Below are positions 1 through 64,000 of a DNA stretch of 64,000 nucleotides, piece after piece. The notes under the pieces were generated by a model. It made no database searches, was not told where the DNA came from, and worked only from the letters and a program-made list of their open reading frames with translations. Source of the stretch: Treponema brennaborense (GTDB taxonomy: Bacteria; Spirochaetota; Spirochaetia; Treponematales; Treponemataceae). Positions within the stretch are counted from its first letter, which is position 1, and each line of letters begins with the position of its first letter. The translations under genes and the position numbers were made by a program. The stretch lies in assembly GCA_023666275.1 (NCBI GenBank), contig JAMPCJ010000008.1, forward strand, positions 62,001 through 126,000, written 5' to 3'.

Positions 1-2
1 AA

Positions 3-2828
<2,826 letters not shown>

Positions 2829-2851
2829 GCAGAAAAGTAGGAGAATTTCAG

Positions 2852-5800
2852 ATGCGCGATATTCAAGATTTTGACAGCTTGATGATAAAACTTGCTTCGC
2901 CGGAAACGATCCGTGCATGGTCATACGGTGAAGTAAAAAAACCGGAAACGATAAATTATCGGACACTTCGGCCTGAGAAAGACGGGCTGTTCTGTGAACG
3001 CATTTTCGGCACAACCAAAGAGTGGGAATGCTACTGCGGAAAGTTTAAATCGATTCGCTATAAAGGCGTTATTTGCGATCGCTGCGGCGTGGAAGTTACG
3101 CACTTCAAAGTGCGCCGCGAACGCATGGGGCATATTGAACTTGCCGCTCCGGTATCGCATATATGGTATTATCGTTCCGTTCCGTCCCGCATGGGGCTGC
3201 TGCTGGATTTGCAGGTAGCATCATTGCGCTCCGTTTTATATTACGAAAAATATATCGTCATCGATCCGGGCGATACCGACTTAAAGAAAATGCAGCTGCT
3301 CACGGAAGATGAATACATGGAAGCGCTGGAACGTTACGGCGAGTCCTTTTCTGCCGGCATGGGCGCGGAAGCGATAAAAACGCTGCTTGAAAACTTGAAT
3401 CTTGATGAGCTTGCGGCGGAACTGCGGGCAAAAATGATTGAAAAAGGTTCAAAAACCGATAAGCGGCTTTTAAAGCGAATAGAAATTGTTGAAAATTTCC
3501 GCGCATCGGATAATAAATGTTCCTGGATGATTCTTGATGTTATTCCGGTTATTCCGCCTGAATTGCGTCCTATGGTTCAGCTTGACGGCGGTCGGTTTGC
3601 GACGAGTGATCTCAATGATTTGTATCGCCGCGTCATCAACCGCAATAACCGTCTTAAGCGGCTTCAACAGCTTGCGGCACCTGACATAATTATTCGCAAC
3701 GAAAAACGTATGCTGCAGGAAGCCGTCGATGCGTTGTTTGACAACTCCAAGCGGAAACGCGTTGTAAAAGGCGCTTCCAATCGTCCGCTCAAATCCATTT
3801 CCGATATGCTGAAAGGAAAACAGGGACGTTTCCGTCAAAATCTTTTAGGCAAGCGCGTCGATTATTCCGGACGTTCCGTTATTGTTGTCGGTCCGGAACT
3901 GAAATTGTGGCAGTGCGGTCTTCCTACAAAAATGGCGCTGGAACTTTTCAAGCCGTTTATCATGAAAAAACTCGTCGATAAAGATGTTGTGTTCAATATT
4001 AAAAAAGCAAAAATGCTTGTTGAACAGGAATCTTCCGAAGTGTTTGCCATTCTCGACGAAGTTGTTCGGGAACATCCGGTTATGCTGAATCGTGCGCCTA
4101 CGCTTCACAGGCTCGGTATTCAGGCGTTCGAACCGGTGCTTGTCGAAGGAAAAGCAATAAAGCTGCACCCGTTGGTGTGCCATGCTTTCAACGCGGACTT
4201 TGACGGCGATCAAATGGCTGTTCACGTACCGCTGACGCAGGCTGCGCAGATGGAATGCTGGACGCTGATGCTGTCTGCACGTAATCTGCTCGACCCGGCA
4301 AACGGAAAAACAATTGTATATCCCTCGCAGGATATGGTTCTCGGCATTTTCTATCTGACAAAAATCAAACCGTCCGGCAAAGGAACCGGCAAACGTTTCA
4401 GTTCCACGGACGAAGTTCTGCTTGCTGCGGAAGTAAAGAACATTGATTATGAGTCCGAAATCAAAGTGCCTATTCAGAAAGCTCCGTATAACGGACAGGT
4501 TGTTTCAACCACGGCGGGACGGATTATTTTCAACGAAGAAATGCCCGATGAAATTGAATACGTCAATGAACTTCTCGGCGACAAAGAGCTGAAGAAACTG
4601 ATTGAAAAGGTTCTGAAAGAAAAAGGTTCATGGCTTACTGTTCAGATGGTTGATGCCATAAAAGCCGTCGGATACAAATACGCTACTTTCTTCGGCGCAA
4701 CGCTTTCAATGGACGATATCATCATTCCCGAAGAGAAAAAGGACATGATGGATAAAGCCAATAAGCAGGTCGAAGGCATCATGAAGCAGTATCATGACGG
4801 GCATATTACGCAGGATGAGCGCTATAACCGTGTTGTTGAAGTTTGGTCGAAGACTAACGAAGAGCTGACGAATGTCATGATGAAAAATCTTGAAAAAGAC
4901 AAAGACGGATTTAATACCATTTATATGATGGCAACATCCGGTGCACGCGGAAGCCGCAACCAGATACGTCAGCTTGCCGGTATGCGCGGTTTGATGGCGA
5001 AACCTAACGGTGACATCATTGAACTTCCGATTCGTGCTAATTTCAAAGAAGGTCTTTCGGTTATCGAATTTTTTATTTCCACAAACGGTGCGCGCAAAGG
5101 TCTTTCCGACACGGCGCTGAAAACCGCAGATGCCGGTTACCTTACGCGGCGTCTTGTCGATATCGCTCAGGATGTTGTCATCAATGAAGAAGATTGCGGT
5201 ACTATAAACGGCATTGACTATACAGCAATAAAAGACGGCGATGATATTGTCGAAGCGCTGAAAGACCGCATTGTCGGACGCTACACAATAGAGCGCGTTC
5301 TGCATCCTATTACACATGAAGTGCTGTGCGATGTGAACGAATACATCACGGATGAGCTTGCGGCTGCTATTGATGCTGCCGGTGTCGAGAGCGTTAAGCT
5401 CCGCACGGTTCTTACGTGTGAGAGCCGGCACGGCGTATGCTGCAAGTGCTACGGCCGCAATCTCGCCCGCAATAAAATTGTGGAAATCGGAGAGGCTGTC
5501 GGTATTATCGCGGCGCAGTCCATCGGGCAGCCCGGCACGCAGCTCACGATGCGTACTTTCCATGTCGGCGGTACGGCTACAAAAGTGAGCGAAGAAAATA
5601 AAATAGTTCTGAAATATCCGGTTATTCTGCAGTCCGTTTCCGGCACGCATGTTGAACTTGATGACGGTTCATGGCTTTTTACCCGCAAAGGATTTATGGT
5701 TGTAAATCGCATCATCAATTCGTTCGAAATTCCGTCAGACGCAAAGCTTTTTGTCAAAGACGGCGACCGCGTTCAAAAAAATGTACCGCTGTATGAAGCT

Positions 5801-7093
5801 GCCGGAAAACAGGTTGCTGCCGCGGAAATAGCGCACGTTGTTATTCGCGGCAATATGATTTATCTGACAAGCCACGAACAAAAAATCGAAATACAAAACG
5901 GTTCGAACGTAATAGTAAAAGCCGGCGATATCGTTGCGGAAAATCAAACAATTGCGACATTCGATCCGTTCTCGGAACCGATTATTGCCGAAGTGTCAGG
6001 CTATGTTCATTATGAAGATATTATAAGCGGTTCAACGCTTGCCGAAGAACTTGACGAGGAAACCGGAAATATTGAAAAGCACATTACGGATTTGCATCTT
6101 GATGCAAAACAGCCGCGTATCCTTATTACCGATGAAGCCGGAAATGAGCTCGGCAGCTATTATTTGCCCGGCGGTTCTTATCTGCTTGTCGATGATAATT
6201 CCGCTGTTTCTGCCGGAACGACAATTGCAAAGATGCTCAAGGAATCTTCAAAAACGAATGATATAACCGGCGGTCTGCCGCGCGTTTCTGAATTATTTGA
6301 GGCCCGAAAGCCGAAAAACCCTGCGGTTCTTGCGCAAATTTCCGGTACGGTGCAGTTCAAAGGCATTACAAAAGGCAAGCGCATCGTTGTCGTCGTTGAC
6401 AAATACGGAAAAACATTCGAACATCCGGTTCCTATGACGCGGCGGCTGCTTGTCAGAGACGGGGATACCGTTGAAGCCGGCGAACAGCTTTGCGACGGCG
6501 CGCTGAATCCGCATGATATTCTCGCTATTTCCGGCGAACAGGCGCTGCAGAATTACTTGATGGATGAAATCCAGCAGGTTTACCGCATGCAGGGCGTAAA
6601 TATCAACGATAAGCACATCGGCGTTATTGTCCGGCAGATGCTCCGCAAAGTGGAAATAGTCGCTGTCGGCGATACACGTTTCATTTTCGGGCAGCAGGTT
6701 GATAAATATAAGTTCCATGAAGAAAACAACCGTGTCATCAATGAAGGCGGACAGCCGGCAATTGCACGGCCGATGTTCCAAGGCATTACAAAGGCCTCTC
6801 TGAATATCGATTCTTTCATTTCCGCTGCGTCTTTCCAGGAAACAACGCGTGTTCTCACGAATGCAGCGATTGCCGGCGCGACGGATAATCTGCGCGGCTT
6901 GAAAGAAAATGTCATAATCGGGCACATGATACCCGCCGGTTCCGGTATCAGGCAATATCGGGAAGTGAAGCTGTTTGATAAAGATTCTTCGGATCTCGAT
7001 GAACAAATGAATGAAATTCTTGAGCGCCGCAAACTTGAAAAAGAAATAGAGGCGCAGATGGAAGAAATCGTGCTTGATGTGGAGGAAGACTGA
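2852..7093 (+). CDS. rpoC: RNA polymerase beta' subunit
   Basis: Catalytic subunit of RNA polymerase. The 1,413 residues begin after a clear Shine-Dalgarno (GTAGGAG) and carry the N-terminal zinc ribbon (C60, C62, C75, C78), the active-site loop [12 protein letters not shown] near residue 446 with its three Mg-binding Asp, and the second cysteine cluster ([11 protein letters not shown], near residue 855). The bridge/trigger-helix sequence [17 protein letters not shown] follows it. Length is normal for a beta' without large lineage insertions. It is co-transcribed with rpoB and closed by a hairpin terminator. Confidence 0.98.
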
Positions 7094-7132
7094 TTCGCAT
7101 TCACCGCCTGTTAAACCGGCAGCAGCTCGCCT

Positions 7133-7170
7133 GCGGAATTGAAATCTATTCCGCTTTTGTGCGTTTGTTT
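7133..7170 (+). terminator. Terminator of rpoBC
   Basis: A perfect 7-bp stem, GCGGAAT (7133-7139) pairing with ATTCCGC (7148-7154), loop of 8, followed by TTTT and a T-rich tail. It lies 40 nt after the rpoC stop, just before the rpsL promoter. Confidence 0.65.
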
Positions 7171-7174
7171 CCGG

Positions 7175-7204
7175 TTGACATGGCGCGGCGGATTTTGCTA
7201 AAAT
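7175..7204 (+). promoter_or_regulatory. Promoter of rpsL-rpsG
   Basis: TTGACA (7175-7180), 18-bp spacer, TAAAAT (7199-7204): a near-consensus housekeeping promoter placed between the rpoC terminator and rpsL. Predicted start near 7211, giving a leader of about 77 nt. Confidence 0.7.
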
Positions 7205-7287
7205 CATTCTGCTGTGCATACGGCATTGTGTAGTTTTTAAATTCAGCCGGGGTGCTGACCGGTGACGTTAATATAGGAGAAAGGCTA

Positions 7288-7662
7288 ATGCCTACAATAA
7301 ATCAATTGATACGGCAGGGACGCAAAACAGTGGCGAACAGAACGAAGTCTCCCGCGCTTCAGTCCTGTCCGCAAAAACGCGGTGTTTGCACCCGTGTTAT
7401 GACAGTTACTCCCAAAAAGCCGAATTCGGCGCTGCGGAAAGTTGCTCGTGTCCGCTTGAGCAGCGGAATCGAAGTTACTGCGTATATACCCGGTATCGGA
7501 CATAATTTGCAGGAACACTCGGTTGTTCTTATTCGCGGCGGTCGTGTAAAAGATCTTCCCGGTGTCCGCTATCATATCATTCGCGGAACAAAAGATACTC
7601 TTGGCGTGGAAGATCGCAAGCGTGCTCGTTCTAAATACGGTGCAAAACGGCCGAAAGCATAA
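7288..7662 (+). CDS. rpsL: 30S ribosomal protein S12
   Basis: S12 sits at the decoding centre of the 30S subunit. The ATG at 7288 follows TAGGAGAAAGG and gives [11 protein letters not shown], the canonical S12 start; an earlier in-frame GTG at 7252 has no such support. The 124 residues include [11 protein letters not shown], where streptomycin-resistance substitutions occur (Lys43 region is wild-type), and [10 protein letters not shown] with Asp89, the residue methylthiolated in many bacteria. It heads a two-gene transcript with rpsG. The usual third partner fusA is absent downstream. Confidence 0.97.
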
Positions 7663-7676
7663 GGGAGCGACAGAAA

Positions 7677-8147
7677 ATGGGAAGAAAAAATAAATCGGTA
7701 AACCGTGCTGTTCTGCCTGATTCAAAATACAACAGTGTTGTTGTATCGAAATTTGTTTGCCGTATGATGCTTGACGGAAAAAAAGCTACTTGCATGCGCA
7801 TTGTTTATGATGCGATGGATAAACTGAAAGAAAAAATGGACAAAGATCCGCTTGAAGTTTTTTTGAAGGCGCTTGACAACGTAAAGCCGCTCGTTGAAGT
7901 GAAATCTCGGCGTGTCGGCGGTGCAACGTATCAGGTACCGATAGAAATTCGTGACACCCGCCGCGAAGCGCTGGCTATGCGCTGGATTATCGGTGCTGCG
8001 CGTTCGAAAAGCGGTCACGGTATGAGTGATTGTCTTGCTTCTGAGTTGATGGACGCTTTTAATAACACCGGTGCCGCTTTCAAAAAGAAAGAAGATACGC
8101 ATAAAATGGCAGAAGCGAATAAGGCTTTTGCACATTATCGCTGGTAG
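7677..8147 (+). CDS. rpsG: 30S ribosomal protein S7
   Basis: S7 nucleates assembly of the 30S head and contacts the E-site tRNA and mRNA. The product is 156 residues, the standard bacterial length, and has the family's core [14 protein letters not shown] and an N-terminal basic arm. It starts 14 nt after rpsL. In enteric bacteria S7 represses its own str operon; whether it does so here is unknown, but the next gene is preceded by a long structured leader rather than fusA. Confidence 0.97.
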
Positions 8148-8203
8148 TTTCGGAATCTTGGTTTTCACATCAGCGAATATCTGTCTGGTGTGAAAAACGT
8201 CTG

Positions 8204-8255
8204 CAAAACGGTGCGGAATTTTATTCTGCGCCGTTTTGTGTTTTCGGGCGTTTTT
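8204..8255 (+). terminator. Terminator after rpsG
   Basis: A 15-bp stem with two G-U pairs (8204-8218 with 8224-8238), 5-nt loop, then a T-rich tail (TGTTTT, later GTTTTTG). It ends the rpsL-rpsG transcript 56 nt after the stop. Confidence 0.7.
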
Positions 8256-8416
8256 GCAAAAATTACCGCACTTTTACGGATTGATGGTTGTTCATGTGCC
8301 GGAAATTAGCGCCGGCATTTTTGTCCGGCAATGATGCCGGATTGCGGCTGCTGCGGTTGTTTTTGCTGCATAGATGAAAATGCAAGATAAATTATATGCA
8401 AATAAATGAAAAGTGC

Positions 8417-8445
8417 TTGCATCTTTTTAATAAAAAATGTATAAG
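8417..8445 (+). promoter_or_regulatory. Strong promoter of tuf and the S10 cluster
   Basis: TTGCAT (8417-8422), 17-bp spacer made almost wholly of A and T, TATAAG (8440-8445). Predicted start near 8452, about 480 nt before tuf. The AT-rich context and optimal spacing fit a highly expressed translation operon. Confidence 0.75.
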
Positions 8446-8472
8446 TATATAAATTCTGTGAAAGTACAGAAG

Positions 8473-8857
8473 TATTTCTCTGAAAAGAGAGATATCAGGG
8501 TTCTTTAAGAGTCAGGCGGATTTGAAATCCGGTAAAATCGTAAAGGTTTGAGTGTTCAAATCAGGTTTTGCGGCCCTGAAAAATGCGGAAATTTGCCGTC
8601 GGCAGATTTCCATTAAGTCAGTTTTCAGGTGTTCTTGACATTTTGCTGCGGCAAAAGTCGACTCTTGGAAACCAGACCGATCATTAAATGCAGGTTTGAT
8701 GATGATAGGTGGTTTCGGTCAGGATAAATCGAAAATTATGGTTTATCTGTGCTAAAATGAACGGCAAAAGTCTGTTCCTGTCTATTATTCTCGATAATCA
8801 AACTTCATTTATTCGCAATGTGTGTAGTTGAATGTTCAGTGTAGAAACGTTGTTTCT
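8473..8857 (+). ncRNA. Long multibranched RNA leader upstream of tuf
   Basis: This stretch has no credible ORF but many nested helices. First a 9-bp hairpin with a GAAA tetraloop (8473-8494). Then a long-range helix, AAGAGTC (8507-8513) with GACTCTT (8660-8666), flanked by GGTT/AACC, which closes a multiloop holding hairpins at 8517-8531, 8545-8562, an 8-bp helix 8575-8582/8622-8629 enclosing an 11-bp hairpin (8587-8611), and a hairpin 8637-8659. Further hairpins follow at 8675-8720, 8723-8747, 8759-8777, 8784-8798 and 8843-8857. It may be a regulatory 5' leader or a separate small RNA. I see no tRNA, tmRNA, SRP or RNase P signatures. Family unknown. Confidence 0.6.
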
Positions 8858-8930
8858 TGGAATCTGTTGCATTCATATAAATACAACACAAGTATTCTTT
8901 TTGTGCCTTTAATCTGGTAAGGAGGATCAA

Positions 8931-10118
8931 ATGGCAAAGGAAAAGTTCGAAAGAACAAAACCGCACATGAACGTAGGTACCATTGGTCACGTTGACCACG
9001 GTAAAACTACACTTTCAGCGGCTATTACAATGCATTGTGCCAAAAAGTACGGTGACAAAGCTCTTAAGTATGATGAAATTGATAATGCTCCGGAAGAAAA
9101 AGCCCGTGGTATTACAATCAATACCCGCCACCTTGAATATCAGTCGGATAAACGCCATTATGCACATATTGACTGCCCCGGACACGCTGACTATATCAAA
9201 AACATGATTACCGGTGCGGCTCAGATGGATGGTGCAATTCTTGTTGTTTCTGCACCTGATTCTGTCATGCCTCAGACACGTGAGCACATTCTGCTTGCCC
9301 GTCAGGTCGGCGTTCCGAAGATTATTGTGTTCTTGAATAAAATAGATCTTCTTGACGATCCCGATCTTCTCGAACTCGTGGAAGAAGAAGTTCGTGATGT
9401 TCTTGAATCTTACGGTTATCCGCGTGATACGCCGATTATCAAAGGTTCTGCTTTCAAAGCACTTGCAGATGGTGCTACAGCGGAAGACACAAAATGCATC
9501 GATGAACTGCTCACTACGATGGATACTTATTTTGATGATCCTGTTCGTGACAAAGATCTTCCGTTCCTTATGCCGATTGAAGACGTGTTTACTATTTCCG
9601 GACGCGGAACGGTAGTAACAGGACGTGTCGAACGCGGCGTTGTCAGCATGAATGATGAAGTGGAAATTGTCGGTATCAGACCGACTGCAAAATCTGTTGT
9701 TACCGGTATCGAAATGTTCCAGAAAACCTTGGATCAGGGAATCGCCGGCGATAACGTCGGTGTTCTGCTTCGCGGTATTGACAAAAAAGATGTCGAACGC
9801 GGACAGGTTCTTGCGAAACCGGGTTCTATCCATCCGCATACAAAATTCGAAGGACAGATTTATGTTCTTTCGAAGGAAGAAGGCGGACGTCATAGCCCGT
9901 TCTTTACAGGATATCGGCCGCAGTTCTATTTCAGAACTACCGATATTACAGGAACAATTGAACTGCCTGCCGGCGTAGATATGGTGAAGCCCGGCGATAA
10001 CACAAAAATTATCGGCGAGCTGATTCATCCTGTTGCAATGGATAAAGGTTTGAAATTTGCTATTCGTGAGGGCGGACGCACAATCGCTTCCGGTCAGGTA
10101 ACAGAGGTTATCGAATAG
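8931..10118 (+). CDS. tuf: Elongation factor Tu
   Basis: GTPase that delivers aminoacyl-tRNA to the ribosome. It follows a strong GGAGG. The 395 residues show G1 GHVDHGKT (19-26), the effector segment RGITINT, G3 DCPGH, and G4 NKID, followed by the two beta-barrel domains ending in [14 protein letters not shown]. Length is standard. It occupies the position directly before rpsJ, as in an str-S10 fusion, but fusA is missing. Codon use in this gene is strongly biased, as expected for a very highly expressed protein. Confidence 0.98.
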
Positions 10119-10132
10119 TTTTGAGTCGGAGT

Positions 10133-10170
10133 GTTTCCGGGTTTGGTTTTTCTGAATCCGGGAACGTTTT
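10133..10170 (+). terminator. Hairpin between tuf and rpsJ, possible partial terminator
   Basis: A 12-bp stem including G-U pairs (10133-10144 with 10154-10165), followed by GTTTTC. Position and short T-run suggest attenuation that lets tuf be made in excess over the ribosomal genes; this role is inference. Confidence 0.5.
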
Positions 10171-10182
10171 CTTGGAGGAAAA

Positions 10183-10491
10183 ATGGCAGCTGAAAAGATT
10201 CGCGTCAGGCTTCGCGCATTTGATGTGGAACTGATCGATCAAAGTGCAAAAGCCATCGTGCAGACAGTGCAGCGTGCGGGTGCAAAGGTTTCGGGACCTG
10301 TTCCGCTTCCCACGAAAATCAGCAAAGTGACGGTGTTGCGCTCTCCTCACGTTAATAAAAAGTCACGTGAGCAGTTTGAAATGCGTACGCATAAACGGCT
10401 GATTGATATTATCGAGCCTTCGTCGGATGTTATGGATTCGCTGATGAAGCTTGAACTGCCTGCCGGCGTTGATGTTGAAATAAAGCAGTAG
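10183..10491 (+). CDS. rpsJ: 30S ribosomal protein S10
   Basis: S10 of the 30S head; its family also acts with NusB in antitermination. 102 residues, standard length, starting after TTGGAGGAAAA. The conserved [14 protein letters not shown] start and the [20 protein letters not shown] loop segment are present. It is the first ribosomal gene of the S10 cluster, 64 nt behind tuf. Confidence 0.97.
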
Positions 10492-10506
10492 GTTAATATA
10501 GTACGG

Positions 10507-10552
10507 TTCCTAGGATCAAGGAATGGCGGCTAAAACAGGAAATTATTTCCTG
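10507..10552 (+). promoter_or_regulatory. Two hairpins in the rpsJ-rplC spacer
   Basis: TTCCT/AGGAA (10507-10511, 10519-10523) and a perfect 7-bp stem CAGGAAA-TTA-TTTCCTG (10536-10552). The second ends three bases before the GGAACAGGAGG Shine-Dalgarno of rplC, so it could tune rplC translation. Confidence 0.4.
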
Positions 10553-10570
10553 GAACAGGAGGATGTCAGA

Positions 10571-11197
10571 ATGATAGGTCTGATCGCAAAAAAAGTGGGC
10601 ATGACTCAGGTCTTTGACGAAAACGGGAGCCTTACTCCGGTTACCGTGATCCGCGTTGAGCCTAATAAGGTCGTTGCCAAAAAAACAAAGGAAAAGTTCG
10701 GTTACGATGCGGTGGTTCTCGGTCTTGACGAGCTGAAAAAATCAAAAATTACCAAATCGTATGCGGGGCAGTTTCCTGAAAATATTACACCTTCGCGTCA
10801 TTTGAAAGAATTTCGTAATTTTGAAAATGAAGTAGCTGTTGGTGATGAAATCGGTGTCGAGTTGTTTAATGAAACCCGTTATCTTGATATTACCGCAACT
10901 TCTAAGGGGAAAGGTTTTCAGGGTGTAATGAAGCGCTGGGGGTTTCACGGCGGCCGTGCTACGCATGGCTCGAAATTTCATCGTGAAGCCGGCGGTACCG
11001 GTCAGTGTACATCTCCGGGACATTGTTTTAAAAATGTAAAAATGCCCGGACACATGGGGCGGGAGAAAGTAACGGTTCAGAATTTGAAAATTGTGAAAAT
11101 AGATCCTGAATTGAAAGTTGTGATGGTTCGCGGTGCAGTTCCCGGGAATAGAAATAGTACGCTGATTATCAAGTCCGCGGTAAAGAAAGAATTCTGA
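10571..11197 (+). CDS. rplC: 50S ribosomal protein L3
   Basis: L3 binds 23S rRNA near the peptidyl-transferase centre and starts 50S assembly. The ATG at 10571 follows CAGGAGG and yields MIGLIAKKVGMTQVF, the canonical L3 start; a longer reading from 10523 adds an unrelated 16 residues. The 208-residue product has the long internal loop with GTGQCTSPGH and KMPGHMG that reaches toward the catalytic centre. The gene lies 79 nt after rpsJ, the longest spacer inside this part of the cluster. Confidence 0.96.
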   Translation: MIGLIAKKVGMTQVFDENGSLTPVTVIRVEPNKVVAKKTKEKFGYDAVVLGLDELKKSKITKSYAGQFPENITPSRHLKEFRNFENEVAVGDEIGVELFNETRYLDITATSKGKGFQGVMKRWGFHGGRATHGSKFHREAGGTGQCTSPGHCFKNVKMPGHMGREKVTVQNLKIVKIDPELKVVMVRGAVPGNRNSTLIIKSAVKKEF

Positions 11198-11213
11198 ACG
11201 ACGGAGAAGACAA

Positions 11214-11852
11214 ATGGAAAAGAAAGTCTATTCAGTCGATGGTAAAGAACTTAGGACAATAACTCTTGATGACAACGTATTCGGACTTCCTGTGAACGAA
11301 GATGTTATCTATTATGCCATCAATAATGAATTAGCAAATAAACGGGTTGGCACAGCTTGTACGAAAGGCCGGGCGGAAGTGCACGGCAGCAATGCCAAAC
11401 CTTATAAACAAAAAGGAACGGGCAACGCTCGCCGCGGTGATAAAAAATCTCCGCTTCTTGTCGGCGGCGGCACGGTTTTCGGACCGAAACCGCGGGATTT
11501 CAGTTATACATTGCCGAAAAAAATGAAGCGGCTGGCGATGAAATCGATTTTAAGCCAAAAAGCTCAGGACGATCGCTTGATGATAATCGAGGATTTTACT
11601 GTTGAGAGCGGGAAAACAAAAGATCTTGTAACAATACTTAATCGTTTTTCCAAAGATGAACGAACGGTTGTCGTGCTGAAAGATGATGATCGTTTAATTC
11701 GGCGTGCAGGCCGGAATATTCCTAATCTCTCGTTTTTGTCATATAACAGACTGCGGGCTCATGATTTGTTTTATGGACGCAAGGTTATTATGCTTGAAAC
11801 AGCCGCCAAAAATCTTGCTGATTTTTATAAAACAGAAAAGGAGGCAAAATAA
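11214..11852 (+). CDS. rplD: 50S ribosomal protein L4
   Basis: L4 lines the peptide exit tunnel. The 212 residues include the extended tunnel loop ([19 protein letters not shown] and [15 protein letters not shown]) where macrolide-resistance changes fall; nothing unusual is visible there. In E. coli L4 represses the S10 operon, but no homologous leader can be asserted here. Its stop overlaps the start of rplW by one base (TAATG), indicating coupled translation. Confidence 0.97.
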
Positions 11853-12136
11853 TGGTATATGAAGATATCCTTATTGAGCCTGTGCTGTCGGAAAAAGCAA
11901 CGCTGTTGCGTGATGAAAGGAAGTATGTTTTTAAAGTTCATCCGGACGCAAATAAATTTGAAATAAAAGAAGCTGTAGGCAAACTTTTCGGCGTAAAAGT
12001 TGAAAAGTGTACAGTTATGAATGTGTATGGAAAAATGAAACGGGTTCGGTATCGGCCCGGCAGAACTTCCAGTTGGAAAAAAGCGATCGTCAGGCTTGCG
12101 CCCGGCGAAACAATAAAAGTGTTCGAGGGTGTGTAG
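11852..12136 (+). CDS. rplW: 50S ribosomal protein L23
   Basis: L23 lies at the tunnel exit and docks trigger factor and SRP. 94 residues with the conserved start EDILIEPVLSEKA, the core EIKEAVGKLFGVKVEKC and the basic loop RVRYRPGRTSSWKKAIVRL. It shares one base with the rplD stop. Confidence 0.97.
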   Translation: MVYEDILIEPVLSEKATLLRDERKYVFKVHPDANKFEIKEAVGKLFGVKVEKCTVMNVYGKMKRVRYRPGRTSSWKKAIVRLAPGETIKVFEGV

Positions 12137-12169
12137 CCTCTCGACTGTGCAATTTTAAGGGGAACTTAA

Positions 12170-12994
12170 ATGGCTCTTAAAGTATTTAAGCCGATCACTG
12201 CGGGTACTCGAACGCGTATCGACCTGCGGAGAGATGAACTGACTGCCGATAAGCCTGAAAAAAGTCTGACATCCGGACGGAAATCGCATGGCGGACGCGG
12301 CGCCGGCGGACGTATTTCTGTTCGTCATCAAGGCGGCGGTCATAAGCGGAAATACCGCATGATAGATTTCAAGCGTGATAAACACGGTGTGCCCGGAACA
12401 GTTCATTCTATTGAATATGATCCGAATCGTACTGCAAATATTGCGCTGATATTTTACGCTGACGGTGAAAAGCGGTATATCATTGCACCGAAAGGACTGC
12501 AGGTTGGTCAAAAAATTGTTTCCGGTGAAAACGCCGCGCCTGTAATCGGCAATGCGCTTCCGCTGGAGGCGATTCCGGTTGGTTTTACGATTCATAATAT
12601 CGAATTGACGCTCGGACGCGGAGGGCAGCTTGCACGTTCTGCGGGAGCAAGTGCGCAGGTTGCCGGCAAGGAAGGGGAATATGTTACAATCCGGCTTCCT
12701 TCCAGCGAGCTTCGCCGTGTTAATAAAAAATGTTATGCGACTATCGGCGTTGTCGGAAACGAAGATTTGATGAATACCCAGCTTGGAAAAGCTGGACGCA
12801 GCAGATGGCGGGGAATAAGACCTACCGTACGCGGTATGGCTATGAACCCTGTGGATCATCCGCTTGGCGGCGGCGAGGGTGCCGGTAAAGGACGTAATCC
12901 TGTTACGCCTTGGGGACAGCCTTGCCGAGGGTATAAAACACGAAATAAGCGGAAAGTGTCGAACAATTTTATTGTTTCACGCCGTAAAAAGTAG
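12170..12994 (+). CDS. rplB: 50S ribosomal protein L2
   Basis: L2 is a core 50S protein needed for subunit joining. 274 residues. The RNA-binding region and the C-terminal [18 protein letters not shown] with its essential His are intact, as is the terminal basic segment GYKTRNKRK. It starts 33 nt after rplW behind AAGGGGAAC. Confidence 0.98.
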
Positions 12995-13011
12995 AGTAAT
13001 AGGAGATATTC

Positions 13012-13290
13012 GTGTCAAGATCTGTTAAAAAAGGTCCTTTTATTGAGAAGAGCCTTTATAAAAAGGTTGTTGAAATGAACAAGGCGGCAGACCGGAAAAT
13101 GATAAAAACATATTCCCGCTGCTCTACGATTATTCCTGAAATGGTCGGCAATACCATTTCAGTGTATAACGGCAAAACATGGGTTCCTGTGTATGTTACG
13201 GAAAATATCGTCGGGCACAAACTTGGCGAATTTGCTCCTACCCGCATTTTCCGTGGTCATGCCGGTTCTGATAAAAAAGCAAGCAGGTAG
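13012..13290 (+). CDS. rpsS: 30S ribosomal protein S19
   Basis: S19 of the 30S head, at the bridge to the 50S. 92 residues from a GTG start behind AGGAGAT. The hallmark [11 protein letters not shown] and the start SRSVKKGPF are clear. It sits between rplB and rplV as in the standard S10 order. Confidence 0.97.
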
Positions 13291-13298
13291 GTGGTGTG

Positions 13299-13655
13299 AT
13301 GGCTGAAAAACACGGATATGTTGCCACTACAAAATTCCTGATAGCATCTCCCACAAAGGTTCGTCCTGTGGCAAATGTGATTAAAAGGAAAACTTGTTCA
13401 GAGGCTATGGCTATTCTTGAGAATATGCCGCAGAAAGGCGCAGGACTTATTCGCGGAACAATGAAGTCTGCTATTTCAAATGCGCTGTATACAAATAAAA
13501 AGCTTGATGAAGATATGCTGTACGTAAAAGAAATTCGTATTGATGAAGGGCCGAGGCTGAAAAGAGTTTGGTTCCGTGCCCGCGGTCGGGCGGATATGCT
13601 TTTGAAACGTATGTGCCATATTACAGTCGTAGTAGCAGAAAAGGCGGGGGAATAA
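13299..13655 (+). CDS. rplV: 50S ribosomal protein L22
   Basis: L22 contributes a beta-hairpin to the tunnel constriction. The ATG at 13299 is preferred over the adjacent GTG at 13296, giving 118 residues. The tunnel hairpin reads [19 protein letters not shown], keeping FRARGRA but differing from the common FRPRARGRAGRI form; the Cys in [10 protein letters not shown] is also less usual. The fold region and length are otherwise normal. Confidence 0.95.
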
Positions 13656-13656
13656 C

Positions 13657-14415
13657 GTGGGTCAGAAAGTAAATCCTATTGGATTGCGTCTTGGTATTAA
13701 CAAAACCTGGCAGTCTCGCTGGTATGCGGATCCTCGCGAATATGCGGATTTGCTGCATGAAGATCTGAGAATCAGAAAGATGATCCAGGATTTGCCGGAG
13801 TGCAAGAATGCTGATATCGCTGAAATTGAAATTATTCGTCATCCTCAGCGGGTAACGATTGTCATTCATACGGCTCGTCCGGGCGTAATTATCGGTGTAA
13901 AAGGCACCAACATCGAAAAAATCAGCGTTGAAATTCAGAATCAGCTGACAAAGAAAGTTCAAATAAAAATCAAAGAAATTAAACGGGCGGAAATAAATGC
14001 CTCGCTTGTTGCGCAGAATGTTGCCCGTCAGCTGGTGAACCGAGGTTCTTTCCGCAAGGCTTTGAAACAGGCTTCGGGCAATGCAATGAAAGCCGGCGCG
14101 CAGGGTATAAAAATCCGTATCAGCGGACGTCTCGGCGGTGCGGAAATGTCCCGCACGGAAGAACATAAGGAAGGGCGTGTGCCTCTTCATACTTTGCGGG
14201 CCGATATCGATTATGGTTTCGCCGAAGCTCATACAACATTCGGTAAAATCGGCGTAAAAGTATGGGTATACAACGGAATGATGTATGGCCGCGAACAAAA
14301 TGAAGATGCCGGACAGCTTTTGAGAAGACGCCGTGAGAAACAGGAATATAATTCAGATTCCGCAGAGCGCTCCGAAGACAAAAGAGGGCGTTCCGCGAAA
14401 GCCGGAAGGAGTTGA
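13657..14415 (+). CDS. rpsC: 30S ribosomal protein S3
   Basis: S3 forms part of the mRNA entry channel. 252 residues from a GTG start one base after rplV. It has the start [12 protein letters not shown], a type-II KH domain with the GVKG loop, and the S3 C-terminal domain ([15 protein letters not shown]). A charged tail of about 30 residues rich in Arg, Ser, Glu and Lys follows, longer than in E. coli and probably disordered. Confidence 0.96.
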
Positions 14416-14417
14416 TT

Positions 14418-14837
14418 ATGGCGCTGAGTCCTAAAAGAGTTATTCACCGCAAGGTGCAGCGCGGTATTATTCATGGAAATGCTACTCGGGGCAATAATTT
14501 GGATTTTGGCGATATCGCCTTGGTTGCGCTTGAGCCTGTCTGGTTAAGTGCAAGACAAATTGAAGCAGCCCGTGTTGCGCTGAATCGAAAACTTGAACGC
14601 AAAGGTCAAGTTTGGATCAGAATTTTCCCTGATAAACCGATTACCAAAAAACCGGCAGAAACACGCCAAGGAAAGGGAAAAGGTTCTCCGGAATTCTGGG
14701 CAGCTGTTGTAAAACCCGGTCAGATTATTTTTGAAATCGGCGGCGTTGATTTGAAAATTGCCGAAGCTGCTGTTGTTCTTGCGGGAAGCAAGCTTCCGAT
14801 AAAAACAAAAGTTGCTTACCGCAATACTGTGGACTAA
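14418..14837 (+). CDS. rplP: 50S ribosomal protein L16
   Basis: L16 binds near the A-site of the 50S. The ATG at 14418 follows GGAAGGAG and gives [16 protein letters not shown], 139 residues, two longer than E. coli. An in-frame TTG at 14412 would overlap the rpsC stop and is less likely. The arm [17 protein letters not shown] and the segment [20 protein letters not shown] are typical. Confidence 0.96.
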
Positions 14838-14847
14838 GGAGTTTTGT

Positions 14848-15048
14848 ATGGCAAAAGCCGAAAAAGAATTGTCTTATTCTGAACTCATAGTAAAACGCAA
14901 TGAGCTGAAAAAAAAGTATATGGATTTCCGGTTTCAGATGGTAATCGGACATGTTGATAATCCCATGCAAAAGCGTACTATGCGTCGTGAAATTGCGATG
15001 CTGAATACGCTTATCCGGCAGAAAGAACTTGCCGGATTGGATAAGTAG
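14848..15048 (+). CDS. rpmC: 50S ribosomal protein L29
   Basis: L29, a two-helix protein at the tunnel exit beside L23. The ATG at 14848 follows AAGGAG and gives 66 residues. It has the family's helical core [14 protein letters not shown] and the signature [12 protein letters not shown]. Located between rplP and rpsQ as usual. Confidence 0.94.
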
Positions 15049-15059
15049 GAGAGCTGGTC

Positions 15060-15332
15060 GTGGAAGAACAAGCAGTTCAAACTAAAAGCGCGAAACGTTC
15101 TTTTGTTGGTATTGTTACAAGCGATAAAATGGATAAAACAATTGTTGTGTCCATTACAACAAAAAAACTGCATCGCCTTTATAAAAAATATGTAACGCGT
15201 GTCAAAAAATGCAAGGCGCATGATGAAAAAAATGCGGCGCATATCGGTGATACCGTTCGTATTGTTGAATGTCGTCCGCTTAGTAAAGAAAAATGCTGGC
15301 GGCTCACTGAAATTATTGAACAGGCAAAGTAA
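15060..15332 (+). CDS. rpsQ: 30S ribosomal protein S17
   Basis: S17, an OB-fold primary 16S rRNA-binding protein. 90 residues from a GTG start with weak GGAGAG upstream. Conserved segments are [18 protein letters not shown] and [20 protein letters not shown], matching the family pattern. A 10-residue N-terminal extension ([10 protein letters not shown]) is present. Confidence 0.95.
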
Positions 15333-15348
15333 CCAGAGGAAGATTGTT

Positions 15349-15717
15349 ATGATTCAAATGCAAACTAATTTAGTTGTTGCTGATAACTCCGGTGCAAAAC
15401 TTGTTCAGTGCATAAAAGTTATTGGCGGTTCTCATCGCCGGTACGCAAGTATTGGAGATGAGATAGTTGTTGCTGTAAAGGATGCCATTCCGACATCAAC
15501 AATAAAAAAGGGAGCAATCGAAAAAGCCGTAATCGTCCGTATTGCGAAAGAGTATCGCAGAGCAGACGGTACGTATATTCGCTTTGATGATAATGCCTGT
15601 GTGCTGGTTGACGCGAATAAAAATCCGAAAGGAAAACGCGTTTTCGGTCCTGTAGCTCGTGAGCTTCGTGATATGGATTATATGAAAATCGTATCACTGG
15701 CACCGGAAGTTCTGTAG
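15349..15717 (+). CDS. rplN: 50S ribosomal protein L14
   Basis: L14 contacts 16S rRNA at an intersubunit bridge. The ATG at 15349 follows CAGAGGAAG and gives [17 protein letters not shown], the canonical start, for 122 residues (exact family length). First gene of the spc-type block, contiguous with the S10 block and with no promoter visible between them. Confidence 0.96.
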
Positions 15718-15729
15718 GAGAATCTGAAT

Positions 15730-16044
15730 ATGAATAAGAAATTCAAAATCCGCAGAGATGATACGGTAGAAGTTATTGCCGGCAAGGATAAGGGAAAGCG
15801 CGGAAATGTTGTCCGCATTATCAGCGATAAAGATAAAGTAATTGTTTCCGGCGTAAATCTCGTCAAAAAAGCAATGAAAAAACGCAATCAGCAGGATCGC
15901 GGCGGTATCGTTGAAGTGGAAGCTGCGCTGCATATTTCCAATATTGCGCTTGTTTGTAAAAAATGCGGTCCCGCGAAGATCGGCTATAAAATTGACGGCG
16001 ACAAAAAAGTTCGTGTTTGCCGTAAATGTGGAGACTCACTGTAA
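15730..16044 (+). CDS. rplX: 50S ribosomal protein L24
   Basis: L24, a KOW-domain assembly initiator near the tunnel exit. 104 residues: the KOW motif [16 protein letters not shown] near the N-terminus and the C-terminal Cys pairs CKKCG and CRKCG, which likely bind zinc. Its stop shares one base with the rplE start. Confidence 0.96.
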
Positions 16045-16595
16045 TGAGTAATTATGTACCTCGGCTTAAGAAAGTCTATAAAGACAAAATCGCCCCAGAG
16101 CTTTTTAAAGAGCTTGGATACAAATCTGTCATGCAGATTCCTGCAATCAAAAAGATTGTTGTAAGTATGGGAGTCGGCGAAGCGCTTGCGAATAAGAAAC
16201 TCCTTGATGCCGCAGTTACTGACATAACGGCTATTACCGGTCAGAAAGCTGTAAAAACCAAGGCGAAAAAATCTATCGCAAACTTTAAATTGCGGGAAGG
16301 CAATGAAATCGGTGTAATGGTAACACTGCGCGGTTCTCAAATGTATGATTTTTTTGACCGTTTGATAAATGTTGCGCTGCCCCGTGTTAAGGATTTCCGC
16401 GGTATCAAAGCGACCGGCTTTGATGGGCATGGAAATTATTCGCTTGGTATTACAGAACAGATTATTTTTCCGGAAATTGATTTTGATAAAATCGAACGTG
16501 TAACCGGATTGAATATCAACATTGTAACCAGTGCAAAAACTGATAACGATGCTCGTGTTCTTCTTACCAAATTCGGAATGCCTTTCAGGAAATAA
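16044..16595 (+). CDS. rplE: 50S ribosomal protein L5
   Basis: L5 binds 5S rRNA and touches the P-site tRNA. The ATG at 16044 (TAATG overlap with rplX) gives 183 residues beginning [17 protein letters not shown]. The conserved [10 protein letters not shown] and [13 protein letters not shown] segments are present. Confidence 0.96.
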
Positions 16596-16606
16596 GTGAG
16601 GAGTTC

Positions 16607-16792
16607 ATGGCTAAAAAATCAATGATTATAAAAGCGAACCGCACTCCGAAATACAGCACACGGAAAGTAAACCGTTGTTTGTGCTGCGGTCGCCCCCGCG
16701 GATATTTACGAAAATATAAGATGTGCCGTATCTGTTTCCGTAAATTGGCAAGTGAAGGTCTTATTCCAGGCGTCACAAAATCCAGCTGGTAG
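16607..16792 (+). CDS. rpsN: 30S ribosomal protein S14, zinc-binding short form
   Basis: S14 of the 30S head in its 61-residue zinc-dependent form: two Cys pairs, CLCC and CRIC, separated by about a dozen residues and followed by [18 protein letters not shown]. This is the type-Z protein found in many non-enteric bacteria. Zinc-free paralogues, when present, lie elsewhere. Confidence 0.96.
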
Positions 16793-16811
16793 CAAGAGGT
16801 AGGAGAAAAAT

Positions 16812-17210
16812 ATGAGCGTTTCAGACCCCGTAGCAGATATGCTTACCAAGGTACGGAATGCGGCTATGGCCCGCCACGAGAAAGTAGATATTTCTACTTC
16901 CAAACTCAAGTTGGAAATCGTGAAAATTCTGAAAACCGAAGGTTATATTAAAAACTTTAAAAAAATAACTCAGGATGGCAAAAACTTGATTCGTATTTTT
17001 CTGAAATACGATGAAGAAAACATACCGGTAATTCATGGAATAAAAAGAATTTCAACGCCGGGACGGCGCGTGTATTCCGGTTATAAAAATTTGCCGCGTG
17101 TATATAACGGCTATGGTACCGTTATTGTTTCAACGTCTGTCGGTGTTACGACCGGCAAAAAAGCTGCGGAAAAAATGGTCGGCGGCGAATTGCTTTGCAC
17201 AGTCTGGTAA
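16812..17210 (+). CDS. rpsH: 30S ribosomal protein S8
   Basis: S8 binds the central domain of 16S rRNA and, in E. coli, represses the spc operon at the L5 gene. 132 residues with [13 protein letters not shown] at the start and the C-terminal [16 protein letters not shown] good Shine-Dalgarno (GTAGGAG) precedes the ATG. Confidence 0.96.
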
Positions 17211-17222
17211 TAGGGAGGAAGA

Positions 17223-17762
17223 ATGTCAAGAATAGGTAAGCTTCCAGTCACTGTTCCGACCGGAGTAAAAGTAACAATTGCTCCTACCGCGGTAACTGTT
17301 GAGGGACCGAAAGGTACATTGACGCAGGAATATAATAATTTGGTAAAAATCGAGCTGAAAGACAATGCCGTGCTGGTAACTCCTTTGTCGGATTCCAAAA
17401 AGGCAAATGCCGCTCACGGTTTGTACCGCAATTTGATACATAATATGGTTGTCGGCGTAACGGAAGGATTCACCAAAAATCTGATTATAAACGGCGTCGG
17501 TTTCCGTGCGGAAGTGCAGGGAAAAATGATAGTTATGAATCTCGGATATTCGTCTGATTTTATCGCGATGATTCCGGAGGGATTGACTGTCGCTGCCGAT
17601 GCTCAGGGAAAAATTACAATTTCCGGCATCGATAAAAGATTGGTCGGTGAATTTGCAGCGGAAATTCGCAGTTTGAGAAAACCGGAACCTTATAAAGGCA
17701 AAGGAATCCGCTACGAAACGGAAATTATCAAACGGAAAGTCGGTAAATCCGGCGTTAAATAA
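17223..17762 (+). CDS. rplF: 50S ribosomal protein L6
   Basis: L6 near the factor-binding site of the 50S. 179 residues with two homologous alpha-beta domains; starts [17 protein letters not shown] and ends with the signature [16 protein letters not shown]. Preceded by GGGAGGAAG. Confidence 0.97.
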
Positions 17763-17773
17763 GGTATAGCGAT

Positions 17774-18136
17774 ATGTTAAAAAAACTTAACGATAAAGAC
17801 AGAAAACGGCTTAAGAGAAAGATTCATATCCGAAAAAGACTCAGCGGAACTGCTTCCCGTCCGCGTTTGACTGTTTTCCGCAGCAACAGCCATTTGTATA
17901 TGCAGGTTATCGATGATACTGCCGGAAAAACGCTTGCTGCTATTTCGACTTTGGAGAAGGAATTTTCTTCTTTAAAGCCGAATAAGGCGGGAGCTGAAAA
18001 ATTGGGAGAAGCAATGGGCGCTCGTCTGCTTGAACGGAAAATTACAACTGTGGTTTTTGACCGCAACGGCTATCTTTACCATGGTGTGGTAAAGGCTTTG
18101 GCTGAAGGTACTCGCAAAGCCGGAATTGTATTCTAG
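17774..18136 (+). CDS. rplR: 50S ribosomal protein L18
   Basis: L18 binds 5S rRNA with L5. 120 residues; basic N-terminal arm ([18 protein letters not shown]), core [17 protein letters not shown] and C-terminal [23 protein letters not shown]. No strong Shine-Dalgarno is visible before the ATG (AAGGTATAGCGAT), so it is probably coupled to rplF translation. Confidence 0.96.
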
Positions 18137-18144
18137 GAGACTTT

Positions 18145-18657
18145 ATGGAACACCAGAAAAATATTGACAAAGATCAGCCGAAAGAATTTGTTGAAAAATT
18201 AGTGAAATTAAATCGGACAGCTAAAGTTGTAAAAGGCGGACGAAGATTTTCTTTTTCAGCATTGACTGTGGTCGGTGATAAAAAAGGTCGTGTGGGTTTT
18301 GGTTTTGGTAAGGCTAATGACGTTACGGAAGCTATCAAAAAAAGCATCGAAAAAGCAAAACGCAATCTTATTACAATTCCGCTGAAAAACGGGACGATTC
18401 CGCATGAAATTCAGGCAGGATACAAGAGTTCTTCTGTTTTGCTGAAGCCGGCATGTTCCGGTACCGGTATTATTGCCGGCGGTCCGGTTCGTGCGATTCT
18501 TGAAGCTGCCGGCGCAACTGATGTTTTATCAAAATCGCTTGGTTCTAATACGTCTGTAAATGTTGTTCGCGCGACTTTTACTGCCTGCAAACAGCTCATG
18601 GATGCCCGCACTGTAGCCAAGAACAGAGGCAAAACTCTGAAGGACTTATGGGGTTAA
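18145..18657 (+). CDS. rpsE: 30S ribosomal protein S5
   Basis: S5 contributes to the mRNA entrance and decoding fidelity. 170 residues: double-stranded RNA-binding-like N-domain with [20 protein letters not shown] and C-domain [18 protein letters not shown]. Starts after AGGAGAC, 8 nt behind rplR. Confidence 0.97.
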
Positions 18658-18661
18658 TGAT

Positions 18662-18847
18662 ATGGCTAAAAGAGTGAAAGTTACGTTGATTAAAAGTACT
18701 ATCGGTCAAAAACCTGCGAAACGTGCGACTGTTCGCAGCCTTGGTTTAAGAAAAATCAATTCGACGGCAGAACATGATGCTTCGTCATCAATTCTCGGTA
18801 TGATAGCTGCGGTTTCGCACCTTGTGAAAGTTGAGGAGATAAATTGA
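18662..18847 (+). CDS. rpmD: 50S ribosomal protein L30
   Basis: L30, 61 residues, single ferredoxin-like domain: KVTLIKSTIGQKPAKRATVRSLGLRKIN then GMIAAVSHLVKVEE. Its TGA overlaps the rplO ATG by one base. Two bases separate its ATG from a preceding TGAT, so translation is probably coupled to rpsE. Confidence 0.95.
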   Translation: MAKRVKVTLIKSTIGQKPAKRATVRSLGLRKINSTAEHDASSSILGMIAAVSHLVKVEEIN

Positions 18848-19299
18848 TGTCGGACTTTTTGCTTAAAGCACCGCAAGGCGCTAATAAAAAGAAAAGAATA
18901 GTCGGACGCGGTTCTTCGTCCGGACGCGGTACAACTGCGGGACGCGGAAACAAGGGACAGCAGTCCCGTTCCGGCGGAAAAGTATATATCGGTTTTGAAG
19001 GCGGACAGATGCCGCTGTACCGCCGTATTGCACAGCGCGGTTTTTCAAACTATCCTTTCCGAAAAGAATACGCGGTTTTTAATCTTAAGGATCTGGAATC
19101 TAAATATTCTGACGGCGAAACAGTTAATATGGAATCGCTTGTGCTGAAAGGGCTTCTCAGAAAAACAAAATTACCGGTAAAGATTCTTGGAGATGGTGAA
19201 ATTTCAAAGAAATTGACTGTTTCTGTCGATAAGGTTTCAGCTTCTGCGAAAGAGAAGATTGAAAAAGCGGGCGGAACAGTTACAGTTTCTGCCGAATAA
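18847..19299 (+). CDS. rplO: 50S ribosomal protein L15
   Basis: L15, a late 50S assembly protein. The ATG at 18847 (one-base overlap with rpmD) gives 150 residues with the glycine-rich basic N-region typical of the family (GRGSSSGRGTTAGRGNKGQ, then SGGKVYIGFEGGQMPLYRR) and a C-terminal domain ending in EKAGGTVTVSAE. Confidence 0.96.
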   Translation: MSDFLLKAPQGANKKKRIVGRGSSSGRGTTAGRGNKGQQSRSGGKVYIGFEGGQMPLYRRIAQRGFSNYPFRKEYAVFNLKDLESKYSDGETVNMESLVLKGLLRKTKLPVKILGDGEISKKLTVSVDKVSASAKEKIEKAGGTVTVSAE

Positions 19300-19317
19300 A
19301 CGGAGCGAAGATATACC

Positions 19318-20637
19318 ATGGCAAGCAATCCGATTGTGAATATGTTTAAAGTAAGGGAATTGCGTGAGCGGATTTTCTTTACTTTTGTTATCCTCGCTGT
19401 TTTTCGTCTTGGAAGTATTCTGACAATACCTGGTATCAATCCGCAGGCGCTTACGTCTTATTTCGAATCGCTTACAAAAGGTAATGCGTTTGTTGATTAT
19501 ATGGATTTTTTTGCCGGCGGCGCGTTTTCCAACTTTTCCGTGTTTATGCTCGGCGTAATGCCGTATATATCGACACAGATTATTATGCAGCTTGCGCTGA
19601 TTATTTTCCCGTCGCTGAAAAAAATTGCACAGGAAGACGGCGGCAGAAAAAAAGTTCAGGCATGGACACGTATCGGTACGGTATTGGTTTGCCTTATTCA
19701 ATCACTTGCCGTTACAGTATATGCCTCCAGTATTCCCGGCGCTATTGTATTATCAAGCTCCATAGCATTTAAATTGATTGCGATGATTACGGTAACGACG
19801 GGAACAATGATTACGGTTTGGCTCGGCGAACAAGTTACCGCGCGCGGAATCGGCAACGGCATTTCAATGCTTATTTTTGCCGGCATTGTTGCCCGTCTGC
19901 CGTCTGCCGTCTGGGAATTGGGCCGCATGGTTAAAAACGGCGATATAAATATTGTCTTTGTTATCGTTGTTCTTGTTATGTTTGTGGGAATCGTTGCGCT
20001 TGTTGTTTACGAACAGCAGGGAATACGGAAAATTCCGGTTCATTACGCAAAGCGGGTGGTCGGCCGCAGAATGTACGGCGGTCAGAACACGTATATTCCA
20101 TTCAAAATCAATCCGTCCGGCGTTATTCCGGTAATATTTGCGTCTTCGTTTTTAACGTTCCCGCTGCAGATTGCATCAAGTCTCGGACCGAATGTCCGCT
20201 GGCTCAGCCATTTGGCGGCTTTTTTATCGCCGAGCGGCTGGTGGTACAATATCTTTCTTGTTCTGCTGATTATCTTTTTTGCCTATTTCTATACGCAGGT
20301 GAGTTTGAATCCTACGGAAATTGCAAAAAACATACGGGAAAACGGCGGTTCGATTCCCGGAATCAGAACGGACAACACGGAAGAATATTTGCAGAAGGTT
20401 TTGAACCGATTGATTTTGCCCGGTTCCATTTATCTTGCCGGCATTGCGGTATTGCCGACGGTTATTCAAAATTTGTTTGGTTTCCCCCAGTCAATTTCCA
20501 TGTTGATGGGCGGAACGTCGCTTTTGATTCTTGTCGGTGTGGATATAGATACAATGAGTCAGGTTGAGGCGCTTTTAAAAATGCATCATCATGACGGCTT
20601 GGTAAAAAAAGGCAGATTGCGTTCACGAAGTCTATGA
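19318..20637 (+). CDS. secY: Preprotein translocase channel subunit SecY
   Basis: SecY forms the protein-conducting channel of the inner membrane, driven by SecA (also encoded in this window). 439 residues with about ten membrane segments; start FKVRELRERIFFTFVILAVFR, plug region, and the cytoplasmic loop before TM8-9 with NPTEIAKNIRENGGSIPGIR. It follows rplO as in the usual spc order. adk, map and infA, which commonly come next, are absent. Confidence 0.98.
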   Translation: MASNPIVNMFKVRELRERIFFTFVILAVFRLGSILTIPGINPQALTSYFESLTKGNAFVDYMDFFAGGAFSNFSVFMLGVMPYISTQIIMQLALIIFPSLKKIAQEDGGRKKVQAWTRIGTVLVCLIQSLAVTVYASSIPGAIVLSSSIAFKLIAMITVTTGTMITVWLGEQVTARGIGNGISMLIFAGIVARLPSAVWELGRMVKNGDINIVFVIVVLVMFVGIVALVVYEQQGIRKIPVHYAKRVVGRRMYGGQNTYIPFKINPSGVIPVIFASSFLTFPLQIASSLGPNVRWLSHLAAFLSPSGWWYNIFLVLLIIFFAYFYTQVSLNPTEIAKNIRENGGSIPGIRTDNTEEYLQKVLNRLILPGSIYLAGIAVLPTVIQNLFGFPQSISMLMGGTSLLILVGVDIDTMSQVEALLKMHHHDGLVKKGRLRSRSL

Positions 20638-20653
20638 TTCTTGACAGCAAGAA
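20638..20653 (+). other. Perfect small hairpin directly after secY stop
   Basis: TTCTTG-ACAG-CAAGAA begins at the base after the secY TGA. It has no T-run, so it is not a classical terminator; it could protect the 3' end of a processed mRNA. It also contains TTGACA, but no matching -10 is seen. Confidence 0.35.
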
Positions 20654-20754
20654 CTAGAATAAGATTGAAAAATAGTGTTTAATGTTGAATGCTGAATTGT
20701 AACCATTGCGGTTTGCTATGATTCAGCTTTCTGCGGACACTGAGGGGGATTTTT

Positions 20755-20868
20755 ATGAAAGTACGAACCAGCGTAAAGCCTATATGCGACAAATGTAAGG
20801 TAATCAAACGATTCGGAATTGTTCGAATTATTTGTTCCAACCCAAAACATAAGCAAAGACAAGGCTGA
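20755..20868 (+). CDS. rpmJ: 50S ribosomal protein L36
   Basis: A 37-residue gene that is easily missed. It encodes [16 protein letters not shown] at the start and has the L36 zinc ribbon Cys11, Cys14, Cys27, His32, the standard short zinc-binding form. TGAGGGGGATTTTT precedes the ATG. It sits between secY and rpsM, the normal place for L36, and ends 10 nt before rpsM. Confidence 0.96.
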
Positions 20869-20878
20869 GGAGTAGCAA

Positions 20879-21250
20879 ATGGCTCGAATTGCGGGAGTTG
20901 ACCTCCCTAACAAACATGTCAATATTGCGTTGACATATATTTACGGTATCGGACGTTCTTCTGCCGACGAAATTTGCCGGAAGACAAAAATCGATCCGAA
21001 CAGAATGATCAATGATCTTTCCATGGATGAGCTTACGGTTTTGCGCAACCTTATCGATTCCGAATATAAGGTTGAGGGGCGCTTGCGTTCCGAAATCGGA
21101 TTGAATATTAAGCGTCTTTTGGATATCGGCTGTTACCGAGGTTTGCGGCATCGGAAGCATCTGCCTGTTCGCGGACAGCGAACCCGCACAAATTCACGGA
21201 CGCGCAGAAGCGGCAAAAGAATGACCGTTGCCAACAAGAAGAAAGCATAA
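20879..21250 (+). CDS. rpsM: 30S ribosomal protein S13
   Basis: S13 of the 30S head, contacts the P-site tRNA. 123 residues beginning [20 protein letters not shown], with a helix-two-turn-helix core and the basic C-terminal tail [16 protein letters not shown]. Opens the alpha-type block, preceded by GAGGAGTAG. Confidence 0.97.
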
Positions 21251-21267
21251 GGTGGAGGAAAACTGAC

Positions 21268-21648
21268 GTGGCTACCGTAAAAAAACGGAAAGAAAAGAAA
21301 AACGTATATGAAGGTAATGTTTACATTCAGGCGACATTTAATAATACGATCGTTACGATTACCGATTTGAGAGGCAATGCGCTGTCATGGGCTTCTTCCG
21401 GCGGATTGGGTTTCCGCGGCGCTAAAAAATCGACTCCTTTCGCGGCGCAGTCTGTCGCGGAAACTGCGGTTCAAAGGGCTGCAAGCTACGGACTTCGTGA
21501 AGTTCACGTTTATGTAAAAGGTCCGGGAGTCGGACGTGAATCGGCTGTGCGATCGCTTGGCGCATTGGGATTGAAAGTAAAATCAATCAGTGATGTTACG
21601 CCTATTCCGCATAACGGCTGCCGCCCCAGAAAAACACGCAGAATGTAA
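21268..21648 (+). CDS. rpsK: 30S ribosomal protein S11
   Basis: S11 of the 30S platform. 126 residues from a GTG start behind GGTGGAGG. Signatures: [37 protein letters not shown], and the C-terminal [17 protein letters not shown]. Confidence 0.97.
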
Positions 21649-21666
21649 CTAAGGAGAACAGGAAGA

Positions 21667-22302
21667 ATGGCTAGATATACAGGTCCTGTCTGCAGGCTTT
21701 GCAGAGCAGAGCAGAAAAAATTATTCCTGAAAGGCGAACGCTGCAAGAGCGATAAATGTCCTATAAACAAAAAACGCGGAGCGCCGGGAAAAGATCCTAA
21801 AGCAAGAGCCGGAAAACGAAGTGAATACGGACTTCAGCTGCGGGAAAAACAGAAGCTGAAGAGAATATATTCCATGCTTGAAAAACAGTTCAGCTTGACT
21901 TTCGATAAAGCTGTTCGCATGCCCGGAATTACAGGCGAAAATCTGATTCGTTTGCTTGAAAGCCGGTTGGACAACATTGTGTATAGAATGCATTTTGCTG
22001 CCAGCCGCGTTCAGGCGAGACAGCTTGTTTCGCACCGGCATATTTTGGTGAACGGAAAAATCGTGAATATTCCGAGTTATTCCGTAAAACCCGGCGATAC
22101 AATTGAAGTAAAAGAAGGAAGCCGTAAATCTATTGTTATACTTGAGGCTTTGAAAGAAGTTTCTAAGTCCGGTGTTTCTCCATGGCTTGAACTCGATGTT
22201 GACGCGCAGAAAGGGAAGTATGTTTCTTATCCGGCGCGCGCTGATGTGACAGACCTCGCCGATGTAAAAGAGCAGCTCATTGTAGAGCTTTACTCTAAAT
22301 AA
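21667..22302 (+). CDS. rpsD: 30S ribosomal protein S4, zinc-binding form
   Basis: S4 starts 30S assembly, and in E. coli represses the alpha operon. 211 residues. The N-terminal Cys9, Cys12, Cys26, Cys31 form a zinc-binding site, and the S4 RNA-binding domain RLDNIVYRMHFAASRVQARQ is clear. Preceded by AAGGAG. Confidence 0.97.
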   Translation: MARYTGPVCRLCRAEQKKLFLKGERCKSDKCPINKKRGAPGKDPKARAGKRSEYGLQLREKQKLKRIYSMLEKQFSLTFDKAVRMPGITGENLIRLLESRLDNIVYRMHFAASRVQARQLVSHRHILVNGKIVNIPSYSVKPGDTIEVKEGSRKSIVILEALKEVSKSGVSPWLELDVDAQKGKYVSYPARADVTDLADVKEQLIVELYSK

Positions 22303-22314
22303 TAAGGAGTTCAG

Positions 22315-23370
22315 ATGGCCCGCAAAAATCTGCTTAAAGGATTTAAAAAGCCCAAGGGAATTACATTCGAGCATCTTGATACCAGTCCGAATTACGGTAA
22401 ATTTACCGCGTATCCGTTTGAAACCGGTTTCGGTACGACAGTGGGAAATACACTCCGCAGGATTTTATTGTCATCAATTCAGGGTTATGCTGTCAGCTCT
22501 GTGCGCATTACGTCTTATGATGCTGACGGTGTTCCGCATGTTATTTCGAGCGAATTTGAAACTATTCCGAATGTGGTTGAAGACACGCTTGAAATTTTGA
22601 ACAGCATAAAGCAGCTTCGTTTGTGTCTTCCCGATGAAGCCGAACAGCGGACGCTGCTTTTTGAATTCAAAGGACCATGCAATGTTTCGAGCGATGACTT
22701 CGAAAGCGGCGATCAGCTGAAAATTCACACAAAAGGCGTGCATCTTTTTACGATGATGGAAAATGCCCGTGTTGAGTTTGAAATTCAAGTTGACCTCGGC
22801 CGCGGTTATGTTCCTGCGGAAGTAAATGAGCATTATATAGAGATTGTCGGAACAATTCCTATGGACGCAATTTTTACGCCGATTTCCAAAGTCAAATATT
22901 CAATTGAGCCGTGCCGTGTGGGACAGCGCAATGATTATGACAAGCTTATCATGGAAATTTGGACTGACGGAACGATTTCGCCGGAAGATGCGCTTGCGGA
23001 GGCTGCAAAAATTGCGAAAGATCATTTTGCGATTTTTGTGAATTTCAATGATACCGATGTAGGACGCAGCGAAGAACTGGATGAAGACAACGAGCGGATC
23101 CGCCAAATTCTCAACACACCTGTTGAAGAACTTGAACTTTCTGTCAGGTCTTCAAACTGTTTGAAAAATGCAAACATTCATACTATCGGTGAATTAACAA
23201 GAAAAACGGAAGATGACATTACCAAAACAAGAAATTTTGGAAAGAAAAGTCTGACTGAAATCAAGGAAAAACTTCAGGAATGGAATCTTGGTCTCGGCAT
23301 GACAGATTACAGTCATCTGAAAAATGCGGTTAATGTAACAAAGCAGAAGGAAGAAACAGATGAATCATAG
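22315..23370 (+). CDS. rpoA: RNA polymerase alpha subunit
   Basis: Alpha nucleates polymerase assembly and reads UP elements. 351 residues: N-terminal dimerisation domain ([20 protein letters not shown]), acidic linker around residue 255, and the C-terminal domain [19 protein letters not shown] with the Arg that contacts DNA, then [14 protein letters not shown] hydrophilic tail of about 25 residues follows. The last 11 bases overlap rplQ. Confidence 0.98.
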
Positions 23371-23863
23371 AAATGGTTTTAATCCGCTTTCGCGTACAAC
23401 GGCACATCGCCGTGCAATGTTACGCAATATGGTAACGTCGCTTTTCAGATATGAAAGAATTACGACAACGAAATCGAAAGCGCTTGAAGTCCGCCGTGCG
23501 GCTGAAAAACTTATTACTCGCAGCAAGATTGACAGCGTGCACAACCGCCGTCAGGCTGCGCGGTATGTTCAGGATGAAATTATTCTCGCGAAGCTTTTTA
23601 ACGAAATCGGCTCCAGAATGAAAGACCGCAGCGGCGGTTATACCCGCATCCTGAAGACGGGATTCCGGCAGGGCGATTCGGCGGATATGGTTATTCTTGA
23701 ATTGGTCGATTATCAGTTTGATGCGGCAGAAAAGAATGCCGGCGCCGAAAAAAAACCCGCGGGCAAAAAATCTGCCGCGGAAAAAGGAAAAGATGAAAAG
23801 TCCGCTCCGAAGAAAAACGCCGAATCAAAAACTGCCGAAAATACAGCGGCAGGACAGGAGTAA
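23360..23863 (+). CDS. rplQ: 50S ribosomal protein L17 with low-complexity tail
   Basis: L17 near the tunnel exit. Residues 1-120 are a normal L17 ([21 protein letters not shown]). Residues 121-167 are an added tail of Lys, Ala, Glu, Ser and Gly repeats that is not part of the family core and is probably disordered and exposed on the ribosome surface. The gene overlaps rpoA by 11 nt. Confidence 0.95.
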
Positions 23864-23866
23864 AGT

Positions 23867-24043
23867 ATGTCAAAAGCTCATCGCGGAAAAGGAATTTTGG
23901 ATCAGCCGGCTCACGGACGCGGAGTATGTCCGCGCTGCAAAGCGGAAAGCATAAAGCTGCTGTACGAGCAGGAAATTGACGGAAATAAAGTTAAAATCTG
24001 CAAATATTGCAAAGCTGCTCTCAAAAACGGAAAAGCTGTTTGA
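23867..24043 (+). CDS. Small zinc-ribbon protein, unknown function
   Basis: A 58-residue basic protein, 3 nt after the rplQ stop and co-transcribed with the ribosomal cluster. The weak AGTATG context suggests coupled translation. It has two Cys pairs, CPRC (21-24) and CKYC (45-48), spaced 20 residues apart as in a rubredoxin-type zinc ribbon, with the basic start SKAHRGKG. Clustering with L17, rpoA and S4 hints at a ribosome or RNA polymerase accessory role, but I do not recognise a named family. It is the last gene before the terminator. Confidence 0.8.
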   Translation: MSKAHRGKGILDQPAHGRGVCPRCKAESIKLLYEQEIDGNKVKICKYCKAALKNGKAV

Positions 24044-24069
24044 TTGAATTTTATTTGCCGAAAACATGC

Positions 24070-24120
24070 AAGCTGTGCGGAATCCGGTTGTGCCGGAGTT
24101 CGTGCAGCTTTATTTTTTAT
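24070..24120 (+). terminator. Terminator of the ribosomal supercluster
   Basis: An 18-bp stem with wobble pairs and one mismatch (24070-24087 with 24093-24110), 5-nt loop, then TTTATTTTTTAT. The strongest terminator in the window; it ends the tuf-to-zinc-ribbon transcript. Confidence 0.85.
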
Positions 24121-24148
24121 AGACATAATTGCCTGCTTTTTATATACT
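24120..24148 (+). promoter_or_regulatory. Promoter of the liv-type ABC operon
   Basis: TAGACA (24120-24125), 17 bp, TATACT (24143-24148), immediately after the preceding terminator tail. Predicted leader about 35 nt before the binding-protein gene. Confidence 0.7.
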
Positions 24149-24189
24149 GCATTTGCGTAAAATCTTTGTGAGATTGTCAGGAGACTGGT

Positions 24190-25335
24190 ATGAAAAAAAA
24201 TTTTATGGTATTGAAAGCTGCCGTGTTTTTCTGCATTGCCGGCATTATTTCGGGATGTTCGAAAAGTGCCGAGGAAACTATTGCGATCGGCGGCGTTTTT
24301 CCGCTTTCGGGAAATGTTGCGGTCTACGGCGTCGAATGCCGCAACGGCGTTGAATTGGCTATAAAAGAAATCAATGAGGCCGGCGGGATTAACGGCAAAA
24401 AAGTTGTGCTCATTTCCGAAGATGACGAGGGCAATCCCGAAAAAACGGTCAATGCGTACAAAAAATTGACGACAAAAGACAAAGTGAAAATGGTGATAGG
24501 TTCGCTGACTTCCGGCTGTACGGCAGCTATTTCTTCGCTGGCGCAGGCTCAGAAAGTTGTGCTGATGGCACCTGCCGCCACTATGGAAAGCATCACTACG
24601 GATGCCGGCAATTTTGTGTTCCGGGCTTGTTTCATCGATCCGTTTCAGGGAACGGTCGGCGGAAAATTCGCGGCTGAAAATCTTGCCTGCAAAAGAGCTG
24701 CCGTGCTTTATGATGTCGGGAACGATTATTCCGTCGGTTTATATGAAAATTTCAGAAAATCTTTTGAAGCAGCCGGCGGAGAAATTATTGCCGCGGAATC
24801 CTACGGCACCGGCGATAAAGATTTCAATGCGCAGCTGACAAAAATTAAAAACGCTGCGCCCGATGTGGTGTATCTTCCCGATTATTACGCAACAGTTGCA
24901 TTGATTGCAAAGCAGCTTCGGACGCAGGGCATATCCACGCCGATTGTCGGAGCTGACGGCTGGGGCGGAATTGTCGAAAATGCCGGCGACGAAATCCTGA
25001 ATGGATTTTATTCCGATCACTATGCGGCGGATTCAACGGATGAACGTGTCGTAAAATTTGTCGAGGAATATAAGCGCATGTATAATTCGACGCCGGTTTC
25101 GTTCGCCGCGCTTGGATATGACAGCATGTATATGCTCCGCGATGCGATGGTCCGCGCCGGATCGGAAGATGCTTCCGCAGTACGCGATGCGCTGGAACAA
25201 ACGAACGGTTCTTATGTAACGGGAAATCTTACTTTCGATGAAAATCGCAATCCGGTAAAATCTGCAGTAATGATGGAAATAGTCAGGGACGGCGAAAAAC
25301 TTGTGCCGGTATATAAAACAACAGTTAATCCATAG
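24190..25335 (+). CDS. Branched-chain amino-acid-type ABC substrate-binding lipoprotein
   Basis: Periplasmic-facing ligand receptor of a LivJ/LivK-type transporter. 381 residues with a lipoprotein signal: basic start MKKNF, hydrophobic stretch, lipobox ISGC with the lipidated Cys23. The mature part is a two-lobed type I binding protein: IAIGGVFPLSGNVAVYG, NGVELAIKEINEAGGINGK, then VIGSLTSGCTAAISSLAQ, all matching the leucine/isoleucine/valine receptor family. Ligand is predicted only as a branched-chain or related amino acid. A strong terminator separates it from the permease genes, so the receptor is probably made in excess. Confidence 0.9.
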   Translation: MKKNFMVLKAAVFFCIAGIISGCSKSAEETIAIGGVFPLSGNVAVYGVECRNGVELAIKEINEAGGINGKKVVLISEDDEGNPEKTVNAYKKLTTKDKVKMVIGSLTSGCTAAISSLAQAQKVVLMAPAATMESITTDAGNFVFRACFIDPFQGTVGGKFAAENLACKRAAVLYDVGNDYSVGLYENFRKSFEAAGGEIIAAESYGTGDKDFNAQLTKIKNAAPDVVYLPDYYATVALIAKQLRTQGISTPIVGADGWGGIVENAGDEILNGFYSDHYAADSTDERVVKFVEEYKRMYNSTPVSFAALGYDSMYMLRDAMVRAGSEDASAVRDALEQTNGSYVTGNLTFDENRNPVKSAVMMEIVRDGEKLVPVYKTTVNP

Positions 25336-25362
25336 TATACCGATGTTTGTGCAGGTTTTATA

Positions 25363-25413
25363 AACGCGCCGGCTGTATACGAAAAAACAGTATGCAGTCG
25401 GCGTTTTTGTAAA
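25363..25413 (+). terminator. Intercistronic terminator after the binding-protein gene
   Basis: An approximately 16-bp stem (25363-25380 with 25390-25405) followed by TTTTTGT. It lies between the receptor and permease genes, so permease expression needs read-through or a promoter in 25414-25500, which is AT-rich but shows no clear consensus pair. Confidence 0.75.
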
Positions 25414-25512
25414 AACGATAATCGTTATTTTTAATACGCGCTTTTGAGGACTTATAAAATAATCATCAAAAACAAATAGTTCTGCAATGATTGTTTTTAA
25501 GGAGAATATTTT

Positions 25513-26412
25513 ATGGAAGCTGACAGTTTAGTGATTCAGCAAATTGTCAATGGCATTTCATTGGGGAGCATATATGCTCTTATTGCCTTGGGATACACCA
25601 TGGTCTATGGAATTGTAAAACTTATCAATTTCGCGCACGGTGATATTCTTATGGTCGGCGCGTATACCGGATATTTTGTACTTAACCGTTTCGGAATAAA
25701 TCCGCCTGCGCTGTGTTTTGCGTTTGTCTGCTCAATGACGGTTTGCGCTGTGCTGGCAGTATTTATGGAACGATTGGCATACAGACCGATCCGCAATGCG
25801 CCGCGGCTTAATTCGCTTATTACGGCAATTGCCGTTTCGCTGATTATACAAAACAGCGCAAGAGTTTTGCCGTTTATCGGTCCTAATCCGCGCCAGTATC
25901 CGACCATGGATGCTTCATTTGTGCATATCGGATTTATTTCTGTTTCGAATATACAATTGATAGTTATTTTGCTGTCTGCGCTTCTGATGATTGTGCTTTC
26001 CTACATCATCAATTATACAAAAACCGGAAAAGCAATGCGCGCAGTGTCATTCGATATGCAGGCTGCGAGTTTAATGGGAATTTCCGTTGACCGCGTTATA
26101 TCGTTTACGTTTGCAGTCGGTGCGGTTCTGGCGGGAGCCGGCGGCGTGCTGTATGCGAGTGCATATCCGCAGATAGATCCGACAATGGGTGCTATGCCGG
26201 GATTGAAAGCATTTGTTGCCGCCGTTTTGGGAGGAATCGGCTCTGTTCCCGGCGCAATGATCGGCGGATATATTCTCGGAATTGCCGAAACGATGACAAA
26301 AGGTTTTCTGTCTTCTCAGTTCGCGGACGCAATTTCTTTTTCGATTTTGATTGTGATTTTGCTGTTGAAACCGACCGGCATTATGGGCGAAAAATTTCGG
26401 ATAAAGGTGTAG
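25513..26412 (+). CDS. livH: Branched-chain amino-acid ABC permease LivH-type
   Basis: Inner-membrane permease. 299 residues, mostly hydrophobic, about eight membrane helices. Begins VIQQIVNGISLGSIYALIALGYTMVYGIVKLINFAHGD, the LivH signature, and contains the EAA-like cytoplasmic segment KTGKAMRAVSFDMQAASLMGI. Preceded by TAAGGAGAAT. Pairs with LivM. Confidence 0.95.
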   Translation: MEADSLVIQQIVNGISLGSIYALIALGYTMVYGIVKLINFAHGDILMVGAYTGYFVLNRFGINPPALCFAFVCSMTVCAVLAVFMERLAYRPIRNAPRLNSLITAIAVSLIIQNSARVLPFIGPNPRQYPTMDASFVHIGFISVSNIQLIVILLSALLMIVLSYIINYTKTGKAMRAVSFDMQAASLMGISVDRVISFTFAVGAVLAGAGGVLYASAYPQIDPTMGAMPGLKAFVAAVLGGIGSVPGAMIGGYILGIAETMTKGFLSSQFADAISFSILIVILLLKPTGIMGEKFRIKV

Positions 26413-26420
26413 GAGCGGAT

Positions 26421-27485
26421 ATGAAACAATTGTCAGCGTTGACAAAATCTTTGCTTATTCCCGGAATTGCCGCGGCGGCCGCTGTTGTGCTTCCCGGTGT
26501 TTTTATAAAATGCGGCATTATCGATGCATACACTGCGCAGATTTTAACGCTTGGCGGAATAAATGCGGTTATGGCAGTCAGCGTAAATCTTGTGTGCGGC
26601 ATAACGGGGCAGCTTTCTCTCGGCCAGGCAGGGTTTATGGCAATCGGTGCGTATGCTTCCGCGATTTTAACGCAAAACGCCGATCTGCCGCTCCCCGTCA
26701 GCATGCTGGGCGCCGCGTTTATCACCGCTTTTGCCGGCTATCTTATCGGATTTCCTACATTAAAACTGACCGGTGATTATTTGGCAATCGTTACGCTGGG
26801 ATTCGGCGAAATAATCCGCGTTGCGCTTGTTAATTTAAAAGCAATTACCGGAGGCGCGAACGGCAAGCGGTTCACGACGTTTTTCGCTGCGTTTCCCGAT
26901 CTTGCCTGGTTTGTGATAGCCGGCGTTCTTGTTTCGGTGATAATTCTGCTTCAGAATTTTCTCCGCTCGACATACGGGCGCGCGATTCTTGCCGTCAGGG
27001 AAGATGAAATAGCCGCGAATTCAAACGGCATAGATGTGTTCCGCTATAAGATGACGGGCTTTGTTGTCAGTGCATTTATTGCCGGATTGGGCGGTGCGTT
27101 ATATGCTCCGTTTATCGGCTTTATAAAACCGGATCTTGCTTCGTATAATCGAAGCATCGATTATTTAATTTACGTGGTGCTCGGCGGCATGGGCTCCGTT
27201 ACCGGTTCCGTGCTCGCGGCGTTTGTGCTTACATATTTGCAGGAATTCCTGCGGTTCTTAAAAGATTACCGGCTGCTTATTTATCCGCTCATTCTTATTC
27301 TGATAATGCTGTTCCGGCCGCAGGGCTTGCTGGGCATGAAAGAATTTTCGTTTGTGCGCACCTGGGAACGCTTTGCCGCTTATTGCGGAAAAAAGCGGAA
27401 TGCCGCGCCGGCCGCTGCTGCGGAAAAATCGGATCAAAATGCCGGCAGAAATGCCGGCGGAAAAGGAACGGTTGCTGATGAATAA
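26421..27485 (+). CDS. livM: Branched-chain amino-acid ABC permease LivM-type
   Basis: Second permease subunit, 354 residues with about nine to ten membrane helices. Family segments: VNLVCGITGQLSLGQAGFMAIGAY, KLTGDYLAIVTLGFGEI, and the coupling segment STYGRAILAVREDEIAANSNGI. The last 30 residues (Ala, Asn, Gly, Lys-rich) form a hydrophilic tail not typical of the family; its coding end overlaps livG by 8 nt. Confidence 0.95.
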   Translation: MKQLSALTKSLLIPGIAAAAAVVLPGVFIKCGIIDAYTAQILTLGGINAVMAVSVNLVCGITGQLSLGQAGFMAIGAYASAILTQNADLPLPVSMLGAAFITAFAGYLIGFPTLKLTGDYLAIVTLGFGEIIRVALVNLKAITGGANGKRFTTFFAAFPDLAWFVIAGVLVSVIILLQNFLRSTYGRAILAVREDEIAANSNGIDVFRYKMTGFVVSAFIAGLGGALYAPFIGFIKPDLASYNRSIDYLIYVVLGGMGSVTGSVLAAFVLTYLQEFLRFLKDYRLLIYPLILILIMLFRPQGLLGMKEFSFVRTWERFAAYCGKKRNAAPAAAAEKSDQNAGRNAGGKGTVADE

Positions 27486-28290
27486 CGATAAAATGCCTTT
27501 GCTGCGTGCGGATAACATTTCGATTGTTTTCGGCGGACTGCGGGCTGTAAGCGATTTTTCCTGCGAAATATGCAAAGGAGAATTGATAGGTTTAATCGGA
27601 CCGAACGGCGCGGGGAAAACAACGCTGTTCAATATGTTTTCCGGCGTATATCGGCCGACTTCCGGGCATATTGCTTTTTGGAACAACGACGGCAAATTAT
27701 ATCAGCTCGGAAAGAAAAATCCCGCATGGCTTAATAAACGCGGAATCGCCCGCACTTTTCAGAATATCCGTCTTTTCGGCAATTTAACCGCCGGCGACAA
27801 TATACGAATCGCATTGCATTCGCAGCGCAAAGTATGTCCTGCGGATGTTCTGCTGCGGACGCGGCGTTTCCGCACCGACGAACAGCGCATGACGGATGCG
27901 GCGCGGGAACTGCTTTCTCTTTTCAAAATCGAAAACAAAATCGACGAACTTGCAAAAAATCTTTCGTACGGCGAACAGCGGAAGCTTGAAATAGCGCGCG
28001 CGCTTGCATCAAAGCCGGCTTTGCTTTTGCTTGACGAACCTGCTGCCGGCATGAATCCGCAGGAAACAGACGAACTCATGAAACTTATTGTGTTTATCCG
28101 CAGGCAATTCAACGTAACGATTCTTCTTATCGAGCATGACATGCGCCTTGTTATGGGCGTGTGCGAACGGCTCATCGTGCTGAATTACGGAAAAATTATT
28201 GCTGCGGGCACGCCGGAAGAAATCCGAATGAATCCGGCGGTTATCAAAGCATATTTGGGCGGAGAATCGGAAGCAGGAGATATTTTATGA
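27478..28290 (+). CDS. livG: Branched-chain amino-acid ABC ATPase LivG-type
   Basis: Cytoplasmic ATPase, 270 residues from ATG 27478. Walker A GPNGAGKTT, signature LSYGEQRKLEIARALA, Walker B LLLLDEPAAGMNP, H-loop IEHDM. The LivG-type insert after the Q-loop (ARTFQNIRLFGNLT) is present. A longer reading would run through the livM tail and lacks support. Its stop overlaps the livF start (ATGATG). Confidence 0.95.
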   Translation: MNNDKMPLLRADNISIVFGGLRAVSDFSCEICKGELIGLIGPNGAGKTTLFNMFSGVYRPTSGHIAFWNNDGKLYQLGKKNPAWLNKRGIARTFQNIRLFGNLTAGDNIRIALHSQRKVCPADVLLRTRRFRTDEQRMTDAARELLSLFKIENKIDELAKNLSYGEQRKLEIARALASKPALLLLDEPAAGMNPQETDELMKLIVFIRRQFNVTILLIEHDMRLVMGVCERLIVLNYGKIIAAGTPEEIRMNPAVIKAYLGGESEAGDIL

Positions 28291-28994
28291 TGCTCGAAGT
28301 GAAAAATCTGTCGGTGCATTACGGCGCCATTCAGGCACTGCGCGGAATTTCGTTTTCCGTTACCGAAGGCGAAATAATCACGCTGATCGGCGCGAACGGT
28401 GCCGGAAAAACGACGACAATGCATTCTCTGTCGAATATCATCGGCAAAACAAGCGGACAGGTGCTGTTTGAAGGTGCCGATATAACGCAGAGTTCGCCGG
28501 AAAAAATCGTGAAAGCCGGATTGGTGCAGGTTCCCGAAGGGCGCCGCATTTTCGCAAATCTGACAGTTCGGGAAAACCTCGAAATGGGTGCGTTTATCAG
28601 AAAAGATGCTTCCGGCGTAAAGGCTGACCTTGAGCGCGTATTTGCATTGTTTCCGCGTTTGAAAGAACGTTTCCGCCAGCTTGCGGGAACGCTTTCCGGC
28701 GGCGAGCAGCAGATGCTTGCAATCGGCCGTGCCATTATGACGCGTCCGCGCCTTCTTTTGCTCGACGAACCGTCTATGGGACTTGCGCCGATTCTTGTCG
28801 ATGAGATTTTTTCGATTATACAGGAAATAAACAAAGAAGGCGTTACGATTTTGCTGGTGGAACAGAATGCCTATAAAGCGCTGTCCATTGCAAACCGCGC
28901 CTACGTATTGGAAACCGGTTCAATCGTAAAAGACGGCGCGGCGCAGGAACTCGCGAATGATCCTGCCGTAAAAGAAGCGTATCTCGGCGCGTAA
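28287..28994 (+). CDS. livF: Branched-chain amino-acid ABC ATPase LivF-type
   Basis: Second ATPase, 235 residues from ATG 28287 behind CAGGAGAT. Walker A GANGAGKTT, signature LSGGEQQMLAIGRAIM, Walker B LLLLDEPSMGLAP, H-loop LVEQNA. Partner of LivG; its length and VPEGRRIFANLTVRENLEMGA match LivF. Confidence 0.96.
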   Translation: MMLEVKNLSVHYGAIQALRGISFSVTEGEIITLIGANGAGKTTTMHSLSNIIGKTSGQVLFEGADITQSSPEKIVKAGLVQVPEGRRIFANLTVRENLEMGAFIRKDASGVKADLERVFALFPRLKERFRQLAGTLSGGEQQMLAIGRAIMTRPRLLLLDEPSMGLAPILVDEIFSIIQEINKEGVTILLVEQNAYKALSIANRAYVLETGSIVKDGAAQELANDPAVKEAYLGA

Positions 28995-29012
28995 TATATA
29001 TTAGGAGAAAAT

Positions 29013-29651
29013 ATGATTGTTGCGAAAGTTATGACTCGAAATCCTGTTTTTATCAGACCCGATATGCTGATAACAGATGTGAAATCGCTGATGATGCGCG
29101 AAAAAATCAAAAAGCTGCCGGTAGTTGACCGCAGCGGCATTTTGGTCGGCATTCTGACGGAAGCGGATTTGCGCAAAGCATGCCCGTCGCTGGCAACGTC
29201 GCTTGATGTGTATGAACTGGGTTATTTGCTGTCAAAGATAAAAGCCGAAAAAGTGATGCAGCGGAATGTTCTGACCGTTGCGGAAGATGATGTTGTGGAA
29301 GAAGCCGCGCGGATAATGGCCGATAACGAAGTGGACTGTCTGCCGGTTATGAAAGATACGCTGCTTACCGGCATCATTACGGAAAGCGATTTGTTCCGCA
29401 CGTTTATCGACATGTTCGGGACGCGCTATTCGGGAGTGCGCGCAACATTTTTGCTTGAGGAAAAAACCGGACAAATTGCGCAGCTGGCAGGAGCAATCGC
29501 GCAGCGCGGCGGCAACATTGTGTCGCTCGTAACAAGCGAAGCAGAAGATATGTCGAAACGCCGCTGCACCTGCAAAATTGCCGGAATGAAAAAAGACGAT
29601 GTGCTTGCTGCGCTGACGGGAATTGTAACGGAAATGGAAGATATCCGTTGA
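29013..29651 (+). CDS. CBS-CBS-ACT domain protein of the liv operon
   Basis: 212-residue cytoplasmic protein: two CBS motifs (residues about 1-60 with VMTRNPVFIRPDMLITDV, and 75-135 with VMQRNVLTVAEDDVVEEA), then a C-terminal ACT-like region (about 140-212; FLLEEKTGQIAQLAGAIAQRGGNIVSL). CBS pairs bind adenine nucleotides and ACT domains bind amino acids. It resembles AcuB-like proteins. It is 18 nt behind livF with its own TAGGAGAA, so it probably senses adenylate charge and an amino acid to regulate uptake or metabolism; the target is not known. Confidence 0.85.
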   Translation: MIVAKVMTRNPVFIRPDMLITDVKSLMMREKIKKLPVVDRSGILVGILTEADLRKACPSLATSLDVYELGYLLSKIKAEKVMQRNVLTVAEDDVVEEAARIMADNEVDCLPVMKDTLLTGIITESDLFRTFIDMFGTRYSGVRATFLLEEKTGQIAQLAGAIAQRGGNIVSLVTSEAEDMSKRRCTCKIAGMKKDDVLAALTGIVTEMEDIR

Positions 29652-29762
29652 GCAGTCACCGGCAGAAAACCAAGCATTTTTTGCGGCGTATCGTTCACGC
29701 AGTTTCTGCGCATAATTTTATACGCTGCTTTGAACAGACAGAAAACAAAGGAGTCACGAAAA

Positions 29763-32429
29763 GTGGAAAACGAAAAACTTGTATATTTTTTCGGAAACGG
29801 AGCCGCCGAAGGCAATGCCGAAATGCGGAATGAGCTCGGCGGAAAAGGCGCAAATCTTGCGGAAATGACAAATCTCGGCATTCCCGTTCCGCCGGGGTTT
29901 ACTATTTCTACGCACGTATGCAAACAATATTACGATAACGAAAAAAAATATCCGCAGACGCTGAAAGCCGAAGTCGCCGAAAATCTGCGCAGACTCGAAG
30001 AAGTAACCGGAAAAAAACTCGGCGATGCGGAAGATCCGCTGCTGGTGTCGGTTCGTTCCGGCGCGGCGCAGTCAATGCCTGGCATGATGGATACAATTCT
30101 CAATCTCGGCATGAATGACAAAGCGGTGCTCGCGCTTTCCGCAAAAACAGGAAATGCGCGCTTTGCCTGGGATGCCTACCGCCGTTTTATTCAGATGTTC
30201 GGCGATGTTGCCATGGGTGTAAGCTCGGAAGCATTTGAAGAAAAGCTTGCGGAATTAAAGCGCACGGAAAATGTTCGGCTCGATACGGAACTCGATGCCG
30301 CCGCTCTCGAATCGCTGGTGAAAACATATAAAGCCGTGTACAAAAAACATACCGGCAGCGATTTTCCGCAGAATCCCGTCGATCAGCTGTGGGGTGCGAT
30401 AGACGCCGTTTTCGGTTCCTGGATGAATGAGCGCGCAATAAAATACCGGCAGCTGAACAACATTCACGGACTTGCCGGCACGGCGGTAAATATTCAGGCA
30501 ATGGTATTCGGCAATTACGGAGAAGATTCCGGAACCGGCGTTTGCTTCAGCAGAAATCCTTCCAGCGGCGCAAATGAATTCTACGGTGAATATTTGATGA
30601 ATGCGCAGGGTGAAGACGTTGTGGCAGGCATCCGCACGCCGGAAAAAATAGAAAAATTGCAGCAGGAAAACAACGCTGTGTACACTCAGCTTGTGGAAAT
30701 AAAAAACCGCTTGGAAAAACATTACCGCGATATGCAGGATATGGAATTTACCGTGCAAAGCGGCAAATTATTTATTCTGCAAACCCGCAGCGGAAAACGT
30801 ACCGGACTTGCCGCCGTAAAATGCGCGTGCGATATGGTAAACGAAAAACTGATTTCCAAGCAGGAAGCGATTCTGCGCGTTGCGCCTGAGCAGATAGATC
30901 AGCTTCTGCATCCGATGATTTCCGCAGCGGCAAAACAAAATGCATCTGTGCTTACAAAAGGTTTGAACGCTTCGCCCGGCGCTGCCTGCGGACAGATTGT
31001 GTATTCCGCGGAAGAAGCGGAAGCCTGGACCAAAGAAGGAAAAAAAGTCGTTCTTGTGCGCAAAGAAACAAGCCCCGAAGACATTACCGGCATGGTTGTT
31101 TCCGAAGGCATTCTTACTTCGACCGGCGGCATGACAAGCCATGCTGCGGTTGTGGCGCGCGGCATGGGCGCGCCGTGTGTGTGCGGCGCCGGCGACATGA
31201 CATTCAAAGGAGAAAACGTTGTTATCGGCGGCGTCGAATTGAAAAAGGGAGATGTCATCACGATCGACGGCACCACAGGAGAAGTATTTGCCGGCGCGCT
31301 TCCGCTTATCCCGCCGGATTTCAACGCGGAACTGAAAACGTTTTTATCCTGGTGCGACGACGTGCGTGCGGCTTCCGTGAGAAAATGCGGCGTGCACGGA
31401 TTCAAAGTGCGCGCCAATGCCGATTTGCCCGCCGATGCGAAAAATGCATTCGAATTCGGTGCGGAAGGCATCGGCTTGTGCCGCACGGAACACATGTTTT
31501 TCGATCCGGAAAAATTGATTCACTTTCGGGCAATGATAGCTTCCGATACAACCGAACAGCGCAAAGAAGCGCTCGCGAAAATCCTGCCGCTTCAAAAGCA
31601 GGATTTCCTGGGAATTTTCGAAGCCATGAACGGCAAGGCGGTTACCATTCGCCTGCTGGATCCGCCGCTGCATGAATTCGTTCCGCATACGGCGGAAGAA
31701 ACCGCGGAACTTGCGGCATATATGGGAACCGATGCGGAAAAACTTGCCGCAAAACTGGATAAGCTGCGCGAAATGAATCCGATGCTCGGACACCGCGGCT
31801 GCCGGCTCGCCGTAACGTTTCCGGAAATTTACGAAACGCAAGTCGAAGCCATTTCGCTTGCCGCCGCGGAATGCATAAAGCGCAAAATCCCCGTGCATCC
31901 GGAAATCATGATACCGATTGTATGCGATGCCGAAGAATTAAAGCGCGTGCGCCTGATTTGCGAAAATATCATGAAAGCCGTGTTTGCGCGCGAGGGCGTT
32001 GATTTTCATATCCGCGTCGGGACAATGATCGAAGTGCCGCGCGCCGCGCTTCTTGCGGACAAAATAGCCGCCTGCGCGGATTTTTTCAGCTTCGGAACAA
32101 ACGACCTTACGCAAATGACATTCGCATTCAGCCGCGACGACGCAGGCAAATTCATTCCGTCGTATTATCGGCAGGGAATCTTGAAACAGGATCCGTTTAA
32201 AACACTCGACGAAGACGGCGTCGGACAGCTGATTCGTTTGGCGTCGGGCGCAGGCCGTTCCGTTCGGCCGGAACTGAAACTCGGCATTTGCGGCGAACAC
32301 GGCGGCGATCCGCAGACGATAGATTTCTGCTACCGCGCCGGACTGAATTACGTGTCCTGCTCGCCGTTCCGTATTCCCGTTGCCCGTCTTGCGGCGGCGC
32401 AGGCAGTACTGCGGCATCCCGATATATAA
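29763..32429 (+). CDS. ppdK: Pyruvate, phosphate dikinase
   Basis: Interconverts pyruvate, ATP and Pi with PEP, AMP and PPi. The GTG at 29763 follows AAAGGAGTCACG and gives 888 residues, typical length, starting ENEKLVYFFGNG. ATP-grasp N-domain (GGKGANLAEMTNLGIPVPPGFTI), central phospho-His loop GGMTSHAAVVARGMG with His near 460, and C-terminal barrel with GICGEHGG whose catalytic Cys is near residue 843. It is complete. With pyk, also in this window, it allows a PPi-linked glycolytic or gluconeogenic route. Confidence 0.96.
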   Translation: MENEKLVYFFGNGAAEGNAEMRNELGGKGANLAEMTNLGIPVPPGFTISTHVCKQYYDNEKKYPQTLKAEVAENLRRLEEVTGKKLGDAEDPLLVSVRSGAAQSMPGMMDTILNLGMNDKAVLALSAKTGNARFAWDAYRRFIQMFGDVAMGVSSEAFEEKLAELKRTENVRLDTELDAAALESLVKTYKAVYKKHTGSDFPQNPVDQLWGAIDAVFGSWMNERAIKYRQLNNIHGLAGTAVNIQAMVFGNYGEDSGTGVCFSRNPSSGANEFYGEYLMNAQGEDVVAGIRTPEKIEKLQQENNAVYTQLVEIKNRLEKHYRDMQDMEFTVQSGKLFILQTRSGKRTGLAAVKCACDMVNEKLISKQEAILRVAPEQIDQLLHPMISAAAKQNASVLTKGLNASPGAACGQIVYSAEEAEAWTKEGKKVVLVRKETSPEDITGMVVSEGILTSTGGMTSHAAVVARGMGAPCVCGAGDMTFKGENVVIGGVELKKGDVITIDGTTGEVFAGALPLIPPDFNAELKTFLSWCDDVRAASVRKCGVHGFKVRANADLPADAKNAFEFGAEGIGLCRTEHMFFDPEKLIHFRAMIASDTTEQRKEALAKILPLQKQDFLGIFEAMNGKAVTIRLLDPPLHEFVPHTAEETAELAAYMGTDAEKLAAKLDKLREMNPMLGHRGCRLAVTFPEIYETQVEAISLAAAECIKRKIPVHPEIMIPIVCDAEELKRVRLICENIMKAVFAREGVDFHIRVGTMIEVPRAALLADKIAACADFFSFGTNDLTQMTFAFSRDDAGKFIPSYYRQGILKQDPFKTLDEDGVGQLIRLASGAGRSVRPELKLGICGEHGGDPQTIDFCYRAGLNYVSCSPFRIPVARLAAAQAVLRHPDI

Positions 32430-32452
32430 AGTCCGCCGACAGCCCATAGCCG

Positions 32453-32680
32453 ACGGCGCCGCAATCAGTGCTCGGACTGCAAGAAGCGATTGCGCCCGCG
32501 TGGACAGCCGACACATCGAAGCCGTACTCAGCGGCGGCTTCGAGCCAACGGCGCCTCAATCAGCATTCGGACTGCGGGCAATGCAGGCGCCGTTGCCAAT
32601 CCGCATCGAACGAGCGCACGCGAGTTCGAGCCGATGGCGCCGCATAAAACTTTTGAACTGCAATAAGTGAATGCGCCGTT
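32453..32680. repeat. Three-unit cluster of GGCGCC hairpin repeats
   Basis: The 257 nt between ppdK and the hemerythrin gene hold no gene but three hairpin units of about 48 bp: 32453-32496, 32547-32594 (perfect 9-bp arms AACGGCGCC/GGCGCCGTT) and 32633-32680. The loop of the third (CGCATAAAAC then TGCAATAAGTG) is nearly identical to units at 46524 and 52913. Confidence 0.75.
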
Positions 32681-32686
32681 AGCTGT

Positions 32687-33160
32687 TCAGAGCTGTTTGC
32701 GCTGTTTGTAATAATCGAGAACATATTTCACGTACAATTTATCTTCGTGCGCAATGTGCGAAAGAACCCACTCGTACAGAAATTTGACAAACTTAAATGC
32801 CGTCGCGGTCGTTGCATTTTGAAACGAAGACGATGTTTCGATAATTTTTTTTATGAATGAATCATGGACTTTTTTGTGTTCGAGAAATGCGGGATAATTG
32901 CACGCTTTCATCAGTGTTTCTTCGTCTTTGAAATGCGTCTGCACATATTCCGCGCATTCCCGCAGCGCATCCGTGAGCGGCTGCTCCCAAGCCGTGTTTC
33001 CGACGGCGTTCCGCTGCGTTAATGTCTGATAAAACGAATTGCACAGTTCCACAAGTTTTTTGTGCTGAGCATCGATTACGGGAATTCCTATCTCCAGCTT
33101 CGGCTCCCATTTAATGTAATTGTCATTGGCTTCCATTGCAGGCATTTCTTTCAGCTTCAT
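32687..33160 (-). CDS. Bacteriohemerythrin
   Basis: Non-haem di-iron oxygen-binding protein, single four-helix domain. The ATG at 33160 follows GGAGCGG and gives 157 residues; a longer reading adds 42 unrelated residues. All seven iron ligands of the family are present: His33, His76, Glu80, His95, His99, His135, Asp140. No signal peptide or fused signalling domain, so it is cytoplasmic. In a microaerophile or anaerobe the likely job is O2 scavenging or buffering. It stands alone on the minus strand. Confidence 0.9.
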   Translation of the reverse strand: MKLKEMPAMEANDNYIKWEPKLEIGIPVIDAQHKKLVELCNSFYQTLTQRNAVGNTAWEQPLTDALRECAEYVQTHFKDEETLMKACNYPAFLEHKKVHDSFIKKIIETSSSFQNATTATAFKFVKFLYEWVLSHIAHEDKLYVKYVLDYYKQRKQL

Positions 33161-33272
33161 ACATCCGCTCCGTGTGTAAAATTTTTTACGATATGTATTG
33201 TAATTTTTTTTCGACTTTGCGGCTAGCATACAGCGCCGCGCTTTTGACAATAACCCCGAAAAACAGCCGGAT

Positions 33273-33306
33273 GCCGCCGCATGCACGCTTGCGCGGCTTT
33301 TTTTTT
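33273..33306 (+). terminator. Terminator-like hairpin insulating the poly-G promoter
   Basis: Stem GCCGCCGCA (33273-33281) with TGCGCGGC (33290-33297), one bulged C, then nine T. It reads on the plus strand, where no gene ends; it would stop read-through into the next promoter or limit antisense RNA across the hemerythrin gene's 5' side. Confidence 0.65.
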
Positions 33307-33344
33307 GCGGCAGGACGCAGTGCCTGAATTATTATGCTATCTGC

Positions 33345-33375
33345 TTGACAAAATTGTCGGGGGGGGGGGTATTCT
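33345..33375 (+). promoter_or_regulatory. Promoter with G11 tract in the spacer (phase-variable candidate)
   Basis: TTGACA (33345-33350) and TATTCT (33370-33375) separated by 19 bp, of which 33359-33369 are eleven consecutive G. Loss of two G would give the optimal 17-bp spacing, so slipped-strand mispairing could switch promoter strength. Treponema pallidum tpr genes are known to be controlled by poly-G tracts near their start sites. Confidence 0.7.
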
Positions 33376-33471
33376 TGTCCGTAATGTTCACGGCGCCCGT
33401 CGTTTCTGCGTTATGCCGTCAATACGGTTTGCCGGCAGGAACAGTACAGTTGATTTTAAGGAGAAAACAAG

Positions 33472-34905
33472 ATGAAGAAACGTTTTTTTGTGCTGTTTTT
33501 TGCGGCGTTCCTGATGCTTTTGACTGCGGGATGCAGCGATGATCCGAGCGACAGCGGCACTAACGGCAATTCGACGGTAAACCCTGCCGTAAAACCCTCA
33601 AACACGCCTGAGAACAGCACGGCTCTGTCCGTGACCGCCGGCGGCGGCAGTATGACAATTGTTGTTCCCGACTCGCTGACCGGCAGCGATGCTTCCGGCA
33701 GCACCATCATAGCTTCGAAAGATGACTTGGTTAAATGCATCAAAAATATCATCAAAAAGTATGATACATTTTGCTGGGACACCGGACTTTTCAGCGAGGG
33801 CAGCGATGACGTCGCCGCCGAGTCCCTCTCTGCTTCGAGAAGCGTTTCCGCAAGCCGCGCTTCCGTGAGCAAACCGTCGGCATCGGCTATAGCAAACGGT
33901 TTCATAAAAATCACCGACTTTTTTCGGAATAACGAAGACAAGATATACGATTTCTTTGTCGCCGATAATCCGCAGTCGTTTGATTTCAGCCACAGCATGG
34001 ATTATACCGATATTTCGATACAAACGGGCGCCGATGCGTATATCGACCTTATCAGAGAATATGATGACAAGGATGCTACGCTGAATAATTACTTCGGAGA
34101 GAATGCGTCGAGCGTCATCAAGATTGCGGACAACTATGCTTCGTTTCCCAAACTGGCGTTAAAAACGAACCTCACGGGGAATGCGAATAAGACAACCCCT
34201 GCGGATTCAAACCTGGTGCTGGATATCGCCTGTGATGTGAATGCGGAAGTACATGACATTGACAATTTGATAAAAGACTTGCTTGAGGAATGGAATCGCT
34301 GCAATACGTCCTATCAGGTTACGGTTCCGTCTTCAGTCGATTTGCCGGTAAAAAGCGTTTCCGTCGGGCTGACGTGCAGTGTGAATGCCGACATAACACA
34401 GGCGCGGTATCAAAAGTGGGCGGACACAGAAGATCCTCCTTACAGATGGGATTACCATCGTGTCGAAACGGGAAATCAAAACTATCCTTATTACTGGGTA
34501 GATGATTATGAAACGATAGAGGACTACGTAGCCGCCCTGGATGCATGGCTGGAAAATGATGTCAAGAATATTTCGGGTGAAAAATGCAGCGCCGAACTCG
34601 GCTTTGCCGTTTCCGTCGCTGCCGCTCCGGACGGAAATGTTCCCGGCGGCATCATCACGCTTTCGTTTGCAAAATCATACAAACCTGCCGATATCAAGAC
34701 TTTTATACGAGATTTTTACTTGTTAGATGCTGGCGACGATCTGTACATTATCAAACAAATCGACGGCGGAACATGCACGAAGCTGACCGTCAGCGATTTC
34801 AGCGGAAACCAAAAATTCTCGCTGGGCAGCGGTCAGAATGTTATCGGCGAAATCGAAGATATTTGCGAAGACATCGAACGGAACATAGGCGAACTTATTC
34901 AATAA
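33472..34905 (+). CDS. Predicted surface lipoprotein, unknown function
   Basis: 477 residues starting after TAAGGAGAAAACAAG. Lipoprotein signal MKKRFFVLFFAAFLMLL with lipobox TAGC and Cys21. The mature start is a flexible Ser/Asp/Asn/Pro-rich linker (about residues 22-70), then a Ser/Ala-rich stretch near 110-135, then a mixed region with several aromatic residues (WNRCNTSYQVTV; YPYYWVDDYETIEDYVAAL). I do not recognise a domain. Its transcription appears controlled by the G11 promoter, which suggests a surface-exposed antigen. A second gene follows 14 nt later. Confidence 0.75.
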   Translation: MKKRFFVLFFAAFLMLLTAGCSDDPSDSGTNGNSTVNPAVKPSNTPENSTALSVTAGGGSMTIVVPDSLTGSDASGSTIIASKDDLVKCIKNIIKKYDTFCWDTGLFSEGSDDVAAESLSASRSVSASRASVSKPSASAIANGFIKITDFFRNNEDKIYDFFVADNPQSFDFSHSMDYTDISIQTGADAYIDLIREYDDKDATLNNYFGENASSVIKIADNYASFPKLALKTNLTGNANKTTPADSNLVLDIACDVNAEVHDIDNLIKDLLEEWNRCNTSYQVTVPSSVDLPVKSVSVGLTCSVNADITQARYQKWADTEDPPYRWDYHRVETGNQNYPYYWVDDYETIEDYVAALDAWLENDVKNISGEKCSAELGFAVSVAAAPDGNVPGGIITLSFAKSYKPADIKTFIRDFYLLDAGDDLYIIKQIDGGTCTKLTVSDFSGNQKFSLGSGQNVIGEIEDICEDIERNIGELIQ

Positions 34906-34919
34906 TAAATTATTTCATA

Positions 34920-36104
34920 ATGAAAATAACGAATGCGTCCGTTTTGCGGCATACTCCGCGGGGCGGACGTGCCGCGGGCTGTTTGGGGCTGCTGTATGCT
35001 GTGCTGCTCATTGGCGCCGCATTCATGCCGCTGCCCGCGCAGCAATTTTCCGTGTGCGCCGGCGCTGCGGATATATTCCGCTTTGACGGCGGCGATATCG
35101 GCGCCTGCGAAATGTCCGCATCTTTTCGCGGCGGCAAAACGTCCGCCTTTGTTTCCGCATTCGGCATTGCTTCGACATATTCCGCGGCGCAGTTTTCTTC
35201 CGATATATTTTCCTGCGGTTTTTGCTTCCCGATAAATGATGTGCGCATTGCGGGCGGCGTTTTTGCCGCTTCGTTTCATGACATCGGCATATATGAAAAC
35301 ATTTCGTTCGATTGCGCGCACGCGGCGGTTTCGAGCCTTGCCGTTCGTTTTCCGCTGGGAGCGCGCTGCGCTTTTATTCCGTTTGTGCATGCGGGAAGCC
35401 TGTATTGCAGCGGCGGAAATGTATACGGTTTCAAAGCCGTGCCGGAAATTGCACCGTTATGCCTTTTCGGAATTGCCGCGGAACTGCCCGGCGTAAAAAT
35501 TGCGCTGCAAGCCGGAACCGCGTTTCCTGCCGTGCGTTCCGAAGCGGAATCCGAAATTACGTCGTCCGGGCATCAGACAATTTTTTTGCTTGCCTGCGGA
35601 AACGAGATTGCGTTCGGCAGGCGGCGGTTTTTATGGCATGCAGGCGCATTGTATGCGGACGGCAGAATATCCGCGCAGACAGAACGAAAAGATGTTGCCG
35701 CCGCCGCGTGCGATACGGTTTTTCTGCTCGGCGCAGGCGTGCGTTTTGCACAGGACGGCAGACGGTTTTTCTTTTCCGCAGGCGCGAATTTCTTATTCCT
35801 GCCGTTTATTTCCGCATCGGCGGAACTTTCCGCAAATATCAGACTTATTTTTCTTTCCGTTAAAAAATCCTACGTTCGCTCATTCGAAAGCCGCTGCGAA
35901 TACGGACTGCTTCTGCCGAGTTTCGGTGCCGGAATTCGGCTGTGCGGCAGCGGAAAAATCTATTGCCGCAAAACCGTGTATATTCCGCTGGTTTTTTCCG
36001 AAAAAACAGGCGATATTTCGCTGCCGAGCGGAAATTCCGCGGACACGGCACTCTTGGTGTTCCGCGTGCTGCTTTCGGGGCTTTCCGTCGGCATAAAATT
36101 ATAA
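34920..36104 (+). CDS. Predicted secreted or outer-membrane protein, unknown
   Basis: 394 residues from ATG 34920. No Shine-Dalgarno is visible (TTATTTCATAATG), so translation may depend on coupling to the lipoprotein gene 14 nt upstream. N-terminal signal: basic region followed by CLGLLYAVLLIGAAFMPLPAQ. The rest alternates hydrophobic and glycine/aromatic residues in short strands (FPLGARCAFIPFVHAGSLY; FLLGAGVRFAQDGRRFFFSAGANF) and ends in an aromatic/hydrophobic strand, which fits a beta-barrel. Base composition is high in GC compared with the ribosomal genes. Family not recognised; start uncertain. Confidence 0.6.
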   Translation: MKITNASVLRHTPRGGRAAGCLGLLYAVLLIGAAFMPLPAQQFSVCAGAADIFRFDGGDIGACEMSASFRGGKTSAFVSAFGIASTYSAAQFSSDIFSCGFCFPINDVRIAGGVFAASFHDIGIYENISFDCAHAAVSSLAVRFPLGARCAFIPFVHAGSLYCSGGNVYGFKAVPEIAPLCLFGIAAELPGVKIALQAGTAFPAVRSEAESEITSSGHQTIFLLACGNEIAFGRRRFLWHAGALYADGRISAQTERKDVAAAACDTVFLLGAGVRFAQDGRRFFFSAGANFLFLPFISASAELSANIRLIFLSVKKSYVRSFESRCEYGLLLPSFGAGIRLCGSGKIYCRKTVYIPLVFSEKTGDISLPSGNSADTALLVFRVLLSGLSVGIKL

Positions 36105-36229
36105 CCGTTCCCGTTTCGGGCGCGCTTGATGCGCGCCGTTCGGCTTGCCCTTTTGTCCGAACCTGCGCATTTTCGGCGGTGCCCGAAGCGCGCCGCGTGT
36201 TCCGGCGGCAATCGAAGCTCGCCGCATGT

Positions 36230-36285
36230 CTTCGTGATGAAAGGGCTTGCAGCATCGTGATGAGAGAGTTCGTAACATCGTGATG
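36230..36285. repeat. Three copies of CATCGTGATG at 23-bp period
   Basis: Short palindromic decamers at 36230-36239 (CTTCGTGATG), 36253-36262 and 36276-36285, each starting exactly 23 bp after the previous. CATC and GATG are complementary arms. The remainder of 36105-36229 holds a GGCGCGC/GCGCGCC hairpin (36119-36137) and nothing else I can name. Confidence 0.6.
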
Positions 36286-36306
36286 TTTAAAGGTATCTCA
36301 TCGCGG

Positions 36307-36481
36307 CCGTTAGGGATACTAACGGAGTGCGCCCGTTAGCATCATTAACGGCGCATGTCTGTTAATACCATTAACGGTGCGTTCTGTTAGCCTCCCTAAC
36401 GGAACGGCTTTGTTAAGGAGCTTAACGGAGCGGCTTTGTTGGGGATACTGTCGGTGCGCGTTCCGTCAGCTTCATTAACGG
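36307..36481. repeat. Array of seven 19-bp palindromes upstream of trp
   Basis: Seven units of CCGTTA-N7-TAACGG type at 36307, 36333, 36359, 36384, 36410, 36436 and 36463 (spacing 26, 26, 25, 26, 26, 27). Arms are conserved, with mainly C-to-T changes in the left arm that keep G-U pairing, while the 7-nt loops differ (two are GGGATAC). The array ends 59 bp before the -35 box of the trp promoter. Confidence 0.85.
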
Positions 36482-36540
36482 AAACCTCTGCGCGTTCTTC
36501 GGGCGTTTTTTGTCCGCGGCGGGAAATCCGCATGTTTCTG

Positions 36541-36570
36541 TTGACAGAATTATTGTTTCTATTGTATAGT
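36541..36570 (+). promoter_or_regulatory. Promoter of the trp operon
   Basis: TTGACA (36541-36546), 18 bp, TATAGT (36565-36570). Predicted start near 36577 leaves a leader of about 110 nt before trpGD. Confidence 0.75.
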
Positions 36571-36580
36571 CTTTTCAGTG

Positions 36581-36606
36581 ATGTTTCTTCAAAAAGAAAC
36601 ATTTTG
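36581..36606 (+). promoter_or_regulatory. Leader hairpin of trp operon, possible attenuator
   Basis: Perfect 9-bp stem ATGTTTCTT (36581-36589) with AAGAAACAT (36594-36602), loop CAAA, followed by TTTT. It forms at the very 5' end of the predicted transcript. No Trp-codon leader peptide, T-box or TRAP-type repeats are evident, so a control mechanism cannot be assigned. Confidence 0.45.
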
Positions 36607-36687
36607 CGCCGATATGCCGATACATGCGCGGATATTCAGGCATCACATTTTGCGCTTGGTTTTAAACCGCATTTTTCAGGAGGATAT

Positions 36688-38286
36688 ATGATTCTTGTTA
36701 TCGATAATTACGATTCGTTTACGTATAATGTTGTGCAGTCGCTGGCAAAAAGCACGCAGGAAGAAATTCGCGTTGTGCGCAGCCGCGAAACCACAATCGA
36801 TGAATTGCAGGCAATGAATCCGACGAGGCTGATTATTTCTCCGGGACCCGGACGCCCCGAAGACGCCGGCGTTTCCGTCGAAGCCGTCCGCTGTTTTGCG
36901 GGAAAAATACCGATTCTCGGCGTATGTCTCGGACATCAGGCAATCGGCAGCGCGTTCGGTGCGCGCATTGTGCAGGCAAAATACATAAAGCACGGCATCG
37001 CCGAAAAAATTGCGCTGGACGGCCGCGGTTTATTCCGCACTGTCGGCAACAGCGGAACATTTACGCGCTATCACAGCCTTGTTGTCGACGAGCAGACGCT
37101 TCCGCCGGAGTTTGAAGTAACGGCGCGCGCGGAAGACGGCGATATTATGGGCATCCGCCATAAAACGATGATTATCGAAGGCGTGCAGTTTCATCCGGAA
37201 TCAATCGCTTCCGAAAGCGCGGAAAAGTTTTTCGCAGCATTTCTCAATTACCGCCGTGAACCGTTCGCGGTAACAGCGGCATTGAACCGCTTGTGCCGCG
37301 GCGAAAATCTCGATCGTGCCACAGCCGAATTATTTATGGAAGATTTGACCGACGGCTGCCTTGACGAACGGCATACCGCGGCGATTCTTACGGCGCTGGC
37401 GGTGAAAAAGCCTGCCGCGGAAGAAATTGCCGGATGCGCGGCGGTTCTGTGCCGAAAAAAAACACCGCTTCCCGTATCGGGCGCGGAGCTTACCGATATT
37501 GTCGGCACGGGCGGCGACGGCAAAGGCAGCTTTAATATCAGTTCGCTTGCGGCGCTGACAGCCGCGTCATGCGGGCTTCCGGTAGCAAAACACGGCAACC
37601 GTGCGGTTTCGAGCAAAAGCGGCGCCGCAGATTTTTACGAAGCGCTCGGCGTGCAGATTGAGCTTTCGCCCGAAAAATCCGCGGAACTTGTGCGGCAGAC
37701 GAATTTCTGCTTTTTGTATGCGCCGCTGTATCACAGTGCCATGCGCTATGCGGGGCCCGTCCGCAAAGCACTGGGCATTAAGACAATCATGAATCTTATC
37801 GGTCCGCTGTCGAATCCGGCGGGCGCCGCCTATCAAATGCTGGGCGTGTATGACGCGTCGCTGCTGAAGCCCGTGGCGCGCGCTTCGAAAATGCTCGGCT
37901 CAAAGCGGGTTATGGTCGTTGCAAGCGAAGACGGCTTTGACGAAATATCGCCGTGTGCGCCGACAGATGTTTTCGAAATAGACGAAAACGGGAATGAAAA
38001 AGAATACCGCATAACGCCGCAGGATTTCGGCATTGCGAATTGCGCAGCGGAAGAACTTGCGGGCGGCACAAATGTTCAAAATGCGGAACTTGCCCGCGCG
38101 CTGCTTGACGGAAAAGGCAGCGATGCATTGAAATACGCTGTTGCGCTGAATGCCGGCGCGGCATTGTATATCGGCGGCAAATCTTCGTCGATACGGGACG
38201 GATTTAAAGCCGCGCTCGCCGCGCTTGCCGACGGCACCGCCGCCGCGGAACTGGAGAAAATCAGGACGTGCTCCCATGCAGCATAA
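36688..38286 (+). CDS. trpGD: Fused anthranilate synthase glutaminase / anthranilate phosphoribosyltransferase
   Basis: 532 residues from ATG 36688 behind CAGGAGG; in-frame codons upstream extend into the palindrome array and are not coding. Residues 1-190 are a class I glutamine amidotransferase with Cys80 (GVCLGHQ) and His169/Glu171 (FHPES). Residues about 200-532 are TrpD, with the PRPP loop GTGGDGKGSFN (about 272) and KHGNRAVSSKSGAAD. TrpD converts anthranilate to phosphoribosyl-anthranilate. The glutaminase half needs TrpE as partner, yet no trpE lies here. The same G-D fusion is found in enteric bacteria. Confidence 0.93.
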   Translation: MILVIDNYDSFTYNVVQSLAKSTQEEIRVVRSRETTIDELQAMNPTRLIISPGPGRPEDAGVSVEAVRCFAGKIPILGVCLGHQAIGSAFGARIVQAKYIKHGIAEKIALDGRGLFRTVGNSGTFTRYHSLVVDEQTLPPEFEVTARAEDGDIMGIRHKTMIIEGVQFHPESIASESAEKFFAAFLNYRREPFAVTAALNRLCRGENLDRATAELFMEDLTDGCLDERHTAAILTALAVKKPAAEEIAGCAAVLCRKKTPLPVSGAELTDIVGTGGDGKGSFNISSLAALTAASCGLPVAKHGNRAVSSKSGAADFYEALGVQIELSPEKSAELVRQTNFCFLYAPLYHSAMRYAGPVRKALGIKTIMNLIGPLSNPAGAAYQMLGVYDASLLKPVARASKMLGSKRVMVVASEDGFDEISPCAPTDVFEIDENGNEKEYRITPQDFGIANCAAEELAGGTNVQNAELARALLDGKGSDALKYAVALNAGAALYIGGKSSSIRDGFKAALAALADGTAAAELEKIRTCSHAA

Positions 38287-39988
38287 TGCGCACATTTTAT
38301 CGCAGATTGCGGAACTTCGGCAGCGTGATTTGGAAACACTCGGTCCGACATTCGGCTGCGATGTGCCGCAGACACGCTGCCGCGAAACGGTAAATTTTCT
38401 GCCGGAAAAAGGAGCGATTCTCGAAATAAAACGCGCTTCCCCGTCAAAAGGCGCTATCGCCGAAGAAATCGATGTCGCATCCGCCGTGCGCCAGTACGAG
38501 CGTGCCGGTGCGCGCGCAGTTTCGGTGCTGACGGAATCGCGTTTTTTTCACGGTTCGCTTGACGATTTGATTGCGGCGGCAAAAACGGCGTCGCGGAATA
38601 CCGCACTGCTGCGCAAGGATTTTCTGCTCGACGAACGTGAAATCGATATTTCGTTCCGCTGCGGTGCCGACGCCGTGCTGCTTATCGCGCGGCTGCTTGA
38701 CGCAGAAAAACTGCGCAGCATGGCATCGGCGGCTTTGCGCACGGGACTTGCCGCGCTGATTGAAATAAGAACGGAAGACGATATCGAAAAACTCATGCGC
38801 GTACTCGATGACGCGCAGACTTCGCTGCAAAATACACCTGCCTCCGCGGACGCGCATGCGCATGCGGAAAGCACTGCGCGCGCTTTGCCGTACTGCGGAA
38901 AAATCGTTGTCGGAATAAACTCGCGCGATCTTACGGATTTTTCCATAGATTCCCTTGCGCCGATATGCATCCGCCGCCTGCTCAAAGATGCGTGCGCGCA
39001 GAAGCATTTTCCGCTGCCGCCTGTGATCACGGAATCCGGCATTATGACGCCGCGGCAGGCTGCGTTCGCCGCGCTTTTGGACTTCCACGGATTTCTTGCC
39101 GGCGAAGCTGCGGCGAAAAATCCGCAGCATGCGGGGATTCTCGTAAAATCATTTTACGATGCGGCCGAACGCCGTGCCGAAACACTCGGCGGCAAAAACG
39201 CCGCGGCGGCGCAATCATCGGCAGATGTGCGTGCCGAAAAAGACAAGCCGTCCGCAAGTTCCGCCGAAGCCGCGCCGTTTTGGGAAACACTCGCTCTCCG
39301 TGCGCACGAAAAAAAACGCCGCGGCGTGCCGCTTGTAAAAATATGCGGCATCACGAACGAAGAAGACGCGCGCATTGCCGCGGAAGCCGGCGCCGATATT
39401 CTGGGATTTGTTTTTTTCGCAGACAGTCCGCGCTGCGTTCAAGCCGATACGGTGCGCGCGATTTGCGGTGCGCTGCGTTCTTCCGCGCGTCATGCCGTTC
39501 CGCTTTTTGTCGGCGTGGTTACGGATACTGCTTCGCCGCAGGCACGCGATGCGTTTGCGCTTGCGGCGGAACATGTGCTTGACGCCGTTCAGCTGCACGG
39601 CTTTGACGGTGAAACCTGCGGCGCTGCGGACGCTTCTTTCACGGAAGATGTTCTGCGCATGTATCCGGCAGTCAGAATCGGCAGCGAAGAAGACATCGTG
39701 CACGTGCGCGCCGCGCGCGAAGCGGGATTTCCGCGCGTGCTTATCGATGCGAAAACCGCGGAAGCACTCGGCGGCACCGGCGTGCGGATTCGGGAAAATC
39801 TTGTGCGGCTTGCACGGCGGGAATGCGCGCTGTGGCTTGCCGGCGGCATTACGGCGGAAAATGTGCGCTCGCTTATCGATTCGTTTCAGCCGGAACTGAT
39901 AGACGCTGCGAGCGGCGTTGAATCGCGTCCGGGAAAAAAAGACGCGGAAAAAATACACAAATTATTTCGGGAGATACTGCGCAAATGA
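38276..39988 (+). CDS. trpCF: Fused indole-3-glycerol-phosphate synthase / phosphoribosylanthranilate isomerase
   Basis: 570 residues from ATG 38276, overlapping trpGD by 11 nt. N-half (1 to about 300) is TrpC: ILEIKRASPSKGAI, LLRKDFLLDEREI, VGINSRDL. An Ala/Ser-rich linker (about 305-340) leads to TrpF from about 350: VKICGITNEEDARIAAEAGADILGF with the catalytic Cys, and VLIDAKTAEALGGTG. The two halves perform consecutive steps. C-F fusion also resembles the enteric arrangement. The linker and a Ser/Ala/His insert near 190-200 look lineage-specific. Confidence 0.93.
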   Translation: MQHNAHILSQIAELRQRDLETLGPTFGCDVPQTRCRETVNFLPEKGAILEIKRASPSKGAIAEEIDVASAVRQYERAGARAVSVLTESRFFHGSLDDLIAAAKTASRNTALLRKDFLLDEREIDISFRCGADAVLLIARLLDAEKLRSMASAALRTGLAALIEIRTEDDIEKLMRVLDDAQTSLQNTPASADAHAHAESTARALPYCGKIVVGINSRDLTDFSIDSLAPICIRRLLKDACAQKHFPLPPVITESGIMTPRQAAFAALLDFHGFLAGEAAAKNPQHAGILVKSFYDAAERRAETLGGKNAAAAQSSADVRAEKDKPSASSAEAAPFWETLALRAHEKKRRGVPLVKICGITNEEDARIAAEAGADILGFVFFADSPRCVQADTVRAICGALRSSARHAVPLFVGVVTDTASPQARDAFALAAEHVLDAVQLHGFDGETCGAADASFTEDVLRMYPAVRIGSEEDIVHVRAAREAGFPRVLIDAKTAEALGGTGVRIRENLVRLARRECALWLAGGITAENVRSLIDSFQPELIDAASGVESRPGKKDAEKIHKLFREILRK

Positions 39989-41232
39989 GTGATAACGGTT
40001 TTTTCGGACAATACGGCGGAAAATATGTCGCCGAAATTCTGCGCCGTCCGCTGGATGAATTGGAAGCGGCGTTTCATGATGCCGTGAATGACGCAGAATT
40101 CTGCGGCGAACTGGAAACGCTGCGCCGTGATTTTATCGGCCGTCCGACGCCGCTTTTGTACGCGGAACGGACAACGCAGCAGACAGGCGGCGCGCGCATC
40201 TATATCAAAATGGAAGGGCTTGCCCATACCGGCGCCCATAAAATCAACAATGCGCTGTCGCAGGCGCTTCTCGCAAAAAAAATGGGAAAAACACGCATCA
40301 TCGCGGAAACCGGTGCGGGGCAGCACGGACTTGCGACAGCCGCCGCCTGTGCACGGCTCGGACTTGAATGCACCGTGTACATGGGAGAAGTCGATGTGCG
40401 CCGCCAGCAGCCGAACGTTGCCGCCATGGAAATGTACGGCGCTTCCGTTGTGCCGGTTACGACAGGGGCACGCATTCTCAAAGACGCAATCAACGAAGCC
40501 ATGCGCGACTGGGCAGCCAGTTTCGAAACAACGCATTACCTTATCGGTTCCGCACTCGGACCTGCGCCGTTTCCCGATATGGTGCGCACTTTTCAGTCCG
40601 TGATCGGAAAAGAAGTCCGCGCGCAGACCGAATCGAAAAACATTTCCGTAACGGCGCTTGTTGCCTGCGTCGGCGGCGGTTCGAATGCCATCGGCTTTTT
40701 CGAACCGTTCATAGAAGATACGCGCGTCAGACTGATTGCGGCGGAAGCCGGCGGCGTGGGACCGGGCACGGGACGCAATGCCGTGCGCATGGGCGGCGAT
40801 GCGGTAAAGGGTATTGTGCAGGGCTTTAAAAGCCGCTTCCTGCTGGACGCGGACGGGCAGGTGCAGAAAACGCGCTCGATTTCCGCGGGGCTCGATTACG
40901 CGGGAATCGGACCGCAGCTGGCGGATTTAGGCGAAAAAGGACGCATCGAGTTTCAGGCGGTAACCGATGAGAAAGCACTGCACGCGCTGCAAGTGTTCGC
41001 AAAAAACGAAGGCGTTCTGTTTGCGCTTGAAAGCGCCCATGCGGGAGCCGCCGCGCTGCGTTTGGCGGCATCGCTGAAAAAAGAAGATACTGTCGTCGTC
41101 AACATGTCGGGACGCGGCGACAAAGATATTTTTATCACAAGCCCCGTATTCCGCCCGCGCGAATGGGAAACGTTTCTGGAAGAAGAACTTTCGCGTCTGC
41201 GGAGCGGAAGCGAAATACATGATGCGCCGTAA
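39985..41232 (+). CDS. trpB: Tryptophan synthase beta chain
   Basis: PLP enzyme joining indole and serine. 415 residues, ATGA overlap with trpCF. Starts GFFGQYGGKYVAEILRRPLDELE; PLP Lys in HTGAHKINNALSQ; glycine loop CVGGGSNAIG; EAGGVGPGTG. This is the standard TrpB1 type that works with TrpA. Confidence 0.96.
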   Translation: MSDNGFFGQYGGKYVAEILRRPLDELEAAFHDAVNDAEFCGELETLRRDFIGRPTPLLYAERTTQQTGGARIYIKMEGLAHTGAHKINNALSQALLAKKMGKTRIIAETGAGQHGLATAAACARLGLECTVYMGEVDVRRQQPNVAAMEMYGASVVPVTTGARILKDAINEAMRDWAASFETTHYLIGSALGPAPFPDMVRTFQSVIGKEVRAQTESKNISVTALVACVGGGSNAIGFFEPFIEDTRVRLIAAEAGGVGPGTGRNAVRMGGDAVKGIVQGFKSRFLLDADGQVQKTRSISAGLDYAGIGPQLADLGEKGRIEFQAVTDEKALHALQVFAKNEGVLFALESAHAGAAALRLAASLKKEDTVVVNMSGRGDKDIFITSPVFRPREWETFLEEELSRLRSGSEIHDAP

Positions 41233-41261
41233 CGTGCCGCGCCGCATGCTGTCTGCCGCCC

Positions 41262-41289
41262 CGTCATTGCGGGCAAAGCGAAGCAGTCC
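41262..41289. repeat. Half copy of REP-like palindrome between trpB and trpA
   Basis: GTCATTGCGGGC then GCGAAGCAGTCC matches one arm of the palindromes at 48566 and 49528. It occupies the unusually long 127-bp trpB-trpA gap; trpA keeps its own GAGGAAACA ribosome site. Confidence 0.5.
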
Positions 41290-41359
41290 GCCGCATACCG
41301 CGCGCCGCTTTTTGCCTGCAAAAGCGAAAATGTTTTAATGTATTTATGAGGAAACAATT

Positions 41360-42124
41360 ATGAACGATACACGCCTTATGGCACATCTTGTAGCCTGCTA
41401 CCCCGATAGGGAAACTTCTCTTTGCGCGGCTGACGCGCTTGTCGCGGGAGGAGCCGGCATATTGGAAATCCAGCTCGCGTTCAGCGATCCGAGCGCCGAC
41501 GGCAGCGCAATACAAACTGCCTGCTCGTCTGTTCTTGCTGACGGCGTTACCATGGCGCAGGGATTCGATTTTATCGCGGAAGTGCGCCGCCGCCACCCCG
41601 AAATTCCCGTTTTCGTCATGACGTATGCGTCTTTGGCGTTTCGGCAGGGAATAGAAACCTTTGTCCGCACCGCAAAAGAACACGGAACGGATGCGCTGAT
41701 TATTCCCGATTTGCCGTTCGACTGCGACGAAGGACTGAACGAAGCCTGCGCGAAACACGGAATCGCGATGATACCGGTCGCCGCGCCGTCCATGACGGCG
41801 GAACGCCTTGCGCTCATGAAAAAGCGCGGATTTCGGTACATCTATGCCGCGCTGCGTTCCGGCATTACCGGAAACAAAACCGTCGTTACGCCGGATATGA
41901 TTCGCTTTTTGGAAACCGTATCCGCAGACGGCACGCGCGTGCTCGGCGGCTTCGGCATCGAAAACGGCGGGCAAGTTGCCATGCTCGCGCCGCACGTATA
42001 CGCCGTTGTTGCCGGTTCCGTCTTCGTCCGCATTATTGCCGCACATTACAATGCCGCGGATATATCCCGCAGCCGCACGGACATTGCCGAAAAACTCAAA
42101 CAAAAAGCCGCGGAACTGCACTGA
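41360..42124 (+). CDS. trpA: Tryptophan synthase alpha chain
   Basis: Cleaves indole-3-glycerol phosphate to indole, which is channelled to TrpB. 254 residues, (beta/alpha)8 barrel; catalytic Glu in ILEIQLAFSDPSADG, Asp in IIPDLPFDCDEG, and phosphate site GGFGI. It lies 127 bp after trpB rather than overlapping, so expression may be partly uncoupled. Last gene of the operon. Confidence 0.95.
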   Translation: MNDTRLMAHLVACYPDRETSLCAADALVAGGAGILEIQLAFSDPSADGSAIQTACSSVLADGVTMAQGFDFIAEVRRRHPEIPVFVMTYASLAFRQGIETFVRTAKEHGTDALIIPDLPFDCDEGLNEACAKHGIAMIPVAAPSMTAERLALMKKRGFRYIYAALRSGITGNKTVVTPDMIRFLETVSADGTRVLGGFGIENGGQVAMLAPHVYAVVAGSVFVRIIAAHYNAADISRSRTDIAEKLKQKAAELH

Positions 42125-42157
42125 CGGCGCAAGTGCTTGCCGCGATTTTTCTTTTTT
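42125..42157 (+). terminator. Terminator of the trp operon
   Basis: Imperfect GC-rich hairpin (CGGCGCAAG/CTTGCCGCG) directly after the trpA stop, followed by ATTTTTCTTTTTT. Confidence 0.6.
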
Positions 42158-42418
42158 CGGGGGCATTTTTTGCTGCGCAAAAAACCGGGCTGCTGCGGGT
42201 TGCGCGCCGAACGCGCTTCATTCCTGCGCTCGCATCCGCTTGCTTCGGAACAGCTTCGCTGCCCTCCGCATCCCTTGCCCGTAACGGTACAACGGGGTTG
42301 TTCTGCAATGAACTTTACGAAAACGGCGAAGAATGACGGGTGCAGCGGCCGCGTACATTCCGAGCCTTGAAAAATGGGATTCGGATTCTGGAGCGCGGAA
42401 AATCGAGGAGGAAGAAAA
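42158..42418. other. Intergenic stretch, no gene seen
   Basis: GC-rich sequence after the trp terminator with scattered short inverted segments. I see no supported gene. It ends at a GAGGAGG ribosome-site-like sequence (42405-42411). Confidence 0.4.
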
Positions 42419-42531
42419 ATGAAATGCCTTGCCTGCAAATTCGAAAGAATGGAAAAATCGACGAAATGCTTGAACAGCTTTCGGAAATCAAAAGCAAGAT
42501 TTTCGTGATGGATTACCCCGAAGCCGCATAG
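42419..42531 (+). other. Possible very small or frameshifted gene
   Basis: An ATG 8 nt after GAGGAGG opens a 29-residue reading (MKCLACKFERMEKS...). A second ATG at 42424 in another frame gives 35 residues ending KIDEMLEQLSEIKSKIFVMDYPEAA, a plausible amphipathic helix. A single frameshift would join the Cys-containing start to this helix, so it may be a decayed small gene. Evidence is weak. Confidence 0.25.
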
Positions 42532-42640
42532 CATCGGTGCGGTCAGTCGCCGCGCGCCGCACTCGGACGAATAACTGCCCAATCGGGTAATTTTGAATTA
42601 TGTTTTTATTTTGCTGCGGTTTTTGCCTCAGCAGCTCTTT

Positions 42641-42934
42641 TTATCGGGCAAAAGCATAATCACGCAAAACGGCATTTATTTTCGTCTGGTAACCTTTGCC
42701 CTGCGCCTTGAACCAGGCAAGAACATCGCTGTCAATTCTTATGTGGATTTCCGTTTTTGTGGGCTTGTACAAGTCATTGTGAACTTCGTACCACGGACGG
42801 AATTTGGTCAGTTCTTCTGCGGTTTGTTTCGGGCAGTCGGAAAAATCAGTATTTTTGAATTTCATCACGCTTTCAACTTCCTCCGCAGTAAGCGGCGGAA
42901 GTTTTCGCAATTCATCGAGCGTCATAGTTTTCAT
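42641..42934 (-). CDS. brnA: BrnA-type antitoxin
   Basis: Antitoxin that binds BrnT and represses the pair's promoter. The ATG at 42934 follows AGGAGG on the minus strand and gives 97 residues; upstream in-frame codons lie inside brnT. N-terminal part KTMTLDELRKLPPLT and DCPKQTAEELTKFRP are family-like, and the C-terminal ribbon-helix-helix is EIHIRIDSDVLAWFKAQGKGYQTKINAVLR. Overlaps brnT by 23 nt. Confidence 0.88.
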   Translation of the reverse strand: MKTMTLDELRKLPPLTAEEVESVMKFKNTDFSDCPKQTAEELTKFRPWYEVHNDLYKPTKTEIHIRIDSDVLAWFKAQGKGYQTKINAVLRDYAFAR

Positions 42935-43199
42935 AGTATTCTGCCTCCTCATCTGGTTCAGCTTTGCGAGCTGAAATAATTCTTTTATTTCCATTGCGGT
43001 CTGTTGCAACAACGAACAAAATAAGGACATCTGACACGCGACCGATGACATTAGTCCGTTCCTCTTCAATCGTTGAATTCAGAGCGTCATACTTTTCAAT
43101 GCGCTTGTCATCAAGAAATACACGCACTGCCATTTCAAATGTTACGCCGTGCTTTTTCTTGTTTATTCGATTTTTGTTCTCGTCCCATTCAAAGGTCAT
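42912..43199 (-). CDS. brnT: BrnT-type ribonuclease toxin
   Basis: RelE-superfamily mRNA-interfering toxin. 95 residues: FEWDENKNRINKKKHGVTFEMAVRVFLDD at the start, RVSDVLILFVVATDR in the core and RIISARKAEPDEEAEYYE at the end, all BrnT features including the conserved Arg and Ser-Ala-Arg-Lys segment. AGGAACC precedes the ATG. The pair lies in an accessory stretch and is complete. Confidence 0.9.
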   Translation of the reverse strand: MTFEWDENKNRINKKKHGVTFEMAVRVFLDDKRIEKYDALNSTIEEERTNVIGRVSDVLILFVVATDRNGNKRIISARKAEPDEEAEYYENYDAR

Positions 43200-43824
43200 T
43201 CGTGGTTCCTTTTGATAGCAGTGTACATTGTTTTGTGTTCACAATCAATAAGATTTTCGTTAAGAGCGGCGCGGAATTTTTCGCTTTGTTTTCCACTTGA
43301 AGAGCAGCGGGAATTCAGGCAATTGATAAAAGATGCGCGAATATGTTGACGGCGGAAGAAAAAGCCGTCCCATTTCGGAATTATGGCGCGGGCTGGACTT
43401 ATGCAATTCCGCAAAAAGTCAAAAAAACGTGCGAAAATATACGCCGAGAAAAAAAAATTATTCGCCGAGTTTTTTTGAAAACACGCCGTGCACTGCCTGT
43501 CCTGTCTGCCGATAGGCAGGAGGCAGGTAGAATAATCCGCAGAACGGCAGTATTTGCCGCACAATGGCAAAATAATGAACAGACTTGCGGCAATCAGCCT
43601 AATGCCGTATACTGTAATGACGCACTCACTGCTTGTGCTCCAAATAAATAATTTTCGGGAGAGCTGCCTCAGGCTCTTGGGAGCAAATGCAGTGGACGCG
43701 CCGCCGATTTAAGTTACCGGAGCACGGCGCGCAATCCTGCCGCGGGCTTGCCCGCCGGCAGAAGCGTCCGATAACGGCGCAATCGCTTGCCGCACTTCAT
43801 GCGTCGGCAGGGGAGCATGCAAAG
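43200..43824. other. Accessory intergenic region, no supported gene
   Basis: About 625 nt upstream of brnT. Open frames here on either strand lack ribosome sites and family-like sequence. Seen structures are a CTGCC-GATA-GGCAG hairpin at about 43501-43527, an AGAGC/GCTCT hairpin near 43661-43680, and a partial GGCGCC-type unit beginning at 43773. Confidence 0.4.
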
Positions 43825-43891
43825 CAAAAAAAGCGTGCCGATAACGGCGCGTTCACTTGTCGCAGTCCCCAATACGGATTGCAGCGCCGTT
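43825..43891. repeat. Upstream direct repeat and GGCGCC hairpin flanking the LRR gene
   Basis: 43825-43868 matches 46410-46454 with three substitutions and one A-run indel. It includes the left arm of a hairpin unit (AACGGCGC 43843-43850, GCGCCGTT 43884-43891). Weaker similarity to the downstream copy continues past 43891. Confidence 0.7.
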
Positions 43892-43956
43892 TGCTCGAAT
43901 GCACGCGCCGCGCGCATTCGATATGGTTTGTGTGCGCCGTTAAAAACAGGAGTGTT

Positions 43957-44003
43957 GGAGGGAAGAAAACCGCGCCTCGCAAGTAGAGGGGTTTCTTTCC
44001 TCC
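43957..44003 (+). promoter_or_regulatory. Strong leader hairpin before the LRR gene
   Basis: A roughly 14-bp stem, 43957-43971 with 43990-44003, around an inner CCTC/GAGG. The 3' strand TTTCCTCC is also complementary to the Shine-Dalgarno GGAGAAA (44020-44026), so two structures compete. No T-run follows. Confidence 0.5.
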
Positions 44004-44030
44004 AAAAAATATATTTTTAGGAGAAACAAC

Positions 44031-46402
44031 ATGAAAAAATGCGGAAAAATGTCGGCAGTGTTTGCCGCTTTATTGCTGACCGCGTGGGGGGGGGTATATT
44101 CTTAACCTCATGCAGCAATGACCCGGACGACGAGCCGCCGGTCAAAACGGATCCCGTCATTACGATTCCAGAGGACGGGGAAAAGGTGCTCGGTTCCGTT
44201 GATCCCGCAGATGCGGTCGGCGACGTAACGGTACCCGACGGCATAACGAGCCTCGGAGAGGGCGTATACAAAAACTGCACGGGAATGACAAGCGTAGTCA
44301 TTCCCGACAGCGTAACGGAAATCGGCAAAGATGCGTTCAACGGCTGCAGCGCACTGCAATCCGTAACAATCCCCGCCAGCGTAAAAAGCATTGGACAGAG
44401 CGCATTCTACGGCTGCACCGCGCTGACAAGCATAACAATCCCCGCGGGCATAACGGAAATGGAATACAATCCGTTCGGCGCCTGCACGAATCTTACCGAC
44501 ATAAAAGTAGCCGCGGATAATCCCGCCTATTCTTCCGAAAACGGCATTCTGTACAATAAAGACAAAACGGAATTGATAGCCTATCCCTCCGCAAAAGGAG
44601 AAATCGACTTCAATACAGACATAGCTTCCGGCGTAAAAACAATCGGGCGATACGCGTTCCGCGGCTGCACCGAACTGACTTCCGCAATAATTTCCGCAAA
44701 CGTAAAAACCATAGACAGATTTGTGTTCCTGGAGTGCACCGCTTTGGCGAGCGTAACAATCCCCGAAGGCGTAACACAGGTATCTCAAGGCGTGTTCAGA
44801 AACTGCCCTGCATTGAAGAGCATCGCGATTCCCGCAACTGCGGTGAACCATGACGGCAATCCATTCTGGGGATCGAGCGTTGCCGACATAACGGTAGCCG
44901 CAGGCAATACCAAATATACCAACAGCGATGACAAAAAAATGCTTCTTCAAAAAGACGGCAAAAAACTGTACGGCTGGCCGACTGCGGCAGGCGCTGTTAC
45001 TATATCCGAGGGCATAAAAGATATTCCCATAACACAAATCGGCAGCAACGCATTCCGCGAGTGCACGGAACTGACAAGCGTAACGCTTGCCCCTACTGTG
45101 AAATTGATCGAAAAGAATGCATTCTTCGACTGCGATAAACTTACCGAAATAAACGGACTGGAGGGAACCTGGCAGCAAGACAACAACAGCGCAGATTCGC
45201 CGGATAAAACAGTAATCAAAGAGCTTACTTTTGATATAATCAAGGAAAGAAACGGCACATATCAATTCACGCGGCTTTCCACGGAAGATCTTGACATCGG
45301 AGAAAACGGCGCGATGATCGAGAACGGCGTGCTGGTCGGCTGGGTGCCCGCACCGACGGGAAGCATCACAATTCCCGCCGGCGTATACAAAATCAACGAC
45401 GAAGCGTTCAAAGGCTGCACGGGCTTGACGGAAGTGATAATCCCCGAAGGTGTAGCGGAAATCGCGCAGGGTGCATTCCGAAACTGTACGAATCTGCAAA
45501 GCATAACGATTCCCGCAAGCGCAACGAGCATCAAAGGGCATTCGTTCCGCAGCTGCCCCAATCTCAAACACTTTACGGTAGCTGCGGACAATAAGGGAAA
45601 GTATTTTGCAAGTGCCGATGGATCAATGCTGCTCAGAGTGATATATGCCGCTTCCGATTACTATGACGAACCTGGTGCCTGCGAGTTAACTGCCTATCCG
45701 TCCGCATCGGGCGCTGCCGTAATACCCGATATCGTAACAGGGGCTGTCGACAAGCACATGTACTATATAACAGAGATCGCCTCCAATGCAATTCGCGACA
45801 ACACGGGACTGACAAGCATAACAATCCCCGGTATCGTGGAACAGATCGGAACTTGGGCGTTCGGCGGCTGCGATAATCTTGCAAGTGTGAACGCAAGCGG
45901 AACTTGGGTGCGGGCTTCGAAGAACAATAACAGCATATGGGAATTTGAAGACAAAGACGAAGAACTTACGGCAAGCAAATTGAAAACTGACAATCTGACG
46001 TATAAATTCTTCCGCACGCTGATAATTACAGACGGCGTTGTGCAATATTGCATTCATGCCCCTGCCGATGTAACAATTCCGAACGGTGTAACGAAAATCG
46101 CTGATAATGCGTTCGATAAGGTAGACGGGGATATTACGTCCGTAACAATTCCTAATGGCGTAACATATATCGGGGCGTATGCATTCAGTGACTGCGGCTC
46201 AATGATAAGCTTAACGATTCCCGCTAGTGTAACGTATATCGGCGAGGGAGCATTTGTGTACTGCACTGCACTTGAAAATATTTCGTATGCGGGTACGACG
46301 GAGCAATGGAACAACACGATTACAAAGGGAGAGAATATCTTCCCTGAAGGTAAAAAAATAACCTGCTCCGGCGGTGATGTAGAGTATACTGCTGAAAAGT
46401 AA
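44031..46402 (+). CDS. BspA-like leucine-rich-repeat lipoprotein, phase-variable, OFF as sequenced
   Basis: The well-placed ATG at 44031 (behind TTAGGAG) encodes MKKCGKMSAVFAALLLTA, a lipoprotein signal start. A tract of nine G (44086-44094) then shifts it into a stop at TAA 44102-44104. One extra G, or two fewer, would restore LTSC-SNDPDDEPP, a perfect lipobox. As written, the body is open only from a poorly placed ATG at 44039. The body of about 770 residues contains BspA/TpLRR-type repeats (SVTIPxSVxxIGxxAFxGC) in blocks separated by non-repeat segments. Such proteins are surface adhesins in oral treponemes. Confidence 0.85.
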
Positions 46403-46409
46403 ATAACGG

Positions 46410-46573
46410 CAAAAAAAAGCATGCCGATAACGGCGCGTTCGCTTGTTGCAGTCCATGTACTGGTTGGGGCGCCGTTGGCTCGAACTCGCATGCGCTCGTT
46501 CTTCGATGCAGCTGGGTATCCGTAACGGCGCCGCATAAAACTTATGAATTGCAATAAGTGAATGCGCGCCGTT
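46410..46573. repeat. Downstream direct repeat and two GGCGCC hairpin units
   Basis: 46410-46454 is the partner of the repeat at 43825. Hairpin units span 46429-46476 and 46524-46573; the loop of the second matches the unit at 32633. The 220-nt gap between the convergent LRR and regulator genes contains no gene. Confidence 0.75.
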
Positions 46574-46622
46574 TGCTTCGAAGCTGCGGAACACGCGCCG
46601 TTATCGGTGCGTGCCCGCGGCG

Positions 46623-47024
46623 CTATTTCAGCGAAGCCTGGGCGCGGGAAATAATCCGCGTAACCATGTCGCCGTTTGTTTTTTCGAAATCCGCGCCGAT
46701 TGCTTCCAATCGTTCCTGAAGTTTTTTGAGCAGGTCTTCCACCACCGAAAGTTTTTCCGCCGAATTCAGCGTGTAATAAATTTGCGTTCCTTCTTTGCGC
46801 GACTCGATTATTTTCGCCGCTTTCAAAACTTTCAAGTGATGCGAAACTGCGGGGCGCGAAAGGCGCGTTTTGCCGGAAAGTTCGGTAACGTTTTTTCCGT
46901 GCGCACCCGCGTAAAAAAGCTTGAGCAAAATCAAAAGCCGCTCGGAATCGGACATCGCCTGAAAAACAGGAATGCATTCGTTGGCTTTTTCGAAGATTTC
47001 CAAAATCGCATCTTCTTGATTCAT
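46623..47024 (-). CDS. ArsR-family winged-helix regulator
   Basis: 133 residues. Winged-helix domain: AMSDSERLLILLKLF, recognition helix LSRPAVSHHLKVLKAAKII, wing SRKEGTQIYYTL, followed by a C-terminal helix, probably a coiled-coil dimer arm. Only one Cys (17) and no CxC motif, so it is not a classical arsenic or cadmium sensor. It is the last gene of the envelope export operon, 77 nt after the barrel gene, and may regulate it. Confidence 0.88.
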   Translation of the reverse strand: MNQEDAILEIFEKANECIPVFQAMSDSERLLILLKLFYAGAHGKNVTELSGKTRLSRPAVSHHLKVLKAAKIIESRKEGTQIYYTLNSAEKLSVVEDLLKKLQERLEAIGADFEKTNGDMVTRIISRAQASLK

Positions 47025-47101
47025 AATTTTTTACCTTCGTTTTTCGTTTTTGGCATTCCTGTTTTCTTTGGCGGAATTCCGAATTTCATTTTGCGAAAAT
47101 T

Positions 47102-48535
47102 TCAGAACGAATAATGCATACTCAGCTGAATAAAACTGTTGTCGAGCCAGCCTGCGAATTCGCTGTCATCGTCGTCGCCGAAATTATCGATGAACAATCC
47201 CGACAGCCGCGCTTTCCAGCCGTCGCGGATTTTGTACGAGACTTCCGGCATCAAGACAAAATCTTTGCGCTCGAAGCCGTAAATCGCTTTTACGACGGCT
47301 TCGACTTTTTCGTAATAGAACGTGTCTTTGAGCTGCACGACAAGTTTGTTGTTGCTGTAGCAGCCGGTCGGGTCATAGTCCGCGTCAAGCGTTTTTGTGA
47401 GCGCGTCGGTAATTTTGTCTTTTTGCAAAACGAAATTTCCGGTGCCCTGCACATTCAAATTCAAGTTGTGCAGCGGAATGCCGACGTCGAAGCCCGCCAA
47501 ATACGAAACGCTGTTGTTGTGAATCCAGGGATCGTCGCCCGCCGTGTCTTCGGTGAGATTGTAGGCAAGTTCCGCGCGCAGCGTAAACGGTCCCGCCGCC
47601 GCCTGCGCGTCCAAGCCGAACACTTGGAGTCTGTCGTATTCCAAAGACGGCATTCCGATTCCGCCGTTCGCGAGTGCGGAAGAAAGATTCGCGCTCACTT
47701 GCTTGTAGTGTCCGTTGTAATACGAAACGCCGATGTCCGCCGCGCCGACTGAAAAATTGCCGTACAAGCCGAACTGTCCGTATTTGAGGCGGTTGGTGTC
47801 GGGATACATTTCGTCCTGAATTTTCGTCATCTGCAAAAGCTGCGATGCACTCATGTTATCGCCGAGTGATTTCATTTGCGCGTCAAGCGTTTTCAAAACC
47901 TGCGCTGTCACTGTGTTCACTTTGTTCGGAACCCAGCGTCCGTCTTCGGCATACACTTCGCCGCGCATGACGGGCGTGTAGATTCCTTCCAGGCGGAACA
48001 CCGACGGCGCGTTGTACTGCACGCGGAACATGTATTCGCCCGCGCGCCGGTCGAGGTAGTCGGGAATCAAAAAATCCGTGTAGTCGTTCGCGTTGAAATT
48101 GTCGAGCACGTGGAGTTTGTCGCCTTTGCCCCAAACCGTTTTCATTTTCCCCGCGCTCAAAACGAAGCCGCCCAAAAACAAGTCCGCGCGGAATTCGTCG
48201 AGAATGTCGATTTGGTTATGAAGCAGCGTCCGCTCCGAAAGATTTATCCGTGCCGAAAAATTCGTGGAAGAACCTTCGTAGTCCAAGCCGAGTTCCAATT
48301 CGGGAATGGCGCGCGCTTCGGTTTCGCCTATGCTTTCGCCGTCGAAATAAATCCGTCCGCCCAAACTCGCGTCGCCCGAAATTTTGAACGTGTCCCAAAA
48401 TCCGAGCGCGCTTTCTTCGCCGGAAGCGGAAGAAGCATCATCGCCCCAATCGTCGTCCCATTCCTGCGCGAAAATCTGCACCGCACAAAAAAAAGCGAGC
48501 AATGAAACAAGAAAAATCTTTTTCGCAGTTTTCAT
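47102..48535 (-). CDS. Outer-membrane beta-barrel protein of the export operon
   Basis: 477 residues from ATG 48535 behind GGAG. Signal peptide ending VQIFA-Q, then a Trp/Asp cluster EWDDDWGDD (about 25-33), an acidic/Ser linker, and a long series of alternating strands (LGGRIYFDGE, LELGLDYEG, FSARINLSERTL, LFLGGFVLSAGKMKTVWGKGD) ending in FIQLSMHYSF, a C-terminal aromatic typical of outer-membrane barrels. It resembles DUF1302-like proteins that accompany MMPL transporters; that family name is an inference. Probably the outer-membrane end of the pathway. Confidence 0.75.
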   Translation of the reverse strand: MKTAKKIFLVSLLAFFCAVQIFAQEWDDDWGDDASSASGEESALGFWDTFKISGDASLGGRIYFDGESIGETEARAIPELELGLDYEGSSTNFSARINLSERTLLHNQIDILDEFRADLFLGGFVLSAGKMKTVWGKGDKLHVLDNFNANDYTDFLIPDYLDRRAGEYMFRVQYNAPSVFRLEGIYTPVMRGEVYAEDGRWVPNKVNTVTAQVLKTLDAQMKSLGDNMSASQLLQMTKIQDEMYPDTNRLKYGQFGLYGNFSVGAADIGVSYYNGHYKQVSANLSSALANGGIGMPSLEYDRLQVFGLDAQAAAGPFTLRAELAYNLTEDTAGDDPWIHNNSVSYLAGFDVGIPLHNLNLNVQGTGNFVLQKDKITDALTKTLDADYDPTGCYSNNKLVVQLKDTFYYEKVEAVVKAIYGFERKDFVLMPEVSYKIRDGWKARLSGLFIDNFGDDDDSEFAGWLDNSFIQLSMHYSF

Positions 48536-48565
48536 TTTGTTCTCCAAATATTGTATGCATCGCCG

Positions 48566-48648
48566 TCAATTGCGAACACCGCAAGGCGTGAAGCAATCCC
48601 CATAAAAAATTGCTTCGCCTGCTCGCAAAGTGGCAAACTCGCAATGAC
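48566..48648. repeat. REP-like palindrome, copy 1
   Basis: Outer arms TTGCGA (48570-48575)/TCGCAA (48639-48644), inner arms GAAGCAAT (48590-48597)/ATTGCTTC (48609-48616). Lies between the barrel gene and the LolA-like gene. Confidence 0.7.
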
Positions 48649-48668
48649 CGCGTTCGCCGCCTTGTCTT

Positions 48669-49466
48669 TTATTTTGCCACTTTTCCGTTCTGCAAAAATC
48701 CTTTTGAGAAATACGCGGGATTTATCGGCTCGTCGAACTTGAGGCGCTCTTCGCTCATCACGAGGCGGGTTTTGTGTCCCGTTTCCAAATTTGTCATTTC
48801 GTTTTCAAGCGGCGTGGGATAGCCCTTTATGACTTTGAGGTTTTTCACTTCGAGTGTTTTGCAGACTTTGCCGTTTTTCTTGCTGTACATTTCCACATAG
48901 ACGGGCACCCAAGTGTCTTTGTCTACCCAGGAAATCCTGTAGGAATACTGGCTCGACTTTGCGTCTTTCGGCGTGGACTTGACTTTGGCGCAGTTTTTGA
49001 AGCCGGCTTTTTCTTCGGTTTCGGCGAGAAGTTCGTGCGTGTCTTCGTCAACATCGCGAGTGGACATATCGTCATACGTGGCGTCGCTTCCCATAAACGA
49101 ACTGCTGCCCTGGCTCGCGGCGACGGGACGCACCGTGCCCACATCCGGCAGGAAAATGAATTTCGTGTCGGCTTTTCCGCCGCCGTTTTCCTGCTGGCTG
49201 AATCTCGTTCCTTTGACGCTCGCGGGACTGTTGAACTGCATCACCATTGTGGAAAGTCCGTTTTCGTTTTTGCCCCATTCGTCGATGACGCGCGTTTCGC
49301 TCGCGCCGCTTTTTTCAATCAAAATCATCTGCACTTGCGCGCGCGTGAATTTCGGTTTTGCCACATCGTCCGCGTTCTGCATGACTTCACGTCCGTCCAA
49401 AGCGAACGCCGCACAACCAACCATTACCGCAGCAGCAGCCGCGGCAAGCTTTTTTGTAAGTTTCAT
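48669..49466 (-). CDS. LolA-like outer-membrane lipoprotein-sorting family protein
   Basis: 265 residues from ATG 49466 behind GGAGG; upstream in-frame codons lie in the palindrome. Cleavable signal (KLTKKLAAAAAAVMVGCAAFA). The mature part matches the COG2834 type found beside MMPL transporters: MQFNSPASVKGTRF, IFLPDVGTVRPVAAS, SWVDKDTWVPVYVEMYSKKNGK, LVMSEERLKFDEPINPAYFSKGFL. A LolA-like half-barrel would carry a lipid or lipoprotein across the periplasm between the transporter and barrel encoded beside it. Substrate unknown. Confidence 0.82.
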   Translation of the reverse strand: MKLTKKLAAAAAAVMVGCAAFALDGREVMQNADDVAKPKFTRAQVQMILIEKSGASETRVIDEWGKNENGLSTMVMQFNSPASVKGTRFSQQENGGGKADTKFIFLPDVGTVRPVAASQGSSSFMGSDATYDDMSTRDVDEDTHELLAETEEKAGFKNCAKVKSTPKDAKSSQYSYRISWVDKDTWVPVYVEMYSKKNGKVCKTLEVKNLKVIKGYPTPLENEMTNLETGHKTRLVMSEERLKFDEPINPAYFSKGFLQNGKVAK

Positions 49467-49527
49467 TTTCTGCCTCCGAATAAATATTTCCCGCGCGAAA
49501 AATTCGCGCTTAAATTTTTTCATATTA

Positions 49528-49600
49528 TCATCGCGAGCGCAGGCGAAGCGATCCATTCCAAAAACAGATTGCTTCGCCGTCTTGCAACGGCTCGCAATGA
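49528..49600. repeat. REP-like palindrome, copy 2
   Basis: Nearly perfect: outer arms 49528-49538/49590-49600 (TCATCGCGAGC type) and inner 12-bp arms GGCGAAGCGATC (49542-49553)/GATTGCTTCGCC (49567-49578). Lies between the LolA-like gene and the transporter gene. Confidence 0.8.
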
Positions 49601-49613
49601 CATCATCGCATTC

Positions 49614-52388
49614 TCACTGCTGACTCTCTTTCTGTACTTCTTCGCGCTCTTCTTTCGACTGCATGAATTTCGGATCGAACGCATTCAAGATTCCCGGAAT
49701 TACGGTCATCGCCAAAAACGAACTTGAGAACATTACGATTGCCACGAGAATTCCGATGCAGCGCAGAATCGCGAACTTCGAAAGAACCAGAACCAAAAAT
49801 CCCAAGCCCACGGCGAGCGCGTTTGTCAGAATGCCGTGCCCTGCCACCGCAAACGTTTTGAGCGTAACTTCTTCCACGTCGCGGCTTTGTCCGCGCTGTG
49901 CCTTGTAGCTTTCCATAAAGTGAATCGTGTAGTCGATGCCGATTCCGATTGCGACCGAAGCGATGATGCTCGTAACCCAGTCGAGGCGGATTCCCGTAAA
50001 GCCCATCGTCATAAAGTTCAGAATGATTGTGAACGCAAGCGGAATTGCGCCGATGATTCCCGCCACAGGCGACTTGAACGAAAGCGCGATAATCACGAAA
50101 ACCATCGCGATTGAAAAAATGATGCTCACAAACTGATTCGAAATAACCATTTCCGTCATCGCAAGTTCCATTTCGCCCGTGCCCGTCGGCGTGATTGTGT
50201 AGCCTTCGGGGAAGTGCGTTTCCGCGAATTCCTGCGCGTCGGAAATTATTTTTTTCGTTTCCGCCGTGTTGTGGCTTCGCAGCTGCACCTGCATGCGGAT
50301 TGATTTCGGCGCAAGCTGATCGTCGCTGAAGCGGTCGAGCGAACCGGAATACAAAAGCAGATATTGGCTCACGAGATTTGCCAAGCCCTGATTATCCTTG
50401 GCGGGATATTTTTCCAAATCATACGGCACTTCGTAATACGCAAGTCCGTTGTAGTTCAAAGCCTTTTGCAGTTCCGTCGTCATTCCCTGCACGGTTGCGT
50501 TTTTTCCGCCCGCCGCCGTGTACGCGTCCGCAAAAAGCTTGAGCGCGTCCTGCACGGTAATTTGGCTTTGCAGCGTTTTCGCGTATTCGATATTCGGATC
50601 GATCCAAACTTTTTCGTTCGCGGCATCTTCCGCAGTTTCGGCGGAATCGCCCCAGTCATCGCTTCCCCAGTCGTCGCCGGAATCCGCCCATTCGTCGGAA
50701 GAATCGCCCCAGTCGTCCCAATCGTCTTCCGCAAAATCGCCGCCGAAAGACGCCGCTTCGATTTCCGCCGCGCCGTTCATCGGCACGTGCATCACTTGAT
50801 TCATTCGTTTTACGAACGTGGTGAACGAAACGATTTTGCCGATTTCGGAATATTTTCCGTCGAGATAAAACTGCATGTCGTCCACGGCTTTGAGAATTTC
50901 GGGTTTCGTCATGTCGCCTTTTTCCTGTCCGGAAATCACGAAGTAAAGCGAATTGGAGCCGGCGAAATTTTCATCGACGAATTTCAAGTCTTTGCGGAAT
51001 TCGCTGCTCGCGGGAAAATAATTTACCATCGAAGTGTCGATTATCAGTTTGTTCACGCCCCACACCGAACACGCGACAATCACGACTGCGAAAACCACGA
51101 GGCGCGATTTTGTTCCCGTGAAAAAATGATAAATGTTGTAAAGCGTTTTTCCGTTCGCTTCGTCGGAAGAAATTCCGCCGCGCCGCTTGAGTTCGCGTTC
51201 GAGCTTTGTCTTGACTTTCGCGGAAAGTTTTTGGCCGCGCTTTTTTCCCACGGATTTCAGCGGCGTGAGCAGCAGCATCGCGGGAACAAACGTAATCGAA
51301 AGCAGCAGCGCAAACGCGATGCCGAGCGCCGTGAAAATCGAAAAGCTTTTGAGCGGAATAATCGGGCTTGTTACAAGCGAAATGAATCCCGCAATCGTCG
51401 TAACACCGGCAAGCAGAACCGCCACCCATACATCGCTCAAGCCGGCGCAGACCGCGTCCAAATGTTTTTCGTAGGTCATTTCGCCTTCGGCTTTTTCGAG
51501 GAACGCGTAATAGTGCGTCATCACGTGAATGCCGTATGCGCTTCCGCAGGCAATCAGCGCGACGGGAATGACGCTCGCGATAATCGTGAACTTCACGCCG
51601 AAAAGCGCCATCAAGCCGCACGTCCACACTGTGGACATCAAAACCGTGGCGAGCGGCAGAAGCGTGCCCGAAATCGTGTGGAACGAAAGATACAGCGAAA
51701 CCAAAACCACAAGCACGACAAGCGGAATCAAATTGATTAAATCGCTTATCATAAATTCCATGGCGTTATCGCTCAAAACCGGATCGCCGAAAAACCGCGC
51801 TTCCAGATTGTGCCCTTTGATTTCTTCCGCAGTGATTTTGCGCACTTCATTCAAAAGCGCAACCTGTTCCCTCGGCGTCAGCGAAGGATCCAGCGTCGCG
51901 GCAACTTGCGCGGCAGTGAACGTGTCGTCGATAACGACGCGGTTGTACATATCCTGCCAGTCGACGATTTTTTCTTTTATCGACTTGATGTCGTTCGCAG
52001 TGCCCGCATAATCGTCGTCCACGATTTTGCCCGCCGCAAGTCCGCCGTCCAGCGAATACACGAAATCGATGTTCGAAACGGAATCGAGCGATTCGATTCC
52101 TTCGAGATTTTCCACGCGTTCCGAAATTTTTTGAATTACGCTGATGTATTCCGGCGTCAGAATCGTGGATTTGTCATGCGCCTCAAGAGAAATTCCGAGC
52201 GAAAGCATGCTGCCGAACTGCTCTTCGGTTTCGAGAAGAGTTTTGTAGGAATCGCTTTTTGTCGGCATGTAAACGCGCACGCTGTTTTCGATAAAAACCG
52301 AAGCGAGCGGAAGCGCAAGCGCGACCGTAATCGCGGCGCAGACAAAAACGATAAGTTTTGGATGTTTGAGAAAATTCCTCATAGACAT
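49614..52388 (-). CDS. MMPL/RND-superfamily transporter
   Basis: 924 residues from ATG 52388 (GCGAGG upstream); an earlier TTG would overlap the operator palindrome. Two halves each begin with one membrane helix and a large periplasmic loop, then five helices (about twelve in total), as in MMPL proteins: GSAYGIHVMTHYYAFLE and IGIGIDYTIHFMESYKAQRG are the paired TM segments. The second periplasmic loop has an inserted Trp/Asp-rich stretch (nt 50634-50752; DDWDDWGDSSDEWADSGDDW). It heads an operon with the LolA-like protein, barrel and ArsR regulator. Likely exports a lipid or lipoprotein; substrate unknown. Confidence 0.9.
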   Translation of the reverse strand: MSMRNFLKHPKLIVFVCAAITVALALPLASVFIENSVRVYMPTKSDSYKTLLETEEQFGSMLSLGISLEAHDKSTILTPEYISVIQKISERVENLEGIESLDSVSNIDFVYSLDGGLAAGKIVDDDYAGTANDIKSIKEKIVDWQDMYNRVVIDDTFTAAQVAATLDPSLTPREQVALLNEVRKITAEEIKGHNLEARFFGDPVLSDNAMEFMISDLINLIPLVVLVVLVSLYLSFHTISGTLLPLATVLMSTVWTCGLMALFGVKFTIIASVIPVALIACGSAYGIHVMTHYYAFLEKAEGEMTYEKHLDAVCAGLSDVWVAVLLAGVTTIAGFISLVTSPIIPLKSFSIFTALGIAFALLLSITFVPAMLLLTPLKSVGKKRGQKLSAKVKTKLERELKRRGGISSDEANGKTLYNIYHFFTGTKSRLVVFAVVIVACSVWGVNKLIIDTSMVNYFPASSEFRKDLKFVDENFAGSNSLYFVISGQEKGDMTKPEILKAVDDMQFYLDGKYSEIGKIVSFTTFVKRMNQVMHVPMNGAAEIEAASFGGDFAEDDWDDWGDSSDEWADSGDDWGSDDWGDSAETAEDAANEKVWIDPNIEYAKTLQSQITVQDALKLFADAYTAAGGKNATVQGMTTELQKALNYNGLAYYEVPYDLEKYPAKDNQGLANLVSQYLLLYSGSLDRFSDDQLAPKSIRMQVQLRSHNTAETKKIISDAQEFAETHFPEGYTITPTGTGEMELAMTEMVISNQFVSIIFSIAMVFVIIALSFKSPVAGIIGAIPLAFTIILNFMTMGFTGIRLDWVTSIIASVAIGIGIDYTIHFMESYKAQRGQSRDVEEVTLKTFAVAGHGILTNALAVGLGFLVLVLSKFAILRCIGILVAIVMFSSSFLAMTVIPGILNAFDPKFMQSKEEREEVQKESQQ

Positions 52389-52423
52389 AAAACCAAACCT
52401 CGCAAAAAGTTTATTAGTTTGTT

Positions 52424-52441
52424 TGTTCAAGTATTTGAACA
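52424..52441. promoter_or_regulatory. 18-bp operator-like palindrome at the MMPL start site
   Basis: TGTTCAAGTATTTGAACA, perfect 7-bp arms with a 4-bp centre, placed over the predicted transcription start of the operon. Typical of a dimeric repressor site, for example of TetR type; no such regulator is encoded nearby, though the operon's own ArsR-type protein is a candidate. Confidence 0.6.
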
Positions 52442-52448
52442 GATAAAC

Positions 52449-52476
52449 AGTTTATTGAATCGGAAAATTTTGTCAA
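52449..52476 (-). promoter_or_regulatory. Promoter of the MMPL operon
   Basis: On the minus strand TTGACA (52476-52471), 16 bp, TAAACT (52454-52449). Predicted start near 52442, leader about 54 nt. Confidence 0.6.
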
Positions 52477-52560
52477 GAGGCTGCCGCCGTGGTTTGCCGC
52501 TTTGAAAAATAAACAGACGCCGCAAACAAAAATTCCGCGGAATTTTTTTCTACAAGACTC

Positions 52561-52655
52561 TTGTTAGTTACTAACAAACATCTTGTCAGCTGCTAACAAG
52601 CGGCTTGTCAGTTACTAACAAGTGATTTGTTAGTAGCTGATGAACTTCTTGTCAG
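52561..52655. repeat. Array of 17-bp palindromes at exact 22-bp period
   Basis: Units TTGTTAG-N3-CTAACAA at 52561, 52583, 52605 and 52627 (last right arm degenerate) and a half unit at 52649. The period is exactly 22 bp throughout; a degenerate CTACAAG at 52550 may be an earlier half unit. It lies 85 bp upstream of the MMPL -35 box. Confidence 0.85.
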
Positions 52656-52820
52656 CGCGGAAACGAACGGTTTTTTGCGGAAAGATTAGTCTGTTTTGCT
52701 GCTTCTGCTTCCTCTTCAAAAAAAATTGCGTTTTTTGCTGAGCTTTTTCCATGACAAATTCTTGCTCATTTTCGGAACAACTCTTTTACGGAGCGTTACA
52801 AGGAAGCAGTGTTCGAGCCG

Positions 52821-52960
52821 ACGGCGCCTCGGTCGGCACTTGGAGCGAATGCGGTTGAGGCGCCGTTAGCGGACATCAAATTGTATCGAAGACGTGCACA
52901 CGGCTTCGAGCCAACGGCGCCGCATAACGCCTATGAACTGCGATAACTGCCTGCGCCGTT
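52821..52960. repeat. Two GGCGCC hairpin units before lysS
   Basis: Units 52821-52867 and 52913-52960. The second ends 4 bp before the -35 box of lysS. The rest of 52656-52820 has no feature I can support. Confidence 0.75.
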
Positions 52961-52963
52961 ATC

Positions 52964-52992
52964 TGTACAATGATTCCGGAATCGGCTATAAT
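52964..52992 (+). promoter_or_regulatory. Promoter of lysS, predicted leaderless
   Basis: TGTACA (52964-52969), 17 bp, consensus TATAAT (52987-52992). The ATG is at 53001, only 8 bases after the -10 box, so the transcript would begin at or within two bases of the start codon. No Shine-Dalgarno is present. Confidence 0.65.
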
Positions 52993-53000
52993 AGCGCCCT

Positions 53001-54629
53001 ATGAATACTAATACAGCAAACACGCCCGATGCGGCGCTTGTGCATTGGGCGGATCAAACTGCCGAAAAAATTATACGGGAGCGCGGCGAACTCGATGTGT
53101 ATACCTGCGCTTCGGGAATTACGCCGTCGGGGACTGTTCATATAGGAAACTTTCGGGAAATCATTTCCGTGGATCTTGTCGTGCGCGCACTTCGCCGCCG
53201 CGGCAAGCATGTCCGCTTTATTTATTCCTGGGATGATTACGATGTGTTCCGCAAAGTGCCTAAAAATATGCCGCAGCCGGAAGTCCTTGAAAAATATCTG
53301 CGCTTTCCCATTACGATGGTGCCGGATACAACCGGACGGGACGCTTCGTATGCGCGGCACCACGAAGTCGATGTGGAACAAACGCTGCCTGCGGTCGGCA
53401 TTCATCCCGAATTTTTGTATCAGTCCGAACGCTACCGCGCCAATATGTACGCGGAAGGCATGAAGCAGGCGCTGCAGAACCGCACTGTAATAAAAGAATG
53501 CCTGAACCATTATCGGGACGACGCGCATAAAATTCCCGCGGATGAAGAATACTGGCCGGTTGCCGCTTTCTGTGCGAAATGCAGCAAAGACACCACCGTT
53601 ATTGACGGCTACGACGGAGAGTACGGCGTTTCCTATCACTGCGAAAGCTGCGGGCATTCCGAAACCGCGGATTTGCGCACGGCAAAAGAACTGAAACTCG
53701 GCTGGCGTGTCGACTGGCCGATGCGCTGGCAGTACGAACACACGGTATTCGAACCTGCCGGCAAAGATCATCACAGCCAAGGCGGCTCGTTTGATACGGC
53801 GCGTCTTGTTTCCGACAAAATATATCATTGGCAGGCGCCGGTTTCTTTCCGCTACGATTTTATCGGCACAAAAGGCGTTCCCGGCAAAATGTCTTCGTCT
53901 TCCGGGCAGGTGATAAGTTTGCAGGACGTGCTCCGCGTTTATCAGCCCGAAGTTGTCCGCTATTTGTTCGCCGGCACGCGTCCGAATACGGAATTTTCGA
54001 TCAGCTTCGATCTCGACGTGATAAAAACCTATGAGGATTACGATAAAACCGAACGCATTGTCTGGGGGCTGGAAAAAGCGAAAAACGACGAAGTGTACGC
54101 GAAAGAGCGGCGCATTTACGAATTGAGCCAAATCGATGACGGAATGCCGAGCGTGATGCCGTATCAGCTTGCGTTCCGCCATCTTTGCAATATGCTGCAA
54201 ACCAATTCCGGCAATATCGATGCGGTTATCGCTTCGCTGCCGGACGTCAAAAAAGAACAGGAAGCTTGTCTGCGCCGCCGCTGCGAGTGCGCCCGGCATT
54301 GGATTACGGAATGCGCGCCGGAAGATTTTCGGTTTGCGCTCAAAGATCCTGCTGCGCCGGATTTTGTCAAAGCGGAAGTTTCCGGCGGCTGCCTTGCGGC
54401 AATCCGCAAAATTTACGACGAAATTCTGCCGGCAATGGACACGCTCGAAGAAAAGCCGCTTTCGGAAGCGGTGTACGCCGCCGCGAATGACTGCGGCATC
54501 GAGCCGAAACAGCTGTTTACCGCGATGTATCAAGTTTTAATCGGAAAAAATCAAGGTCCGCGGCTTGCCGGCTTTATGAAAATCATCGGGCGTCCGCGGC
54601 TTGCCGCTTTGCTTGAAACGTGTTTCTGA
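53001..54629 (+). CDS. lysS: Class I lysyl-tRNA synthetase
   Basis: Charges tRNA-Lys using the class I (archaeal-type) fold, known from archaea and from spirochaetes and few other bacteria. 542 residues: HIGH-type motif HIGN (47-50), KMSKS-type motif GKMSSSSG (from about 295), and a four-Cys zinc site (CAKCSKD, then CESCG). Length is usual for LysRS1. It is not related to the class II LysRS of E. coli. It stands alone with its own promoter; pyk follows after 42 nt. Confidence 0.95.
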   Translation: MNTNTANTPDAALVHWADQTAEKIIRERGELDVYTCASGITPSGTVHIGNFREIISVDLVVRALRRRGKHVRFIYSWDDYDVFRKVPKNMPQPEVLEKYLRFPITMVPDTTGRDASYARHHEVDVEQTLPAVGIHPEFLYQSERYRANMYAEGMKQALQNRTVIKECLNHYRDDAHKIPADEEYWPVAAFCAKCSKDTTVIDGYDGEYGVSYHCESCGHSETADLRTAKELKLGWRVDWPMRWQYEHTVFEPAGKDHHSQGGSFDTARLVSDKIYHWQAPVSFRYDFIGTKGVPGKMSSSSGQVISLQDVLRVYQPEVVRYLFAGTRPNTEFSISFDLDVIKTYEDYDKTERIVWGLEKAKNDEVYAKERRIYELSQIDDGMPSVMPYQLAFRHLCNMLQTNSGNIDAVIASLPDVKKEQEACLRRRCECARHWITECAPEDFRFALKDPAAPDFVKAEVSGGCLAAIRKIYDEILPAMDTLEEKPLSEAVYAAANDCGIEPKQLFTAMYQVLIGKNQGPRLAGFMKIIGRPRLAALLETCF

Positions 54630-54671
54630 AAACCGATTTTTCGGGCGCGGATAATTATTTTGAGATCGAGT

Positions 54672-56462
54672 ATGTTTTTAAGAAAAACCAAAATTGTTTG
54701 TTCGATGGGTCCTGCCGTTGACAGCGACGAAATCACGGAAGAATTGATTCTTGCGGGAATGAATGTCGCGCGCTTCAATTTTTCGCACGGCAGTCATGAA
54801 GAACACGGCATGCGGATGGAACGCGTGCGCAGACTGGCGGAAAAAACGGGCTGCCCCGTCGCGCTGATGATGGATACAAAAGGTCCCGAAATCAGAAGCG
54901 GCGTTGTTGCCGGAAACGGAACTGTTTCCGTGGAAGAAGGGGAGCGCGTTTTGGTAACAGCCGGCGGCGAACCGGTAACCGGCAAAACGGAAAACGCGCC
55001 CGCGCGCATTTCCGTAAGCTGGAAAGATTTGCCGCGCCGCGTTTCTGCCGGCGTAAAAATTCTGATAGCCGACGGTCTTCTCGAACTCGAAGTTATGTCT
55101 TCCGACGGAGAAACGGTCGTATGCGAGGCGCGCAATTCCGCGGTTATCGGCAGCAAAAAAAATGTCAATTTGATCGGAATCCATGCGGGGCTTCCCATTA
55201 TGAGCGATATCGATAAAGCCGACATCGCCTTTGCCGCGAAAATGAATGCCGATTTTGTCGCCGCAAGTTTTGTCAGTTTTGCCGCCGAAGTCGATGAAAT
55301 CAGATCGTATATCGCGTCGCTGAATTCGCAGATGCGGATTATTGCCAAAATCGAAAACGAAGAAGGCTTGAACAATATCAAGGAAATCATTGCCGCCGCA
55401 GACGGCATTATGGTTGCGCGCGGAGATCTCGGCGTGCAGCTGCCGACGGAACGCATTCCGCTGGCGCAGAAATATATCATTGCCGAATGCCGCAAAGCAG
55501 GAAAACCTGTCATCACCGCGACGCAGATGCTTGATTCGATGATTGTCAATCCGCGTCCGACGCGTGCGGAACTGACGGATGTGGCAAATGCCGTTTTCGA
55601 CGGCACGGATGCGGTTATGCTTTCCGGAGAAACGGCAAACGGCGCCTGGCCTGTCGAATCCGTGAAAACAATGGCGCGCATCGCTGCGGCAATCGAAGAA
55701 TCTTCCGAGTACTGCCGCCGCATAAAGGCTGACTGTCCCGATGCGGCGGACTGCGCCGATATCGGGCAGATAATGGCGCGCATGGCGTACATGACGGCGG
55801 ATCAAATCCATGCGGCGTCGATTATTACGCCGACTTTGCGCGGCAACACGGCGCGTATGATAAGCACTTTCCGTCCGCAGCAGCTGATTATTGCGGTTAC
55901 GCCGTATCCTTCTGTTCAGCGGCAGCTGATGCTGAATTGGGGCGTTGTGCCGTTTTTGTGCAAAATTGCGGATGATTCCGAAGAAATGCTTCAAAATGCG
56001 GTGAAAACGGCGCTCGATACGGGCGCGGTGCGGATTTCCGACAAAATCGTTATGTGCGCGGGAATTCCGCTTTCGAATCCCGTTATGGTAAATACGGTGC
56101 GCGTTCTGCACGTCGGAAATGTGCTTGTCCGCGGCAGCATCGGCAGCGGTTCCGGCGGTAATTTCCGCGCGGCGGGACGCATCGTAAAAGCTTCTTCCGC
56201 GGAAGAAGCCTACGGCGGGCTTCGCCGGAAAAAAGGCGAAATCCTTTTGTGTCCGCAGCTTGACGAAAGTTACGTGCCGCTGCTGCGCCTTGTTGACGGC
56301 GTTATCTGCGAACGATCCGGCAGTTTTTCGGAAATGCTGCCGCTTATCAATCCTCGGCTTGTCTGGATAGCCGATGTTCCCGACGCGATGAAAATATTGG
56401 AAAACGGACTTTCCGTTACCGTAGACGGAAAAGAATTGCTTGTGTATGAAGGCGTTGTCTGA
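54672..56462 (+). CDS. pyk: Pyruvate kinase with C-terminal PEP-utiliser-like extension
   Basis: Converts PEP and ADP to pyruvate and ATP. ATG 54672 gives 596 residues starting MFLRKTKIVCSMGP; only a weak GAG precedes. Signatures: ARFNFSHGS, MMDTKGPEIRSG, KIENEEGLNNI, VARGDLGVQLP, ITATQMLDSMI. After the usual end near residue 480 comes an extra domain of about 110 residues (GRIVKASSAEEAYGGL, ERSGSFSEM), like the PEP-utilising-enzyme-type extension of some Bacillus pyruvate kinases. A weak GATAAT (54650-54655) may be a -10 box. Confidence 0.94.
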   Translation: MFLRKTKIVCSMGPAVDSDEITEELILAGMNVARFNFSHGSHEEHGMRMERVRRLAEKTGCPVALMMDTKGPEIRSGVVAGNGTVSVEEGERVLVTAGGEPVTGKTENAPARISVSWKDLPRRVSAGVKILIADGLLELEVMSSDGETVVCEARNSAVIGSKKNVNLIGIHAGLPIMSDIDKADIAFAAKMNADFVAASFVSFAAEVDEIRSYIASLNSQMRIIAKIENEEGLNNIKEIIAAADGIMVARGDLGVQLPTERIPLAQKYIIAECRKAGKPVITATQMLDSMIVNPRPTRAELTDVANAVFDGTDAVMLSGETANGAWPVESVKTMARIAAAIEESSEYCRRIKADCPDAADCADIGQIMARMAYMTADQIHAASIITPTLRGNTARMISTFRPQQLIIAVTPYPSVQRQLMLNWGVVPFLCKIADDSEEMLQNAVKTALDTGAVRISDKIVMCAGIPLSNPVMVNTVRVLHVGNVLVRGSIGSGSGGNFRAAGRIVKASSAEEAYGGLRRKKGEILLCPQLDESYVPLLRLVDGVICERSGSFSEMLPLINPRLVWIADVPDAMKILENGLSVTVDGKELLVYEGVV

Positions 56463-56521
56463 TGCCTGCGATGCGTGCTCGTAGTTTGCCGCTTATCGGG
56501 GCGTATCGGCGGCTGCCGATT

Positions 56522-58945
56522 TCATGAATGCGGAAGATGACGTTTCGGCAGTTCCGGCAGCAAGGTGAGCGTGAGCAGCGCGCAAATCTGCATGATGACG
56601 GCGATAACCGCGCCTGTTTTTTGAAGTACAGCCAAATCTGATAAACACAGCGCGAAAAAACCTGCGCCGACGGTTATTGAATTTATCATAATGCTGCGGC
56701 TTGTTTCCGAAGTTTCTTGTATTGCCGCGTTCCGCATACATTGCCGCCGCTTCTCCGAACGCCGGCTTGCCATGACATGAATGCCGTAATCTATGCCGAC
56801 GCCGGCAGCAAGCGGCGGAATAAAGCTCGTGAATAAGTCAAGCCGTAGATTTGCGGCTGCCATGAGTGCGCAGCAAAGCGCAGTCGAAAACAGCATCGGT
56901 ACGGATGTTATGATTCCTGCCCGAATCGATTTGAATGCCGCTGCCAAAATAAACGTTATGCAGCATAATGAAAAAGACAAACTGATAAGCTGATTCGGAA
57001 TAATCATGGCTGTCATGTCATATTCAAGAGCGGCATTGCCGCTGTATTCAATCGTATATCCGTCGGGAAAATGCTGCTCCGCAAACAGCTGCGCGCCGCT
57101 GATTATGCGCCCGACCGCCGCGGCGCCGGACGTTTTCAGCTGAATGAGCATCCGCATCGATGAGGGAGCTTCGCTGTTGTCCGTGAAACCGTCGGAAATG
57201 CCGCCGAACAGCGAAAGATAATCCGTTATCAGTTTTTTCAATTCGTTCATCGATGTCAGTCCGTATTTTTCCGGAACAGACGGAATTTCGCAAAAAGAAT
57301 CGCTTCCGTTTGATTTGCCGGCATTTTTTGCGCTTTTCGCGGCGCCGCTGAAAACCTGCACCGATTCATTGATGCGTTTGATAAACGTTGCCGGCGATAT
57401 GATTTTTCCTATGCTTTCGTTCGATTCGTCAAGATATAAGCGAAGTTCGTCAAGCGCCGTAAGTATTGCGGGATCCGCCATGCCGCCTTTTTCCGTGCTG
57501 CTCACAATTAAGTATAAGCTGTCGGCGCCGCAAAAACGGGTGTTCATAATTTCCATAGTTTGCCGCAAACTGTTGTTCCGCGGAAAATACGTGATAAACG
57601 AATTTTCAATGCGGAGATATTTTATGCCGCACAAAGAAATTATGCCGACGGCTATGCAGAATGCCGCAGTGCGTTTTTGCGTACCGCAGCAAAAGCGGCG
57701 CATTCCGCACAGCGCTCTTTTTATCGAATTAAAAACGGTGCCTGCGGCATTTTTCGTATCTGTGCCGTTTTTGCGATGAATATTTTTGTTCGTTTTGCGG
57801 ATTTCGAGCGGCATGACACTTAAGCATGCCGGTATGAATGTAACGGAAATAATCATCGCCGAAAAAATGCCGACTGCCGTAAATGCCGCAAAATTCCGCA
57901 GCGCCGGCAGCGTGTTCATGACAGAAGCAGTAAATCCCGCCATTGTCGTGAATCCCGCAAGCATAATTGCGTTTCGTGTCTGCGACACTGCGCGGAGTAC
58001 TGCCGTGCATTTTATGTCCGCCGTTTTTCCGCTTCCCGAAATTATTTCCGTTTCTCTGCTGCGCATTTCGCCGTAAAAACGGTTGATGATATGAATGCCG
58101 TAAGCCTGTCCTGTTGCTATGATTGCAACGGGAATCAACGTCGACACCGGCGTAAACGGAATTTTGCACAGCGTCATAATGCCGACAGTCCAGCAGGAAC
58201 TCATCAATACTGTTATGAACGGCAGCAGCGTTCCGCAAAATGTTTTGAACGAAAAAAACAAACACAGCAGTACCGTCAGCACGGCAGCCGGTAGTACTGC
58301 TGCAATGTCGTGCCGAATGCACAGCTGCGTCATTTCGTCTGCTGCGGGATTTCCCGCGAATTGCGCGGAAGTATCCGGCAGCAGCAGGGCATTTACTGTT
58401 TCGCGGATATCATTCAAAAGCGACTGAAGCTGACCGCCGCTCAAGCCCGAAATCGGCGCTGCAATAATCTGCGCGCTTCTGCCGTCATCGGACAGCAGCA
58501 TGCGTCCGTATAATTCATGCCAGCTGCCGATACGCGAAAGAACCTCGTCAATTTGTTCTTTTTCTCCGGAAAAATCCGGCGGAACAAGTTTTGTTATCGG
58601 TCCGTTTGTGCCGTCGACGGAAATAAAATCCATGCCGGCAAGCGATATGACGCCGCGGACATATTTTATTTTTTCCAGCTTGGCGGTGATGTTCCGCAGC
58701 ATTCGGATATGCTGTTTTGTCAAAAGCGTCGAAGCGCTTGTTTCCAAAATAATGCAAATCAGATTGTCGGAACCGAATAATTTTTCCATGCGGATCGACC
58801 GTTCATAAGACGGATGATTGTGCGGAAAAAATGATCTGATGCCGGTATCAAATGACAATTTAGGCAGCTGAAATGCGAAGTATGCCGTAATAAGCAGGCA
58901 TACGGCAATAACTGTCGGATGATGCGGAAAATAAGAGCGCTTCAT
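56522..58945 (-). CDS. Second MMPL/RND-superfamily transporter
   Basis: 807 residues, paralogous to the larger transporter at 49.6-52.4 kb: both start with one helix and a FFPHNHPSYERS-like or corresponding periplasmic segment, and share GQAYGIHIINRFYGEM and AGVGIDYGIHVMASRRSE. This copy lacks the Trp/Asp-rich insert and the LolA-like and barrel partners. About twelve membrane helices. No clear Shine-Dalgarno before the ATG. Substrate unknown; convergent with pyk across 59 nt. Confidence 0.88.
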   Translation of the reverse strand: MKRSYFPHHPTVIAVCLLITAYFAFQLPKLSFDTGIRSFFPHNHPSYERSIRMEKLFGSDNLICIILETSASTLLTKQHIRMLRNITAKLEKIKYVRGVISLAGMDFISVDGTNGPITKLVPPDFSGEKEQIDEVLSRIGSWHELYGRMLLSDDGRSAQIIAAPISGLSGGQLQSLLNDIRETVNALLLPDTSAQFAGNPAADEMTQLCIRHDIAAVLPAAVLTVLLCLFFSFKTFCGTLLPFITVLMSSCWTVGIMTLCKIPFTPVSTLIPVAIIATGQAYGIHIINRFYGEMRSRETEIISGSGKTADIKCTAVLRAVSQTRNAIMLAGFTTMAGFTASVMNTLPALRNFAAFTAVGIFSAMIISVTFIPACLSVMPLEIRKTNKNIHRKNGTDTKNAAGTVFNSIKRALCGMRRFCCGTQKRTAAFCIAVGIISLCGIKYLRIENSFITYFPRNNSLRQTMEIMNTRFCGADSLYLIVSSTEKGGMADPAILTALDELRLYLDESNESIGKIISPATFIKRINESVQVFSGAAKSAKNAGKSNGSDSFCEIPSVPEKYGLTSMNELKKLITDYLSLFGGISDGFTDNSEAPSSMRMLIQLKTSGAAAVGRIISGAQLFAEQHFPDGYTIEYSGNAALEYDMTAMIIPNQLISLSFSLCCITFILAAAFKSIRAGIITSVPMLFSTALCCALMAAANLRLDLFTSFIPPLAAGVGIDYGIHVMASRRSEKRRQCMRNAAIQETSETSRSIMINSITVGAGFFALCLSDLAVLQKTGAVIAVIMQICALLTLTLLPELPKRHLPHS

Positions 58946-59001
58946 GGCAATGTGTTTTGATGCATGCGGTTAAAAAGATATATTCGGCAGTTTCTGCTTT
59001 G

Positions 59002-59589
59002 TTAAATTAAAACGTCCTGCAGACTTCTCTTCGGCACATGGTGAATTTCGTGCTCGTCGCGGTAATATTTGAGGCTTTCCGGCGAGTTGTCTTTAAGCGC
59101 TTCGAGAACAATTCGTTCTTTCGGATATCCTATTGCAATGACAAGCAGTATTTCGTATTGCGCAGAAAGGTCTAAAACCTGCGCAAGTTTTTCTTTTTTA
59201 ATGTTGCCGATAAAACACCCGCCGAGCCCTTCATTGCAGGCGGCAAGCAGAATTGTCTGCACCGCGATGCCTGTATCGATAAGAAGCGTCGCCGGTACGA
59301 CCGTTGTGTCATGCACAACAATGATATATCCGGACGGACGTTCGTTTTTTTCCGGTCCGTTCCATTTTGTGAGGTATCCTGCCCAGCCGAGACACTGAAA
59401 AACTTCGTCGCATTTGCCGGCGTCTTCTGCGGCAGATACAATGCGGTACGCAAGCGGCTGTTTATTCGCGCCGCTCGGCGTTAAACGCGCGGCATCGACA
59501 AATGCGCGCAATTGTTTTTCCGTTACGCTCCTGTTATTGCGGAAGCGCCGGCACGATCGCGTTTTTTTTACAAGCTTGGAAAAATTCAT
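59002..59589 (-). CDS. Nitroreductase-family FMN oxidoreductase
   Basis: 195 residues. FMN-binding pattern: KKTRSCRRFRNN at the start, ARLTPSGANKQPLAYRIV, NEGLGGCFIGN and VIAIGYPKE near the end. Such enzymes reduce nitro compounds, quinones or flavins using NAD(P)H; the substrate cannot be told. Preceded by GGGAGAGAG. Upstream is an inverted repeat that may be an operator. Confidence 0.92.
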   Translation of the reverse strand: MNFSKLVKKTRSCRRFRNNRSVTEKQLRAFVDAARLTPSGANKQPLAYRIVSAAEDAGKCDEVFQCLGWAGYLTKWNGPEKNERPSGYIIVVHDTTVVPATLLIDTGIAVQTILLAACNEGLGGCFIGNIKKEKLAQVLDLSAQYEILLVIAIGYPKERIVLEALKDNSPESLKYYRDEHEIHHVPKRSLQDVLI

Positions 59590-59620
59590 TATTCTCTCTC
59601 CCTGAATTTTTACATATATA

Positions 59621-59656
59621 TTATGCGGCGCGTTTTAAAGGCTTTTCCGCATAATT
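59621..59656. promoter_or_regulatory. 9-bp inverted repeat upstream of nitroreductase gene
   Basis: ATTATGCGG (59621-59629) and CCGCATAAT (59648-59656), perfect arms, 18-nt spacing, 32 nt before the start codon. Could be a repressor site or a hairpin ending secA read-through. Confidence 0.5.
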
Positions 59657-59705
59657 ATCGTTTTTATTTTTCCGATATCCGCAGACGCTGTGCTTTTGAA
59701 AGCTG

Positions 59706-62456
59706 TTATCGTCCGCAGCATTGTTTGTATTTTTTCCCGGATCCGCACGGGCACGGTTCATTCCGTCCGACTTTCGGTGCCGTGCGCACTACGGTTACGC
59801 TTTGCCCCTGTCTTCGTGCGGACATGGGCGACGAATCCGCTTGTTTTTGTGCCGAAACGCCGCTGAATGATGCCGCCGCTTGATGCTGCGCATTTATCTG
59901 CCGCGGCGCGCTGCGATTCCGCACGGCGGCATCTTCTCTGTTTGTTTGAATTTTTACGCGGAATACGCGCGCCGCGATTTCCAGGCGGATTGCATCAATC
60001 ATATCGTAAAAAATATTGAAGCCGTCGATTTTGTATTCCGTCAGCGGATTTTTCGAACCGTAAGAACGCAGATACACGGCTTCGCGGAGTGCTTCCAGCG
60101 TTTCAAGATGATCGAGCCATTTGCGGTCGATCGCCTGCACGTATTGATATCTGATGAACATATTCAAATTTTGTTTGCCCGCGAGCTGTTCTTTTTCGGC
60201 GATATCCGCGCGGAGCTTTTCCATAATCACGCTGTGCAGCTGTTCTTTCGGAACATCCGCTTCCAGTGTCAGCGCAAAATTATGCTTCAGTTCCGCGAGC
60301 AGATTGCCGAACGCAGCGTCGCCGTCTTTTCGGGATTCCGTTTTGTACGTGTCGAGCCAGGCGGAAACAGCGTCCTCGGCGGTGTTTATGATGCGCTCCG
60401 AAAGCTGTTCGTCAACGAGTATTTCATTGCGCTGATCATAGATAAAATTGCGCTGTTCGTTCAGCACGTCGTCGTAATCAAGCAGATGCTTTCGAATTTC
60501 AAAGTTGCGTTCTTCGACTTTTTTCTGCGCCTTCTCAATGCTGCGGTTCAGCATCGGATGAAAAATCGGTTCGCCGGGCTGCATGCCGATGCGCGTCATA
60601 ATCGCTTTCATGCGCTCGCCGCCGAAAAGACGCATCAAATCGTCGTCCATTGAAATGTAGAACTTGCTGCGTCCCGGATCGCCTTGCCGTCCCGAACGTC
60701 CGCGCAGCTGATTGTCGATGCGGCGGCTTTCGTGGCGCTCGGAACCGATTACATACAGTCCGCCGAGGTTTTTTACTTCTTCGTAATCTTTGAGCCAGTT
60801 TTCCCGTTCTGTTTTCAGCGCCGCCTGAAATTGTTCTTCCGAAGCTTCCGTGCCTGCCCGTTTGCGGGCGCGGAATTCCGGATTGCCGCCAAGTTTTATA
60901 TCCGTACCGCGGCCTGCCATATTCGTGGCAATTGTTACCGCCCCTTTTGCGCCGGCTTCTGCGATAATAAGTGCTTCCCGCGCATGATTTTTGGCGTTGA
61001 GCACTTCATGCCGCACGCCGCGGCGGGTAAGCAGCGCGGAAAGATGTTCGGATTTTTCTATAGAAACGGTGCCCACGAGAATAGGCTGCCCTTTTTTATG
61101 GCACGCTTCTATTTCGCTGCAAATTGCGTTCCATTTGTCGGTTTCATTTAAATATACTTCGTCGCATTCATCCGTGCGGGCAACCGGTTTGTTGGTCGGA
61201 ATGACGGTTACGTCCAGATGATAGATTTTTTCGAATTCGACGGCTTCCGTTTCCGCGGTTCCGGTCATTCCGGACAGCTTTTCATACATGCGGAAAAAAT
61301 TCTGAAAAGTGATAGTCGCAAGCGTTCTGTTGCGCTGTGCGATTTTTATATGTTCTTTCGCTTCTATCGCCTGATGCAGACCGTCCCCGTAGCGGCGCCC
61401 TTCGAGAATGCGTCCGGTGAATTCGTCTACGATCTGCACCTGTCCGTCTTTTACGACATAATCCACGTCTGTTTTGTATAATTGATGCGCCCGCACCGCC
61501 TGCGTAAAATAATGAATATATTCGAAATTTTCTTCATCGAACAGGCTGCCGGATATGAGATTCCGGTTTTGCAGAATAGATTCGATTTTCAGCATTCCCG
61601 CATCGGTAAACGATACGCGGCGGCTTTTTTCGTCCAATTTGTAGTCGCCGATAACTTCTTCGCCTTGTGTTTCGTCGGGATAGTCGTTTGTTCCTGGCTT
61701 TTTCCGCACTTCTTCAAGCTGACCGACGTATTTATCGACTTCATGGAATTTATGCGTATCGTCTTCGCCTTGTCCCGATATGATAAGCGGCGTGCGTGCT
61801 TCGTCGATAAGGATGGAATCTATTTCGTCGACGATGCAGAATGCAAATCCGCGCTGAACTTTTTGCTCCGCGGATATTTGCATGTTGTCCCGCAGATAAT
61901 CGAAACCGAATTCGTTGTTTGTGCCGTAGGTGATGTCGCAGTTGTAGGCTGCTCTGCGCGCTGCGTTGTCCATATTCGAAAGTATTGTGCCGGTGGAAAC
62001 GCCGAGATACGCGTATACCGGACGCATCCATTCCGCGTCGCGTTCCGCAAGGTAATCGTTGACGGTAACGATATGAACGCCTTTGCCCGAAAGGCTGTTC
62101 AAATACGCGGCGGCAACGCACATAAGCGTTTTGCCTTCGCCTGTTTTCATTTCGACGATTTTTCCTTGATTCAAAACAAGCGAGCCTATAATCTGCACGT
62201 CAAATGCGCGTTCGCCGAGGACTCGCTTTGCGGCTTCGCGCGCGAGGGCAAATGCTTTCGGGAGAATATCGTCGAGCGAAGCGCCGTTTTTCAATTGTTC
62301 CTTGAATGTTTCTGTCTGTTTCGGAAAATCTTCCTGGGCGAGCGCCGCTGCCCAGGGTTCTTCTTTATTTACTTTTTCGACAAGCGGTTTCAGCTGTTTA
62401 ATGTCGCGTTCGTTTTTTGTACCGAAAAATATTTTCAAAATGGAATCTAATAACAT
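59706..62456 (-). CDS. secA: Preprotein translocase ATPase SecA
   Basis: Motor that drives proteins through SecYEG. 916 residues from [15 protein letters not shown]. Walker [29 protein letters not shown], helicase motif [10 protein letters not shown], and the C-terminal zinc tail [15 protein letters not shown] that binds SecB or ribosomes. No Shine-Dalgarno lies before the ATG and a promoter is immediately adjacent, so the mRNA may be leaderless. Confidence 0.97.
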
Positions 62457-62462
62457 ACGTAT

Positions 62463-62491
62463 AATGTACTGTTTACCTGTCCGAATGACAA
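62463..62491 (-). promoter_or_regulatory. Promoter of secA, predicted leaderless
   Basis: Minus strand TTGTCA (62491-62486), 17 bp, TACATT (62468-62463). The A of the ATG (62456) is the seventh base after the -10 box, where transcription normally starts. Confidence 0.5.
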
Positions 62492-62532
62492 GTTGTTATG
62501 CGCGGCGGATATTTTGTTTTTCGATTATATTT

Positions 62533-63300
62533 TCAATTTTTCCAGTACAGTTCGCATTCGAAACATATTTCGTTCTGCTGTTTTCCGGCAACAGTGATTT
62601 TCCGCTCGGCGTCGTCGAATACTCCGAAAATTTCGATTGTTCCGCCTTTGACGGCTTCTTTTGAATAATTGATTCTGATGTCGGCAAGCGGCAGCTGCTG
62701 ATATTTTTCGGGCAGGCAGTCCATAATATATGCGGCGTATCGTGAATTATTTGTGTGTCCGTTGCCGTCTATGTCGGAATAGCGGACAACGCGTTTTTCA
62801 AGAAGCGCGGCTTGTTCCGGCAGCGTGATTTTTCCGCACGGAATGCCGTCGAACGGGAGCGTTCTTTCCGGCGCTTTCCGCAGCGTAAATTGTTTTGCCG
62901 GAGTAATGCGCCGCGTTTTTAAATTGACAACAATCCAGGTACTGCGTCCGGTTATCAGCGTTTCGTTCGTTTCCGTGTCCAGTATTTCATACGCGCGCGC
63001 AAGCTGAATGCTCTGCGGAGTTTCTTCCCAAGTGCGGATTGTCAAAAGTTCGTTTGCATGCGGCATCTTCAGTATGTGCAGCGACACGCGCGATACAAGA
63101 ATTGCGGTGTCATGATCGCAGAGAAACTGCCAGGTGAGCCCGCGCTGATGATAATCTTCTACCGCCGAATCCGATGTAAGAAGCAGCAGTTCCTGTAAAC
63201 TCAGCGCGTGATTTTCTCCGCATTGACCGAATGTGAGTTTTGTTTCGCGGTGAAATACGCAGTCTTCATCATGCCATTGACGGAAAGTTAACATATTCAT
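62533..63300 (-). CDS. Acyl-ACP thioesterase (FatA-type)
   Basis: Releases free fatty acids from acyl carrier protein. 255 residues from ATG 63300; two hot-dog halves. First half has FHRETKLTFGQCGENHALSLQELL, second half has RYSDIDGNGHTNNSRYAAYIMD with the catalytic Asn-x-His type motif NGHTNN. Family length matches bacterial acyl-ACP thioesterases. Start codon has little ribosome-site support; it lies 14 nt after dinB and may be coupled. Confidence 0.9.
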   Translation of the reverse strand: MNMLTFRQWHDEDCVFHRETKLTFGQCGENHALSLQELLLLTSDSAVEDYHQRGLTWQFLCDHDTAILVSRVSLHILKMPHANELLTIRTWEETPQSIQLARAYEILDTETNETLITGRSTWIVVNLKTRRITPAKQFTLRKAPERTLPFDGIPCGKITLPEQAALLEKRVVRYSDIDGNGHTNNSRYAAYIMDCLPEKYQQLPLADIRINYSKEAVKGGTIEIFGVFDDAERKITVAGKQQNEICFECELYWKN

Positions 63301-63314
63301 AGCACAAAAGTGTA

Positions 63315-64000
63315 TCAGAAAACAGCGGGAACGCCAATAAATTGCAGAAACGGAAGCACGGCTGCCGCAAACAGTTTGATGAAAAAACGGGCTTTTCTGA
63401 TTTTTACATCCGGATTTTTTTTTCTGATGCCGAGAATTGCTTTTTCGACTGCCTGCTTTTTTCGATCGCCGAAATCGAACAATTCCGCCTGTTCCGGGCT
63501 GTCGTTTTTTTCGAGATTGTGCGCGCCGAGCCCCAGCAGCCGGATGCCTCTGCCCGATTCGTATTTTTTGGCAAACAAAATCCGCGCGCGAAGAAAAAAA
63601 TCGTCGGCAGTGGAAATATTCCGTTCGAATGTTTCCTGAATGCTTACGGTTGTAAAATCTTCGTATCGTATTTTGACGCATACTGTTTTGCTCTGCCAGT
63701 TTTCGCGCAGTAGCCGGAACATCACTTCTTCGGCAAGCAGCATCAATTGCGTTTCGATTGCGTAATCGTCTGTCAAATCAAACGGAAACGTATGTTCCGC
63801 GCTGACGGATTTGCTTTTTGCTTCTCCGTTAAAAGTGTCTGTTTCTATTCCGCGGACGGCGTTGTATAAAAAATTTCCGGCTGCCTGCCCGAATATGGTT
63901 GCAAGAAGCTCCTTTGACGCATTGTATACATCTTTGGAGGTGCGGAATCCGGCTTGATTGAGCCGTTCCAGCGTTTTCGAGCCGATTCCCCAGATTTTCG
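63315..64000 (-). CDS. dinB: DNA polymerase IV (DinB), 3' part only
   Basis: Y-family translesion polymerase; only the last 228 residues are in the window and the frame is open at the right edge. It begins with the helix-hairpin-helix thumb (KIWGIGSKTLERLNQAGF), continues into the little-finger domain (SVSAEHTFPFDLTDD; RLLGLGAHNLE) and has a clamp-binding motif QAELF. After it comes an atypical basic then hydrophobic tail (KARFFIKLFAAAVLPFLQF) not usual in DinB. Upstream gene content is outside the window. Confidence 0.88.
   Translation of the reverse strand, partial: KIWGIGSKTLERLNQAGFRTSKDVYNASKELLATIFGQAAGNFLYNAVRGIETDTFNGEAKSKSVSAEHTFPFDLTDDYAIETQLMLLAEEVMFRLLRENWQSKTVCVKIRYEDFTTVSIQETFERNISTADDFFLRARILFAKKYESGRGIRLLGLGAHNLEKNDSPEQAELFDFGDRKKQAVEKAILGIRKKNPDVKIRKARFFIKLFAAAVLPFLQFIGVPAVF

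Follow-up and report, generated by a model that had tools for sequence, protein, structure and literature searches.

The tuf gene of the spirochaete Treponema brennaborense is preceded by a large structured leader RNA. Its core hairpin precedes tuf in about a dozen spirochaete families, so that the leader very probably belongs to the control of ribosome making, as an element not yet described. The leader was analyzed within a window of 64,000 nucleotides (the whole stretch of DNA studied, positions 62,001 to 126,000 of contig JAMPCJ010000008.1), and its features are collected in Table 1. As in the leaders of ribosomal-protein operons, a conserved 5′ RNA structure and confinement to one operon, here tuf–rpsJ (S10), were both found. 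From these sequence comparisons we infer, with a probability of about 0.55, a cis-acting, protein-sensing leader of this operon that would adjust the synthesis of EF-Tu and of the S10-operon proteins to the free ribosomal protein; the likeliest ligand would be S10 through a BoxA motif, or another ribosomal protein of the operon bound on the hairpin that we call C. We commit ourselves to protein sensing only at that figure because no conserved terminator, no occlusion of the Shine-Dalgarno (SD) and no rRNA mimic were found.

In the window, two long genes (rpoB and rpoC from their size and position) are followed by rpsL, rpsG, tuf, rpsJ, rplC and rplD. The rpsG gene ends at 8147, leaving a gap of 783 nt before tuf. 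Terminator-like hairpins lie between rpsG and promoter P1, at 8200-8260 (a scan found 5 in the region for 0.7 expected), and suggest that the str operon ends upstream of the start of the tuf leader. The first-pass annotation had placed a strong promoter ahead of some 480 nt. The promoter is indeed present, about 475 nt from tuf, and its position shows the consensus TTGaa-17-tgTATAaat in the aligned family, but in this genome it is only of moderate quality and a strict promoter scan missed it, with a score under the cut-off. In locus L064 and its relatives, a consensus-like TTGAAA-17-TATAAT lies about 65 nt ahead of tuf, overlapping the 3′ domain of the leader in some genera; it is a possible second tuf promoter, unconvincing in the window itself. 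The gap between tuf and rpsJ (10119-10182) contains an imperfect hairpin (GUUUCCGGGUUU...AAUCCGGGAAC) with UUUUCUU after it, which could attenuate transcription from tuf into the S10 genes. Another treponeme genome (G110, contigs C61 and C23) gave two EF-Tu matches, one of them at a contig end, corresponding either to a second tuf or to an assembly artefact.

Table 1. Features of the tuf leader and its surroundings (positions in the window)
Feature	Position	Strand	Details and basis
Promoter P1	8417-8445	+	-35 TTGCAT 8417-8422, 17 nt, -10 TATAAG 8440-8445; TG precedes the -10
tuf leader RNA	8452-8930	+	start deduced from the -10; fold z and homology in nearly all Treponemataceae tested
Variable 5′ hairpin, GAAA loop	8473-8494	+	stem 8473-8481/8486-8494, loop 8482-8485; MFE; sequence not kept in relatives
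BoxA-like motif GTTCTTTAAGA	8500-8510	+	candidate NusB–S10 (NusE) site; exact match to GYTCTTTAANA
Four-way junction	8511-8639	+	covariation of helix P1, P2, P3 and P4a; P4 weaker
Helix P1 (closing)	8511-8516/8634-8639	+	GUCAGG/CUUGAC; family form GUCAgg/ucUGAC
Arm P2	8517-8522/8526-8531	+	covariation
Arm P3	8532-8539/8564-8571	+	apical stem 8546-8551/8556-8561; covariation
P3 internal loop, conserved	8540-8545/8562-8563	+	GUAAAG/CA
Arm P4	8575-8582/8622-8629	+	weaker support
P4a	8587-8597/8601-8611	+	GUC triloop here, GUY triloop in the family; covariation
Hairpin C	8667-8716	+	CCAGACC 8672-8678, stem 8680-8688/8695-8703, GGUGG 8708-8712; class-wide core
Hairpin D	8723-8747	+	stem 8723-8730/8740-8747; treponeme loop begins GAA and ends AU, conserved
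3′ domain	8821-8890	+	UGUGU 8821-8825/ACACA 8886-8890; GAAUG 8830-8834/CAUUC 8870-8874; alignment by eye
Small hairpin adjoining the SD	8905-8918	+	GCC 8905-8907/GGU 8916-8918
SD of tuf, AAGGAGG	8919-8925	+	sequence
tuf (EF-Tu)	8931-10118	+	ATG at 8931; first gene behind the leader
rpsJ (S10 = NusE)	10183-10491	+	second operon gene; as query, found behind tuf in other families

The RNA from 8456 to 8930 folds with a minimum free energy (MFE) of -142.3 kcal/mol, against a mean of -111.2 kcal/mol for dinucleotide shuffles, none of which (0 of 100) equalled it (z = -5.46). A large structured RNA had been proposed at 8473-8857, a span that by itself reaches a z of -5.35 against shuffles. That RNA is real, most of its helices being backed by compensatory changes, and larger than proposed: the span falls within a leader running from about 8452 to 8930, but its end at 8857 cuts the 3′ domain. 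The GAAA-capped stem that had been pointed out is there as well, as the 5′ hairpin that varies among relatives.

For comparison, DNA upstream of tuf was taken from the 102 of 118 genomes of the family in which EF-Tu was found. When rpsG is the gene next to it, the spacer before tuf usually measures 500-700 nt; gaps of comparable length are present in many genomes without rpsG at that place, and homology to the leader was detected with nhmmer in nearly all Treponemataceae regions tested. From 5′ to 3′, the leader of this family consists of the variable hairpin, GGGUUCUUUgAGA, the four-way junction, hairpins C and D, the 3′ domain and the hairpin adjoining the SD. Absence of covariation and lack of conservation in relatives were both looked for and neither was encountered, the helices covarying and the leader being conserved. 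The alignment was a plain MAFFT one and the covariation statistics carry no correction for phylogeny.

When all pairs of columns were scanned, the helices of the junction scored 3.6 (P4a), 3.5 (P3), 2.5 (P2) and 1.95 (helix P1), values uncorrected for phylogeny, compared with 0.95 at most when the columns of the junction domain were shuffled. Arm P4, with 0.87, does not rise above the shuffles, although several kinds of pair occur in it and complementarity is maintained. The closed multiloop of the first-pass annotation exists, but its MFE drawing was partly wrong, since the covarying closing helix is helix P1. The MFE structure pairs 8499-8513, the conserved GGGUUCUUU strand, with 8660-8673, whereas covariation gives no partner for GGGUUCUUU, and for the BoxA strand GUUCUUUAAGA no covarying partner appeared in the scan.

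Hairpin D shows the best covariation of the whole leader (6.43 in the same scan), and hairpin C scored 2.3, with column shuffles of the junction domain at or below 0.95. In both hairpins together, 94.4% of the cells are paired against 81.4% when shuffled, and 13 of the 18 pairs changed on both sides; the slid controls of this test argue against an artefact of relatedness in the covariation. Hairpin C, which has a 2-nt bulge, follows the consensus CCARACC, R, a stem, a terminal loop, the stem again, an inner loop and GGUGG. All of 55 sequences share CCARAC and GGUGG without a change, part of them having been chosen by a pattern holding those letters, and identical letters were found in the model matches from new families, chosen without that pattern.

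Downstream, the outer helix of the 3′ domain is only at background in the pair scan. The small hairpin adjoining the SD takes the forms GCCGG/CCGGC, GUCGG/CCGAC, GCCGA/UCGGC and ACC/GGU in relatives, and its class-wide counterpart, UUGUGA/UCACAA, covaries, as do two more helices downstream of hairpin C in the class-wide leaders. Several families (L275-L293) show a conserved three-helix domain (UCCAG/CUGGA, GCUGU/GCAGC and GUCG/CGAC, with GACCUCUGGAUCCUUCC) about 30-120 nt past hairpin C; hairpin D may derive from a domain of this form. Conserved pairing of the SD was not found in treponeme leaders, where SD/anti-SD complementarity equals that of shuffles. Occlusion of the SD by CU-rich segments was considered and rejected, the pairing being inconsistent in treponemes and in slight excess in other families. 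No conserved terminator was found between leader and tuf in the leaders compared.

The first-pass annotation had also proposed a model search across spirochaetes. Model R3, built on hairpin C, matches the family of the window, Treponemataceae (f1), its sister family (f5), f13 and a further eleven families in Spirochaetia, making 13 families beyond Treponemataceae. In all 20 loci inspected, from 11 families (f5, f13 and nine of the eleven others, f57 and f64 being left out), tuf and then S10 follow hairpin C; the order is rpsL–rpsG–hairpin–tuf–rpsJ, or the hairpin stands immediately ahead of tuf–rpsJ. In f5, the rpsG–tuf spacers that hold the core hairpin can be as little as 159 nt long, several of them without an obvious promoter of their own. 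When 84,980 genomes were searched with a DNA pattern, the 48 stretches obtained came without exception from spirochaete records. EF-Tu is encoded 78-271 nt downstream in 43 of them; in the other five (L191, L193, L200, L210 and L216) the stretch ends too close to the element for this to be seen. Of these five, four have rpsG upstream, and the neighbours in L216 are uninformative. Among the matches listed from 390 genomes of the phylum, none at E <= 0.003 fell outside class Spirochaetia. Nothing credible was obtained from f3 and f4, two families belonging to the same order. Weak model matches away from tuf (L155, L157, L159, L160, L265 and L266), with no tuf or ribosomal-protein neighbour, were discarded as chance. 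Since every locus seen has tuf and the S10 gene side by side, the linkage does not separate one from the other as the target.

With the model of the 5′ part, R2 (BoxA, P2 and P3), most of the Treponemataceae genomes tested yielded a single strong match each; matches elsewhere were all weak. The reduced treponeme genome G019, of 1.1 Mb, keeps hairpin C, and the BoxA domain is absent from it. Hairpin C and the SD hairpin are older than the BoxA domain and common to class Spirochaetia, and BoxA with the four-way junction is a Treponemataceae addition to that older leader.

BoxA is the binding site of NusB with S10 (NusE). The motif of the leader conforms exactly to GYTCTTTAANA, a gamma-proteobacterial consensus (PMC5725501) for which the whole window contains 2 matches against 0.26 expected. 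It lies outside the covarying helices and is conserved in relatives, with CUUU invariant in 40 of them and the form G[TC]TCTTT[AG]A in 58 of 74 leaders; exceptions, lost or variant, are treponeme leaders L058, L073 and L089 and that of a reduced genome (L082). It is not class-wide, most families of the class being without BoxA. In their rRNA leaders the treponeme genomes often have a variant of BoxA (GUUCUUUGA, GGUCUUUGA, GAUCUUUGA or GAUAUUUGA), so that the BoxA of the tuf leader equals that of rrn in some genomes only: the core is identical in G138, GGUCUUUGA is present in both leaders of G002, and variants are found elsewhere. Treponeme rRNA leaders (L161-L257) also carry a near-invariant AGGGAAGG about 6-12 nt after the BoxA-like motif, which looks like a second antitermination element. 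BoxA before rpsJ and NusE autoregulation in gamma-proteobacteria provide a precedent (PMC5725501), and, as the S10 gene sits right behind tuf, the BoxA is the best specific hint of ribosomal-protein sensing.

At the curated thresholds of Rfam 15, no match (riboswitches, T-box, 6S, RNase P, tmRNA or ribosomal-protein leaders) was obtained in the window, in Treponemataceae or in the class loci, and a permissive search returned chance-level matches only. No description of a tuf–S10 leader was found in the literature searched, an absence that is no proof of novelty, and the main text of a 26-genome survey that includes Spirochaetes names no tuf motif. The RNA family appears to be new, its kind, the ribosomal-protein-operon leader, being already known. 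Likeness to the rRNA site of the protein is common in such leaders, not obligatory, and none beyond chance was found here in comparisons with 23S and 16S. Mimicry of the L1 stalk was rejected: the f5 hairpin shares GGAUAGGUGG with 23S, the treponeme 23S differs there, and the leader does not follow it. Mimicry of 16S around CAAACCGGAGGAAGGUGG was also discarded, its co-occurrence being found in 6-29% of shuffled sequences and the match being absent from the 16S of this genome. A T-box resemblance (GGUGGUACCG) is limited to some treponemes and has no Rfam match.

In the protein-sensing leader that we propose, transcription would start at promoter P1, and the BoxA near the 5′ end would recruit NusB and S10 (NusE), the product of the second gene, the polymerase being modified according to the free S10. 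Hairpin C, whose bulged CCARACC/GGUGG helix is invariant, would be the feedback site for an operon product (S10 or another ribosomal protein of the S10 operon, e.g., L4). Binding would affect either the passage of the polymerase along the untranslated leader or the initiation of tuf, where the conserved small hairpin adjoins the SD. A ribosomal-protein-sensing leader had been suggested in the first-pass annotation; its leader part is well supported by strong covariation, a single strong match per genome, the tuf–S10 linkage, the class-wide hairpin and the lack of an Rfam match, and the sensing is plausible. Its most extended form, a class-wide feedback of S10 (NusE) on tuf and on its own operon through two sites, the ancestral bulged hairpin and a treponeme BoxA and four-way junction linking ribosomal-protein supply to Nus-modified transcription, is a tentative idea about which we are doubtful.

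The leader could instead serve the survival of polymerase and mRNA over a long untranslated stretch, through BoxA antitermination and structural stabilisation and with no feedback ligand. A BoxA placed soon after the start of transcription, which rRNA leaders also have, and the lack of a conserved terminator or SD switch fit this explanation, but it is unlikely, as the class-wide invariant bulged helix is more specific than stability requires and BoxA is missing from most families. Repression of tuf by its own product, with EF-Tu or its complex with tRNA bound to the leader, seems quite improbable to us: the element is followed first by tuf wherever this can be read, but S10 is behind tuf in all informative loci, so that linkage gives EF-Tu no preference, and the window yielded no tRNA-like gene. 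We give still less credit to a riboswitch that would sense a small molecule, for example a guanine nucleotide; the conserved internal loops and the four-way junction fit an aptamer, but most aptamers are more elaborate than the single simple hairpin that forms the class-wide core, and there is no Rfam riboswitch match and a single gene context.

A small RNA processed from the leader, also suggested before, is disfavoured by the f5 spacers of down to 159 nt, some of them without an obvious promoter, and by the lack of a conserved terminator before tuf. These same short spacers and the tuf linkage, unbroken in every informative case, make an independent small RNA gene, followed by a tuf with its own promoter, highly improbable, even with the TTGAAA-17-TATAAT of some genera (L064) in its favour.

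To our knowledge, no mechanism is known by which spirochaetes match the synthesis of EF-Tu and ribosomal proteins to need, and a single conserved site, kept even in the reduced G019, makes this control question directly testable; the leader would also add an RNA family lacking in Rfam. The S10-operon leader of Escherichia coli is controlled by L4, a mechanism described from E. coli and its relatives. Like it, the treponeme element is a structured 5′ leader of an operon with rpsJ, rplC and rplD, but here tuf heads the operon, the two structures are unrelated judging by Rfam, and no terminator or L4-type hairpin was recognised in the treponeme leader. With the BoxA genes of gamma-proteobacteria (suhB, and BoxA before rpsJ; PMC5725501) it shares the exact consensus and an operon encoding NusE/S10; those sites were sought at <=50 bp from the start codon, whereas the treponeme BoxA lies 431 nt upstream and is followed by the junction and the hairpins. 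The rpsJ motif of Peptostreptococcaceae (PMC11109978) is likewise a candidate ribosomal leader upstream of S10, but, according to its description, it belongs to three Firmicutes genera and lies directly before rpsJ. Finally, the rRNA leaders of the same treponemes also have a BoxA-like motif after the promoter, and differ in what comes after BoxA, which is AGGGAAGG in them and the four-way junction in the tuf leader.

Follow-up and report, generated by a model that had tools for sequence, protein, structure and literature searches.

A probable composite palindrome repeat dispersed between genes in a Treponema genome, with one copy beside the trp operon

Introduction

The OR and OL operators of phage lambda consist of 17-bp palindromes arranged in tandem. 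In mycobacteriophages, repressor sites known as stoperators are dispersed over the genome (PMC9283540). REP/BIME elements are dispersed intergenic palindromes which occur in clusters, exist in species-specific variants and carry a GTAG or CGTC tag at one end of the palindrome (PMC2817692, PMC3733652). Neisserial intergenic mosaic elements (NIMEs) combine dRS3 repeats, 20-bp palindromes of the form ATTCCC-N8-GGGAAT present in about 700 copies, with RS repeats of 30-160 bp (PMC3898611). Pneumococcal BOX elements, finally, are intergenic as well and are built as boxA-boxB(n)-boxC, their length varying with the number of units (PMC3049150).

Here, an array of seven short palindromes next to the trp operon of a Treponema genome (2.35 Mb in 18 contigs) was followed up, starting from a 64-kb window, i.e., the whole stretch of DNA that was analysed. 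The original prediction had offered three readings of this array, namely a multi-operator, a chain of RNA hairpins or a self-expanding palindrome satellite. Our analysis indicates that positions 36230-36481 probably represent a single copy of a modular repeat which is non-coding, lies dispersed between genes and is composed of a head and a variable tail of 19-bp palindromes.

The array, its head module and the trp operon

Between positions 36307 and 36481, seven 19-bp palindromes follow each other at steps of 25-27 bp (26, 26, 25, 26, 26 and 27; Table 1). The reality of this array was confirmed, as all units were found again and a generic detector, requiring at least three similar palindromes at steps of 20-30 bp, reported exactly two arrays in the window, this one and another at about 52562, whereas six dinucleotide-preserving shuffles of the window yielded no array. 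The consensus of the units is YYGTTAR-N5-YTAACGG, to which a 7-5-7 symmetry fits slightly better than a 6-7-6 symmetry. Conservation is centred on 8-bp half-sites, TYYGTTAG, which alternate in orientation at a pitch of about 13 bp with about five variable bases on either side, and it reaches the linker side of the half-site, where a T precedes CCGTTA in 25 of 30 cases. A CRISPR array would consist of near-identical direct repeats of about 23-50 bp and unique spacers of similar length; with inverted half-sites of 8 bp and variable gaps of about 5 bp as its conserved and variable parts, the array, as described before, qualifies neither as a CRISPR nor as a simple tandem repeat.

Table 1 Features of the element and its trp-side surroundings (positions within the window)
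Feature	Position	Strand	Description
Head module	36230..36306 (approx.)	+	CATCRYGATG-type motifs about 24 bp apart, TTTAAAGGTATCTC spacer; abuts unit 1
Palindrome unit 1	36307..36325	+	CCGTTAG-GGATA-CTAACGG
Palindrome unit 2	36333..36351	+	CCGTTAG-CATCA-TTAACGG
Palindrome unit 3	36359..36377	+	CTGTTAA-TACCA-TTAACGG; loop also in the L003 array
Palindrome unit 4	36384..36402	+	CTGTTAG-CCTCC-CTAACGG
Palindrome unit 5	36410..36428	+	TTGTTAA-GGAGC-TTAACGG; loop recurs in L003 and in L055 (another species)
Palindrome unit 6	36436..36454	+	TTGTTGG-GGATA-CTGTCGG (TTGTTGGGGATACTGTCGG); degenerate
Palindrome unit 7	36463..36481	+	CCGTCAG-CTTCA-TTAACGG; loop recurs in the final units of L001 and L002
Sigma-70-type promoter of the trp operon	36541..36570	+	outside the element; TTGACA-18-TATAGT, 11/12; -35 TTGACA at 36541-36546, spacer 18 bp, -10 TATAGT at 36565-36570
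trpGD-like gene	36688..38286	+	neighbour; PF00117, PF02885, PF00591

The palindromes form the tail of a longer element. A head module, in which CATCRYGATG motifs recur at intervals of about 24 bp and are separated by TTTAAAGG-type spacers, precedes every array of the trp-side type in the genome and does so always on the same side. Since this module belongs to the repeated element, the extent of 36307-36481 given in the original prediction holds for the tail but leaves out the head, and the full repeated element in the window spans head and tail. At two other loci (L003, L005) the head motifs make up a long near-perfect palindrome, and in the remnant copy (L009) the head is degraded.

Downstream of the array lie a terminator-like sequence and the trp promoter, and the reported placement of the array upstream of this promoter is correct. 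The first trp gene encodes a glutamine amidotransferase together with an anthranilate phosphoribosyltransferase, its GATase and glycosyl-transferase-3 domains identifying it as trpGD. That the array stops 59 bp upstream of the -35 box of a near-consensus promoter speaks for a regulatory array dedicated to the trp operon. However, the same element recurs at eight other loci with unrelated neighbours, one of them lying between converging genes, and upon searching 70 relatives, a trpG-like match was obtained in 24 besides the window's genome, none of which carried an array within 900 bases upstream of it. The proposed multi-operator for trp finds no support in these results and a dedicated trp array is very improbable; the trp operon is probably a bystander, on whose promoter any effect would be local and incidental. 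The locus thus cautions against taking such an array as trp regulation.

Further copies in the same genome

The search for further arrays of the same geometry, suggested as a check of the array, was positive. Pattern, BLAST and covariance-model searches, applied to the genome plus targeted stretches, agreed on eight loci with at least three units and one remnant, all situated between genes. The single-unit pattern gave 24 and 21 matches versus 1 and 3 for a reversed-pattern control, and the two-unit pattern gave 21 matches on each strand versus 0; two single matches (C13:59409, C14:127425) lie inside genes and were taken as chance. Unit number varies from 2 to 7 between loci, adding up to about 39 units in the genome. 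The copies adjoin a tRNA gene, a secG-like gene, lipoprotein genes, transporters and regulators, and they are found between co-directional, divergent and convergent gene pairs alike. At L001, L002 and L006, arrays lie on the 3' side of lipoprotein genes which are paralogous and have near-identical signal sequences, and because of this relationship, these copies may have been duplicated or spread together with the adjoining genes.

Several loops recur between loci above the expectation for 5-mers (TCCTA four times, GGATA and CTTCA three times each, TACCA and GGAGC twice each). Neighbouring units are apparently neither direct nor inverted copies of each other, as adjacent loops are no more alike than shuffled ones, be it in direct comparison (p 0.41) or after reverse complementation of one of the two (p 0.72). 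Since the loci share arms and loops while differing in unit number, the element has probably been copied around and changes its length. Copies would spread either through a transposase acting in trans or through recombination, and arrays could lengthen or shorten via unequal exchange or slippage. Of the three earlier readings, the palindrome satellite comes closest: copies are dispersed and have units in common, whose number varies, although the self-expansion it invoked was not directly observed. No transposase linked to the element, no empty site or target duplication and no terminal inverted repeats, the mark of a MITE, were recognised; for L057, the flanking genes were not found in the sister species in which an empty site was sought. 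Mobilisation as a RAYT-dependent REP was rejected, as the RAYT transposase family (Y1_Tnp, PF01797) was not found in the window's genome and among nine genomes exceeded the cut-off in G330 only. These negative results, the possible joint spread of L001, L002 and L006 with lipoprotein genes and a total of about nine copies, low for a classic REP-like family, count against reading the element as a dispersed composite repeat.

The array at 52561-52665 of the window is of another type, consisting of four to five 17-bp units (TTGTTAGTNACTAACAA) repeated every 22 bp. This second, independent type (family B) recurs at five more loci (L132-L136), most of the copies resembling each other at their start (CTACAAG) and end (CTTGTCAGC). 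Hence, the genome holds two families of palindrome arrays with related half-sites and different pitch.

Occurrence in related species

Within the bacterial family, arrays whose arms are identical or similar were found in G241, G330, G188, G242, G193, G035, G020 and G061, and composites of head and array occur in several other species, apparently including a Treponema sp. MAG (G188). Head modules of the form GGAGAGACCTTTAAACA accompany the arrays of relatives, and related modules (GAGAGACCTTTAAACA) are present in other species; head modules were also found in G024, G240, G288 and G077, the last three having no recognisable tail. Two related species retain the element at the same locus (L058 and L061), where near-identical gene leaders adjoin and the sequence beyond the element is wholly different, an edge which is a possible recombination boundary. 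Many further single matches to a three-half-site pattern in other genomes may be due to chance, since the control pattern matched more than a dozen genomes, too. One match in G158 (L059) lies inside a gene and was likewise taken as chance, while two matches in viral contigs turned out to be an in-frame repeat of a collagen-like protein and are unrelated; TrpGD relatives were not found in viral contigs.

In G188 and G330 (L077, L083, L084) as well as in G193 (L069), the element lies upstream of genes with a long poly-G tract near their start, which in G188 and G330 are of lipoprotein type, and a truncated copy of such a gene is present at L082. This suggests phase-variable genes with which the element was jointly duplicated. 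At L078 (G187), L092 and L099 (G269) and L098 (G188), the arrays differ in their arms and in their period, which is about 23-28 bp or, as a composite, about 46 bp. Palindrome arrays may therefore be common and fast-changing in this bacterial family.

DNA or RNA

In the 39 units of this genome, C>T changes in the left arm outnumber G>A changes in the right arm by 27 to 4, an asymmetry which a symmetric protein site does not explain and which therefore counts against the composite-repeat reading as well. The left-arm bias preserving U-G pairs, described earlier for the window's array, thus stands in this genome (31 changes keeping such pairs versus 10), and a replication-strand mutation bias was rejected as its cause, as the asymmetry tracks the element whichever sign the GC skew has. 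Such a bias favours a transcribed array of RNA hairpins read from head to tail, for instance a UTR element, sRNA or sponge, and so do the terminator-like sequence behind the array and the folding of both strands far better than shuffles (z -6.3 for the plus and -5.9 for the minus strand). The excess, however, is confined to the outer two positions of the arm, positions 4-6 being nearly even with 4 changes of U-G type and 6 of A-C type, and no bias is seen in other species (3 left C>T and 6 right G>A changes). Covariation or compensatory changes between the arms did not exceed those of shuffles, pairing at position 7 showed no excess, and the minimum-energy fold of the plus strand contains two long hairpins joining different units instead of a chain of unit hairpins. 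Moreover, the copies at L002 and L006 are antisense to both neighbours, the family B palindromes are nearly loopless and hence ill-suited to RNA hairpins, and the element has no Rfam match, so that a known RNA was rejected and, with covariation lacking too, nothing marks it as a member of a structured RNA family. The chain of RNA hairpins put forward originally is therefore weakly supported, and a transcribed hairpin array of any kind appears distinctly unlikely.

With covariation lacking, the bias being local, the folds departing from a chain of units and conservation following the half-sites, it can be proposed with modest confidence that the palindromes matter as double-stranded DNA. They may serve as repeated inverted sites for a putative dimeric protein which binds or recombines DNA. 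In family B, the innermost pair, impossible in an RNA hairpin, covaries weakly (p 0.01; 0.04 without the end units).

Regulator genes beside the arrays

Genes matching Cro/C1-type helix-turn-helix (HTH) models make up 8 of 53 genes adjoining arrays of all types in several species and 1 of 133 non-adjacent controls (Fisher p ~2e-4), a post hoc comparison in which the enrichment had been noticed before it was tested, most controls stem from a single genome and ribosomal operons are present among the controls. The enrichment is thus a lead and not a result. The genes concerned lie beside L004, L005, L056, L057, L072, L073, L099 and L132; an ImmA/IrrE peptidase gene is found next to the regulator at L005 and L057, and another one beside the array at L018.

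Because of this enrichment, a multi-operator serving something other than trp is a candidate. Dimers of a Cro/C1-type (XRE) repressor would occupy the palindromes, one on each, with cooperative binding along the array, and the dispersed arrays would serve as decoys or else silence or insulate transcription nearby. Two-fold palindromes of 17-19 bp at distances of 22-26 bp do have a geometry resembling that of the lambda operators, and the peptidase genes accompanying some regulators point the same way. Conversely, the XRE proteins beside arrays are diverse, with only two clear orthologues (L057 and L099), the array lies on the 3' side of half of the regulator genes, and the asymmetry between left and right arms described above is left without an explanation. 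Dimer binding and its proposed effects, taken together, are for these reasons considered unlikely. A more specific version would see dispersed Treponema-family arrays resembling phage operators, with palindromes of 17-19 bp at a fixed pitch of 22 or 26 bp, each family being read by a fast-diverging Cro/C1-type regulator. Such a regulator would control or insulate many loci scattered over the chromosome, and array length would act as the dial; as a whole, this proposal is unlikely. If true, two operator-array families of different pitch would coexist in this genome, and a real link to Cro/C1-type regulators would point to operator arrays which extend chromosome-wide and resemble passive repeats.

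Comparison with known repeats

The preferred reading remains that of a composite repeat built of intergenic palindromes, similar in kind to BIME, NIME and BOX elements. It would represent a new repeat family, since at least one defining feature each of NIME/dRS3 and of REP/BIME elements is absent and a literature search for repeats of such kind in Treponema returned nothing relevant. This repeat family would span several species and genera within a single bacterial family, combining fast sequence turnover with conserved geometry, and could be useful for asking how palindromic repeats of this small size originate, disperse and grow longer when no transposase is linked to them.

With lambda operators and stoperators, the arrays share the repetition of short, here putative, repressor sites; stoperators, in contrast, are asymmetric sites in phage genomes, whereas the arrays are located on a bacterial chromosome. 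Like REP/BIME elements, they are dispersed and clustered intergenic palindromes, but neither GTAG nor CGTC accompanies the YYGTTAR-N5-YTAACGG units, no RAYT (PF01797) was found in the window's genome, and a regular pitch and a separate head module are added. The likeness to NIME/dRS3 lies in a very short palindrome, of 20 bp in dRS3 and 19 bp here, whose 6-bp arms are conserved around a variable middle, and in the joining of palindromes with a second type of repeat into intergenic mosaics, here as head and tail and with different spacing. However, the arms are YYGTTA and TAACGG around N7 instead of ATTCCC-N8-GGGAAT, about 39 units compare with about 700 copies, and the pitch of 26 bp is strict. 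To BOX there is no known sequence similarity, the units here being 19-bp palindromes, of which two to seven follow a single end module, a second one not having been seen; a partial likeness lies in the intergenic position and in the pairing of a fixed end module with internal units whose number varies and sets the length of the element.

What the first reader, a model, noticed from the sequence alone, without database searches (positions are those of the whole stretch)
44031..44130. LRR lipoprotein gene switched OFF by a G9 tract inside its signal peptide
The ribosome site and ATG 44031 start a perfect lipoprotein signal sequence, but nine G at 44086-44094 throw it into a stop. G10 or G7 would join it in frame to the lipobox LTSC and a long BspA-type repeat body. 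A maintained long body behind a broken start, with the break exactly at a slippage-prone tract, is the hallmark of a contingency gene.
Basis: partly seen in the sequence, partly recalled or inferred. Interest (0 to 1): 0.9.

Follow-up and report, generated by a model that had tools for sequence, protein, structure and literature searches.

The report
Poly-G switch in treponeme lipoprotein gene
A run of nine Gs inside the export signal of a surface-protein gene puts the gene out of frame, and because the same kind of run sits in the same place in many other surface-protein genes of this bacterium and its relatives, about a third in frame and two thirds out, it is very probably a random on/off switch, although switching itself was not observed.

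Summary
RBS 44019-44023 and ATG 44031 start a lipoprotein signal peptide; G9 at 44086-44094 sends it to a TAA at 44103; the lipobox LTSC and an intact 768-codon BspA-type LRR body lie in another frame.

It is not an isolated oddity. This 2.35 Mb treponeme genome has 71 G runs of 8-11, with a second peak in run length at 9. Ten readable lipoprotein genes carry the run between start codon and lipobox: 4 in frame, 6 out. Four are BspA-LRR paralogs and a fifth shares their 5' module; others encode pectate-lyase and GH5-cellulase domains. Eight further tracts lie between -35 and -10 elements, one of them in this window (33359-33369).

In sampled relatives, 28 of 33 distinct tract genes are lipoproteins with the run in or next to the signal peptide, 9 in frame and 19 out. 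The pooled in-frame fraction is 34%, as expected for a freely slipping tract and not for occasional assembly error.

Best reading: slipped-strand phase variation of surface lipoproteins. It works like OipA-type signal-peptide switches and is akin to the poly-G system of T. pallidum. Length variation within a population was not testable here.

The parts
43955..44005 (+). 51-nt near-perfect hairpin (TTGGAGGGAAGAAAACC ... GGTTTCTTTCCTCCAA) in the 5' leader; shared by the LRR paralogs and by some genes without a tract
   Evidence: RNA fold -29.3 kcal/mol for 43945-44045, z -3.7
44019..44023 (+). ribosome binding site AGGAG
   Evidence: sequence
44031..44085 (+). start codon and first part of the lipoprotein signal peptide (MKKCGKMSAVFAALLLTA)
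44086..44094 (+). G9 tract inside the signal-peptide codons: the proposed switch
44103..44105 (+). TAA stop of the ATG 44031 frame as sequenced
44102..44113 (+). lipobox LTSC, in the body frame
44096..46402 (+). intact body frame with stop, BspA-type LRR lipoprotein, out of frame with ATG 44031
33359..33369 (+). second tract (G11), between TTGACA and TATTCT with spacing 19, ahead of a lipoprotein gene at ATG 33473; a second, promoter-type switch of the same repertoire

Best explanation
This is a translational phase-variation (contingency) locus. DNA slippage at the G tract within the signal-peptide codons changes the tract length. Only one length class in three joins the start codon and the first part of the signal peptide to the lipobox and LRR body. 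In that class the protein is made, lipidated and exported as a surface BspA-like LRR lipoprotein, probably an adhesin. In the other classes only a peptide of about 24 residues is made and the gene is off. Shown: the anatomy, the out-of-frame state as sequenced, the intact body, the genome-wide excess of 8-11 G runs, the repeated placement in lipoprotein signal peptides across paralogs and genera, and a mix of frame states close to 1:2. Inferred: the slippage rate, heterogeneity within a population, surface exposure and adhesion.
For: Tract, stop, lipobox and body. Run lengths in this genome: 596, 42, 6 and 1 runs of length 4, 5, 6, 7 in 372 kb, then 26, 35, 8 and 2 runs of 8, 9, 10, 11 genome-wide; A/T runs show no second peak. 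Ten own lipoprotein genes with the tract before the lipobox, 4 in and 6 out of frame. In 195 family genomes ATGAAA-N20-50-G8 gives 305 matches against 70 for the backward control (my sums). In 33 distinct genes read in relatives, 28 have a lipobox, 9 in and 19 out of frame. Promoter-spacer tracts: 8 against 0 control matches in this genome and 8 clean cases read in detail. Length-dependent poly-G control is experimentally established in T. pallidum (PMC7864442) and reading-frame switching in signal-peptide codons in H. pylori oipA (PMC10564699).
Against: No length variation within a population was seen: no reads, and the genus holds no second genome. MutS is present, so instability cannot be put down to its absence. 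Many of the 71 tracts lie in places without an obvious role, so some of the expansion may be neutral. No good promoter was found upstream of ATG 44031. Surface exposure and adhesion rest on family resemblance only.
Confidence: 0.85

Rival explanations
1. G9 is a sequencing or assembly error; the real tract is in frame and the gene is an ordinary, always-on lipoprotein gene.
For: Homopolymers are error-prone, and several contigs of this assembly end exactly at such tracts (C4, C8, C18).
Against: About two thirds of comparable genes in many independent genomes are out of frame, far more than an error rate at G8-G10 would give. The contig breaks are explained by the near-identical module around the tracts. 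Even if this one count were wrong, a G run of 9-10 at this site would still be slippage-prone.
Confidence: 0.06
2. The protein is made at a steady low level despite G9, by slippage of RNA polymerase or the ribosome at the tract, or from the in-frame ATG 44039; the tract tunes the level and is not a heritable switch.
For: Long G runs can cause slippage (general knowledge). ATG 44039 is in the body frame.
Against: ATG 44039 lies 15 nt from the RBS and gives no signal peptide. Steady tuning does not predict the variety of frame states among paralogs and relatives, and DNA slippage at such tracts is documented in T. pallidum (PMC7864442).
Confidence: 0.06
3. The gene is a decaying pseudogene, and the G tracts are neutral products of a mutational bias in this genome.
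For: 71 tracts exist, many in non-coding or unclear positions. Neutral drift would also give about one third in frame.
Against: The body has 768 codons without a stop. Bodies of about 220-830 codons stay open behind out-of-frame tracts in lipoprotein genes of relatives. Tracts are concentrated at signal peptides and promoter spacers compared with backward controls. Paralogs keep tract and module while bodies have diverged to about 50% identity.
Confidence: 0.03

Closest known systems
Poly-G phase variation of Treponema pallidum (tprE/G/J, tprL and tp0126 promoters; TP0127 ORF): PMC7864442, PMC3373638
   Same: Same bacterial family, same repeat (8-11 G), surface proteins; the promoter-spacer class of this genome, including 33359-33369, matches the tp0126 arrangement
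   Different: The tract of this finding is in signal-peptide codons and acts on the reading frame; described T. pallidum cases are mostly promoters
Helicobacter pylori oipA (CT repeats in signal-peptide codons): PMC10564699; and, from my own knowledge, Neisseria opa (CTCTT in the leader-peptide codons)
   Same: Repeat within signal-peptide codons, frame switching of a surface protein
   Different: Dinucleotide or pentanucleotide repeats, outer-membrane proteins, unrelated bacteria; here a G run in lipoprotein signal peptides
BspA / LrrA-type leucine-rich repeat surface proteins (Pfam LRR_5)
   Same: Body is LRR_5 throughout, exported; LrrA of T. denticola is a treponemal example (own knowledge)
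   Different: I found no report of poly-G switching of BspA-like proteins in the open-access library searched

Membership tests
Simple-sequence-repeat contingency (phase-variable) locus | Slippage-prone tract, longer than chance, in coding sequence or promoter | tested here: met
   G9; none of 100 shuffles as rich in G8; separate peak at 8-11 genome-wide
Simple-sequence-repeat contingency (phase-variable) locus | Change of tract length changes expression by frame or spacing | tested here: met
   By sequence only: start and body are in different frames on either side of the tract; comparable genes occur in both frame states
Simple-sequence-repeat contingency (phase-variable) locus | Reversible length variation within a population | not testable with these tools
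   No reads, no second strain
T. pallidum-type promoter-spacer poly-G control | Tract between -35 and -10 | tested here: not met
   For 44086-44094 the tract is in coding sequence. The feature is met for 33359-33369 and seven other loci
OipA-type signal-peptide frame switch | Repeat within signal-peptide codons, body intact in another frame | tested here: met
BspA-type LRR protein | LRR_5 repeats over the curated cut-off | tested here: met
   348 bits against 27.7
Bacterial lipoprotein | Signal peptide with lipobox and cysteine | tested here: met
   LTSC found by pattern, in the body frame only; no trained predictor was available and lipidation is untested

The most novel reading that the evidence does not exclude
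Poly-G within the lipoprotein signal peptide is a general on/off design across the Treponemataceae, gut species included. It randomly displays not only adhesin-like LRR proteins but also secreted polysaccharide-degrading enzymes (pectate lyases, GH5 cellulase), so that cells of one clone divide into different foraging and antigenic types; and a shared 5' module is passed between genes with unrelated bodies.
Probability: 0.45. Interest if true: 0.75.

Novelty: new member of a known kind. Interest (0 to 1): 0.58.

Why it matters
Poly-G phase variation in treponemes is documented mainly for promoters of T. pallidum surface proteins. Here it also appears as a translational switch built into lipoprotein signal peptides, in many genes and several genera, on enzymes as well as adhesin-like proteins. 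That suggests the strategy is common in the family and not an invention of the syphilis agent. It also means that out-of-frame lipoprotein genes annotated as pseudogenes in treponeme genomes may be working genes in their off state.

Tried and rejected
A genome-contig scan with the LRR protein found no confirmed relative. The genus holds only this genome, so no strain comparison was possible. Rfam gave only sub-threshold, implausible matches near the gene (MIR2275, DnaX), and none to the hairpin in other genera. An early tally listed open-frame lengths for tract lengths one shorter and one longer; after that the piece before and the piece after the tract were read apart. The 51-nt hairpin was considered as the switch and rejected: in this genome it also stands upstream of genes without a tract, and in other genera no lipoprotein start with a tract was seen in the roughly 190 nt inspected after it. 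No good promoter was found upstream of ATG 44031, so the transcript start is unknown.

Full report
Observation. The body is 768 codons and is BspA-type LRR (Pfam LRR_5, 348 bits against a cut-off of 27.7). In the window, G8 matches exceed every dinucleotide shuffle. The G/C run lengths are seven of 5, none of 6-8, one of 9 and one of 11.

Genome-wide context. The window is part of a 2.35 Mb, 18-contig genome whose genus holds no other genome. The nearest named TrpB relatives are uncultured Treponema, many from rumen and horse faeces, at 76% identity or less; the family assignment to Treponemataceae is my inference from these. The genome has 71 G runs of 8 or more. Across 372 kb of fetched loci the tally falls steeply from 596 runs of length 4 to one of length 7, then rises to 26, 35, 8 and 2 runs of length 8, 9, 10 and 11. 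The runs of 8 and more are whole-genome counts whereas the shorter ones come from 16% of the genome, but scaling does not remove the second peak. A/T runs show no such peak.

Placement. Ten own-genome lipoprotein genes that can be read on both sides have the tract between start codon and lipobox cysteine. As sequenced, four are in frame and six are out. Two further module heads and two bodies lie at contig ends and cannot be paired. Four of the ten are BspA-LRR paralogs and a fifth, at C12:194249, shares their 5' module but has no LRR domain. Across seven copies the stretch from hairpin to tract is 64-94% identical pairwise, while the closest LRR body matches are about 50% identical in protein. 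Others carry pectate lyase (C10:72801, C13:6033) or GH5 cellulase (C11:349110) domains. Two more pectate-lyase lipoproteins (C15:134117, C18:124786) carry a tract just after the lipobox and are in frame.

Promoter class. Eight tracts lie between a TTGACA-like and a TATAAT-like element, with spacings of 15-19 nt as sequenced; most are followed by genes for exported proteins, four of them with a lipobox. One is in this window: G11 at 33359-33369, spacing 19, ahead of a lipoprotein ATG at 33473. At random positions the same criterion is met in 27 of 1880 trials. In T. pallidum tp0126, spacing set by the poly-G controls transcription with an optimum at 17 (PMC7864442).

Relatives. In 195 family genomes, ATGAAA followed 20-50 nt later by G8 occurs 305 times against 70 for the backward control, in 80 against 38 genomes (the sums and the control genome count are mine, and long runs are counted more than once). 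I fetched and read loci from the list. Of 33 distinct genes with RBS, ATG and tract, 28 have a lipobox, 9 in frame and 19 out, with bodies up to about 830 codons. Pooled with the own genome this is 13 in frame of 38, or 34%. An always-on gene family with rare sequencing errors would be nearly all in frame.

Interpretation. The most economical account is slipped-strand phase variation of surface lipoproteins, with the G run inside the signal peptide as the frame switch. The alternatives are assembly error, constant slippage rescue and neutral pseudogenes. Each explains part of the data, but none explains the combination of site, frame ratio, intact bodies and recurrence across genera. The limits are plain: no reads, no second strain, no expression data, a loose lipobox pattern in place of a trained predictor, and a sample of relatives weighted towards genomes with many tracts.

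Comparison. Mechanistically it is like oipA of H. pylori, where CT repeats lie in signal-peptide codons (PMC10564699). By lineage and repeat type it belongs with the poly-G system of T. pallidum (PMC7864442, PMC3373638), which is described mostly at promoters. A comparison of cultivable treponemes counts homopolymer tracts and notes that G and C tracts are most numerous in T. pallidum (PMC8049484). I found no description of signal-peptide poly-G switches in treponemal lipoproteins in the open-access papers searched, a library that lacks most subscription journals. I therefore call it a new member of a known kind, with a wider family-level pattern that deserves study.

Noticed in passing
window 33359-33369: G11 between TTGACA and TATTCT (spacing 19), about 100 nt upstream of a 477-aa lipoprotein gene at ATG 33473: a promoter-type poly-G switch in the same window.
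   Followed up: partly
window 43955-44005; G000 C2, C4, C8, C16, C17 and others; L108-L134 in other genera: A 51-nt palindromic hairpin element, about 8-11 copies in this genome (mostly just ahead of a ribosome site) and dispersed between genes in other treponeme genera, there often next to GTGCTGGGGAAG. It has no Rfam family.
   Followed up: partly
G000 C1:53444, C1:75466, C1:77476: Three paralogous genes for exported proteins of about 200 aa share an almost identical promoter with a C9 tract in the spacer (spacings 16, 15 and 16).
   Followed up: partly
G000 C10:72801, C13:6033, C15:134117, C18:124786, C11:349110: Lipoproteins with pectate-lyase or GH5-cellulase domains carry a G tract in or just after the signal peptide, which hints at random switching of secreted enzymes.
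   Followed up: partly
L141 and L303 (G037): In one relative, signal-peptide G tracts reach 24 and 19 residues in exported proteins without a lipobox.
   Followed up: no
window 42641-43199 (-): Two overlapping small ORFs upstream of the LRR gene look like a BrnT/BrnA-type toxin-antitoxin pair (by eye only).
   Followed up: no
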